Part shown: positions 1 through 42,649 of the stretch, piece by piece
Layout of the letters: each line of letters opens with the position of its first letter
Numbering within the stretch: the first letter of the stretch is position 1
From: an uncultured Clostridia bacterium
Lineage (GTDB): Bacteria > Bacillota > Clostridia > Oscillospirales > Ruminococcaceae
Length of the DNA: 42,649 bases
Reading direction: 5' to 3'
NCBI GenBank assembly: GCA_947627455.1
Contig: CANQWC010000017.1
Location: 1-42,649 of the forward strand
Position numbers and translations under genes: made by a program
Notes under the pieces: model-generated
Database searches by the model: none
Seen by the model: only the letters and a program-made list of their open reading frames with translations
What the model was told of the DNA's origin: nothing

Positions 1-15
1 GTCGAGGGCTTAACC
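1..15 (+). rRNA. 23S rRNA, extreme 3' end (partial)
   Basis: The first bases (GTCGAGGGCTTAACC) match the conserved 3' tail of clostridial 23S rRNA, which pairs with the 5' end of the same molecule. The position directly upstream of a 5S gene supports this. Only the tail lies in the window and the exact end is approximate. Confidence 0.75.
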
Positions 16-160
16 TTGAAATCATGTTCTGACTTTCCTGTTATTCAATTTTGAGGCTGCAATCAGCCTTGCAGAGTTAGATAAAAAACTCTATGAGCAC
101 GAGCAATCAACCGTTTACGATTGCGAAGTGCGAGCAGATAGTTTTTACGAAACTCTTATT

Positions 161-277
161 GTCGGTGACGATTGCGGTGAGGTCCCACCTGTTCCCATGC
201 CGAACACAGAAGTTAAGCTCACTCGCGCCTACGATACTTGCACGGTGACGTGCCGGGAAAATTGGTGTTGCCGACAC
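161..277 (+). rRNA. rrf: 5S ribosomal RNA
   Basis: The stretch carries the 5S core: a GGTGACGATTGCGG-type start, CCACCTGTTCCCATGCCGAA, CACAGAAGTTAAGCTC, and a closing GTTGCCGACAC that pairs with the 5' GTCGGTGAC. The length of about 117 nt is normal. It sits between the 23S tail and tRNA-Asn as the last rRNA of an operon. The ends are set from helix I pairing and may be off by a base or two. Confidence 0.95.
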
Positions 278-312
278 AAAAACAACAAGCATAGGCTTCG
301 GCTTATGCTTAT

Positions 313-388
313 TGCCTCTTAGCTCAGTCGGTAGAGCACATGACTGTTAATCATGGGGTCGTCAGTTCGAGCCTGACAGAGGCAGCCA
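313..388 (+). tRNA. tRNA-Asn (anticodon GTT)
   Basis: A full cloverleaf is visible. Acceptor stem TGCCTCT (313-319) pairs with AGAGGCA (378-384), then discriminator G and an encoded CCA at 386-388. The anticodon stem is CATGA/TCATG with loop CTGTTAA, giving anticodon GTT at 346-348. The T arm holds GTTCGA. It lies 35 nt after the 5S gene and is probably processed from the rRNA transcript. Confidence 0.97.
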
Positions 389-392
389 AATT

Positions 393-426
393 CAACCGCG
401 GTGCAGAAGCTCCGCGGTTGTTGTTT
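393..426 (+). terminator. Terminator of the rRNA-tRNA transcript
   Basis: CAACCGCGG (393-401) and CCGCGGTTG (412-420) form a perfect 9-bp stem with a 10-nt loop, followed by TTGTTTT, just after tRNA-Asn. Confidence 0.85.
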
Positions 427-434
427 TATCAAAA

Positions 435-468
435 ATAAAGCCCCCGCTCGTGGCGGGGGCTTTATTTT
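435..468. terminator. Second, bidirectional terminator
   Basis: ATAAAGCCCCCGC (435-447) pairs with GCGGGGGCTTTAT (453-465), with A- and T-rich flanks on both sides. It can end transcription from the rRNA side and from the minus-strand gene that ends at 513. Confidence 0.85.
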
Positions 469-512
469 GCCGTTTTTCGCTGCATGCGCGGCAATATGTA
501 AATGATAGGGGG

Positions 513-941
513 TTATCGAATTTGCGTATAGATAATTTTTTCGATGCTCTCGGCAAGACGGTCGGCCTCATCTATGTTTGTGCAGAAGAATCTGATGTCG
601 CCGTCCTCGGTTGATATCACAACCTCGGGCTTTCCAAAGAGCCTTTTGCGGCGCGATTCTGCGCGGTTTATGCTTTGGGCGGGCACATATTGCGCTTCAT
701 AGCCCGCGCCCGTTTTCACTGCGCATATAAGCCTCTCGCTCGTGATGACAAAAGCCGCTTTGCCGTATTTATTGCCCCTTGCAGAAAAACCGTTGGTGCA
801 CCAGCACAAGTATATGAATTCGTTGAGCCTTACGCAGTCTTCGATCACCGCGAAGCCTCTCGGGCAGCCCCTCGGACTTGGCGAAAAGCCGTTTGACACC
901 GCAAACTCGTTCATTTCATAAGCTTTTGCTATTCCGTTCAT
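513..941 (-). CDS. Hypothetical protein with PH-like C-terminal domain
   Basis: A 142-residue protein without signal peptide or membrane segment. The start at 941 is chosen because AGAGGA lies 7 nt upstream; a longer in-frame start at 1049 would run through the small-RNA terminator. The C-terminal half (about residues 60-140) has alternating strands (AAFVITSERLICAVK, PEVVISTEDGDIRFF) and a closing helix, the pattern of bacterial PH-like domains that often bind lipids or partners. The N-terminal part, with a conserved-looking CxTNGFxARGNKYGKA stretch, is not recognised. It lies only about 23 nt after the terminator of small RNA copy 1, on the same strand, so read-through from that RNA promoter could express it. 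The family assignment is inference. Confidence 0.6.
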   Translation of the reverse strand: MNGIAKAYEMNEFAVSNGFSPSPRGCPRGFAVIEDCVRLNEFIYLCWCTNGFSARGNKYGKAAFVITSERLICAVKTGAGYEAQYVPAQSINRAESRRKRLFGKPEVVISTEDGDIRFFCTNIDEADRLAESIEKIIYTQIR

Positions 942-963
942 CTGCCATTCCTCTTTCCATAAA

Positions 964-1120
964 TAAAAAATGCGTGGTATCAAGCCCACGCACGAAAAAC
1001 ACTCGGCTCGATTGTTGCCACACAATTTTTTACTCAAAAGAAGAAACAAGGTACAGAGTTAAGAGCCCGCGTTTTTACCAATAAAAACGGCGACCTTGTT
1101 TCAACATTAAATTGTGTGGC
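964..1120 (-). ncRNA. Structured small RNA, copy 1
   Basis: A predicted transcript of about 157 nt starts at the G at 1120, the first base of a closing helix (1109-1120 with 1017-1028, 12 bp). Inside are helix P2, GAAACAAGGT (1043-1052) with ACCTTGTTTC (1093-1102), and hairpin P3 (1070-1077 with 1082-1089). After the closing helix comes a conserved GAGCC (1005-1009) able to pair with GGCTC in the P3-P2 strand (1063-1067), a possible pseudoknot. It ends in a TGCGTGG/CCACGCA hairpin (971-992) and a T-rich tract. Copy 2 shares this plan. No known RNA family is recognised; it could also be a 5' leader of the gene at 513-941. Confidence 0.8.
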
Positions 1121-1126
1121 GAGAGT

Positions 1127-1155
1127 ATTATATCACAATGAAATCGGCCTGTCAA
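1127..1155 (-). promoter_or_regulatory. Perfect sigma-70-type promoter of small RNA copy 1
   Basis: On the minus strand, TTGACA (1150-1155) and TATAAT (1127-1132) are separated by exactly 17 nt. The predicted start (1120) coincides with the first base pair of the RNA closing helix. Confidence 0.88.
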
Positions 1156-1204
1156 GCGTTGATTTTTGCTTTTATGACAAATACTCCTCTATGTTTTTCT
1201 CAAA

Positions 1205-1367
1205 ATAAAAATGCGTGGTATCAAGCCCACGCACGAAAAACACGCGGCTCGATTGTTGCCACACAATTTCAACTCGAATCGGAATAACATGATGAGTCAG
1301 AGCCTGTATTTTTACCAAGATGGTTAAAATAAAGACACATGTTATTCCTTATATGAAATTATGTGGC
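1205..1367 (-). ncRNA. Structured small RNA, copy 2
   Basis: This is a tandem copy of the RNA at 964-1120, predicted at about 163 nt. The closing helix (1356-1367 with 1258-1269) has a single A/C mismatch. P2 is GGAATAACATG (1281-1291) with CATGTTATTCC (1338-1348): its sequence differs from copy 1 at most positions yet pairs fully. P3 (1307-1317 with 1321-1331) also differs but still pairs. The 3' block (1212-1269) is almost identical between copies, including GGCTC/GAGCC and the terminator hairpin (1212-1233) with its T tract. The change of both strands of P2 and P3 together is direct evidence for a selected RNA fold. Confidence 0.8.
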
Positions 1368-1373
1368 AAGTGT

Positions 1374-1434
1374 ATTATATCACCGAGATGTTGATATGTC
1401 AAGTGTTGACATTAAAAAACGCGCATGTTATAAT
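1374..1434. promoter_or_regulatory. Back-to-back divergent consensus promoters
   Basis: Minus strand: TTGACA (1397-1402), 17 nt, TATAAT (1374-1379), driving small RNA copy 2. Plus strand: TTGACA (1406-1411), 17 nt, TATAAT (1429-1434), driving the gene at 1453. The two -35 boxes are only 3 bp apart and form the palindrome TGTCAA-GTG-TTGACA, so two polymerases could hardly bind at once. The plus-strand start near 1441 leaves almost no leader before the GGGAGG ribosome binding site. Confidence 0.85.
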
Positions 1435-1452
1435 CAATCGGGAGGCGATTTA

Positions 1453-1992
1453 ATGTCAACAAGCAAAAAGGTCGGGCTGGCGCTCCTTGCGGCGGCAGCG
1501 CTCATACTCATTTTCATGATAATCACCTTTGACACCGTCGAAGATACCGCGGTCGAGCAGAACGGCGCGGGCTTTACGGTCGTGAATAACATGCTCAGAA
1601 CCGACGACTATTCCTTCAGCGTCACGGCTGAGCCTGAATTTGACGGCGACAAGACCGTCATCGCCATTGATATATCCTCATCTCCTGCCGATTTCGAGCT
1701 CGCCGAGATCTCGGCCGCGATAAACTTTCCCGACGGCGTCTCGTTCAGCCTCTCCGAGTTGGGCGAAGATTCATCGCCCATTGATCTGCCGCCGAGCGCG
1801 CTTTTACATTCTGTCGGGGCATCGGGAGAGGGCGGCCTGAGCTTTACCGCCGATTTCATCGGCCCGCTGCCCGAAAAATCGCCCGAGCTTGAGCTCACCT
1901 ACGGCCTTCGCGGCAGGGGGCTTCGCTTCATGACCCGAATGAGAGACATCAAGGTGAAGATCCCGCTCGACGGAATCTTTACCCAAAATTAA
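1453..1992 (+). CDS. Hypothetical membrane-anchored extracytoplasmic protein
   Basis: A 179-residue protein. The ATG at 1453 follows GGGAGG with a 7-nt gap; an in-frame start at 1363 lies upstream of the promoter and is rejected. Residues about 7-25 (VGLALLAAAALILIFMIITF) form a single N-terminal membrane segment without a clear lipobox or cleavage site, so an anchored protein with an outside C-terminal part is likely. The rest is acidic and strand-rich, with no motif I recognise. It is transcribed from a perfect promoter divergent to the small RNAs. Confidence 0.65.
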   Translation: MSTSKKVGLALLAAAALILIFMIITFDTVEDTAVEQNGAGFTVVNNMLRTDDYSFSVTAEPEFDGDKTVIAIDISSSPADFELAEISAAINFPDGVSFSLSELGEDSSPIDLPPSALLHSVGASGEGGLSFTADFIGPLPEKSPELELTYGLRGRGLRFMTRMRDIKVKIPLDGIFTQN

Positions 1993-2037
1993 GGAAATCT
2001 TAAGGAAAATCCCCTTTTATCTTAATATTTGGCGTTA

Positions 2038-2084
2038 TATAATGGCCCCAGAAAATCGGAAAACCGAGAAATGGGGTCTTTTTT
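2038..2084 (+). promoter_or_regulatory. Possible -10 box and terminator-like hairpin before the glycosyltransferase
   Basis: TATAAT lies at 2038-2043 with only a weak -35 (TTTTAT, 2015-2020). It is followed by GGCCCCA (2044-2050) pairing with TGGGGTC (2072-2078), then six T up to the ATG at 2085. The hairpin may end the upstream transcript or act as an attenuator. It leaves the downstream gene without a normal ribosome binding site. Confidence 0.5.
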
Positions 2085-3335
2085 ATGTCTGTCGATTTCG
2101 CAAACTATCTGATAGCGCTGCTCTTCTGCGTCTGCTATTCCTATCAGTTCATATATCTCCTCGTCCCGTTTTTTGTGAGGCGCCCCAAAAAGCCCTCTGC
2201 GCCGCTGCTTCACCGCTATGCCGTTTTAATTTCCGCGAGGAACGAAGAAGCGGTGCTCCCGAACCTTATTTTCAGCATCAGGAATCAGACATACCCCGCC
2301 GACCTTGTCAGCATATTTGTCTGCGCAGATAACTGCACCGACCGCACTGCCGAGGTCGCAGAAGAGGCGGGGGCGGTCGTGTTCGAGCGATTCGACAAGC
2401 GCCATATCGGCAAGGGCTATGCTCTTCGCTATCTTTTAGAGTCGGTCAACAGAGAGTTCGGCGAAAAAACCTTCGACGCCTTTTTCGTCTTTGATGCCGA
2501 CAACGTGCTCGAGCCCGACTACATCGAGAGAATGAACGAGACCTTCTGCGAGGGCTACAACATCGTCACGGGCTATCGCAACTCGAAAAACTACGGCGAC
2601 AACTGGATCTCTGCGGGTTATTCCCTCTGGTTTCTCCGCGAGAGCCAGTACCTCAACCGTTCGCGCTATCTTCTGGGCACAAGCGCGGGCGTCTCGGGGA
2701 CAGGCTTTATGTTCTCACGCGGGGTCGTCGAGAGGGCAGGCGGCTGGAAATATTTTCTTCTCACCGAGGACATCGAGTTCACCATCGACAGCGTCATCGC
2801 GGGCGAGAAAATCGGCTACTGCGAGCGGGCGGTGCTCTATGACGAGCAGCCGACCGACTTTAAGCAGTCGGTGAGGCAGCGGCTTCGCTGGGCGAGGGGA
2901 TATATCCAAGTCTTCTGCGCCTACGGCGGCGGGCTTGTTCGGGGAATCTTCTCGAAAAACTTTTTCAGCTGCTACGACATGACGATGAACATTCTTCCCT
3001 CGATAATTCTCTCGGTCGCGAGCGTGATTTTAAACCTCTCGACGCTGATTTTCAACGCCGCCGACCCGTCGGCATGGGCGAGCGTCGGGCTTTCGCTGGC
3101 TCAGTCGCTTCTCAACGTCTATCTCACTTTCATAATCATCGGCCTTGTGACGCTTATCACCGAGCGCCGAAAAATCCATGCGCCCGCCCGCAAAAAGGTT
3201 CTCTATCTGTTCAGCTTCCCGCTGTTCATGCTCACCTACATACCGATATCCGTCGCCGCGCTGTTCATAAACGTCGAGTGGAAGCCGATCGTCCACCGCC
3301 GCAGCCGCACCCTCGCGGAGATCAAAAGAGATTAG
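2085..3335 (+). CDS. Family 2 glycosyltransferase, processive type, membrane protein
   Basis: A 416-residue protein. It starts with a membrane segment (about 7-30), then a GT-A catalytic domain: ISARNEEAVLPNL opening, the DxD-type FDADN at about 136-140, TED at 227-229 and QRLRW at 265-269, the Q(R/Q)xRW signature of processive enzymes such as cellulose and hyaluronan synthases. Two or more C-terminal membrane segments follow (about 300-395). It probably moves sugars from a nucleotide donor onto a polymer or lipid at the inner face of the membrane; the substrate cannot be read from sequence. Nothing beside it suggests a polysaccharide cluster. The start has no clear ribosome binding site, GGGG about 8 nt upstream being the best candidate. 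Confidence 0.85.
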   Translation: MSVDFANYLIALLFCVCYSYQFIYLLVPFFVRRPKKPSAPLLHRYAVLISARNEEAVLPNLIFSIRNQTYPADLVSIFVCADNCTDRTAEVAEEAGAVVFERFDKRHIGKGYALRYLLESVNREFGEKTFDAFFVFDADNVLEPDYIERMNETFCEGYNIVTGYRNSKNYGDNWISAGYSLWFLRESQYLNRSRYLLGTSAGVSGTGFMFSRGVVERAGGWKYFLLTEDIEFTIDSVIAGEKIGYCERAVLYDEQPTDFKQSVRQRLRWARGYIQVFCAYGGGLVRGIFSKNFFSCYDMTMNILPSIILSVASVILNLSTLIFNAADPSAWASVGLSLAQSLLNVYLTFIIIGLVTLITERRKIHAPARKKVLYLFSFPLFMLTYIPISVAALFINVEWKPIVHRRSRTLAEIKRD

Positions 3336-3340
3336 GGCAA

Positions 3341-3378
3341 AAAATCCCCGTCTGTTTTTCAACAGGCGGGGTTAAATT
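3341..3378. terminator. Shared terminator between convergent genes
   Basis: CCCCGTCTG (3346-3354) pairs with CAGGCGGGG (3363-3371), one G-T pair, with A-rich and T-rich flanks. It serves the glycosyltransferase and the aminotransferase that meet here. Confidence 0.8.
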
Positions 3379-4655
3379 TATTCAGCCAAAAGCTTTTCGG
3401 CGGTTGCGGCCTTGACCGCCACGCAGAAAATTTCGATCGCGGCCTTGAGCTCGTCGAGCGTCGGGTAGGTCGGCGCGATTCTGATGTTCTTGTCGTCGGG
3501 GTCGATGCCGTAGGGGAAGGTCGCGCCCGCCCCCGTGAGGGTCACGCCCGCCTCTTTGCAGAGGGCGACGGTGCGCTTTGCGGTGCCGACCTCGCCGTCG
3601 AAGCTGATGAAATAGCCGCCCTGCGGCCTCGACCAGCTGCCGATTCCGAGCGGCAGAAGCTCGCGGTCGAGCGTCTCAAGAACCGCGTCGAACTTCGGCT
3701 TGATGATGGCGCGGTGCTTCTTCATGTGCTCGAGGATACCCTCGTAGGTCTTGAAGAATTTTGCGTGCCGAAGCTGGTTGAGCTTGTCATAGCCGATGGT
3801 CTGATAGGCCATCTGAGCCTTCATGAAATTGATGTTTTCTTCGCTCGCCCCGATTATCGCGACGCCGCCCCCGGGGAAGCTTATCTTCGAGGTCGAGGCA
3901 AAAATTATGACCATATCGGGGTTGCCCGCGTGTTTACATTCGTCCAAAATGTTGAGAATTCTCGGCACGTTGTCGGTGAGGCTATGGACGCAGTAGGCGT
4001 CGTCCCAGAAGATTCTGAAGTCGGGCGCGGCGGGCTTAAGGTTCGCAAAGCGAGTTATAACGCGGTCTGAGTAGACCACGCCCGTCGGGTTTGCATATCT
4101 CGGCACGCACCAGATGCCCTTTATCGAGTCGTCCTCGGCGACGAGCTTTTCGACCATATCCATGTCGGGGCCGTCGTTGAGCATCGGAACGGTTATCATC
4201 TCGATGCCGAACGCCTCGCAGATCGCGAAGTGGCGGTCATAACCCGGGGCGGGGCAGAGCCATTTGACCTTTTCTAATTTGCACCAAGGCTTCGGGCTAT
4301 CCTTGACGCCGAGGAGCATCGCCTTTGCGAGGACGTCATACATCATCTGAAGGCTCGAGTTTCCGCCGATGATTATTTCCCACCTGCCGACGCCTATCAT
4401 CTCCATAAACAGGCGCTTGGCCTCATAAATGCCGTCAAGAACGCCGTAGTTGCGGCAGTCCACGCCGTTTTCCGAGATATGGTCGCCGTCGAGGCAGTGG
4501 GTGAGCATCTCGTTTGAGAGGTCAAGCTGTTCGGCCGAGGGCTTTCCTCGCGACATATCAAGCTTTAACCCGCGCGCCTTATAGCTTTCAAGCAGGGCGG
4601 TCTGCTCGTTGTAAAAAGCCTGAAGCTTCTGTTTCGGGAACTCTTTAAGGGTCAA
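3378..4655 (-). CDS. PLP-dependent aminotransferase, aspartate aminotransferase-like (MocR-type fold)
   Basis: A 425-residue fold-type I enzyme. Visible features are DMSRGKPSAEQLDLS near the N-terminus, GNSSLQMMYD (98-107), NPTG (189-192), WDDAY (217-221) and the PLP lysine K257 in STSKISFPGGG. This matches the family annotated as aminotransferase class I or putative aspartate aminotransferase (Aminotran_MocR), without a DNA-binding domain. It would transfer amino groups between an amino acid and a 2-oxo acid in the cytoplasm. The start is TTG at 4655: AAAGGAG lies 9 nt upstream and no ATG fits. It is transcribed alone. Confidence 0.88.
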   Translation of the reverse strand: MTLKEFPKQKLQAFYNEQTALLESYKARGLKLDMSRGKPSAEQLDLSNEMLTHCLDGDHISENGVDCRNYGVLDGIYEAKRLFMEMIGVGRWEIIIGGNSSLQMMYDVLAKAMLLGVKDSPKPWCKLEKVKWLCPAPGYDRHFAICEAFGIEMITVPMLNDGPDMDMVEKLVAEDDSIKGIWCVPRYANPTGVVYSDRVITRFANLKPAAPDFRIFWDDAYCVHSLTDNVPRILNILDECKHAGNPDMVIIFASTSKISFPGGGVAIIGASEENINFMKAQMAYQTIGYDKLNQLRHAKFFKTYEGILEHMKKHRAIIKPKFDAVLETLDRELLPLGIGSWSRPQGGYFISFDGEVGTAKRTVALCKEAGVTLTGAGATFPYGIDPDDKNIRIAPTYPTLDELKAAIEIFCVAVKAATAEKLLAE

Positions 4656-4689
4656 TTCAAAGCACTCCTTTAAAATTCATGTCCTGTAT

Positions 4690-4718
4690 ATTATAGTATA
4701 TCCCGCAAAAAATTGCAA
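4690..4718 (-). promoter_or_regulatory. Promoter of the aminotransferase gene
   Basis: Minus strand TTGCAA (4713-4718), 17 nt, TATAAT (4690-4695), about 35 nt upstream of the start codon. Confidence 0.75.
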
Positions 4719-4830
4719 GAGCGATTTTCAATTTATGCAAAATTCCCGCCTTTTGCACTATATTTCGACATCGCGAGGGCAAAAAATAACCGAGTTGCAC
4801 TATAAAAATGCAGCGAAGGAGGTAACACAA

Positions 4831-4913
4831 GGGGCGCAGCCCCGTGCGCCTTCGGCGCACGCGCCGCCCTGCGGGCGGCGGCCCCGCGCTCCGCGCGGGG
4901 TGGGCTGCGCCCC
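4831..4913. repeat. Perfect four-way-junction (cloverleaf) palindromic element, copy A
   Basis: Outer stem GGGGCGCAGCCC (4831-4842) with GGGCTGCGCCCC (4902-4913), 12 bp. It encloses three hairpins placed end to end: 4843-4850/4854-4861 (loop TTC), 4862-4869/4873-4880 (loop TGC) and 4882-4889/4893-4900 (loop TCC). Nothing is left unpaired except the loops and a possible G-T pair (4881, 4901). It lies between divergent genes, so it is not placed as a simple terminator. Copy B at 16434-16522 has the same plan with different sequence. Confidence 0.85.
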
Positions 4914-4972
4914 GCACCATGTCCCCCGCTGTCGCCGAGCTTAAAACCTGCATATAATAATCCGAAAGCCCC

Positions 4973-5001
4973 TTGACAAGCGACGTTTAAAAGAATAAAA
5001 T
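4973..5001 (+). promoter_or_regulatory. Promoter of the mgtE leader
   Basis: TTGACA (4973-4978), 17 nt, TAAAAT (4996-5001). A second TATAAT at 5001-5006 has a 22-nt spacing and is less likely. The start near 5008 leaves a leader of about 170 nt. Confidence 0.7.
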
Positions 5002-5007
5002 ATAATC

Positions 5008-5177
5008 ACCGCTCTATGCGGATTTCAGAATAAGGATGTGAGTAAATGGACGCCGGCAGTAGTACCGTAAACCTACCGCGAGGTATCTCGACAGCGTTAA
5101 CAAGCGGAGCTCTGCGCCTGCGAGCCGTTTGAACGCTTCCCGAATGCCTCCGAAAATTATTTTAAGGAGGACTCAGC
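5008..5177 (+). promoter_or_regulatory. Structured mgtE leader with upstream reading frame and hidden ribosome binding site
   Basis: The leader starts with a CCGC/GCGG hairpin (5009-5022). It holds a short reading frame (5046-5132) and ends with CCTCC (5147-5151), which can pair with the mgtE ribosome binding site GGAGG (5166-5170) across a 14-nt loop. GGAG at 5106-5109, inside the reading frame, could instead pair with CTCC (5148-5151) and free the site. MgtE genes in Firmicutes are often controlled by the M-box magnesium riboswitch; I cannot match this leader to the M-box consensus. Control by magnesium or by translation of the short frame is inference. Confidence 0.5.
5046..5132 (+). CDS. 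Candidate 28-residue leader peptide before mgtE
   Basis: An ATG frame of 28 codons, with AAGGATG ending 7 nt before the start. It encodes a basic C-terminus (RLRAV end) and uses codons that are rare in neighbouring genes (AGT, GTA, CTA, TTA, ACA). It ends 45 nt before mgtE, ahead of the hairpin that covers the mgtE ribosome binding site. It may act as a translated sensor, or its sequence may simply reflect a conserved RNA element. No homologous leader peptide is recognised with certainty. Confidence 0.4.
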   Translation: MDAGSSTVNLPRGISTALTSGALRLRAV

Positions 5178-6545
5178 ATGGAACAGACATCTTTATTTGA
5201 TGTTGTAATGAACCTTTTCAGGCAGCGCAAGCTGTCCGAACTCAAGACCATTCTCGCCCAGCTCAACCCCGCGGATATCGCAAACATCATCGAGAACGCC
5301 GAGGGCCGCGACGCCATCGCGCTTTTCCGCCTTCTTCCGAAGGAGCTTGCGACCGAAGCCTTCGCCTATATCGATTCGGAGCAGCAGGAACACCTCATTC
5401 TTGCCTTCACCGACCGCGAGCTTCGCGAGGTCATCGACGAGCTTTTTCTTGATGATACCGTCGACCTCATCGAGGAGATGCCCGCAAACGTCGTCAACAG
5501 AATTTTAAAGAACACCGACCCCAAGACCCGCGCCCAGATCAACGAGCTTTTGGCCTATCCCGATGACTCTGCGGGAAGCCTTATGACCCCCGAGTATGTC
5601 TATCTCAAGACGGATATGACGGTTGAGGAGGCGTTCGCCAAAATACGCGCGGTCGGCGTTGTAAAGGAGACTATTTACACATGCTACGTCACCGAGGAGC
5701 GAAAGCTTGTCGGCGTGGTATCGCTTCTTGACCTTCTCACCGCTTCTTATGAGACTGTCATCGGCGATATAATGGACACAAACGTCATCTCGGTGAACAC
5801 CAAGGACGATAAAGAGGTCGTCGCGACCACACTCGCGAAATATGACCTTTTGGCCATTCCTGTTGTCGATGGCGAGAACCGAATCGTCGGCATAGTCACC
5901 GTCGACGACGCCATGGACGTCTTGCAGGAGGAGAACACCGAGGATATCGAAAAGATGGCGGCCATCGTGCCGACGGACAAGCCCTATTTCAAGACGGGCG
6001 TTTTCGAGACCTTTTTGAAGAGGATCCCTTGGCTGCTTTTGCTGATGATCTCGGCGACATTCACGGGAATGATAATCACGGGCTTTGAGGATAAACTCGC
6101 CGCAAGCGTTGTTCTCACCGCCTTTATCCCGATGCTTATGGACACGGGCGGCAACGCGGGCGGTCAGGCGAGCGTCACGATAATCCGCGGCCTTTCGCTC
6201 GGCGATATCGCCCTTCGCGACGTCGGCGCGGTGATCTGGAAAGAGATTCGCGTCGCGGTGATATGCGGCGCAACGCTTGCGGTCGTAAACTTCGGCAAAA
6301 TGATGCTCATTGACAAGCTTCTGCTCGGCAATTCCGCGATAACCGTCACCGTCGCGCTGGTGGTCTGCCTGACGATGGTCGTTGCGGTGTTCATTGCAAA
6401 GATAATCGGCTGTTCCCTGCCGATTCTCGCCAAAGCGATAGGCTTTGACCCCGCGGTCATGGCGAGCCCGTTCATCACCACGATAGTCGACGCGGTCTCG
6501 CTTCTCGCCTACTTCATGATCGCCCAGTCGCTGCTTCATATTTAA
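5178..6545 (+). CDS. mgtE: Magnesium transporter MgtE
   Basis: A 455-residue protein of normal length. Domains in order: MgtE N-terminal helical domain (about 20-125, with LNPADIANIIENAE and the LIEEMPANVVNRIL repeat), paired CBS domains (about 135-255, including GIVTVDDAMDVLQEENTEDIEKMA), the connecting helix, then five membrane helices (about 285-455) with the signature PMLMDTGGNAGGQASVTIIRGL. It forms a homodimeric Mg2+ channel in the membrane, gated by Mg2+ bound to the cytoplasmic domains. The start has a strong AAGGAGG 7 nt upstream. Leader-level control is likely, given the structured region before it. Confidence 0.96.
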   Translation: MEQTSLFDVVMNLFRQRKLSELKTILAQLNPADIANIIENAEGRDAIALFRLLPKELATEAFAYIDSEQQEHLILAFTDRELREVIDELFLDDTVDLIEEMPANVVNRILKNTDPKTRAQINELLAYPDDSAGSLMTPEYVYLKTDMTVEEAFAKIRAVGVVKETIYTCYVTEERKLVGVVSLLDLLTASYETVIGDIMDTNVISVNTKDDKEVVATTLAKYDLLAIPVVDGENRIVGIVTVDDAMDVLQEENTEDIEKMAAIVPTDKPYFKTGVFETFLKRIPWLLLLMISATFTGMIITGFEDKLAASVVLTAFIPMLMDTGGNAGGQASVTIIRGLSLGDIALRDVGAVIWKEIRVAVICGATLAVVNFGKMMLIDKLLLGNSAITVTVALVVCLTMVVAVFIAKIIGCSLPILAKAIGFDPAVMASPFITTIVDAVSLLAYFMIAQSLLHI

Positions 6546-6567
6546 AAGACAAAATCGGAGGAAAAAC

Positions 6568-6942
6568 ACTTATAGCCGCCCCTCCGAGGCGCTTCTGAAC
6601 GTCCTGCTGTTTATACCGCTCGGCGTCTTCCTGCCGATTCTTTGGGAAAAATTCCGCGCCCCTCTGCCGACGGTAATCTTCGGCTTTTGCGTGTCGCTTT
6701 TTGTCGAGGCGGCTCAGCTTTTCACCTTCAGGTTGAGCGATATCAACGACCTCATCACCAACACCGTCGGCGCGGCGATAGGCTTTCTTCTTGCGAGCAT
6801 CGCGACCAAAAAATTCGCTCGGCTTACGGTAAAAAATTCCGATGTCAAAGACTGCTTTGTGATTTTCGGCTCGGTCACGGCGATAATGTTCGCCCTCGCG
6901 CCGATAATAAAATATGTGATTTATAACGCCGTCGGCGAATGA
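6568..6942 (+). pseudogene. 5'-truncated VanZ-like protein remnant
   Basis: An open frame reads SRPSEALLNVLLFIPLGVFL, then VEAAQLFTFRLSDINDLITNTVGAAIGFLL, and ends at TGA 6942. This is the middle and C-terminal part of VanZ-family membrane proteins (NxLLFxPLG; ExxQ; R-x-DxxDLxxNTxG). The first membrane segment and NLIPF-type region are missing. A GGAGG at 6557-6561 is followed by no usable start codon; the first GTG is at 6691, inside the domain. It probably lost its 5' end by deletion next to mgtE. VanZ proteins are linked to low-level glycopeptide resistance, but this copy is unlikely to work. Confidence 0.6.
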
Positions 6943-6970
6943 CGGCGGGCCTTGAATGCGAGGTATAAAA

Positions 6971-7354
6971 ATGCTTATCAGTAAATTTTCAAGAGACGGA
7001 AAGAGCGGCTTTGCGGTCGGCTCAAACAGCCTCACCCCCGAAAAAATCGCGGCGGGGCTTGTGACGGCCGCTTCGGGGCTTTTGATCGCTGGGGTCGGCG
7101 GGCTTTTCGGCTCTCGCCAAAAAACGAGCAGGGCGGGCGCCTCGAAGGCGAAAAAGAAAAAGAAGAACCCGCTTTGGCTTGCGGCGCTGCCGCTTGTCTA
7201 TAAGGGCGCGAAGAACGCCGCGAAAAAGGCGAGCTTTGAAAAAATCGTCGCCGAAGTCACAAAGAAAAATCAGCCCGAACCCGAGCCCGAGGGCGTCGAG
7301 GTCATCGACGCTATCCCGATTCATTCCGAGGAAGAGGTCTATGACCACATCTGA
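6971..7354 (+). CDS. Hypothetical small basic membrane-associated protein
   Basis: A 127-residue protein. The ATG at 6971 is preferred because GAGG lies 8 nt upstream; an in-frame ATG at 6956 is the alternative. A glycine/alanine-rich hydrophobic stretch (about 25-46, IAAGLVTAASGLLIAGVGGLFG) is followed by a lysine-rich segment (KAKKKKKN), a second weakly hydrophobic stretch and an acidic tail with PEPEPE. It looks like a small membrane-associated protein with a cytoplasmic tail. No family recognised. Its end overlaps the GNAT gene by 14 nt, so the two are co-translated. Confidence 0.6.
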   Translation: MLISKFSRDGKSGFAVGSNSLTPEKIAAGLVTAASGLLIAGVGGLFGSRQKTSRAGASKAKKKKKNPLWLAALPLVYKGAKNAAKKASFEKIVAEVTKKNQPEPEPEGVEVIDAIPIHSEEEVYDHI

Positions 7355-7847
7355 GCTCGGCGGGTCGCTGAGGCCGATTCGGCGCGATGAGATACCCGAG
7401 TGCGTTCGGGTGATTCGCGAGAGCTTCATGACGGTGGCGCGCGAATTCGGGTATACAAAGGAAAAGTCGCCGCTTTTCACGGGGTATCTCATCTCGGAAG
7501 AGCGGCTTTACCGTCAGTTTGACGGCGAAAAACGCCCGATGCTCTGCTATGAGCTCGGCGGAAAGATTGTCGGCTATTATTCCCTCGCGATGCCGAAAAA
7601 CGGCGTCTGCGAGATAAATAACCTTGCGGTCCTGCCGAACTTCCGCCACCTCGGCATCGGCGGGCTTATGGTTCACGACGCGCTTGAAAGAATGAGGCAA
7701 GCGGGCTGTAAAGCGGCCTTTGTCGACATCGTCGAGGAGAACCTGCGGCTCCGCTCGTGGTATGAGCGCCTCGGCTTCAGATATGAAAAAACCGTCAGGC
7801 TCGACGGCTACGAATTCCTGAACGGCTATATGCTCAAAGAGATATGA
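7341..7847 (+). CDS. GNAT family N-acetyltransferase
   Basis: A 168-residue protein. The acetyl-CoA binding motif A is visible as NNLAVLPNFRHLGIGGLMVHDAL (about residues 93-115, R/QxxGxG/A form), followed by the motif B segment ENLRLRSWYERLGF. The substrate cannot be told. The ATG at 7341 lies inside the end of the preceding gene, after GAGGAAGAGG. The rho-independent hairpin at 7854-7885 ends the unit. Confidence 0.88.
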   Translation: MTTSELGGSLRPIRRDEIPECVRVIRESFMTVAREFGYTKEKSPLFTGYLISEERLYRQFDGEKRPMLCYELGGKIVGYYSLAMPKNGVCEINNLAVLPNFRHLGIGGLMVHDALERMRQAGCKAAFVDIVEENLRLRSWYERLGFRYEKTVRLDGYEFLNGYMLKEI

Positions 7848-7853
7848 TAGTTT

Positions 7854-7885
7854 GCCCCATCTTGCGGAAAGATGGGGCTTCGTTT
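7854..7885. terminator. Terminator between convergent genes
   Basis: GCCCCATCTT (7854-7863) pairs with AAGATGGGGC (7869-7878), 10 bp, then TTCGTTTATTT. It serves the GNAT gene and may also serve the minus-strand isomerase gene. Confidence 0.85.
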
Positions 7886-8690
7886 ATTTCAAATGCTTCT
7901 CCACAAGCTCCCTTACCCTTTCGAGGCTTTTGTTCAGCCCGTCGAGGTCGAGCGAGCCGTCGGCAAGAAAAGCGCTCGCCTCAACGGTGAAATCGCCCGA
8001 ATAGCCGACCTTTTTGAGGCCCTCGAAAACGGCGTCGAAGTCGACATCGCCCGCGCCGATATTCAGCGCGCGATAGCTCGACCAATCGCGATAGCCGCCG
8101 ATTCGGTCGTTGATGTGCATATGCCTCACCCGCCGCCAGAGGCCGATGTTCTCGGGCAGAAACGCCTTTTCGTTGTCGAAGTCGAACTGGGCCATCTTGG
8201 TGTCGTAGGTGAAATAAACCTCGGGCGAGGTCTTCAAAAGCCTATGCCAAAGCCCGAGGGCGCTGCCGCCGTTCGCGATGACGTTCTCGACCGTCGGCGT
8301 TACGCCGTATTTTTTCGCGATTTTCTCAAGCTCGGGGTATGCCGAAAAATTCGCGCTTATGTTTCTGTCCGACGTCGGCCCGTTCCAGAGGTGCATCACC
8401 AAAAGCCCTGCGCCGACGGTTTTCGCGGCCGAGCAGTTTTGCTCGAATTTTTCAAACGCTTCCGAGAATCTCTCCTCAGCCAAAAGCCCGCCGATCTGCT
8501 TCTCGCAGTGAAAAGTCGGGAACCTCAGCCCGAAATCGGCGATCTCGCGCTCTTTGCCGCGCCAGCCCTCATAGAACATCAGCTCAAAGCCGTCGCAGAA
8601 AATTTTCGGCGCAAGAGTTTTTATAAGCCGATGATCCCTGCCGTTTGCGCGGCCCACAAATGCGCCCGTCGACGCAAAAACCTCATTCAC
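7884..8690 (-). CDS. Sugar phosphate isomerase/epimerase family TIM-barrel protein
   Basis: A 268-residue protein of the xylose isomerase-like TIM-barrel (AP endonuclease 2) family. Metal-site residues typical of the family can be read: FELMFYEG early, LRFPTFHCEK, LLVMHLWN, PTVENV, YFTYDTKMAQFD, RHMHINDR and GDFTVEAS near the end, which fit the Glu-Asp-His-Glu metal ligands. Start GTG at 8690 has AGGAGGG 6 nt upstream. It lies 2 nt after birA on the same strand, so the two are one unit. The sugar substrate is unknown. Confidence 0.82.
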   Translation of the reverse strand: MNEVFASTGAFVGRANGRDHRLIKTLAPKIFCDGFELMFYEGWRGKEREIADFGLRFPTFHCEKQIGGLLAEERFSEAFEKFEQNCSAAKTVGAGLLVMHLWNGPTSDRNISANFSAYPELEKIAKKYGVTPTVENVIANGGSALGLWHRLLKTSPEVYFTYDTKMAQFDFDNEKAFLPENIGLWRRVRHMHINDRIGGYRDWSSYRALNIGAGDVDFDAVFEGLKKVGYSGDFTVEASAFLADGSLDLDGLNKSLERVRELVEKHLK

Positions 8691-8692
8691 CG

Positions 8693-9457
8693 TTATCCCT
8701 CCTGAATTTTAAGCGAGACCTCGCCGCAAAAAAGCGCGCGCTCGCCCGCGTCCGTCCTCACAATAAGCCGACAGTCGCCGTCGATACCGAGCGCCGTCGC
8801 AGGTGTCTCACGCCCGTTCTCGAGGACTAATATTTCCTTCCCGATAAGCACCGACCGCTCGCGATAGCTTTCGACAAAGCTCTTTTCCGCGGCCGCTTCG
8901 CCGACGCTGCCGAGGCGGGAAAGAATCTCACCGACAAGCCGCCCGCGAAGGCTCTCGTCGCGATTTTTAAAGACCGCCCCCGCCCGATTTTTTATCTCGT
9001 CGGGGAAGCCCCCCTCGGGCTCGAAGAGGTTCACGCCGATGCCGACGACAAAGCTTTCAAGCGCCGAGCCGCTGGGCGCGATCTTAGTTTCGGTCAATAT
9101 TCCGCAAATTTTCTTCCCCTCGAAAATTAAGTCGTTTACCCATTTTATGCCGATGTTTTTCACGCCAAGGCTCTCGATCGCCTCTGCAACGGCGACCGCC
9201 GCGGCGGGGGTGATGAGGCTCGCCGACGAAATCGGCAGCCTTTTTTTGAAGAGCGCCGAGAGGTAGAGCCCACCGTCGGGGCTGAAAAATTTCCGCCCGA
9301 GCCTGCCCTTTCCGCCCGTCTGGGTGTGGGCGACGGCGCAAAGCCTGTCGATGCTCTCCTCGCCCGAAAGCCCCTTGAGGTAGTCGTTGGTCGAGCTGAG
9401 CGACGAAAATTCCCTCACCAAAAACCCCGAGGCCGTGTATTCCCTTATCGGTTCCAT
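8693..9457 (-). CDS. birA: Biotin--[acetyl-CoA-carboxylase] ligase (BirA without HTH)
   Basis: A 254-residue class I biotin protein ligase: SSTNDYLK near residue 24, AHTQTGGKGRLGRKFFSPDGGLYLSALF (GRGRxGRxW-like biotinyl-AMP loop with Gly-Lys-Gly), IKWVNDL with the catalytic Lys region, KICGILTE, VVGIGVNL. The C-terminal SH3-like domain follows. There is no N-terminal winged helix, so it cannot itself repress biotin genes. It attaches biotin to carboxylase carrier proteins. ATG at 9457 with AAGGA 9 nt upstream is chosen over ATG 9484, which has no binding site. Confidence 0.93.
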   Translation of the reverse strand: MEPIREYTASGFLVREFSSLSSTNDYLKGLSGEESIDRLCAVAHTQTGGKGRLGRKFFSPDGGLYLSALFKKRLPISSASLITPAAAVAVAEAIESLGVKNIGIKWVNDLIFEGKKICGILTETKIAPSGSALESFVVGIGVNLFEPEGGFPDEIKNRAGAVFKNRDESLRGRLVGEILSRLGSVGEAAAEKSFVESYRERSVLIGKEILVLENGRETPATALGIDGDCRLIVRTDAGERALFCGEVSLKIQEG

Positions 9458-9494
9458 GTCTGAAAATCCTTTACTGTCTGTCATATCATCGCGA

Positions 9495-9540
9495 AATATT
9501 ACAATTTGTTCGGCTAAATTGCTCTATATTTTGTAATATT
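9495..9540. promoter_or_regulatory. Inverted repeat AATATTACAA / TTGTAATATT upstream of birA
   Basis: AATATTACAA (9495-9504) and its exact reverse complement (9531-9540) are 26 nt apart in the AT-rich region before birA. The same 10-mer pair occurs at 31372-31435 before an XRE regulator, which suggests a shared operator. Confidence 0.55.
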
Positions 9541-9570
9541 ATAATTAAATTATACTCTATGTAAATCAAA

Positions 9571-10725
9571 CTACCCCTCAACGGTTATCCTCGGGACGCG
9601 CGGGCTTATCCCGCAGACTATCTCATAGCCGATAGTCCCGATGAGCTCGGCGAGGCTGTCGGCGGTGATGATCTCATCGCCGTCGGTGCCGAAGAGGGTG
9701 ACGACATCGCCGACCGCGACCCCCTCAATATCGGTCACGTCGATCATGAGCTGGTCCATGCATACCCGCCCGATGATCGGCGCGTGCTTTCCGCGAACGA
9801 GCACCTCGGCCTTGCCCGAGAGCAGACGCGGATAGCCGTCGGCATAGCCGATGGTCACGACGGCGACCGAAGTCTCGCGCTTGGTGGTGAATGTCCGACC
9901 GTAGCTTACGTCAATTCCCGCCTCAACTTTTTTTATCTGCGAGACCGCCGATTTGAGCTCCATGACGGGCTCAAGCGAAACGGGCAGGGGCAGCGCCGAG
10001 TTGGGCGAAAGGCCGTAGAGCATTATGCCGACCCGTGCAAGGTCGCCCCGAGCGTTGGGGTGATAGGCCGCGCCCGCCGAGTTGAGAAAGTGAAAATGTC
10101 CGACGATCACCATGCGGCGGTTGAGCTCGCGCTTAAGCTCGGCAAGCTTTTCGATTTGAGCCTCGGTGTATTCGATATCGCTCTCGGCGTCGCTGTCCGC
10201 GACGGAGAGATGCGTGAAAAGCCCCTCGACCGAAAGCGACGGAAGCTTCACGATTTTTTCGATGCTGTCGGCGATCTCCGAAATCTCGCCCCGAAGCCCG
10301 ATTCGGGTCATGCCCGTGTCGGCCGCGATGTGGCACCTGACCTTTTCGCCGACGGGGCACTCTCGCGAGAGGGCGGCGGCGTGGTCGAAATCGGTGACGG
10401 CTTGGATTATGTCGTACTCGACCAGCTCAGGGGCGTTTTTCGGCGGGGTATAGCCGAGAATTAGTATCTCGCCCGCAACGCCGAGCTCGCGAAGCTCAAT
10501 AGCCTCAACGAGGTTTGAGACCGCGAACCAATCCGCGCCGCAGTCGTTTTCAAGGCAGGGGAGAATGTTCCCGATGCCGTGGCCGTAGCCGTTCGCCTTG
10601 ACGACGAACATCATCTCGACCCCTTCGGGGAGAAGGGCCCTGCACTTTTCGGCGTTTCTTTTAAGCCTGTCGGTATGTATTTCCGCCCATGCCCGTCTGA
10701 GGGATTCCTTTTTGAAGTTTTGCAT
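9571..10725 (-). CDS. alr: Alanine racemase
   Basis: A 384-residue enzyme of normal length that converts L-alanine to D-alanine for peptidoglycan. The PLP lysine is K43 in VVKANGYGHG. RIGLRG, VGHFHFLNSAG, RVGIMLYGLSP and VCMDQLMIDVTD are the family motifs, the last with the catalytic domain Cys-Met-Asp near the active-site tyrosine domain. The start at 10725 is set by GGAGG 8 nt upstream; an upstream extension to 10938 runs across the divergent promoter and is rejected. It lies upstream of birA on the same strand, with the inverted-repeat region between. Confidence 0.95.
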   Translation of the reverse strand: MQNFKKESLRRAWAEIHTDRLKRNAEKCRALLPEGVEMMFVVKANGYGHGIGNILPCLENDCGADWFAVSNLVEAIELRELGVAGEILILGYTPPKNAPELVEYDIIQAVTDFDHAAALSRECPVGEKVRCHIAADTGMTRIGLRGEISEIADSIEKIVKLPSLSVEGLFTHLSVADSDAESDIEYTEAQIEKLAELKRELNRRMVIVGHFHFLNSAGAAYHPNARGDLARVGIMLYGLSPNSALPLPVSLEPVMELKSAVSQIKKVEAGIDVSYGRTFTTKRETSVAVVTIGYADGYPRLLSGKAEVLVRGKHAPIIGRVCMDQLMIDVTDIEGVAVGDVVTLFGTDGDEIITADSLAELIGTIGYEIVCGISPRVPRITVEG

Positions 10726-10773
10726 GTATCTGCCTCCGAAAATATGAAAATTCAGTAACATCGGCGCAGGGGC

Positions 10774-10802
10774 TTGAAAAAGCGCGCCGAATGTGATAAA
10801 AT
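10774..10802 (+). promoter_or_regulatory. Promoter of the SLOG-family gene
   Basis: TTGAAA (10774-10779), 17 nt, TAAAAT (10797-10802), about 36 nt before the start codon. Confidence 0.7.
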
Positions 10803-10837
10803 CAATAGGATAACAAATCTGAAAGGCGGTGAGGTTC

Positions 10838-11404
10838 TTGGCGGAAAATATCATCACCCGCGAAGAATTCTCGGTCGACCGCTCGCGAACCGCCTGTTTT
10901 ACGGGGCATCGGCCCGAAAAGTTTCCGTTCGACTGCAAGAACCCGCGATATCTCGAAGCCTTTAAGCAGGAGCTCAGAAGGCAGATCGGCGAGGCGCTTT
11001 TAAAGGGCTATAACACCTTTTTATGCGGAATGCAGCGCGGCACCGACATCTGGGCGGGGGCGGAGATCCTGCGCCTTAAGAGAGAGCTCGGCGAGATAAG
11101 GCTTTTTTGCATATCGCCCTTTGCGAGTGAAATCCGCTCGCGATACGGAAGCGACAGGGCGGACTATTTGGCGCTGAAAACGGGCTGCAACGGCTTTCTG
11201 GCCCTTGAAAGAAGCTTCACGCAGAACAGCTATCGCGCAAGAAACGAATTCTTGGTCGACCACTCGTCGTATATAATCGGGGCGATCGCCGACAGAAAAA
11301 GCGGCACGGGCCAGACCCTTGCATATGCCGAAAAAGCGGGCCTTGAAGCCGCCGAGATCGACCTCAACGAATTTTCAGAAAAGCTTGCCGAGATGTTCGG
11401 CTGA
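10838..11404 (+). CDS. SLOG family protein (DUF1273/YpsA-like)
   Basis: A 188-residue protein with a Rossmann-like SLOG fold: CFTGHRPEKFPFD near the N-terminus and FLCGMQRGTDIWAGAEILRLKRE, the glycine-rich nucleotide-site loop, near residue 65. Members of this family bind nucleotide-like ligands; the physiological role is not established, though the B. subtilis relative YpsA affects cell division. Start TTG 10838 fits GAAAGGCGG 9 nt upstream; GTG at 10829 (three residues longer) is the alternative. Confidence 0.8.
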   Translation: MAENIITREEFSVDRSRTACFTGHRPEKFPFDCKNPRYLEAFKQELRRQIGEALLKGYNTFLCGMQRGTDIWAGAEILRLKRELGEIRLFCISPFASEIRSRYGSDRADYLALKTGCNGFLALERSFTQNSYRARNEFLVDHSSYIIGAIADRKSGTGQTLAYAEKAGLEAAEIDLNEFSEKLAEMFG

Positions 11405-11481
11405 GTATATTGTACACCCTGCGCAGAAAAATTGCAATCATATTTTGAACATTATCCGCCCTCGGAAAGGATTGATAATAA

Positions 11482-12444
11482 ATGTCTGTTAAACGCCGCA
11501 GCCAGACCCCTGTTCTTATAGTATATGTCGTCACGATGCTGATAAGCCTTGTTGTGTTCGGCGCAGTGGCCCTTACTCTTCTTGATGTTTTCGTGACTCA
11601 GCCCCGCCTCGCGAGGCAGGCGTCGGCAGACGCGGGAAACACATCTGACGAGGTTGTGGCCGAAACGACCGACGATTATTCCTCGGCGAGGGAGACTATA
11701 CTTTTTGTCGGCGCCGACGGCGATACAATCAACGGCATCGCGCTTATAAGGGTCATTCCTGACCAGCTGGCGGTCAAAATCGTGCCCGTGTCGCCGTATA
11801 CATATACCTCGGTCAGCGGCGCTGAGGGCACTGTTGCAGAGCTCAACTCGATCGGCGGGTTCACTTATCTCAAATCCGCTGTCGAAACGGCGTTCGGCGT
11901 GACCTGCGACAAATACATCAAGATAAACAACGACGGCTGGCGAAGCTTTGTCGAATATCTCGGCGGAACCTCGGACTACTACTTCCCCGAGGACCTCTAC
12001 TATAAAAACGAGGCGAACGACGAGATCACAAGCTTTTCTCAGGGCATGGCCACCCGAACCCTCTACGGCGACGACATCAGAAGAATAATGACCTATCCGC
12101 TCTATTCAAGCGGCAGCGAGATGAAGGTACAGGTCGTCGGCGAGCTCTCGACCGCGCTGATAAACTCGGCCTGCACCTATAACCGCAGCAGTGTCGTCTC
12201 GAATATCCAAAACATCTTCAACGCGGTGTTCAACAACTCCGACACCGACGTCACCGCGAAGGGCTTTGCCGAGGTGCGCCCCGCCTATGAGTATCTCATT
12301 TCAAATTCAACCGCCCCCGCGACCTATCGAATCCCTACAGGCACATGGGACGGCAGAGGCTATTTTATTCCCGACGAAGCGTTCAAAGCCGAGCTTCTGA
12401 CCTACTTCGGAATGGCGGAGGAGGAGACGACGCTGATAAATTAA
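11482..12444 (+). CDS. LytR-CpsA-Psr (LCP)-like extracytoplasmic protein, degenerate active site
   Basis: A 320-residue protein with one N-terminal membrane segment (about 11-36) and an outside domain. The LCP pattern is recognisable: ILFVGADGDTINGIALIRVIPDQLAVKIVPV, a LNSIGG...LKSAVETAFGVTCDKYIKINNDGWRSFVEYLGG block and ALINS later on. LCP enzymes transfer teichoic acids or polysaccharides to peptidoglycan. Here the canonical SIPRDT segment reads VPVSPYT, and the later Arg-rich RxR...RQ segment is also absent, so phosphotransfer is doubtful. Start has GAAAGGA upstream. It stands alone before a terminator. Confidence 0.7.
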   Translation: MSVKRRSQTPVLIVYVVTMLISLVVFGAVALTLLDVFVTQPRLARQASADAGNTSDEVVAETTDDYSSARETILFVGADGDTINGIALIRVIPDQLAVKIVPVSPYTYTSVSGAEGTVAELNSIGGFTYLKSAVETAFGVTCDKYIKINNDGWRSFVEYLGGTSDYYFPEDLYYKNEANDEITSFSQGMATRTLYGDDIRRIMTYPLYSSGSEMKVQVVGELSTALINSACTYNRSSVVSNIQNIFNAVFNNSDTDVTAKGFAEVRPAYEYLISNSTAPATYRIPTGTWDGRGYFIPDEAFKAELLTYFGMAEEETTLIN

Positions 12445-12458
12445 ACCTGCCCGCACAG

Positions 12459-12484
12459 CCCCGCCCTCGGGCGGGGATTTTTAT
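12459..12484. terminator. Terminator between convergent genes
   Basis: CCCCGCC (12459-12465) pairs with GGCGGGG (12470-12476), followed by ATTTTTATT. The T tract overlaps the stop codon of the phosphatase gene on the other strand. Confidence 0.85.
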
Positions 12485-13101
12485 TCCTTTTCATACGGCA
12501 GCCCCCCTAACACCTCGAACGCGCCCGACTGCTGCCACATCTGCGCGGTGACGAGCACCGTGAAGCCTTCGCCGAAGTCGCAGGCATAGTCGTTGGGCGA
12601 ATACTTCGGAAGCCCGAAGCAGGACATCATATTCATGATTATTCCCCCGTGGGTCACGGCGGCGGCCGATTCATAGCCGTTTTTCATCATGTCCGAGATC
12701 ATGAAGTCGAGGCCCTCATAGCACCGCTGAACGACGTGACGAAGGCTCTCTCCGTTTGGCGGAGGGTTGTCGAGGCCGCCCTTGATGAATTCCTTATACT
12801 CGGGCAGGTCTTTTATTTCGAGGAGCTTTTTGCCCTCAAAATCGCCGAAATTCATCTCTCTGAGCTCGGGCAGGACCCGCGCATAGCCCTCGGGGTATAA
12901 AAACGCCGCGGTCGCGATGCACCTTTTGAGCGGGCTTACATAAACCTTGTCGACGGGCGGATATACAAATTCCGACGCTTTGGCCATCAGCTCGCGCCGC
13001 CCCCTCGCCGAAACGGGCGATTCGCTTATTCCGACATATCTTCCCTCTTCGTTTGCCTCGCACATCGCGTGCCTGATAAAGTGTATTCTGTAACCCTTCA
13101 T
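12481..13101 (-). CDS. Histidine phosphatase family protein
   Basis: A 206-residue protein of the phosphoglycerate mutase-like superfamily. The phospho-accepting RHA motif is IHFIRHAMCEAN (His at residue 11). SPLKRCIATAAF carries the second Arg, ELREMNFGDFEGKK the conserved Glu, and AAVTHGG the second catalytic His. It probably removes phosphate from a small molecule; CobC-type and PhoE-type relatives look alike. Start ATG 13101 with GGAGG 9 nt upstream. Confidence 0.88.
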   Translation of the reverse strand: MKGYRIHFIRHAMCEANEEGRYVGISESPVSARGRRELMAKASEFVYPPVDKVYVSPLKRCIATAAFLYPEGYARVLPELREMNFGDFEGKKLLEIKDLPEYKEFIKGGLDNPPPNGESLRHVVQRCYEGLDFMISDMMKNGYESAAAVTHGGIIMNMMSCFGLPKYSPNDYACDFGEGFTVLVTAQMWQQSGAFEVLGGLPYEKE

Positions 13102-13161
13102 TTTTAACGACCTCCGTTTTGTTGGCGGATTTCTACAAAAAACCCGATAAAATTTTATTTA

Positions 13162-13199
13162 TTTTACTGTTTTACAAACTGTAAAATCAGGTGTATAAT
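13162..13199 (+). promoter_or_regulatory. Promoter with overlapping 25-bp palindromic operator
   Basis: TTTACA (13171-13176), 17 nt, TATAAT (13194-13199). An imperfect palindrome TTTTAC-x-GTTT...AAAC-x-GTAAAA spans 13162-13186 and covers the -35 box. Control by the XRE protein encoded just downstream is likely but inferred. Confidence 0.65.
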
Positions 13200-13265
13200 A
13201 TTCATAGCGTCGATGCGTTGCTTCAACGCTTTAATTGTGCACAAATCCGGTAGGGGTGACAACAG

Positions 13266-13970
13266 GTGAGCAAAGATTTCGCAAGGATCATGACATTATT
13301 GAGAAAGGAACGCAAGCTTTCGCAAAAAAAGGCGGCTGAGGACCTCGGGGTTTCCCAAGGGCTTTTATCTCACTATGAAAAGGGCAAGCGCGAATGCGGC
13401 CTTGATTTTCTTATCCGCGCCGCCGACTACTATAACGTAAGCTGCGACTATCTTCTCGGCCGCTCTCCCGAACCCCAAGGGCAGACCATTTCGGTCGACG
13501 ACATTCCCGAGGACGACCCCGACCGCCGCGACAAGGTCACGCCGAGCTCGGTGATGATCGCCTTCAACAAAAAGCTTATAAACAACTCGATGGGCGTGTT
13601 CTTCTCGTTGCTGTCAAGGTGCGGCTCGGCAACAATGATAAAAGAGGCGTCGGGCTATCTGATGCTCGCGGTATACAAGATGTTCCGCTACATCTACTCC
13701 TCTAACCCGAAGAACGACCAGAACTTCTTCATGATCGACAGATCGGTTGCCGCGATGAGCACCAACGCTGCGATGAACCTCTGCGAAGCAAGGATCTCGG
13801 CCTCATCTTCGGGCGAGGCGGTCGACGGCGGCGACGCGGTAACGGGCACCGACGATCTTCGTATCGACACGCAGAGCCTTGCCGAGGAATATCCGAGGTA
13901 TTATTCCTCGATGGTGAACCTCATCAAAAACAGCGAATCGCGGATCAAAGAGCTGACCCCCGAAAAGTAG
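13266..13970 (+). CDS. XRE family transcriptional regulator with unknown C-terminal domain
   Basis: A 234-residue protein. Residues about 8-65 form an HTH_3 domain (LRKERKLSQKKAAEDLGVSQGLLSHYEKGKRECGLDFLIRAADYYNVSCDYLLGR). The C-terminal 160 residues are mostly helical, with no recognised sensor domain. GTG start at 13266 has AGGGGTG 7 nt upstream. It is probably self-controlled through the palindrome over its promoter. It stands alone, between the phosphatase gene and a terminator, so its targets are unknown. Confidence 0.85.
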   Translation: MSKDFARIMTLLRKERKLSQKKAAEDLGVSQGLLSHYEKGKRECGLDFLIRAADYYNVSCDYLLGRSPEPQGQTISVDDIPEDDPDRRDKVTPSSVMIAFNKKLINNSMGVFFSLLSRCGSATMIKEASGYLMLAVYKMFRYIYSSNPKNDQNFFMIDRSVAAMSTNAAMNLCEARISASSSGEAVDGGDAVTGTDDLRIDTQSLAEEYPRYYSSMVNLIKNSESRIKELTPEK

Positions 13971-14027
13971 TATACCATACTCCGCATATTTTTTCAACAG
14001 GTTTCAACGCTCCTTTATAATAGTATA

Positions 14028-14059
14028 CCCGCTCCGATTTTTCGGGGCGGGCGTTTTTT
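14028..14059 (+). terminator. Terminator after the XRE gene
   Basis: CCCGCTCCGA (14028-14037) pairs with TCGGGGCGGG (14042-14051) with one G-T pair, followed by CGTTTTTT. Confidence 0.88.
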
Positions 14060-14083
14060 CCTTAGATTTCTTTGAAAATTGTG

Positions 14084-14112
14084 TTGCAAAATCTGAAGCT
14101 TTGTGATACAAT
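14084..14112 (+). promoter_or_regulatory. Promoter of the NUDIX gene
   Basis: TTGCAA (14084-14089), 17 nt, TACAAT (14107-14112). Confidence 0.75.
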
Positions 14113-14164
14113 ATAAAGGAATATTGAATTATGCCGCTATGTCGGCAGGAAAGGCAAAGTCAAA

Positions 14165-14569
14165 ATGCTGCACGAAAAATCATGCGGTGCAATCGTATAC
14201 CGTAAGTTTCACGGCAATACCGAAATACTTCTGATCAAGCACATCAACAGCGGGCACTGGTCATTCCCCAAAGGCCACGTTGAAGCGGGTGAGACCGAAG
14301 TCCAGACGGCTCACCGTGAGATTCTTGAGGAGACGGGGATCGACGTCATCATTGATTCAAGCTTCCGCGAGACCGTCTCATATTCCCCGAAGAGGGGGAC
14401 CCAGAAGGTGGTAGTCTATTTCCTCGCGAAGGCAAAGAACACCGATTACGTCCCGCAGGAAGAGGAGATCGCCGATATCCGCTGGATCGAGATCGACAGG
14501 GCGCACACGGTGCTGACTTACGAGAACGACAAGAGCATCGTCAACAAGGCAAGGGCCGTTATCGCCTGA
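14165..14569 (+). CDS. NUDIX hydrolase, Ap4A hydrolase/MutT-like
   Basis: A 134-residue single-domain enzyme. The Nudix box reads GHVEAGETEVQTAHREILEETGI (about residues 37-59), the complete GX5EX7REUXEEXGU pattern, preceded by SCGAIVYRK and HWSFPKGHVE, a form typical of diadenosine tetraphosphate hydrolase-like members. It would cleave nucleoside diphosphates linked to another group, a housecleaning role. It has its own promoter and terminator. Confidence 0.9.
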   Translation: MLHEKSCGAIVYRKFHGNTEILLIKHINSGHWSFPKGHVEAGETEVQTAHREILEETGIDVIIDSSFRETVSYSPKRGTQKVVVYFLAKAKNTDYVPQEEEIADIRWIEIDRAHTVLTYENDKSIVNKARAVIA

Positions 14570-14574
14570 GAGCA

Positions 14575-14620
14575 AAAAAGGCAGAAGTCAGAAGAATCTG
14601 TTTCGGCCTTTTTATCTTTT
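14575..14620. terminator. Bidirectional terminator, NUDIX / spoVG
   Basis: AAAAAGGC (14575-14582) pairs with GCCTTTTT (14606-14613), with an AGAA/TTTC continuation, then ATCTTTTTT. It separates two convergent genes. Confidence 0.75.
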
Positions 14621-14893
14621 TTACGAGGGGGCGACCTCGCTCAGCGCGCGGTAATAGGCCGAGAGGATTTCGCCCTCTATCTTTTCTCTCGCCTCTGTCG
14701 AGATGGGGTGGACGATATCGCGGAAAGCCCCCGAATCGTCGCGGCGCGAGGGCATCGCGACAAAAAGGCGGTCGTCGCCCTGAACGACCTTGATATCGTG
14801 AACTGCGAAGGCGTCGTCGAAGGTGACGCTTATTATTCCCTTGAGCCTGCCCTCGGGGATTATTTTGCGGACTTTGATGTTTGTGATTGTCAT
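14621..14893 (-). CDS. spoVG: Septation/sporulation regulator SpoVG
   Basis: A 90-residue protein with the SpoVG signature: MTITNIKVRKI, GRLKGIISVTFDDAFAVHDIKVVQGDDRLFVAMPSRR and FRDIVHPIS. SpoVG is a small RNA/DNA-binding regulator involved in septum control and gene regulation in Firmicutes. AAAGGAG lies upstream of the ATG. It is divergent to murC. Its presence fits, but does not prove, a spore-former. Confidence 0.96.
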   Translation of the reverse strand: MTITNIKVRKIIPEGRLKGIISVTFDDAFAVHDIKVVQGDDRLFVAMPSRRDDSGAFRDIVHPISTEAREKIEGEILSAYYRALSEVAPS

Positions 14894-15032
14894 TTTCTGC
14901 TCCTTTCAGAAAGGTCGGGTTTGTTTTTCTGTATCCATAGTCTTGTCTCGGTCTGCTAATTTTATGCAGCGCCGCTTAAATTTTCCTCTCGGGTCAATAA
15001 TACTGTCCGAGAACAATGAAAGGTGATAACTT

Positions 15033-16409
15033 ATGACGGATAAAAATATCCTCAGCGGAAAAAAGCATATTCATTTCATCGGCATCGGCGGAAGCGGAAT
15101 GTTCCCGCTCGCGCAGATTCTCCATCAGCAGGGGTATAACCTCACGGGCTCGGATAACAACGAGACCGAGACCCTTGACCTTGTCAGGAAGATGGGGATA
15201 CCCGTGTTCATGGGCCAGCGGGCCGAGAACATCGCGGGGGCGGATTTGATCGTCTATTCCTCGGCGATAATGGCCGACAACCCCGAGCTTATGGCGGCGA
15301 GGGAGTCGGGCGCGCCCGTCCTCGAGAGAAAAGACCTCTTGGGCCTTGTGACGACTTGGTACGACAGCGCGATATGCTTCTGCGGCACCCACGGAAAGAC
15401 CACCGCGACCTCGATGGCGGCGCAGATTCTTCACGAGTGGGGGAACGACTTCGGCTGCGTAATCGGCGGAAAACTGCCGATAATAGGCGGCTCGGGCAGG
15501 GTCGGAAGCTCGGAGATAATGGTCTGCGAGGCCGATGAGTATGTAGATACTTTCCTGAAGCTTTCGCCCGACATCGCGGTGATACTCAACATCGACGCCG
15601 ACCACCTTGAGTATTTCAAGACGCTTGAGAACCTCAAGAGCTCGTTCACAAAATTCGCCTCAAAGGCGACGAAGTGCGTCATCTATAACGGCGGCGACAG
15701 GAACACCTGCGACGCGGCAGGGCCGATCGACGGGGTAGAGAAGATAACCTTCGGTTGGGAGGAGACCAACGACTACTACCCCAAGGTTTTAAGGCGCGAG
15801 GGGCTTCTCACCGAGTTTGAGATCTACTATCGCGGCGAAAAGCTCTTTGAGACCGAGCTTCACATCGCGGGGCAGCATAATATTCTGAACGCGCTCGCGG
15901 CGGTCGCGGCGGCAAGGTTTGTCGGCGTGCCGAGTGACATCTGCAAAAGGGGAATCGCGGCGTTCAGGGGGGCGCTCAGGCGGTTTGAAAAAATCGCCGA
16001 GATAGGCGGCGTGACCATCTGCGACGACTACGGGCACCACCCGACCGAGATAGCGGCAACCCTCAGAGCTGCGAAAGAGCTCGGCTTCAAGAGGATAATC
16101 GCGGTGCACCAGCCCTTCACCTATTCGAGGACGTATCGGCTTCTTGACGACTTCGCCGAGGCGCTTATGATCGCCGATGAGTCGGTCGTGACCGAGATAA
16201 TGGGCTCTCGCGAGAAAAACACCTACGGCATTTACGCGAGCGACCTTGTCGCGAAGACCCCGAACGCGACCCTCACGCCGACCTTTGACGAGTGCGTGGA
16301 GTACCTCAAATGGCACGTCAGGGCGGGCGATCTTGTCATAACGCTCGGCTGCGGAGACGTTTATAAGGTCGCGAAAGGGCTTGCGCGGGCGCTCGGAGCG
16401 AAGATCTGA
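15033..16409 (+). CDS. murC: UDP-N-acetylmuramate--L-alanine ligase
   Basis: A 458-residue Mur ligase of normal length. The N-terminal Rossmann domain shows HFIGIGGSGM; the ATP P-loop is CGTHGKTTATSM (about 117-128); DEYVDTFLKL, NIDADHLEYF and QHNILNALAAVAAA are central-domain motifs; DDYGHHPTEIAATL is the C-terminal-domain motif. It adds L-alanine to UDP-MurNAc, the first peptide step of peptidoglycan. AAAGGTG lies 8 nt before the ATG. With alr nearby, this stretch is rich in cell-wall functions, although they are separate units. Confidence 0.96.
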   Translation: MTDKNILSGKKHIHFIGIGGSGMFPLAQILHQQGYNLTGSDNNETETLDLVRKMGIPVFMGQRAENIAGADLIVYSSAIMADNPELMAARESGAPVLERKDLLGLVTTWYDSAICFCGTHGKTTATSMAAQILHEWGNDFGCVIGGKLPIIGGSGRVGSSEIMVCEADEYVDTFLKLSPDIAVILNIDADHLEYFKTLENLKSSFTKFASKATKCVIYNGGDRNTCDAAGPIDGVEKITFGWEETNDYYPKVLRREGLLTEFEIYYRGEKLFETELHIAGQHNILNALAAVAAARFVGVPSDICKRGIAAFRGALRRFEKIAEIGGVTICDDYGHHPTEIAATLRAAKELGFKRIIAVHQPFTYSRTYRLLDDFAEALMIADESVVTEIMGSREKNTYGIYASDLVAKTPNATLTPTFDECVEYLKWHVRAGDLVITLGCGDVYKVAKGLARALGAKI

Positions 16410-16433
16410 TGCAAAGTCGGAAATTGTGACAAA

Positions 16434-16529
16434 GGCGCGGCCCCCTGCCGCCGCGCGGAGCGCGGCGGCAGCCCCCCGCAGGGGGGCGCCCGTTCGCTTC
16501 GCGAACGGGCGGGGGCCGCGCCGTTTTTT
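16434..16529. repeat. Perfect four-way-junction (cloverleaf) palindromic element, copy B
   Basis: Outer stem GGCGCGGCCCCC (16434-16445) with GGGGGCCGCGCC (16511-16522), 12 bp. Inside are three contiguous perfect hairpins: 16446-16455/16461-16470, 16471-16477/16481-16487 (loop GCA) and 16488-16497/16501-16510 (loop TTC). Every base outside the loops is paired. Six T follow (16524-16529), so it can end the murC transcript. The architecture equals that of 4831-4913, while the stem sequences differ. Confidence 0.88.
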
Positions 16530-16568
16530 CCCGCCCGAATTTTTTTGCCCGAAGCGCCCGCGAGCCCC

Positions 16569-16615
16569 TTGCAAACGTGCGGAGAATGTGTTACAATTTA
16601 AGAAAACAGATGTTT
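16569..16615 (+). promoter_or_regulatory. lexA promoter with LexA-like operator
   Basis: TTGCAA (16569-16574), 17 nt, TACAAT (16592-16597). AAACAGATGTTT (16604-16615) is a perfect-arm inverted repeat of the AAC-N4-GTT type, related to the Firmicute LexA box GAAC-N4-GTTC, and lies between the -10 box and the ribosome binding site. Self-repression is the normal arrangement for lexA. Confidence 0.65.
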
Positions 16616-16635
16616 GACTTTTAGGGAGGTAAATT

Positions 16636-17229
16636 ATGGAGCTCACCGAAAGAGACCGAAAGGTTTATGACTATGTCCGTGAACGCCTCGGCGAGGGCTA
16701 TGCCCCCTCGGTCAGGGAGATATGCGAAAAATGCGGCATTCGCTCGACATCGACGGCCCACACCTCTCTCAAAAAGCTGATAGAGGCGGGGCTTATCGAG
16801 CAGCAGGGCAGCAACCTCAACCGCGCAATAAAGCTTCGCGGGGCGGAAAATGTTCAGGTGCCGCTGCTCGGAACAGTCACCGCGGGTCAGCCTATAACCG
16901 CGATAGAGCACATCGAGGGCTATATCGGGTTCAGGCCGCAGAAGCACTACGACGGGCGGCTTTTCGCGCTGAGCGTTCGCGGCGAATCGATGATAAATGC
17001 CGCGATTTTAGACGGCGATACCGTTATCGTTGAGCAGACCCCGACCGCCGAGAACGGCGAGATTGTCGTCGCGATGACCCCCGAGGGCGAGGCAACGGTC
17101 AAGAGATTCTATAAAGAAAACGGCCGCTATCGGCTTCAGCCCGAAAACGACACGATGGAGCCGATAATCCTCGACGAGGTCTCGATCCTCGGGCGGGTAA
17201 TCGCGGTAGTAAGATACATAGGCCGATAA
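16636..17229 (+). CDS. lexA: LexA repressor (SOS regulator)
   Basis: A 197-residue protein. The N-terminal winged helix (about 1-65) reads LTERDRKVYDYVRERLGEGYAPSVREICEKCGIRSTSTAHTSLKKL. The self-cleavage site is A83-G84 (GTVTAGQP), the catalytic serine is S118 (VRGESM) and the lysine is K156 (ATVKRFYK). RecA filaments trigger its cleavage, which releases the SOS genes. Strong GGGAGG 9 nt before the ATG. A NUDIX gene follows 11 nt after the stop and is probably co-transcribed. Confidence 0.96.
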   Translation: MELTERDRKVYDYVRERLGEGYAPSVREICEKCGIRSTSTAHTSLKKLIEAGLIEQQGSNLNRAIKLRGAENVQVPLLGTVTAGQPITAIEHIEGYIGFRPQKHYDGRLFALSVRGESMINAAILDGDTVIVEQTPTAENGEIVVAMTPEGEATVKRFYKENGRYRLQPENDTMEPIILDEVSILGRVIAVVRYIGR

Positions 17230-17240
17230 GGAGAATAATT

Positions 17241-17798
17241 ATGAGCGTTGAACATCTTTGGGAAAAGACACTTTCGAGCGAACAGCTCTTCGACGGCGTC
17301 GTCGTTAAGCTTTTCAGGGACGGCGTTGAGCTTGAAAACGGCGAAAAAACTATTCGCGAGGTGATAAAGCACCCGGGCGGCGTCTGCGTTCTTCCTCTTG
17401 ATGCCGACGGGAACATCTACATGGTCAACCAGTTCAGATACCCCTTCAAAGCCGTTCTGACCGAAATCCCCGCGGGAAAGAAGGAGCTCGGCGAGGAACC
17501 CCTCGACTGCGGAATCCGCGAGCTCTCCGAGGAGATAGGCGCGACCGCGAAAAAGTATACCTTCCTCGGCAAGCTCTACCCGACCGTGGCATACGACACC
17601 GAGACCATCTGGATGTACCTTGCCGAGGGGCTTGAATTCTCGGGCGGCCAGCACCTTGACGCCGAAGAGTTTGTCGATGTCGTGAAGATACCGTTCGATG
17701 AGGCATACAAAAAGGTCCTTGCCGACGAGATACCCGACGCAAAGACCCAGCTTGCGATTTTAAAGGCCAAGGCTCTTTTAGAGGCGCGCGGAAGATGA
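17241..17798 (+). CDS. NUDIX hydrolase, ADP-ribose pyrophosphatase-like
   Basis: A 185-residue enzyme. The Nudix box is GKKELGEEPLDCGIRELSEEIGA (about residues 75-97), preceded by VNQFRYPFKAVLTEIPAGK, the pattern of ADP-sugar pyrophosphatases (NudF-type). It would hydrolyse ADP-ribose to AMP and ribose 5-phosphate. AAGGAG lies upstream. It follows lexA closely and overlaps the next GNAT gene at ATGA, so the three form one operon. Confidence 0.9.
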   Translation: MSVEHLWEKTLSSEQLFDGVVVKLFRDGVELENGEKTIREVIKHPGGVCVLPLDADGNIYMVNQFRYPFKAVLTEIPAGKKELGEEPLDCGIRELSEEIGATAKKYTFLGKLYPTVAYDTETIWMYLAEGLEFSGGQHLDAEEFVDVVKIPFDEAYKKVLADEIPDAKTQLAILKAKALLEARGR

Positions 17799-18280
17799 GA
17801 GTTCTGCCTGCCGAAGAGGCCGACCTCGGCGAGATTTTAAAAATCTATGCCGAGGCCCGCGAGTTCATGAAAAAAAGCGGCAACCCCACTCAGTGGGGCG
17901 ACACGCGTCCGCCCATCGCGACGACAAAAAGAGACATCGCCGAGGGCAGGCTTTTTAAAATCACCGACGGCCGAAAAACCGTCGGTGTGTTTGCGTTTAT
18001 TTTGGGCGATGACCCGACCTACCGCGAGATCGACGGGCACCGGCTCGACGAGCGGCCCTACGGCACGATTCACCGAATCGCGAGCGACGGAACCGCCCGC
18101 GGCATTTTTGAAACCGCGCTCGCGTTCTGCCTCAGCCGCTGCGCGAACATCAGAATCGACACCCACGAGAACAACCTCCCGATGAGGCGCTGCCTTGCGC
18201 GCACGGGCTTTGAATACTGCGGCAAAATCATCACCGACGACGGCACCGAACGCCTCGCGTTCCAGAAGAGGGGTGAATGA
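17795..18280 (+). CDS. GNAT family N-acetyltransferase
   Basis: A 161-residue protein. It starts MRVLPAEEADLGEILKIYAEAREFM, contains PYGTIHRIASDGTARGIFETALAFC (a divergent motif A) and closes with IRIDTHENNLPMRRCLARTGFEYCG, the typical motif B end. It is similar to GNAT proteins often found in clostridial genomes without a known substrate. Its ATG overlaps the NUDIX stop by 4 nt. Confidence 0.85.
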   Translation: MRVLPAEEADLGEILKIYAEAREFMKKSGNPTQWGDTRPPIATTKRDIAEGRLFKITDGRKTVGVFAFILGDDPTYREIDGHRLDERPYGTIHRIASDGTARGIFETALAFCLSRCANIRIDTHENNLPMRRCLARTGFEYCGKIITDDGTERLAFQKRGE

Positions 18281-18488
18281 AAGCGGGTTTTGCCCAAGCG
18301 CACACGCCGCCGAGCTTGCGAGGCGGCCAAGCTCGGAAAGGGTGCGGGGAAACAAACGACGCCCTTTCCTGAGTTCAAAAGGTTTCGTTTGTCAGCGTCG
18401 TTCTGCAAAGGCTTGCGCCTTTGCCTGACAATTTTTCTGAAACTATAAGGGTGCCCCCGCTTTTATTTACTAAACGTTTGTGTAGTCA

Positions 18489-19380
18489 AAGTTCGATTGG
18501 CAGCAAAACCGATTTCCTATGAACGCTGGGCTTTGTCTGCTCGCACTTCGTGCCCTATTCCAAACGGACACAAGCGCTCTGCCTCTCCTAATTTTCCCCA
18601 CTTTGTGGAGCCCGCCTCAGCGGACTCTCATGGACATCGGGCTTTGCCCAAGAGCGCGAACCGCCGAGCTTGCGAGACGGCCAGTGCGGAGGGGGTTCGG
18701 GGGAACCCGCAGGGTGCCCCCGATTAAACAATTTTAGTATGTGTTGTTTCAGGGCCACGACATTATATAACTCGTCGGTGCTCTTGGTCAGTCTTTCATG
18801 ATTGCGAAGCGCGATTGGCAGCAAAACCGATTTTCCATGAACGCCGGGCTTTGTCTGCGAGCACGAGTCAGACACGCGGGATTTTGCCCAAGAGAGCGTC
18901 CAGTGGACGGTCGATTGGCTGCAAAATCAGCTTGTCTTCAATACGAAACGGACACAAGCGCCTCGTCTCTCTTAATTTCCCCCACTTTGCGGAGCCCGCC
19001 CCAGCGGGCTCCCATGGACATCGGGCTTTGCCCAAGAGCGCGAGCCGCCAATACGCGACGGCGGCGACGCGCGATTGGCAGCAAAACCGATTTCCTATGA
19101 ACGCCGGGCTTTGTCTGCTCGCACTTCGTGCCCTATTCCAAACGGACACGACGCGTATCTCTCCTAAGCTACCCCACTTTGTGGAGACCGCGTAAGCGGG
19201 CTCCCATGAACGCGGTTTTTGTCCAAGAGGACGAGCGGGCGGGTCTTTATTATCCTGTCAAGGCGCTCCGCGGAGACCGCCGCAGGCGGGCTTCCATGGA
19301 CATCGGGTTTTGCCCAAGAGCGCGAGCAATCAATCATTCACGATTGCGAAGCGCGATTGGCAGCAAAACCGATTTCCATT
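18489..19380. repeat. Cluster of degenerate ~250-bp direct repeats
   Basis: Modules recur in the same order. GATTGGCAGCAAAACCGATT starts near 18495, 18813, 19073 and 19355. CCCCACTTTG-x-GGAG occurs near 18597, 18981 and 19172. CATGGACATCGGG followed by TTTGCCCAAGAGCGCGA (or a close variant) starts at 18629, 19013 and 19295. The last copy is cut after about 25 bp. A related piece (GAGCAATCAA...ACGATTGCGAAG) also occurs near 100-128 before the 5S gene and at 19324-19350. No transposase, terminal repeat or coding frame was identified, so it is an old, dispersed intergenic repeat of unknown origin. Confidence 0.8.
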
Positions 19381-19388
19381 TTCATTAC

Positions 19389-19417
19389 TTGCATTTTTCT
19401 TTCAACCGTGCTATAAT
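19389..19417 (+). promoter_or_regulatory. Promoter of the M23 peptidase gene
   Basis: TTGCAT (19389-19394), 17 nt, TATAAT (19412-19417). Confidence 0.78.
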
Positions 19418-19466
19418 AGAAATACTTTGTTACCGTTTTGTAATTTTTGCGAAAGGAGGAGCCCGA

Positions 19467-21569
19467 ATGGACGAGCTTGTTGAAGCGACGGCTTCGGCGG
19501 TAGAGACCCCAGAAAAGCCCGATACTGAGCTGTCTCAGCCCGAAACAGCCGAGACCGAGGCCGCGCCCGAGCCTGAAAAAACCGAGCCTGAGAAAAATAA
19601 GCCCAAAAAAGAGCCGTTTGACTTCAAAAAGGCCGCGGCAGCGCTTTTTGCGGCGCTTGCAAGCTTCGGAGGACTTCTCGCGAGAAATATAAAGGCCGTG
19701 TCGGCTGGGGCGTTTCGGTTCTTCGCGGCGGTCGGTTCAAGCTGCGCCAAGACCCTCGGAAAAACCCTCGCGACGGCGTTTTACGGCGCTTTATTCCTTT
19801 TGGCGAGGTTCTTCGCCTCGGCAAAAACAACCCTGAAAGCCATCGCCTTTGCGGCGGGAAGGCTCTGTTATCGTGTCGGCGCCTGCTCATGGCAGGTTTT
19901 CTCGGCGCTTGTTTCGGCGGGCGTGAGGTTTGTCAAAAACTTCCTGAGCGCGTTCTTCGGAGCGATATTCGGCTGGCTCAAGAAAAAATTCAAACAGCCG
20001 CTCTATGAGCTCTGGTGCTTTATTCTGACCCCGTTTGCCCATGCCTACGGCGCGGTCGCGCATGCCCATTTAAGCCTCAGAAAGGCGAGAAAAATCAGCC
20101 CGCTCCATGCCGTTCGCTCGGTCTTTTCCTCGCTATGGCGGTTCTTCTGCGGCTTCTGCGAAGTCCTGCGCTTCCTCTTTAATTATGCCGCGCCCGTCAT
20201 CTCGATTATTTTTCTGATATCTCTGGTGAGGTATGCCTCGACGCTTCAGTACGCCATTTCTGTCGAGTACAACGGCAGCGACATCGGCACGATCGAGAAT
20301 GAGGCGGCGTTCAACGAGGCCGAGAGCCTTGTTCAGGACAAGATAACCTTTACCGATGAGAATTCTCAGGTGCTCTCGAAGCCGAAGTTTTCGGTGACGG
20401 TTCTCAATCTTGACGATTCCTCCGAGCCGATAAGCGACATCGACCAACTCTCGGAGATAATGATAGAGGGCGGCGAAACGCCGATCGTCTACGCCTACGG
20501 GTTCTATATAAACGACGAGCTCATCGGGGTTTACTCCGAAGAGGATATGGAAACTATCCGCGATGCGCTCAACGCCCGCCTCGAGCTCTACAATACCCCG
20601 AACGCCTTTTCGGTCGAGTTTGAGGACGACATCGTGATTCTTGAGGGCAGGTTTATCGAGAGCGTTCTCACCACCCCCGAAGAAGCCCTCAGCTACATCA
20701 ACGGCACGACCACCGTCGAGGCTTATTACACCGTTGTCAAGGGCGATTCTATCTCAAAAATATGCGAGAATCTCGGCATCACCGAGGACGAATTCAAGCG
20801 CGACAACCCCGCTCTGACCGAGGGCGTCTCGCGGGGAGATATAGTTACATATCACTATGAAGAGCCCCGCCTGAACGTTCTCACGACGCATTATGAGAAC
20901 TATGAGCAGGTTATCGAGCGCACGACGGAATATGTCGAGTCGTCGAGGTATGAGCAGTATTGCGAGATTCTGCTTCAGCACGGCTCGGACGGCTATGAAA
21001 ACGTCACCGCGCTTGTTACCGAGACCAACGGCAAGGAGACCGACCGAACCATCGTCTCGCGAACCGTTCTTGAAGAGATGGTGCCGAGAAAATTCCGCGT
21101 CGGCACAAAGGAAAACACCTATCTTGACGGCGACACGACGATCATCGACAGGCTCGGCACATTCTGCTGGCCTCTCGGCGATGAGGACTGCTATATAAGC
21201 TCAGACTTCGGCTATCGCAGCTGGGATCACACAAACCACAAGGCGATAGACATCGCGGGAATACCGAGAGGAACGGATATCTATGCCGCCTGCGACGGAA
21301 AGGTCACGTTCTCGGGGTGGTATGCCGCCTATGGCGAGCTCGTGATTGTCGACTGCGGCGGTGGCTATGAGTGCTACTACGGCCACTGCTCCGAGCTCGA
21401 TGTCGAGGTCGGCGACAGGGTCGAAAAGGGCGACGTCATCGCGCACGTCGGAATGACGGGAAGCGCCTCGGGCAACCATCTGCATTTTGAGATGAGGTAT
21501 CACGACGAGAGAATCAACCCGTTCATGGCGCTCGGCGGCCCCGGCGGGCATAGGTTCAACATGAGCTAA
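19467..21569 (+). CDS. Membrane-anchored LysM/G5/M23 peptidoglycan hydrolase-like protein
   Basis: A 700-residue protein. Order: acidic, Pro/Glu/Lys-rich N-terminus (1-50); a long run of basic, Phe/Ala-rich amphipathic helices (about 55-225); one clear membrane helix (about 234-256); an outside strand-rich region; a LysM domain (about 418-465, YTVVKGDSISKICENLG); a G5-like domain (about 469-548); and an M23 peptidase domain (about 566-700) with HKAID near residue 591 and GNHLHFEM, the zinc-site motifs. It probably binds and cuts peptidoglycan peptides, or scaffolds wall proteins. Start ATG 19467 has AAAGGAGGA 7 nt upstream; an extension to 19128 crosses the promoter and is rejected. The helical N-terminal part is unusual. 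Confidence 0.88.
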   Translation: MDELVEATASAVETPEKPDTELSQPETAETEAAPEPEKTEPEKNKPKKEPFDFKKAAAALFAALASFGGLLARNIKAVSAGAFRFFAAVGSSCAKTLGKTLATAFYGALFLLARFFASAKTTLKAIAFAAGRLCYRVGACSWQVFSALVSAGVRFVKNFLSAFFGAIFGWLKKKFKQPLYELWCFILTPFAHAYGAVAHAHLSLRKARKISPLHAVRSVFSSLWRFFCGFCEVLRFLFNYAAPVISIIFLISLVRYASTLQYAISVEYNGSDIGTIENEAAFNEAESLVQDKITFTDENSQVLSKPKFSVTVLNLDDSSEPISDIDQLSEIMIEGGETPIVYAYGFYINDELIGVYSEEDMETIRDALNARLELYNTPNAFSVEFEDDIVILEGRFIESVLTTPEEALSYINGTTTVEAYYTVVKGDSISKICENLGITEDEFKRDNPALTEGVSRGDIVTYHYEEPRLNVLTTHYENYEQVIERTTEYVESSRYEQYCEILLQHGSDGYENVTALVTETNGKETDRTIVSRTVLEEMVPRKFRVGTKENTYLDGDTTIIDRLGTFCWPLGDEDCYISSDFGYRSWDHTNHKAIDIAGIPRGTDIYAACDGKVTFSGWYAAYGELVIVDCGGGYECYYGHCSELDVEVGDRVEKGDVIAHVGMTGSASGNHLHFEMRYHDERINPFMALGGPGGHRFNMS

Positions 21570-21570
21570 A

Positions 21571-21647
21571 GGGAATTGTCGAGGGGAAAATTTGTATCAA
21601 AAAATTTTTCAAAACCCCTTGACAACTCCCCTTTCGGGTGATATAAT
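21571..21647 (+). promoter_or_regulatory. Terminator-like stem and perfect promoter of tRNA-Leu
   Basis: GGGAATTGTCGAGGGG (from 21571) can pair with CCCCTTGACAACTCCC (to 21630) across an AT-rich loop. The right arm contains the -35 box: TTGACA (21619-21624), 17 nt, TATAAT (21642-21647), a perfect promoter pointing to tRNA-Leu. Confidence 0.8.
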
Positions 21648-21674
21648 AGTGAAGCTTTCCCGATAATTAAATAT

Positions 21675-21759
21675 GCGGCAGTGCTGGAATAGGCAGACAG
21701 GCACGTTTGAGGGGCGTGTGTCGAACGACGTATGGGTTCAAGTCCCATTTGCCGCACCA
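21675..21759 (+). tRNA. tRNA-Leu (anticodon GAG)
   Basis: An 85-nt class II tRNA with acceptor GCGGCAG/TTGCCGC, discriminator A and encoded CCA (21757-21759). The anticodon stem CACGT/GCGTG closes loop TTGAGGG, anticodon GAG. A long variable arm contains TCG/CGA, and the T arm has GGTTCAAGTCC. It follows a perfect promoter. Its 3' end plus downstream terminator is duplicated at 22197-22290. Confidence 0.93.
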
Positions 21760-21831
21760 AAAGAAAAAGAGCGTCACCAGACGCTCTTTTTCTTTTTGAT
21801 ATGGTTGATGGGCGCAAGCCATACTCAAAGC
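21739..21831 (+). repeat. Direct repeat, left copy (tRNA-Leu 3' end plus terminator)
   Basis: From within the T arm (CAAGTCCC...) through the CCA, the terminator and a TGGTTGATGGGCGCAAGCCA block to about 21831. The right copy (22197-22290) is identical except for one substitution and one inserted base in the terminator loop. The geometry recalls the attL/attR sites of elements that insert into tRNA 3' ends. Confidence 0.85.
21764..21798 (+). terminator. Terminator of tRNA-Leu
   Basis: AAAAAGAGCGTC (21764-21775) pairs with GACGCTCTTTTT (21780-21791), followed by CTTTTTG. Confidence 0.92.
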
Positions 21832-22196
21832 ACCGAGATGTTGTTAAAGCGCAGGATGTTGCGATTATGACTACCTTTCAAGCAGAGTTAAAGTACGGTC
21901 GCTTTGGATTGCATGGACGCGACTATTTCTCCGCAAGCACGAGCGGGCGGGCATTTTTGCCCGCGAAGTGCGAGCGGCAAGAAATAGCGCTTCCATTGAG
22001 GTTACAAGTCCTGTCACCCGCACCACGGCGTCGCAAGCTTCGTATCGCTTGCGGCGCTTTTTTCATGCCTTGCATTTGAAATCGCCGCTTCGCTCACTCC
22101 GCGCAAAGACGCGGCTGCTTTCCCGCAAGACGACCGAGCCGAAACGGCATGGCGAGGGAAGTCGAGCGGCTGAAAGCAGCGCTTCCATTGGGGTTA
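21832..22196. other. Gene-free interval between the tRNA-Leu direct repeats, with a second tRNA-end-like module
   Basis: No supported gene. AGCGCTTCCATTGAGGTTAC (from 21985) followed by AAGTCC, a CACCCGCACCA end and a GC-rich hairpin with TTTTTT (to about 22062) mirrors the module at 22178-22251 (AGCGCTTCCATTGGGGTTAC...). Both look like tRNA 3' halves joined to a common foreign 5' block; the T arm reads GGTTACAAGTCC, with one extra A, so neither is a working tRNA. Confidence 0.65.
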
Positions 22197-22290
22197 CAAG
22201 TCCCATTTGCCGCACCAAAAGAAAAAGAGTGTCACCCAGACGCTCTTTTTCTTTTTGATATGGTTGATGGGCGCAAGCCATACTCAAAGC
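22197..22290 (+). repeat. Direct repeat, right copy (tRNA-Leu 3' fragment plus terminator)
   Basis: This copies 21739-21831, including CCCATTTGCCGCACCA and the AAAAAGAG...CTCTTTTT hairpin (22222-22251). No tRNA 5' half is attached, so it is a fragment. Confidence 0.85.
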
Positions 22291-22325
22291 GCCTAATTGA
22301 CCCCCCTCCCTGCCGCTGTATCGAA

Positions 22326-22362
22326 GCAAAGAGAGTGCCACATGACACTCTTTTTTCTTTGC
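22326..22362 (+). terminator. Terminator-like hairpin
   Basis: GAGTG (22333-22337) and CACTC (22346-22350) with flanking GCAAAGA and TTTTTTCTTTGC. It lies upstream of the hydrogenase promoter and isolates that operon. Confidence 0.75.
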
Positions 22363-22463
22363 ACCATCTTATCCGCCCCCTCTCCCCCTCTTTTTTAGTC
22401 TTTTTCCCCAAAAATCAGCGCAAAATTTCCAGCAGCAAAGCGCGGATTTTTTTGATTTTGGGC

Positions 22464-22492
22464 TTGATATTCTCGCCGCAATATGCTATACT
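22464..22492 (+). promoter_or_regulatory. Promoter of the hydrogenase operon
   Basis: TTGATA (22464-22469), 17 nt, TATACT (22487-22492), about 57 nt before the first start codon. Confidence 0.75.
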
Positions 22493-22549
22493 TTCGTTGT
22501 ATGTATAGTCAATCTACGACAATTTTAAATATCTGAAAGGATGGATACC

Positions 22550-23044
22550 ATGAAAAAACGCGCAAGTACAGTCCCGTTCCGCGGAACTCCCGAGCAGGAG
22601 GCAAAGCTCAGGGCGGTAATCGCCGAAAAGAAAAACGTTGAGGGTTCTCTGATGCAGGTCATGCAGGAGGCTCAGGAGATCTACGGCTATCTTCCTCTTG
22701 AGGTTCAGCAGATGATCGCCGAAGGCATGGGCGTTTCGGTCGAGCAGGTCTACGGCATCGCGACATTCTATGCCCAGTTTGCCCTTTCGCCCAAGGGCGA
22801 GCACCAGATCTCGGTCTGCCTCGGCACCGCATGCTACGTCAAGGGCTCGCAGGAAATAATCGACAGGATCTCCGAGGTCCTCGGAATCGGTGCTGGCGAG
22901 TGCACTCCCGACGGAAAGTTTTCGCTCGAGGCCTGCCGCTGCATCGGCGCCTGCGGTCTCGCGCCTGTTCTCACTGTCGGCGATGATGTTTACGGAAGGC
23001 TCACCAAGGCCGACGTAGACACGATTCTCGCAAAATACAACTGA
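22550..23044 (+). CDS. hydC: NADH-quinone oxidoreductase subunit E-like [2Fe-2S] protein (HydC)
   Basis: A 164-residue NuoE/HydC-type protein with a thioredoxin-like [2Fe-2S] domain. Ligands are the cysteines of CLGTACYVKG and CRCIGACGLAP; the N-terminal helical part has GSLMQVMQEAQEIYGYLP and YGIATFYAQF. It passes electrons between the flavin subunit HydB and its partners in bifurcating hydrogenases. The ATG at 22550 is chosen because GAAAGG lies 9 nt upstream; the ATG at 22541 sits directly on that site. It is the first gene of a nine-gene operon. Confidence 0.93.
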   Translation: MKKRASTVPFRGTPEQEAKLRAVIAEKKNVEGSLMQVMQEAQEIYGYLPLEVQQMIAEGMGVSVEQVYGIATFYAQFALSPKGEHQISVCLGTACYVKGSQEIIDRISEVLGIGAGECTPDGKFSLEACRCIGACGLAPVLTVGDDVYGRLTKADVDTILAKYN

Positions 23045-23078
23045 TCGCGGTTTTTGTTCACGGCAGGGGTTAATCAGT

Positions 23079-23435
23079 ATGAAAATTTCCGATATCAAAA
23101 CTCTTCTTGATGCCGAGGTCGTCTGCGGCGAGGAAAACCTTGACCACGACGTCTATTCCGCCTGCGGCAGCGATATGATGAGCGACGTTCTTGCCTATGT
23201 AAAGGATCAAGCGGTTCTTTTGACGGGGCTCGTCAACTCTCAGGTTATCCGCACGGCCGAGATGATGGACATGGTGTGCATCGTCTTTGTCCGCTCAAAA
23301 AAGCCGACCGAGGACATGATCGAGCTTGCCCGTGAAAGCGGGATAGTGCTTATGAACACCGAAAAGCGTATGTATGAGGCGTGCGGCCTGCTCTATACAA
23401 GCGGGCTCGTCGGAAACGGGGTCAGACATGAGTGA
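23079..23435 (+). CDS. DRTGG domain protein 1
   Basis: A 118-residue protein made almost entirely of one DRTGG-like domain: VVCGEENLDHDVYSACGSDMMSDVLAY, LLTGLVNSQVIRTAEMMDM, VFVRSKKPTEDMIELARESGIVLMNT. DRTGG domains occur next to CBS domains and in phosphotransacetylases, and as separate proteins in hydrogenase operons; their ligand is not established. Its end overlaps the next gene by 8 nt. A second DRTGG-like gene lies at 25174. Confidence 0.82.
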   Translation: MKISDIKTLLDAEVVCGEENLDHDVYSACGSDMMSDVLAYVKDQAVLLTGLVNSQVIRTAEMMDMVCIVFVRSKKPTEDMIELARESGIVLMNTEKRMYEACGLLYTSGLVGNGVRHE

Positions 23436-23850
23436 ATCAGTGAGATTCCGATTCAATGTCGACGGTTCAAACTTCACGACTGCGGGCCAAGCCTCGGTTC
23501 AGGTGAAGAAGAATCTTCGCGAGCTCGGAATTCCCGCCGACGCGATAAGAAGAGTCTCCATCGCGATGTATGAGGGCGAGATCAACATGGTCATTCACGC
23601 CCACGGCGGCGAGGCCGAGGTGATCGTTTTCGAGGACAGAATTGAGATAATCCTCTCTGACCGCGGCCCGGGTATCCCGAATATCGAGCTTGCGATGAAA
23701 GAGGGCTATTCCACCGCGCCCGACAACATTCGTTCGCTCGGCTTCGGCGCGGGAATGGGTCTTCCGAACATGAAGCGCTATACCGACGACATGAAGATCG
23801 AGACGGAGCTAGGCAAGGGCACCACAATAACCATGACGGTCAGATTCTAA
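23428..23850 (+). CDS. ATP-binding protein, anti-sigma-factor/RsbW-like HATPase
   Basis: A 140-residue GHKL-type ATPase. The N box is NMVIHAHGGEAEV with MYEGEIN before it, the G1 box DRGPGIPNIELAM and the G2 box GFGAGMGLPNMKRYTDDM. The form resembles the anti-sigma kinases RsbW/SpoIIAB rather than a full sensor kinase; there is no receptor or phospho-acceptor domain. It probably relays or gates a signal connected with the HydS-like protein made from the next gene. No matching anti-sigma antagonist or sigma factor is nearby. Confidence 0.85.
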   Translation: MSESVRFRFNVDGSNFTTAGQASVQVKKNLRELGIPADAIRRVSIAMYEGEINMVIHAHGGEAEVIVFEDRIEIILSDRGPGIPNIELAMKEGYSTAPDNIRSLGFGAGMGLPNMKRYTDDMKIETELGKGTTITMTVRF

Positions 23851-23869
23851 GCTGTTTAACGGTGAAATT

Positions 23870-25177
23870 ATGAATACATACGAACATTCCGTTTCGCTCG
23901 ACCCGACGCGCTGTACAGGCTGTACGACCTGCATAAAGCGCTGCCCGACCGAGGCGATAAGGGTCGACAACGGCAAGGCGGTAATAAATTCCGACCGCTG
24001 CATCGACTGCGGCGAGTGTATAAGGGTATGCCCCCACCACGCCAAGGTGGCGACCTGCAACAAGCTAGACCACCTTTATGACTACAAGTGGCGTATCGCC
24101 CTCCCCGCGCCGACCCTTTACGGCCAGTTCGAGGGGCTTGAGGACATCGATTTCGTTCTTCAGGGTCTTCTTGACATGGGCTTCAACGACGTCTACGAGG
24201 TCTCTCAGGCGGCTGAGATCGTATCGGAATATACCCGACTGTATCTTAAAACCGAGGGGATAAAAAAGCCCGTGATAAGCTCGGCATGCCCTGTCATCGC
24301 AAGGCTTATCGCGCTTCGGTTCCCATATCTTAAAGACAATCTTCTGCCCATTCTTCCGCCGATGGAGATCGCGGCGATTGAGGCAAGAAAAAAGGCAAAG
24401 CGCGAGCACCCCGAGCTTAAAGACGACGACATCGGGGTATGCTTCATTTCGCCCTGCCCCGCAAAAACAAGCTATGTCAAGAACGGCTTCGGCTCGTATA
24501 AGTCGAATATCGACCTTGTCGTCTCGATGAGCGACATCTACTTCTCGCTCCTCAATTTAATGAGCAGGGACAAGGTGCCTCAGCCCGTTTCAAACTCGGG
24601 AATGATAGGAATAAGCTGGGCGACCAGCGGGGGCGAGGCCACGGCGATCTTCAACGACAAATACCTTGCGGCCGACAGCATCGAAAATGTTGTCGAGATG
24701 CTCGACCAGATCGAGAACGGAACCATTCCGCCGCTTGAGTTTATTGAGCTCAACGCCTGTACGGGCGGCTGCGTCGGCGGGGTGATGACGGTTGAAAACC
24801 CGTTCATCGCCAAGGCAAGGCTTCAGACTCTTCGGCGCTATCTCCCCGTGTCTCAGAACTTTTTGGGCGCAGATGAGCGCTATATCCCGCCCGAGGTATT
24901 CTTCGAGGACGTTCCCGACTATAAGCCGATGAACCGCCTCGGAAGCTCGATAGGCGAGTCGATGAGAATGATGTCTGATATCCAGAAGCTCAGAGACGAA
25001 CTCCCGGGAATAGACTGCGGCTCCTGCGGGGCGCCGAATTGCCGAGCCTTCGCCGAAGACGTCGTCAAGGGCGAGAGAGCGCTCGACAGCTGCATAATTC
25101 GGGCGCATAGGCTTGCAAACGGCGAACCTGTCAGGCAGATGAACGATTCACACGAAAGAAAGGCTGATCCGATATGA
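23870..25177 (+). CDS. HydS-like putative sensory [FeFe] hydrogenase
   Basis: A 435-residue protein. Two [4Fe-4S] ferredoxin motifs lie at the N-terminus (CTGCTTCIKRCP and CIDCGECIRVCP). The hydrogenase large-subunit domain follows, with L1 SSACPV, L2 SPCPAK and L3 LNACTGGCVGG. A C-terminal Cys-rich motif, CGSCGAPNCRAFAEDVVKGERALDSC, would bind a further [4Fe-4S] cluster. The four H-cluster cysteines are present, but the neighbouring proton-relay cysteine of catalytic enzymes is Ala, as reported for Thermotoga HydS. This suggests H2 sensing with low activity. Its stop overlaps the next start. Confidence 0.87.
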   Translation: MNTYEHSVSLDPTRCTGCTTCIKRCPTEAIRVDNGKAVINSDRCIDCGECIRVCPHHAKVATCNKLDHLYDYKWRIALPAPTLYGQFEGLEDIDFVLQGLLDMGFNDVYEVSQAAEIVSEYTRLYLKTEGIKKPVISSACPVIARLIALRFPYLKDNLLPILPPMEIAAIEARKKAKREHPELKDDDIGVCFISPCPAKTSYVKNGFGSYKSNIDLVVSMSDIYFSLLNLMSRDKVPQPVSNSGMIGISWATSGGEATAIFNDKYLAADSIENVVEMLDQIENGTIPPLEFIELNACTGGCVGGVMTVENPFIAKARLQTLRRYLPVSQNFLGADERYIPPEVFFEDVPDYKPMNRLGSSIGESMRMMSDIQKLRDELPGIDCGSCGAPNCRAFAEDVVKGERALDSCIIRAHRLANGEPVRQMNDSHERKADPI

Positions 25178-25500
25178 CGGTAAAGGAGCTTGCGGAGCAT
25201 GAGGGCTTTGAGCCCGTCTGCCTGCCCGAGCCCGAGAGGGTTATCGAGGGCGGTTACTGCGGCGACCTTTTAAGCTGGGTCATGGGCAGGGCAAAGACCG
25301 CTCAGGCGTGGGTGACGATAATGTCAAACGTAAATATTGCCGCCGTGGCCACCCTTTGCGACGTCGCGGTGATAGTCCTCTCTGAAAACGTTTCGCCCGA
25401 CGCGGGCGTTCGCGAGACGGCCGAGGCAAGGGGGATAAACATCATAAAAACCCCGATGCCGACCTTTGAGGCCGCGGCACTCATCTCAACGCTTATATGA
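25174..25500 (+). CDS. DRTGG domain protein 2
   Basis: A 108-residue protein similar in plan to the DRTGG protein at 23079: an N-terminal strand region, GGYCGDLLSWVMGRAKTAQAWVTIMSNVNIAAVATLCDVAVIVLSENV and ETAEARGINIIKTPMPTFEAAALI. It overlaps both neighbours by 4 nt (ATGA), so translation is tightly coupled. The two copies may form a heterodimer; this is inference. Confidence 0.78.
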   Translation: MTVKELAEHEGFEPVCLPEPERVIEGGYCGDLLSWVMGRAKTAQAWVTIMSNVNIAAVATLCDVAVIVLSENVSPDAGVRETAEARGINIIKTPMPTFEAAALISTLI

Positions 25501-26237
25501 GCAGATATTTCTACGACCTTCACATTCATTCCTGCCTGTCGCCCTGCGCCGACAACGACATGACCCCCGCAAACATCGCGGGGACGGCGACCCTCGCGGG
25601 AATACAGATAATGGCGCTGACCGACCACAATTCGGTTAAAAACTGCCCGAGCTTCTTCAGGGCCTGCAAAAAATACGGCGTTATACCCGTCGCGGGAATG
25701 GAGCTTACCACCGCCGAGGATATCCACGTTGTCTGCCTCTTTGAAGAGCTTGATGACGCGATGGCCTTTGGTGAAGAAGTCGATTCTCGGCGCGTCGCGA
25801 TACCAAACCGAGTTGATATTTTCGGCGACCAGCTTATAATGGACGACGCCGACAACGTCATCGGCACGGAGGAAAATCTTCTTCCGAACGCGACGGAAAT
25901 TTCTGTCGACGAAGCGCCGAAAATAGTTGAAAAATACCGCGGCGTATGCTATCCCGCGCACATCGACAGACAGGCGAACGGAATCATCGCCACGCTCGGA
26001 ACCTTCCCCGAGTATCCGCCTTTTCGGTGCGCAGAGCTTCACGATAAGGAAAAAATCGCGCCGCACATTGAAAAATACCCGATACTCAAAGACAAGCAGA
26101 TAGTCATAAGCTCGGACGCGCACTACCTTTGGGATATCCGCGACGCCGACGCTTGGTTTGAACTTGACGACGAGCCCTACTCATCAGCGCTGGTGAGAAA
26201 AAGGCTCATAGAAAAGCTCAGGGGTGAAATAATATGA
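25497..26237 (+). CDS. PHP domain metal-dependent phosphoesterase
   Basis: A 246-residue PHP-family protein: DLHIHSCLSPC (first metal motif), ALTDHNSVKNC, MELTTAEDIHVVCLF, CYPAHIDRQANG and VISSDAHYLWDIRD match the His/Asp metal ligands in order. PHP proteins hydrolyse phosphoesters such as histidinol phosphate or short nucleotides. In this operon it could break down a signal molecule. It overlaps the neighbours on both sides by 4 nt. Confidence 0.9.
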   Translation: MSRYFYDLHIHSCLSPCADNDMTPANIAGTATLAGIQIMALTDHNSVKNCPSFFRACKKYGVIPVAGMELTTAEDIHVVCLFEELDDAMAFGEEVDSRRVAIPNRVDIFGDQLIMDDADNVIGTEENLLPNATEISVDEAPKIVEKYRGVCYPAHIDRQANGIIATLGTFPEYPPFRCAELHDKEKIAPHIEKYPILKDKQIVISSDAHYLWDIRDADAWFELDDEPYSSALVRKRLIEKLRGEII

Positions 26238-26785
26238 AAGAGCTTTCGCTTAACGTTCTTGACGTCGCGAAGAATTCGGTCAAGGCGGGGGCAAAAAACA
26301 TCAGGATAGAGATAACCGAGACCGAAGATACCCTTACCCTCGCGATCTCTGACGACGGCTGCGGAATGACCCCAGAATTTCTGCAAAACGTCACCGACCC
26401 TTTCTGCACCACAAGAACGACAAGGGCGGTCGGCCTCGGTATACCTTTATTAAAGCTTGAGGCCGAGCAGACGGGCGGCTCGCTTTCAATCGAATCAAAG
26501 CACGAGAGCACCCACCCGACCGACCACGGCACCACCACCGCCGCCACATTTTTTAAGAACCACATCGACATGACCCCGCTTGGCGACATCAAGGGCACAA
26601 TAATAACCCTGATTCAGGGCAGCCCCGACATCGACTTTCTGTTTATCCATACTTCGCCAGATTTCGACGTCAGGCTTGACACCAAAGAGCTTCGCGAGGT
26701 TCTCGGCGATGAGGTCCCGCTCGACAATGCCGAGGTGCTTATGTGGATAAGCGAAAACCTCTCGGAGCAGTACGGCAATAATTAA
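26234..26785 (+). CDS. ATP-binding protein, histidine-kinase-like HATPase domain
   Basis: A 183-residue protein. The GHKL motifs are LNVLDVAKNSVKAGAKNI (N box region), ISDDGCGM (G1), DPFCTTRTTRAVGLGIPLLKLEAEQTGGSL (F/G2 box). There is no dimerisation/phospho-acceptor domain, so it is not a complete histidine kinase. It differs from the RsbW-like copy at 23428. The C-terminal part (about 110-183) is not recognised. It ends the coupled signalling block; 49 nt separate it from the electron-transfer genes. Confidence 0.85.
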   Translation: MKELSLNVLDVAKNSVKAGAKNIRIEITETEDTLTLAISDDGCGMTPEFLQNVTDPFCTTRTTRAVGLGIPLLKLEAEQTGGSLSIESKHESTHPTDHGTTTAATFFKNHIDMTPLGDIKGTIITLIQGSPDIDFLFIHTSPDFDVRLDTKELREVLGDEVPLDNAEVLMWISENLSEQYGNN

Positions 26786-26834
26786 GTTTTAAATTTTTAT
26801 TCAGCATAAAACCCATAGAAAGGAAGATATCTTT

Positions 26835-27203
26835 ATGAAATCATTAGCAGAACTCGCAGCAATCAGAGAAAAGATGAAGGACAGAGTTGTCCTCCGCGAA
26901 GGTCAGGGCGATATCCGCGTAGTAGTCGGAATGGCCACCTGCGGCATCGCGGCAGGCGCAAGACCTGTTCTTTCGGCGTTTGTCGAGGGGGTCGCGAACG
27001 CGGGCCTTTCCGACAAAGTTACCGTGACCCAGACGGGCTGCATCGGCATCTGCCAGTATGAGCCTGTTGTCGAGGTCTTTGAGGCGGGAAAAGAGAAGGT
27101 CACCTATGTAAAGATGACCGCCGACAAGGCAAAAGAGGTCATTGAGAAGCACCTCAAGGGCGGAGCGCCCGTCGCCGAGTACACCATCGGCAACAATCAG
27201 TAA
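26835..27203 (+). CDS. (2Fe-2S) ferredoxin domain-containing protein
   Basis: A 122-residue thioredoxin-like [2Fe-2S] protein. The ligand set is read as ATCGIAAGARPV and TGCIGICQYEP; upstream is VLREGQGDIRVVVGM. It is like the N-terminal domain of the following HydB subunit but carried as its own protein, a usual arrangement in clostridial bifurcating hydrogenase operons. It probably takes part in electron transfer to or from HydB. RBS AAAGGAAG upstream of the ATG. Confidence 0.88.
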   Translation: MKSLAELAAIREKMKDRVVLREGQGDIRVVVGMATCGIAAGARPVLSAFVEGVANAGLSDKVTVTQTGCIGICQYEPVVEVFEAGKEKVTYVKMTADKAKEVIEKHLKGGAPVAEYTIGNNQ

Positions 27204-27235
27204 ACCGAGAAAAATTTTAGGAGGTATATAAAACT

Positions 27236-29062
27236 ATGATTCGTGCACAAGTGCTGATATGCGGCGGTACGGGCTGTACTTCTTCGGGCTCCAAGGCGAT
27301 CCAGCAGGCTTTCACCGAACAGATCGAGATCGCGGGGCTTTCCGAGGAAGTAAAACTGGTGCAGACAGGCTGCTTCGGTCTCTGCGCCCTCGGCCCCGTC
27401 GTAATCATCTATCCCGACGGAACTTTCTATTCAAGAGTAACCACCGACGACGTCCCCGAAATCGTTTCGGAGCACCTTTTAAAGGGTAGGGTCGTCGAGC
27501 GCCTTGTCTATGCCGACACGGGCGAGGAGAAGGCCGACAACGTTGCCGACGTCTCTCTTTCTGACACCGCCTTCTATAAGGCCCAGCACCGTGTTGCCCT
27601 TCGCAACTGCGGCGTCATCAACCCAGAGAATATCGATGAGTACATAGCGATGGACGGCTATCAGGCCCTCGGCAAGGTCCTCACCGAGATGACCCCCGAA
27701 GAGGTCATCGACGTCGTTCTGAAGTCGGGCCTTCGCGGCCGCGGCGGCGCAGGCTTCCCGACAGGCCGCAAGTGGTCGATGGCGAGAACCCTCGTTCCCG
27801 ACGCCGACCAGAAGTATGTTTGCTGCAACGCCGACGAGGGCGACCCGGGCGCGTTCATGGACCGTTCGGTTTTGGAGGGCGACCCCCATGCCGTTCTTGA
27901 GGCCATGGCCATCGCGGGCTATGCCATCGGCGCAAATCAGGGCTTCATCTATGTAAGAGCCGAGTACCCCATCGCGGTATCAAGGCTTAAAATCGCCATT
28001 CAGCAGGCACATGAATACGGCCTTTTGGGTAAGAATATCTTCGGAACAGGCTTTGACTTCGACATCGAGCTCAGGCTCGGCGCGGGTGCTTTCGTCTGCG
28101 GCGAAGAGACCGCCCTCATGACCTCTATCGAGGGCAAGAGAGGCGAGCCGAGGCCCCGTCCTCCGTTCCCTGCCGTAAAGGGCCTCTTCGGCAAGCCGAC
28201 TATCCTCAATAACGTTGAAACCTACGCAAATATCCCCCAGATAATCCTCAAGGGCGCCGATTGGTTCGCCTCAATGGGCACCGAGAAGTCGAAGGGCACC
28301 AAGGTATTCGCCCTCGGCGGAAAGATCAAGCACACGGGCCTTGTCGAGGTTCCGATGGGCACCACCCTTCGCCAGATCGTCGAAGAAATCGGCGGCGGCA
28401 TCCCGAACGGAAAGAAATTCAAGGCGGCTCAGACGGGCGGCCCTTCGGGCGGCTGCATTCCCGCAGAGCATCTTGACGTTCCGATCGACTATGACAACCT
28501 CATCGCGATCGGCTCGATGATGGGCTCGGGCGGACTTATCGTCATGGACGAGGACAACTGCATGGTCGATATCGCCAAGTTCTTCCTCGAATTCACTGTC
28601 GACGAGTCCTGCGGAAAGTGCACGCCCTGCCGCGTCGGCACCAAGAGGCTTCTTGAGATGCTCACAAAGATCACCGAAGGCAAGGGCACAATGGAAGACC
28701 TTGACAGAATGGAAGAGCTCTGCTACTACATCAAGAACAACGCGCTCTGCGGCCTCGGGCAGACTGCACCGAACCCCGTTCTTTCGACCCTTCGCTATTT
28801 CAGAGATGAGTATGTCGCCCATATCGTCGACAAGAAGTGCCCCGCAGGCGTCTGCAAAAAGCTTCTCACCTATAAGATCGACAAAGAGAAGTGCATCGGC
28901 TGCGGAATGTGCGCAAGGCAGTGCCCTGCAAGCGCTATCTCCAAGACCGACTACACCGCCCCGGGCAAGAAGCTCCCCGCTATGGCAATCGACCCCCAGA
29001 AGTGCGTGAAGTGCGGCGCCTGCATGAGCGCCTGCAAGTTCAAGGCCATTTCCAAGGAATAA
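27236..29062 (+). CDS. hydB: NuoF-type flavin subunit HydB of the hydrogenase
   Basis: A 608-residue protein. N-terminal [2Fe-2S] thioredoxin-like domain (C9, C14, C46, C50), then the NADH/FMN-binding NuoF domain ([44 protein letters not shown]), an SLBB region, the [4Fe-4S] motif [12 protein letters not shown] and a C-terminal pair of ferredoxin motifs ([24 protein letters not shown]). It is the site where NAD(H) meets the iron-sulfur chain, and where electron bifurcation with ferredoxin is placed in this family. Its length and domain order match HydB. Confidence 0.95.
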
Positions 29063-29080
29063 GGAGGAAGTCGCTTAATT

Positions 29081-30838
29081 ATGGATAAAATGATAAATCT
29101 TAAAATCGACGGCGTGGCCGTCACCGTGCCCGACGGCACAACGATTCTTGAAGCCGCGAGGCAGGCAGGGATCAACGTTCCCACCCTTTGCTACATGAAG
29201 GATCTCAACCGGATAGGCGCCTGCCGCATCTGCGTTGTTGAGGCCAACGAGGGCAGGGGCTTCCGCACCGTTGCCTCCTGCGTATATCCCGTCACCGAGG
29301 GAATGGAAGTCAGGACCAACTCTGTCGCGGTCCAGAAATCGCGCAGAACCACCCTTGAGCTCCTTCTTTCGACCCACGACAGAAAGTGCCTCTCCTGCGT
29401 TCGCTCCGACAACTGCGAATTCCAGAAGCTTTGCCGCGACTACGGCGTTGAGAAGGAAGATATCTTTGACGGCGAGAAGCCCGTTTATGAGATCGACGCC
29501 TCCGCCGCCCACATGATTCGCGACAACAACAAGTGCGTTCTCTGCCGCCGCTGCGTCGCCGCCTGCAAGGCTCAGCACGTTGCGGTCATCGGCACCAACG
29601 ACAGAGGCATCGACACCAATATTTCCACGGGCTTCGGGCTTCCGCTTGCCGATGTCGGCTGCGTAAGCTGCGGCCAGTGCATAATCGCCTGCCCGACGGG
29701 CGCTCTTCGCGAGAAGGACGACACCGACAAGGTCTTTGCCGCCATCAACGACCCCAAGAAGGTCGTCATCGTTCAGACCGCTCCCGCTGTCCGCGCCGCT
29801 TTGGGCGAGGAATTCGGCCTCGAGATCGGCACGGGCGTCGAGGGCAAGATGGTTGCCGCTCTGCGCAGGCTCGGCTTTGACAAGGTGTTCGACACCGACG
29901 TCGGTGCCGACTTCACCATCATGGAAGAGGGCACCGAGTTCATTCATCGCTTAAAGAACGGCGGCGTTCTTCCGATGATCACCTCCTGCTCCCCGGGCTG
30001 GGTCAAGTTCTGCGAGACCTATCACCCCAACATGATTCCCAACCTTTCAAGCTGCAAATCTCCTCAGCAGATGTTCGGCGCCATCATCAAGACCTGGTAC
30101 GCCGAGAAGAACGGCATCGACCCGAAGGATATAGTTTCCGTCTCGGTGATGCCCTGCACCGCCAAGAAGTTCGAGATCAACCGCGATAACCAGTCGGCGG
30201 CGGGTCTTCCCGACCTCGACATCTCGATCACCACCCGCGAGCTCGCAAGAATGATCAAGAGAGCGGGCATCGACTTTGTAAATCTTCCCGATGAGAAGTT
30301 CGATAGCCCTCTCGGCGACGGAACGGGCGCAGGCGTCATCTTCGGCGCGACAGGCGGCGTTATGGAAGCGGCACTCCGTACGGTTGCCGATGTAATGGAG
30401 GGCAAGGTTATCGACAATGTCGACTACCACGCTGTCCGCGGCACCGACGCCATCAAGGAAGCCACCCTCAACATCGCGGGAACAGACGTCAATATCTGCG
30501 TTGTTTCGGGTCTTGACGCTGCTCATGAGGTTCTCTGCGCGGTTGAAAACGGCGAGAAGAATTATCACTTCATCGAGATCATGTGCTGCCCGGGCGGCTG
30601 CGTAAACGGCGGCGGACAGCCGATTCAGTCCGCGACCACCCGCGCGACCGTCGACATCAAGGCGAAGCGCGCCAAGGCGCTTTACAGCTATGACGCCGCG
30701 AACGTCAAGCGCAAGAGCCACGAGAGCGAAGCTGTCAAAACGGTTTATGCCGAGTTCTTCGGCGAGCCCGGCAGCCACAAGGCCCACGAGGTTCTCCACA
30801 CCAGCTATGTCGACAGATCGAAGAGCGTTGTGAAGTAA
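29081..30838 (+). CDS. hydA: NADH-dependent [FeFe] hydrogenase, group A-type, catalytic subunit HydA
   Basis: A 585-residue enzyme. N-terminal [2Fe-2S] domain (PTLCYMKDLNRIGACRICVVE), the His-Cys cluster segment (HDRKCLSCVRSDNCEFQKLC), two [4Fe-4S] ferredoxin motifs (CVLCRRCVAACK, CVSCGQCIIACP), then the H-cluster domain with TSCSPGW (L1), VMPCTAKK (L2) and EIMCCPGGCVNGGG (L3). It makes or consumes H2. L1 has Ser after the Cys, where model enzymes have Cys-Cys. The final RKSHES and KAHEVLHTSY are the small-subunit-like end. The AGGAGG ribosome site is clear, and a strong terminator follows. Confidence 0.96.
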   Translation: MDKMINLKIDGVAVTVPDGTTILEAARQAGINVPTLCYMKDLNRIGACRICVVEANEGRGFRTVASCVYPVTEGMEVRTNSVAVQKSRRTTLELLLSTHDRKCLSCVRSDNCEFQKLCRDYGVEKEDIFDGEKPVYEIDASAAHMIRDNNKCVLCRRCVAACKAQHVAVIGTNDRGIDTNISTGFGLPLADVGCVSCGQCIIACPTGALREKDDTDKVFAAINDPKKVVIVQTAPAVRAALGEEFGLEIGTGVEGKMVAALRRLGFDKVFDTDVGADFTIMEEGTEFIHRLKNGGVLPMITSCSPGWVKFCETYHPNMIPNLSSCKSPQQMFGAIIKTWYAEKNGIDPKDIVSVSVMPCTAKKFEINRDNQSAAGLPDLDISITTRELARMIKRAGIDFVNLPDEKFDSPLGDGTGAGVIFGATGGVMEAALRTVADVMEGKVIDNVDYHAVRGTDAIKEATLNIAGTDVNICVVSGLDAAHEVLCAVENGEKNYHFIEIMCCPGGCVNGGGQPIQSATTRATVDIKAKRAKALYSYDAANVKRKSHESEAVKTVYAEFFGEPGSHKAHEVLHTSYVDRSKSVVK

Positions 30839-30849
30839 AACCCATAAAG

Positions 30850-30887
30850 AATCACCCCTGACTTCGCGTCGGGGGTGATTTTATTTT
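30850..30887 (+). terminator. Terminator of the hydrogenase operon
   Basis: AATCACCCCTGAC (30850-30862) pairs over 13 bp with GTCGGGGGTGATT (30868-30880), followed by TTATTTT. Confidence 0.92.
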
Positions 30888-30910
30888 GCAGTTTTTTGAC
30901 AACCGCCTTA

Positions 30911-31333
30911 TTATACATAATAAGGATTAGGCTTTGAAAGAAGCACTATAAAGTCGATTATAACGCCTATGAAGCAAAGGCCGCCCGTGAACGCGTAAAG
31001 CAAGCCCATGCCGAATTTTCCCTCATAGAATTTATGGGCGCCAAAATATCCGAGCAACAGGCAGAGAGCAATTGCGACCCATTTGTTTTTAGGTTTACCC
31101 GCAACTACGCTGTTTACATTGCTATTCATATTGGTGTTTGTGTTGGTAATTACAATATTTGGTGCTTGGGCTTGGGTTTGCTGCGTTCCGATTTCTTCCA
31201 CCTGTCTTCCGCAGCTTGTGCAGATAACGGCGTCCGCAGCTATTTTTGCGCCGCAGAATTTACAAAACTTTGTCGGAGGAGTAAACTGCGTACCGCCCTG
31301 CATTTGTTGATTTTCGTAAGTATTATTCTCCAT
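30911..31333 (-). CDS. Zinc-ribbon and TM2 domain-containing membrane protein
   Basis: A 140-residue protein. An N-terminal zinc ribbon (KFCKFCGAKIAADAVICTSCGRQV, four Cys), a Gln/Asn-rich linker, and the TM2 domain (KNKWVAIALCLLLGYFGAHKFYEGKFGMGLLYAFTGGLCFIGVIIDFIVLL) with two membrane helices and the DRF-like turn replaced by AHKFYEGK. The function of TM2 proteins in bacteria is unknown. The ATG at 31333 is chosen because GGGAG lies 8 nt upstream; TTG 31348 is the alternative. It is less GC-rich than its neighbours. Confidence 0.88.
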   Translation of the reverse strand: MENNTYENQQMQGGTQFTPPTKFCKFCGAKIAADAVICTSCGRQVEEIGTQQTQAQAPNIVITNTNTNMNSNVNSVVAGKPKNKWVAIALCLLLGYFGAHKFYEGKFGMGLLYAFTGGLCFIGVIIDFIVLLSKPNPYYV

Positions 31334-31371
31334 CTTTTCATCTCCCAACTAATATATGACCTTTCCAGTCC

Positions 31372-31435
31372 AATATTACAATACCATAGTATTTAACATT
31401 TGTCAAGTGCTATGGGTAAAATATATTGTAATATT
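31372..31435. promoter_or_regulatory. Nested inverted-repeat operator between divergent TM2 and XRE genes
   Basis: AATATTACAATA (31372-31383) and its exact reverse complement (31424-31435) flank a second pair, CCATAG (31384-31389) and CTATGG (31410-31415). A minus-strand promoter fits inside: TTGACA (31401-31406), 17 nt, TATTGT (31378-31383). The 10-mer AATATTACAA and its complement also lie upstream of birA (9495-9540). The adjacent XRE protein is the natural candidate to bind here. Confidence 0.65.
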
Positions 31436-31451
31436 TGACTGAGGTGATAAA

Positions 31452-34813
<3,362 letters not shown>

Positions 34814-34827
34814 CAGATTATAACATT

Positions 34828-34863
34828 TCCCGCTCTGCAAAATTCTGCGGAGCGGGATTTTCT
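34828..34863 (+). terminator. Terminator of the beta-galactosidase gene
   Basis: TCCCGCTCTGC (34828-34838) pairs with GCGGAGCGGGA (34847-34857), followed by TTTT. Confidence 0.88.
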
Positions 34864-34886
34864 GCGTAATTTTTTTCGGCTTCGGC

Positions 34887-34915
34887 TTGACATATCGGTA
34901 TAAAGGGATTATAAT
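34887..34915 (+). promoter_or_regulatory. Perfect promoter of the ATP synthase operon
   Basis: TTGACA (34887-34892), 17 nt, TATAAT (34910-34915). The predicted start is near 34922, which excludes longer atpB starts at 34887 or 34914. Confidence 0.88.
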
Positions 34916-34927
34916 GTATAAAAAATC

Positions 34928-34984
34928 AAGAGCTTTGGCGGAACCGCGCGGCAAGGGCGTCGTGCGCGGCTGTCGGCTCTTTTG
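34928..34984 (+). promoter_or_regulatory. Attenuator-like hairpin filling the atp leader
   Basis: AAGAGC (34928-34933) pairs with GCTCTT (34976-34981), and inside it CCGCGC (34944-34949) with GCGCGG (34964-34969), ending in TTTTG. It begins about 6 nt after the transcript start and ends right before the atpB ribosome binding site. It may be an attenuator or a short separate RNA. Confidence 0.5.
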
Positions 34985-35000
34985 TATAGGCGGTGATATT

Positions 35001-35831
35001 TTGTCAAAAAAACAACGAACAGTCAGCCTGATAATCTTCGGCGTGCTGATCGTTCTGCTTCTTGTCGGGGTGATACTCTCGCCGACGGTTGAAAAAGAGC
35101 CTATTCAGGCCGCGATGAAGGACGGCGTTCTTCACGAGCATGTCCGTGTGAACTTCTTCGGTCTATCGGTGCACCCGGGGCTTATCTCGGCGTTCACTGT
35201 AACGGGGATAATAACCGTCTTTGCGGTGCTGACCCGAATTTTCGCGATACCGAAATTCACAAAGATCCCGAATAAATTCCAGCTCGTTCTTGAGACCGCG
35301 GTGAAGTATTTCTCGGGCCTCGCGAAGCAGAACAGCCCCCACCGAAACGGTTTTCTGGGCGCCTATGTCTTCACTGCGGGCGTCTATGTCGCGACAAGCA
35401 CGGTGTTCGAGCTTTTGGGCGTTCAGGTTATCGCCGAGAACGGCTCGTCGGCGACGCTGCCCGCGCCCCTTGCCGACATAAACGGCGCTATCGCGATGGG
35501 CTTTATGTCCTACGGCGTAATACTCATCAGCGGAATAATCTACGGCAGGGCCCACGGCGCGATAAATGCCCTGAAAGACTTCTCGCTGCCGATTTCGATG
35601 AGCTTCCGCCTCTTCGGGGCGCTCTTAAGCGGCGCGCTCGTTACCGACCTTGTCTACCACTACCTGCCGCTGAGCTTTGTTCTCCCCGCGATAGTCGCGG
35701 TTTTGTTCACCCTTCTGCACGCGATAATCCAGACCTACGTTTTAACGATGCTCGTCTCGGTGTTCTACGGCGAGAGCACCGAAAGGCATGAAAAGAAGCC
35801 GAAAATCAAAAAACAAAAGCAAACAGCTTGA
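35001..35831 (+). CDS. atpB: F-type ATP synthase subunit a
   Basis: A 276-residue membrane protein. The start is TTG at 35001 with AGGCGGTGA just upstream. Membrane segments follow from residue about 8. The key arginine of the proton or sodium path lies in SMSFRLFGALLSG; the Asn that usually follows RLFG is Ala here. It ends in a lysine-rich tail. With the c ring it carries ions across the membrane. First gene of a coupled operon; no atpI is seen upstream. Confidence 0.92.
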   Translation: MSKKQRTVSLIIFGVLIVLLLVGVILSPTVEKEPIQAAMKDGVLHEHVRVNFFGLSVHPGLISAFTVTGIITVFAVLTRIFAIPKFTKIPNKFQLVLETAVKYFSGLAKQNSPHRNGFLGAYVFTAGVYVATSTVFELLGVQVIAENGSSATLPAPLADINGAIAMGFMSYGVILISGIIYGRAHGAINALKDFSLPISMSFRLFGALLSGALVTDLVYHYLPLSFVLPAIVAVLFTLLHAIIQTYVLTMLVSVFYGESTERHEKKPKIKKQKQTA

Positions 35832-35845
35832 AAGGACCTGATGAT

Positions 35846-36187
35846 ATGAAAATTTTGAAATCTGTTTTAGCGGTGATGCTTGCTCTCGCGCTCGTCTTCT
35901 CGATGAGCACCGTCGTTTTTGCCGACGGCGAGGCAGTCGCCGAGGTCGAGTCTGAAAACACCGTCCGCGATTACAAGGCGGTTGCCGCCGCCGTGATAAT
36001 CGGGCTTGCCGCCGCAGCGGGCGCCATCGCGATGGCCCTCACGATAATGAAGACTATCGACGGCATCGCAAGGCAGCCCGAGGCCGCGTCGAACATTCGC
36101 TCGGCGATGATGCTCGGCCTTGTGTTCATCGAAACCGCGATAATCTATGCCCTTATCGTCGCGATTCTCGTAGTATTCGTACTTTAA
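35846..36187 (+). CDS. atpE: F-type ATP synthase subunit c with N-terminal signal-like extension
   Basis: A 113-residue protein. After a signal-peptide-like stretch (MKILKSVLAVMLALALVFSMSTVVFADG) come two helices joined by the ARQPEA loop; the ion-binding Glu is in LVFIETAIIYALIV. ET...IY resembles sodium-type rings, but the Gln expected 13 residues before the RQP arginine is Met, so the coupling ion cannot be told. ATG 35846 has AAAGGA 9 nt upstream; TTG 35828 overlapping the atpB stop is rejected. Confidence 0.92.
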   Translation: MKILKSVLAVMLALALVFSMSTVVFADGEAVAEVESENTVRDYKAVAAAVIIGLAAAAGAIAMALTIMKTIDGIARQPEAASNIRSAMMLGLVFIETAIIYALIVAILVVFVL

Positions 36188-36204
36188 GGAAAGGGGGGCA
36201 AAAA

Positions 36205-36687
36205 ATGCCGCTCAACATTGATTTTCAGCAGATCTTTCTTCACATGCTGAACTTCGTAATACTCTTTGCGGTGCTCTATTTCCTTCTTTACAAGCCGATA
36301 AAAAAATTCATCGACGACCGCGAGGCGGAATATAAAAAAGACGCCGATGAAGCGGCCGAGAAGCTCAAAAAGGCCGACGACGCTCTTGCGGGGCTCGACA
36401 AGGCCCTCGCCGAAAAGGAAAAAGAGGCGGAGGAGAAGCGCACCGCCCTTCTTGACGACGCCCGCGCGCAGTATGACAAAAAGCTTGCCGCCGCCGAGGC
36501 CGACGCCAAAAAGCTCATAAGCGACGCCCGCGAGCAGGCCGACGCCATTCGCGAAAAGGCCGCCGCCCAGCTTGGCGACGACATCTCGCGCCTTGCCCTT
36601 GAATCGGTCAAAAAAACCGTTCTGAGCACCGACGAGGCCTTTGACGCCTTCCTGAGCGCCGTTGAAGAGGAAACCGGCGATGAGTAA
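36205..36687 (+). CDS. atpF: F-type ATP synthase subunit b
   Basis: A 160-residue protein: one N-terminal membrane helix (about 8-27, FLHMLNFVILFAVLYFLLY), the PIKKFIDDREAEYKKD junction, then a long Ala/Lys/Glu-rich coiled coil. It is the peripheral stalk. The C-terminus (STDEAFDAFLSAVEEETGDE) extends past the usual end. The stop overlaps the alpha start by 8 nt. In most F-type operons a delta gene (atpH) would lie here; none does. Confidence 0.93.
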   Translation: MPLNIDFQQIFLHMLNFVILFAVLYFLLYKPIKKFIDDREAEYKKDADEAAEKLKKADDALAGLDKALAEKEKEAEEKRTALLDDARAQYDKKLAAAEADAKKLISDAREQADAIREKAAAQLGDDISRLALESVKKTVLSTDEAFDAFLSAVEEETGDE

Positions 36688-38402
36688 CGTTATAAAAAAT
36701 CCTGCAAGGCTTTATTCGGCCGAAAAGCCGAGCGCCGAGCAGCTCAAGCGCTTTGAAAAATTCGTCTCGGGCCACTACGGCGCGCTCGGGCTCGAATGGG
36801 TATATGACGAGGCCCTGAGCGACGGTTTTCGCCTTGAGGTCGGAAGCGACATCTATGACTGGAGCCGCGAGGGCCGCCTTCGCCAACTCAGCGACGTTTT
36901 ATCCTCAATAGACACCGAAGACGCCGAAAAGGTCATTCCGATGTTCCGCGATGCCCTTGACAAGTGGCGCTTAAAGGCCGTCCCCGAGGAGGTCGGAACG
37001 GTTTTAACCGTCGGCGACGGCGTTGCGACGGTTCGCGGTCTGCCCGACTGCGAATACGGCGAAATTCTTCTCTTCGAGGGCGGAGTCCGCGGAATGGTTC
37101 AGAGCATCACAAAGGCTGAAACGGGCTGCGTTTTATTTGACAGCGACGGCGCGGTCTCTGCGGGCAGCACCGTTCACCGCACAAAGCTTGCCGCGGGTGT
37201 TCCCGTCGGCGAGGGCTTTATCGGCCGAGTTACCGACGCCCTCGGCGTGCCGATAGACGGCAAGGGCGAAATAATCGCCGCCGAGCACCGCCCGATCGAA
37301 AGCCCCGCCCCGCCGATCGCCGCCCGCCAGCCCGTCAACAGGCCGCTCAAAACGGGCCTTTTGGCCATCGACGCGATGTTTCCGATCGGAAGAGGCCAGC
37401 GCGAGCTGATCATCGGCGACAGGCAGACGGGCAAGACCGCCATCGCGATAGACACAATCCTCAACCAGAAGAACGAGAACGTCATCTGCATCTATGTCGC
37501 CATCGGCCAGAAAGCAAGCTCGGTTCGGCGGCTTGTAAAGGTTCTTGAGGACGAGGGCGCGATGAAGTATACCGCCGTTATCCTCGCCTCGGCAAGCGAT
37601 TCCGCGCCGATGCAGTATATCGCGCCGTATGTCGGCTGCACCCTTGCCGAATATTTCATGAACCAAGGCAAGGACGTTTTGATCATCTACGACGACCTCT
37701 CGAAGCACGCCGTGGCCTACCGCTCGCTGAGCCTTGTCCTCGGCCGAAGCCCCGGGCGCGAAGCCTACCCCGGCGATGTTTTCTATCTTCACTCCCGTCT
37801 TCTTGAGCGCTCGGCCCACCTGAGCGCCTCAATGGGCGGCGGAAGCATGACCGCCCTGCCGATAGTCGAAACTCTTGCGGGCAACGTCTCGGCGTATATT
37901 CCGACGAATATAATCTCGATAACCGACGGCCAGATCTTTCTTGACACCGCGCTATTCCGCTCGGGAAGGCGCCCCGCCGTCAATGTCGGCCTCTCGGTTT
38001 CGCGAGTCGGCGGCGACGCGATGACCCCATGCCTCAAAAACGCCGCGGGAAGCCTTCGCCTTGAGCTTGCGCAGTACCGCGAGATGAAGGTGTTCACCCA
38101 GTTTTCAAACTATCTTGACGACGGAATTCAAAGCAGCCTGCGCTTCGGCGAGGTTCTGATGAACATTTTAAAGCAGGAGCAGTACCGCCCCTACGACGAA
38201 TGGGAGCAGGTCGTTATCCTTGTTTCCGCGATATCCCACGGGCTCGACAGCCTGCCCGACAGCGGCTTTGAGGAGACGCTGAGGAATCTCTGCGCGGGGT
38301 TTGCCGCCTCTCACCCCGATGTCGTTGAAAGAATAAAAGGCGGCGAAAAGCTTTCTGACGGCGACCGTGCCGAGATCGAAAGCTATGCAAAGGCGGCGGA
38401 AT

Positions 38403-38413
<11 letters not shown>
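36680..38413 (+). CDS. atpA: F-type ATP synthase subunit alpha with N-terminal delta/OSCP-like domain
   Basis: A 577-residue protein, about 75 longer than usual. Residues about 15-75 (SAEKPSAEQLKRFEKFVSGHY...ALSDGFRLEVGSDIYDWSREGRLRQLSDVL) match the pattern of the delta/OSCP C-terminal domain, not a normal alpha start. From about residue 103 (PEEVGTVLTVGDGVATVRGL) it is an ordinary alpha subunit: Walker A GDRQTGKT near residue 247, and the VGLSVSRVGG nucleotide-site Arg. There is no separate delta gene in the operon. The alpha ATG at 36680 overlaps the atpF stop. Confidence 0.93.
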
Positions 38414-41108
<2,695 letters not shown>

Positions 41109-41119
41109 ACGGAGGAAAA

Positions 41120-41617
41120 ATGAGCTATATCGAGGTTGAATATCCCGCCGACAAGGCAGGTTTTTACAAAACTCTCCGCGAGCAGCTCGCCCTTTACACC
41201 GAGGGCGAGAGCGACTTCATCGCGGTTCTGGCGAACGCGGCTTCGGTCCTGAAGCTCGCCTTCAAAGAGGCCAACTGGGCGGGGTTTTATCTTGTTTCGG
41301 GCGATGCTCCCGAGAGCGGCCTGAAGCTCGGCCCGTTTCAGGGCAAGCCCGCCGTTCAGAGAATAGGCTTCGGGCTCGGCGTCTGCGGCACTGCGTTAAA
41401 GCGCGGCGAGTCGATAGTCGTCGAAGAGGTCGAATGCTTTGAGGGGCATATCGCCTGCGACTGCAACACCCATTCCGAAATCGTCATACCGATGAGGGAC
41501 GGCGATAAGATCATCGGCGTGTTAGATATGGACAGCATCACCCCCGCATATTTTGACGACGCCGACCGAGAAGAGCTCGAAAAACTCCTTCCGATGCTCT
41601 TAAGGCCGCCGATGTAA
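41120..41617 (+). CDS. GAF domain free methionine-R-sulfoxide reductase (fRMsr-type)
   Basis: A 165-residue single GAF domain with the fRMsr pattern: NWAGFYLV, GPFQGKPAV, GLGVCGTAL, HIACDCNTHSEIVIPM and IIGVLDMDS. The GVCG and HIACD cysteines are kept; the third family cysteine, in FQGKPAC, is Val here. It would reduce free Met-R-sulfoxide with thioredoxin. It begins 11 nt after atpC with GGAGG and is probably co-transcribed with the ATP synthase genes. Confidence 0.88.
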   Translation: MSYIEVEYPADKAGFYKTLREQLALYTEGESDFIAVLANAASVLKLAFKEANWAGFYLVSGDAPESGLKLGPFQGKPAVQRIGFGLGVCGTALKRGESIVVEEVECFEGHIACDCNTHSEIVIPMRDGDKIIGVLDMDSITPAYFDDADREELEKLLPMLLRPPM

Positions 41618-41641
41618 AGAACATCAGACAGACAAAAAGCG

Positions 41642-41668
41642 CCTCGGCGTGATATAATACTGCCGAGG
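41642..41668 (+). promoter_or_regulatory. Inverted repeat around the -10 box of the truncated XRE gene
   Basis: CCTCGGC (41642-41648) and GCCGAGG (41662-41668) flank TATAAT (41653-41658). The right arm includes the ribosome binding site. It fits an operator of the regulator once encoded here. Confidence 0.55.
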
Positions 41669-41676
41669 TGATACGC

Positions 41677-41814
41677 GTGGAACTTCAGAACACGATAAAA
41701 AATCTTCGCACGAACATGGGCCTTTCTCAGGAGCAGCTTGCCGACGCGGTGTACGTCACCCGCCAGACCGTTTCGAGCTGGGAGAACGGAGTTTACTTTC
41801 AAAAAGGTGACTGA
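41677..41814 (+). pseudogene. Truncated XRE regulator, HTH only
   Basis: GTG at 41677 with GAGGTG 6 nt upstream starts MELQNTIKNLRTNMGLSQEQLADAVYVTRQTVSSWENG, a complete HTH_3 core, then departs into VYFQKGD and a stop. Family members continue after WENG with (K/R)xxPD and a dimerisation or sensor region. The match is lost near 41790, and the sequence downstream is more AT-rich, so a deletion or insertion junction lies here. Confidence 0.8.
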
Positions 41815-41842
41815 AATTTGCACCCATGTTAATTACAAGAAC

Positions 41843-41875
41843 AAGCCTTTCAGAAACCGCTGAAAGGCTTATTTT
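41843..41875 (+). terminator. Terminator-like hairpin downstream of the junction
   Basis: AAGCCTTTCAG (41843-41853) pairs with CTGAAAGGCTT (41860-41870), 11 bp, followed by ATTTTAT. Confidence 0.85.
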
Positions 41876-41956
41876 ATGGGCTTTTACAGTAATCTTCCTT
41901 TCTCAATCCAATAATTATCTGATTACAGTTGTTCTGGAACTATTTTCAAAATATTC

Positions 41957-41997
41957 CCGCTCCCCCTGCATTATGCAGAACCCGAGCGGGGATTTTT
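41957..41997 (+). terminator. Second terminator-like hairpin
   Basis: CCCGCTC near 41957 pairs with GAGCGGG near 41983, with an inner CTGCA/TGCAG stem, followed by GATTTTTG. Confidence 0.8.
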
Positions 41998-42021
41998 GTT
42001 TCAAGATGACAGGAGGAAATT

Positions 42022-42186
42022 ATGGCAGTATTTCGTGTTGAAAAAACAAAAAACTATGCCGTGATGTCAAAGCACCACTTTCAAGACAAGAGTATACTTC
42101 TGAATAACTTGAAAAGTCTTACGCAAAATAACCGTGTGCTTGACAAATTGCGATTTTGTGGTATAATGTATTCAAACAAATTGTGA
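42022..42186 (+). pseudogene. Remnant of a replication-initiator/replisome-organiser-type protein
   Basis: AGGAGG 6-8 nt upstream of ATG 42022, then MAVFRVEKTKNYAVMSKHHFQDKSI, which is the conserved start of the helix-turn-helix replisome-organiser proteins of clostridial plasmids and integrative elements (MAVFRVEKxxxYTVMSNHHLRDKxLSLKAKGLL). After DKSI the match stops, and the 54-residue frame continues into the promoter of the next gene. It marks the edge of a decayed mobile element. Confidence 0.65.
42140..42167 (+). promoter_or_regulatory. Promoter of the DUF4143-type ATPase gene
   Basis: TTGACA (42140-42145), 16 nt, TATAAT (42162-42167), overlapping the end of the Rep remnant frame. Confidence 0.8.
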
Positions 42187-42231
42187 TTATGAGTGTTTTA
42201 GGCAAAATAGAAATTGCGACGGAGGTTCTGA

Positions 42232-42649
42232 ATGTTCAAAAGAAAAATATATGACAAACTCGTTGAGTGGAAAAACGAATCGAACGGGAAAACCGCGCTG
42301 ATGATTGAAGGCGCACGGCGCGTTGGGAAATCCACGGTTGCCGAGGAATTTGCAAAGCGGGAATATGAAAGCTATATACTGATAGATTTTTCATCGACGT
42401 CAAAAGCGGTCAAGAACCTATTCGAGGATATGACCGATCTGAACTATTTTTTCCTTCAGCTTCAGCTGCTGTTCAGAACAGATCTTATCGAGCGCCGTTC
42501 GCTGATAATATTTGACGAGGTACAGCTTTTTCCTCTTGCAAGGCAGGCAATAAAGCATCTTGTAAAAGATCACAGGTATGATTATCTCGAAACCGGTTCG
42601 CTTATCTCCATAAAGAAAAACGTCAAGGACATTCTCATTCCGAGTGAAG
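42232..42649 (+). CDS. AAA family ATPase (AAA_14/DUF4143 type), partial
   Basis: 139 codons to the window edge, still open. GGAGG lies 6 nt before the ATG. It reads MFKRKIYDKLVEWKNESNGKTALMIEGARRVGKSTVAEEFA (Walker A GARRVGKS, the form typical of this family), YILIDFS, SLIIFDEVQLFPLARQAIKHLVKD (Walker B with FDEVQ) and YLETGSLISIKKN (sensor region). Such proteins carry an AAA_14 domain and a C-terminal DUF4143 domain and are common, scattered accessory genes of unknown role in clostridia and archaea. More AT-rich than the window average. Confidence 0.9.
   Translation, partial: MFKRKIYDKLVEWKNESNGKTALMIEGARRVGKSTVAEEFAKREYESYILIDFSSTSKAVKNLFEDMTDLNYFFLQLQLLFRTDLIERRSLIIFDEVQLFPLARQAIKHLVKDHRYDYLETGSLISIKKNVKDILIPSE

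Follow-up and report, generated by a model that had tools for sequence, protein, structure and literature searches.

A class of structured, conserved RNAs of about 160 nt, which matches no family in Rfam 15, is represented twice on the minus strand of the 42,649-nt stretch of DNA from an uncultured Clostridia bacterium that we analyzed here (the window). We conclude that each copy is probably a promoter-leader-terminator cassette that controls the next gene by transcription attenuation, in the manner of a riboswitch. The preliminary description of this DNA had offered, as one option, a leader of the gene at 513-941 in which a GAGCC motif changes partners. This option is favored by a swap test of pairing partners, by the position of the gene and by the near-equal energies of the competing folds in relatives.

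The two units had been predicted to carry a promoter, a start at P1, a paired P2 and a terminator each, and this anatomy is borne out (Table 1). Their order has been corrected to B, A and then gene 513-941; the element proper occupies 965-1367, and promoter B extends its upstream end to 1402. The promoters were rightly called perfect, with 12/12 matches in both, and the first G of P1 lies 6 nt past the end of the -10 box in A and B, in agreement with the proposed start. P1 is a 12-bp helix (GCCACAYAATTT/AAATTGTGTGGC) that is the same in both units. As claimed, P2 differs in sequence yet pairs in each, with GAAACAAGGT/ACCTTGTTTC in A and GGAATAACATG/CATGTTATTCC in B. Identity between A and B is 64% in the core that the P1 strands flank, and 97% over 64 nt in the 3' blocks described as nearly identical. 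Each unit also contains a hairpin, P3, and its terminator is GC-rich. The GGCTC/GAGCC pair was found and proves to be the terminal part of a more extended complementarity between AAAAA..GGCTC and GAGCC..TTTTT. The second partner suggested for GAGCC was found as well: the motif lies within ATCGAGCC, which is complementary to GGGCTTGAT in the terminator. The predicted folding of both units beats 200/200 dinucleotide-preserving shuffles (z -4.6 and -7.4).

Table 1. Features of the two leader units and the gene that follows them (positions in the window).
Feature	Positions	Strand	Remark
Promoter of unit B, TTGACA-N17-TATAAT	1374..1402	-	12/12 matches
Unit B, upstream leader	1206..1367	-	covariance-model match
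P1 5' strand of B, pairs with 1258-1269	1356..1367	-	
P2 5' strand of B, pairs with 1281-1291	1338..1348	-	
Strand 1 of B (P3 5' side)	1322..1334	-	
Strand 2 of B (GGTAAAA..GGCTC)	1300..1316	-	
P2 3' strand of B	1281..1291	-	
P1 3' strand of B	1258..1269	-	
Strand 3 of B: pseudoknot partner and antiterminator 5' arm	1234..1250	-	
Terminator of B; 1220-1228 doubles as antiterminator 3' arm	1207..1234	-	
Promoter of unit A, TTGACA-N17-TATAAT	1127..1155	-	12/12 matches
Unit A, gene-adjoining leader	965..1120	-	covariance-model match
P1 5' strand of A, pairs with 1017-1028	1109..1120	-	
P2 5' strand of A, pairs with 1043-1052	1093..1102	-	
Strand 1 of A (P3 5' side)	1081..1089	-	
Strand 2 of A (GGTAAAA..GGCTC)	1063..1079	-	
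P2 3' strand of A	1043..1052	-	
P1 3' strand of A	1017..1028	-	
Strand 3 of A: pseudoknot partner and antiterminator 5' arm	993..1009	-	
Terminator of A; 979-987 doubles as antiterminator 3' arm	965..993	-	
142-aa gene downstream of both leaders	513..941	-	

The ATG of ORF 513-941 lies 23 nt past the end of unit A. Its 142-aa protein has no Pfam or NCBIfam match, and homologues with 53% (L015) and 36% (L016) identity are found behind the leader in two further genomes of the genus. A 5S rRNA (161-276) and a tRNA-Asn(GTT) gene (313-388) lie past the 3' end of this ORF on the opposite (+) strand. A third perfect TTGACA-N17-TATAAT promoter at 1406-1434 (+) stands back to back with promoter B, before an ORF at 1453-1992 (+).

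The absence of a recognizable family, noted in the preliminary description, holds under systematic comparison: no Rfam 15 family reached its gathering cut-off over the window element or over 37 loci of relatives. When matches with E up to 10 were admitted for the window, four appeared far below cut-off, the best with 29 bits against a cut-off of 73; the relatives were scanned with E up to 1. A 6S-like RNA had been put forward, and the size and long hairpin of the units would suit 6S RNA. The genome has a separate Rfam 6S RNA at G000:C25:30972-31162, however, and the RF00013 covariance model gave no match over the element. With no family at cut-off in the window or the 37 relative loci, we consider the chance that the element is 6S RNA or another known Rfam RNA to be negligible. 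The T-box covariance model, which is part of Rfam, likewise matched neither the window element nor the 37 loci, and a T-box-like UGGN contact was considered and rejected, as the terminal UGGC of P1 changes to UCGC, UAGC or UUGC in step with its partner. A literature search that included the exact sequence yielded no description of the element that we recognized; the 2017 list of 224 candidate RNAs (doi 10.1093/nar/gkx699) lay outside this comparison, and an earlier description there is possible.

Relatives are widespread among Clostridia. A DNA search found them in 6/31 genomes of the genus, the window's own included, and a covariance model built from seven sequences matched in 21/31. A 32-sequence model matched in 34 of 297 genomes drawn from the family, and a 67-sequence model in 119 of 345 drawn from the order and 96 of 391 drawn from the class. 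In a draw of 398 genomes from the phylum, at a stricter threshold (E 1e-7), the sole match was the window's own genome, which also speaks for the specificity of the model. The searches from family to phylum used stricter filters, about 7-9 scored candidates per genome and, below phylum level, a threshold of E 1e-5, so copy numbers are lower bounds; some genomes in the family draw have at least nine copies. A pattern scan matched 66 stretches of genome contigs, including some from the cultured Hungatella hathewayi DSM 13479 and [Ruminococcus] torques ATCC 27756, and 11 of viral contigs. Annotated phage records gave no match for the window, nor did annotated plasmid and phage records for the L147 leader; the evidence for a link to phages comes from IMG/VR contigs and neighboring genes. 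A metagenome-assembled genome labeled Flexilinea (Chloroflexota) has seven copies (L091, L100, L129, L142), with matches in 0/80 other genomes searched of its family, and represents either transfer across phyla or a mis-binned genome. At L010/L038/L124 (G023:C11), a decayed unit that keeps its 3' block and has lost its promoter and P1 5' strand lies beside a gene read by eye as prfB. At L035, a SAM riboswitch (1335-1418, minus strand) lies about 80 nt upstream of a leader and is divergent from it.

From 159 match rows, 22 that were weak, partial or on the reverse strand were left out (8/44, 11/85 and 3/30), and the remaining 137 reduce to 113 distinct units, which are partly orthologous and hence not independent. 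Segments were parsed in 99 of these (14 were dropped), and clustering of sequences above 72% identity gave 23 representatives. Because of a parsing error, L072 was omitted from the swap test (22 representatives) and the energy comparison (98 units). In the swap test, each segment was tried with the partner segments of all other sequences, and the advantage of cognate over swapped pairs was compared with 2000 shuffles. Cognate pairs were favored for P1 (z -11.3) and P2 (z -16.0), with 0/2000 shuffles each, and for P2 the cognate was the best partner in 22/22 cases. The same was true of P3, formed by strands 1 and 2 (z -6.1), of the pseudoknot between strands 2 and 3 (z -8.2, or -7.1 without A/U runs) and of the antiterminator between strand 3 and the terminator arm (z -5.8), again with 0/2000 shuffles each. 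Three control pairings of unrelated segments were null (z -0.11, 0.25 and -0.77). Strand 3 wins both with its cognate strand 2 and with its cognate terminator arm, and therefore one strand co-varies with two partners. The cognate was the single best partner in only 6/22 cases for P3, 8/22 for the pseudoknot and 4/22 for the antiterminator, because these segments are similar between sequences.

The covariance search suggested in the preliminary description supports P1, P2, P3 and the pseudoknot in relatives, with the exception that P3 is missing in a few long variants. When P1 and P3 were scored on 67 sequences, 95.8% of cells were paired, double changes occurred in 15/20 pairs and 0/500 shuffles were as good, compared with 39-63% paired for slid versions of the structure; these figures are favored by the fact that the alignment was fitted to the same P1/P3 structure. 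P1 shows two-sided changes such as GCCACA/UGUGGC, GCGACA/UGUCGC, GCUACA/UGUAGC and GCCAAA/UUUGGC. In L016, strand 3 has AAGUC in place of GAGCC, strand 2 has GACUU and the terminator has GGCUUAGUUG, so that all three have moved together. In the long variants L070, L075 and L077, strand 1 and P3 are absent by eye while the pseudoknot complementarity is kept; thus, the P3 arm of the relay is not universal.

The two alternative folds of the 3' domain are close in energy. Over 98 units, the terminator fold averages -18.1 kcal/mol and the antiterminator fold -18.3 kcal/mol, with a mean difference of -0.25 kcal/mol (sd 2.8). The folds lie within 5 kcal/mol of each other in 94/98 units, and the antiterminator is the more stable in 61/98. 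In unit A the terminator fold is favored by 3 kcal/mol, and in unit B the two folds are about equal. Compared with shuffled 5' arms, the antiterminator has a mean z of -3.3 (18/22 below -2, 4/22 not). Mutually exclusive conformations of the kind expected of a riboswitch are thus found by computation, in the swap test, against shuffles and as iso-energetic folds. A U.A-U triplex in place of competing helices was considered and set aside: both U strands are antiparallel to the A strand, so alternation appears to be the simpler arrangement.

In the mechanism that we propose, RNA polymerase would start at P1, and P1 and P2 would enclose a loop containing strand 2 (GGUAAAA...GGCUC). In the off state, strand 2 would pair with strand 3 just past P1 to form the pseudoknot, and with strand 3 occupied the terminator would form and transcription would stop. 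In the on state, strand 2 would pair with strand 1 in P3, leaving strand 3 free to bind the terminator's 5' arm and loop and form an antiterminator that allows read-through. The relay could therefore be written as 1:2 + 3:4 for gene on versus 2:3 + 4:5 for gene off. A signal recognized by the P1-P2-loop domain, with a small molecule or second messenger as the likeliest candidate, would set its balance, and in the window two such cassettes would act in series ahead of gene 513-941. That the leaders switch in cells, that they do so in this direction and that a ligand exists is what we infer from the computed anatomy.

The genomic position of the units fits this attenuation model. Three sets of units were used for the counts: 108 followed by 500 nt of sequence, 112 preceded by 60 nt, and 104 whose divergent side was long enough. 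An ATG ORF of at least 60 aa led by a Shine-Dalgarno (SD) sequence begins within 60 nt downstream of 73/108 units, in 69 of them at 14-49 nt, compared with 4.7% of 4000 random positions and 2/104 on the divergent side. The units thus occupy the 5' leader position, before an SD and a start codon, that is characteristic of riboswitches, and their structured, co-varying domain is likewise of the kind that riboswitches conserve. Promoters with at least 9/12 matches precede 87/112 units versus 5% of shuffles, and in 98/112 the distance from the end of the -10 box to P1 is exactly 6 nt.

A consensus promoter and a terminator in every unit, and folding beyond all shuffles in A and B, would also suit stand-alone trans-acting small RNAs, for which the terminated 160-nt transcripts would be the product and gene proximity secondary. 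Further, 35/108 units have no strict SD-led ATG ORF within 60 nt, and the upstream members of tandem arrays, such as B, frequently lack their own gene. The frequency of SD-led ORFs directly behind the units argues against this explanation, however, as does the co-variation of strand 3 with the terminator arm, which a plain small RNA would not need. We regard it as improbable, and the leader function as much better supported. The trans-acting role raised in the preliminary description is needless for copies that directly precede a gene; for upstream units such as B it is possible, and terminated leaders might also act in trans.

Two other ways of setting the alternation are each very improbable. 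In the first, a counter-transcript would act as in the antisense-RNA attenuators of plasmid rep genes, whose relay the 1:2/3:4 versus 2:3/4:5 scheme resembles. Antisense promoters are not enriched, however (3/23 representatives versus 18.5% of shuffles), and no plus-strand promoter lies within 964-1367. In the second, a ribosome would stall on a short leader ORF. The attenuation architecture is compatible with such a peptide, and under a loose rule (an SD-like motif, a start codon and 6 or more codons) a short ORF is found in 35/113 units, a proportion that shows it is not conserved; among representatives, such an ORF occurs in 2/23 versus 25% of shuffles. Moreover, because the RNA starts inside P1, there is no room for a ribosome site before P1.

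Arrays of two or three units recur among the relatives. Promoters with at least 9/12 matches precede 28/28 units of 13 arrays, which were chosen for being tandem (L135 and L192 were left out). Several arrays have upstream units that lack their own gene. In L185 and L191, what appears by eye to be a truncated copy of the downstream gene's start follows the upstream unit, which ties the leader to the gene start. In 14 tandem pairs the P2 arms are 57-59% alike (53%, sd 9, for random 14-mers) and the 3' blocks 89% alike. Diversification of P2 after duplication was considered and rejected: in 275 between-locus pairs whose 3' blocks share 90% or more (97/113 units parsed), the P2 arms are likewise 56-59% alike, so nothing peculiar to tandem copies is seen. 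For the 51 of these pairs in which the loops are also similar, the P2 arms are 68-71% alike. The two tandem units of L189 (1111-1582, plus strand) have an identical loop and next 40 nt, 3' blocks that are 98% alike and P2 arms of random-like similarity. In L106, L113 and L130, a small HTH-like gene (MMQIVNASQL...) follows arrays of 2-3 units, and the units are separated by a hairpin of the CCCCCGCC/GGCGGGGG type.

The downstream genes are diverse. A Pfam scan covered 82 of 95 listed downstream proteins, and the best 25 of 81 matched families were considered. Among the matches listed, the commonest families are BspA-type LRR (8), zinc ribbons (5), PASTA (5), HTH_3 (2) and SHOCT (2); many other downstream proteins have, by eye, lipoprotein-like starts. 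No common pathway is apparent among the 82 proteins for the matches listed, the commonest family accounting for 8/82, and the genes therefore suggest no ligand. The gene behind the leader is PASTA-like in Hungatella and R. torques (below the Pfam cut-off in the latter), with a DUF2800 gene nearby. Similar genes, with a DUF2800 gene nearby, lie behind the leader in L098, L117 and L147, which come from two cultured genomes and a viral contig. The PASTA-like gene is found in L098 and, below cut-off, in L117, the L147 protein being alike by eye, and a 915-aa HTH protein is encoded near the leader in L117 and L147. This neighborhood resembles a prophage- or element-like module.

A host RNA-binding protein that recognizes the P1-P2-loop domain could control the same alternation, and the swap test, energies and covariation apply equally to such an attenuator. 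Diverse targets would fit a global regulator, and copies are found on phage-like contigs. Against a protein, a pseudoknotted domain of this size would seem to exceed the needs of most protein sites, and we consider this explanation rather unlikely. Sensing of a small molecule is our first choice over a protein or RNA regulator. We suggest, tentatively, that these leaders of gut and rumen Clostridia form a large, undescribed class of riboswitches for a signal in wide use, which may be a second messenger. Such a class would be a portable promoter-aptamer-terminator cassette, found in about one quarter of the genomes sampled from the taxonomic class, frequently with several copies each and in some cases in tandem, whose five-strand relay would put unrelated surface, accessory and prophage-like genes under one signal.

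If this reading is correct, a regulatory RNA class carried by 119/345 order genomes and 96/391 class genomes sampled has been missing from Rfam. Its targets, which include LRR, PASTA, zinc-ribbon, HTH and many lipoprotein-like proteins, belong to a poorly understood part of gut Clostridia, and the common leader would offer a handle on what these diverse genes have in common. Since Ruminococcus torques ATCC 27756 and Hungatella hathewayi DSM 13479 are cultured carriers, the signal can be sought directly.

Several known RNAs share parts of this design. The raiA/ModT RNA is likewise a widespread structured RNA of Clostridia (PMC11706538); the Rfam comparison gave no match to it here, and the window-type units differ in being tied to downstream genes. 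6S RNA has size and a long hairpin in common with the units, whereas the units precede genes and carry an antiterminator pairing, and the 6S RNA of this genome lies elsewhere. The antisense attenuators of pT181- and pIP501-type plasmid rep genes use a relay of alternating helices that ends in a terminator, as the window class appears to do; in contrast, the window class lacks enrichment of antisense promoters and serves many unrelated genes, mostly genomic. The c-di-GMP (GEMM) and other second-messenger riboswitches occur as multiple copies in a genome, ahead of a variety of surface and phage genes. The window class is alike in this respect and differs from them in sequence and architecture, without a match to these Rfam families. 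Transcription-terminating riboswitches as a group differ in that no Rfam class matches, that the window-class targets have no common pathway and its ligand-sensing domain is a candidate one, and that each tandem copy has its own promoter. They nevertheless share with the window class a leader position before an SD, tandem copies, a structured domain that is conserved, and pseudoknot, antiterminator and terminator pairings that exclude one another and are of near-equal energy.
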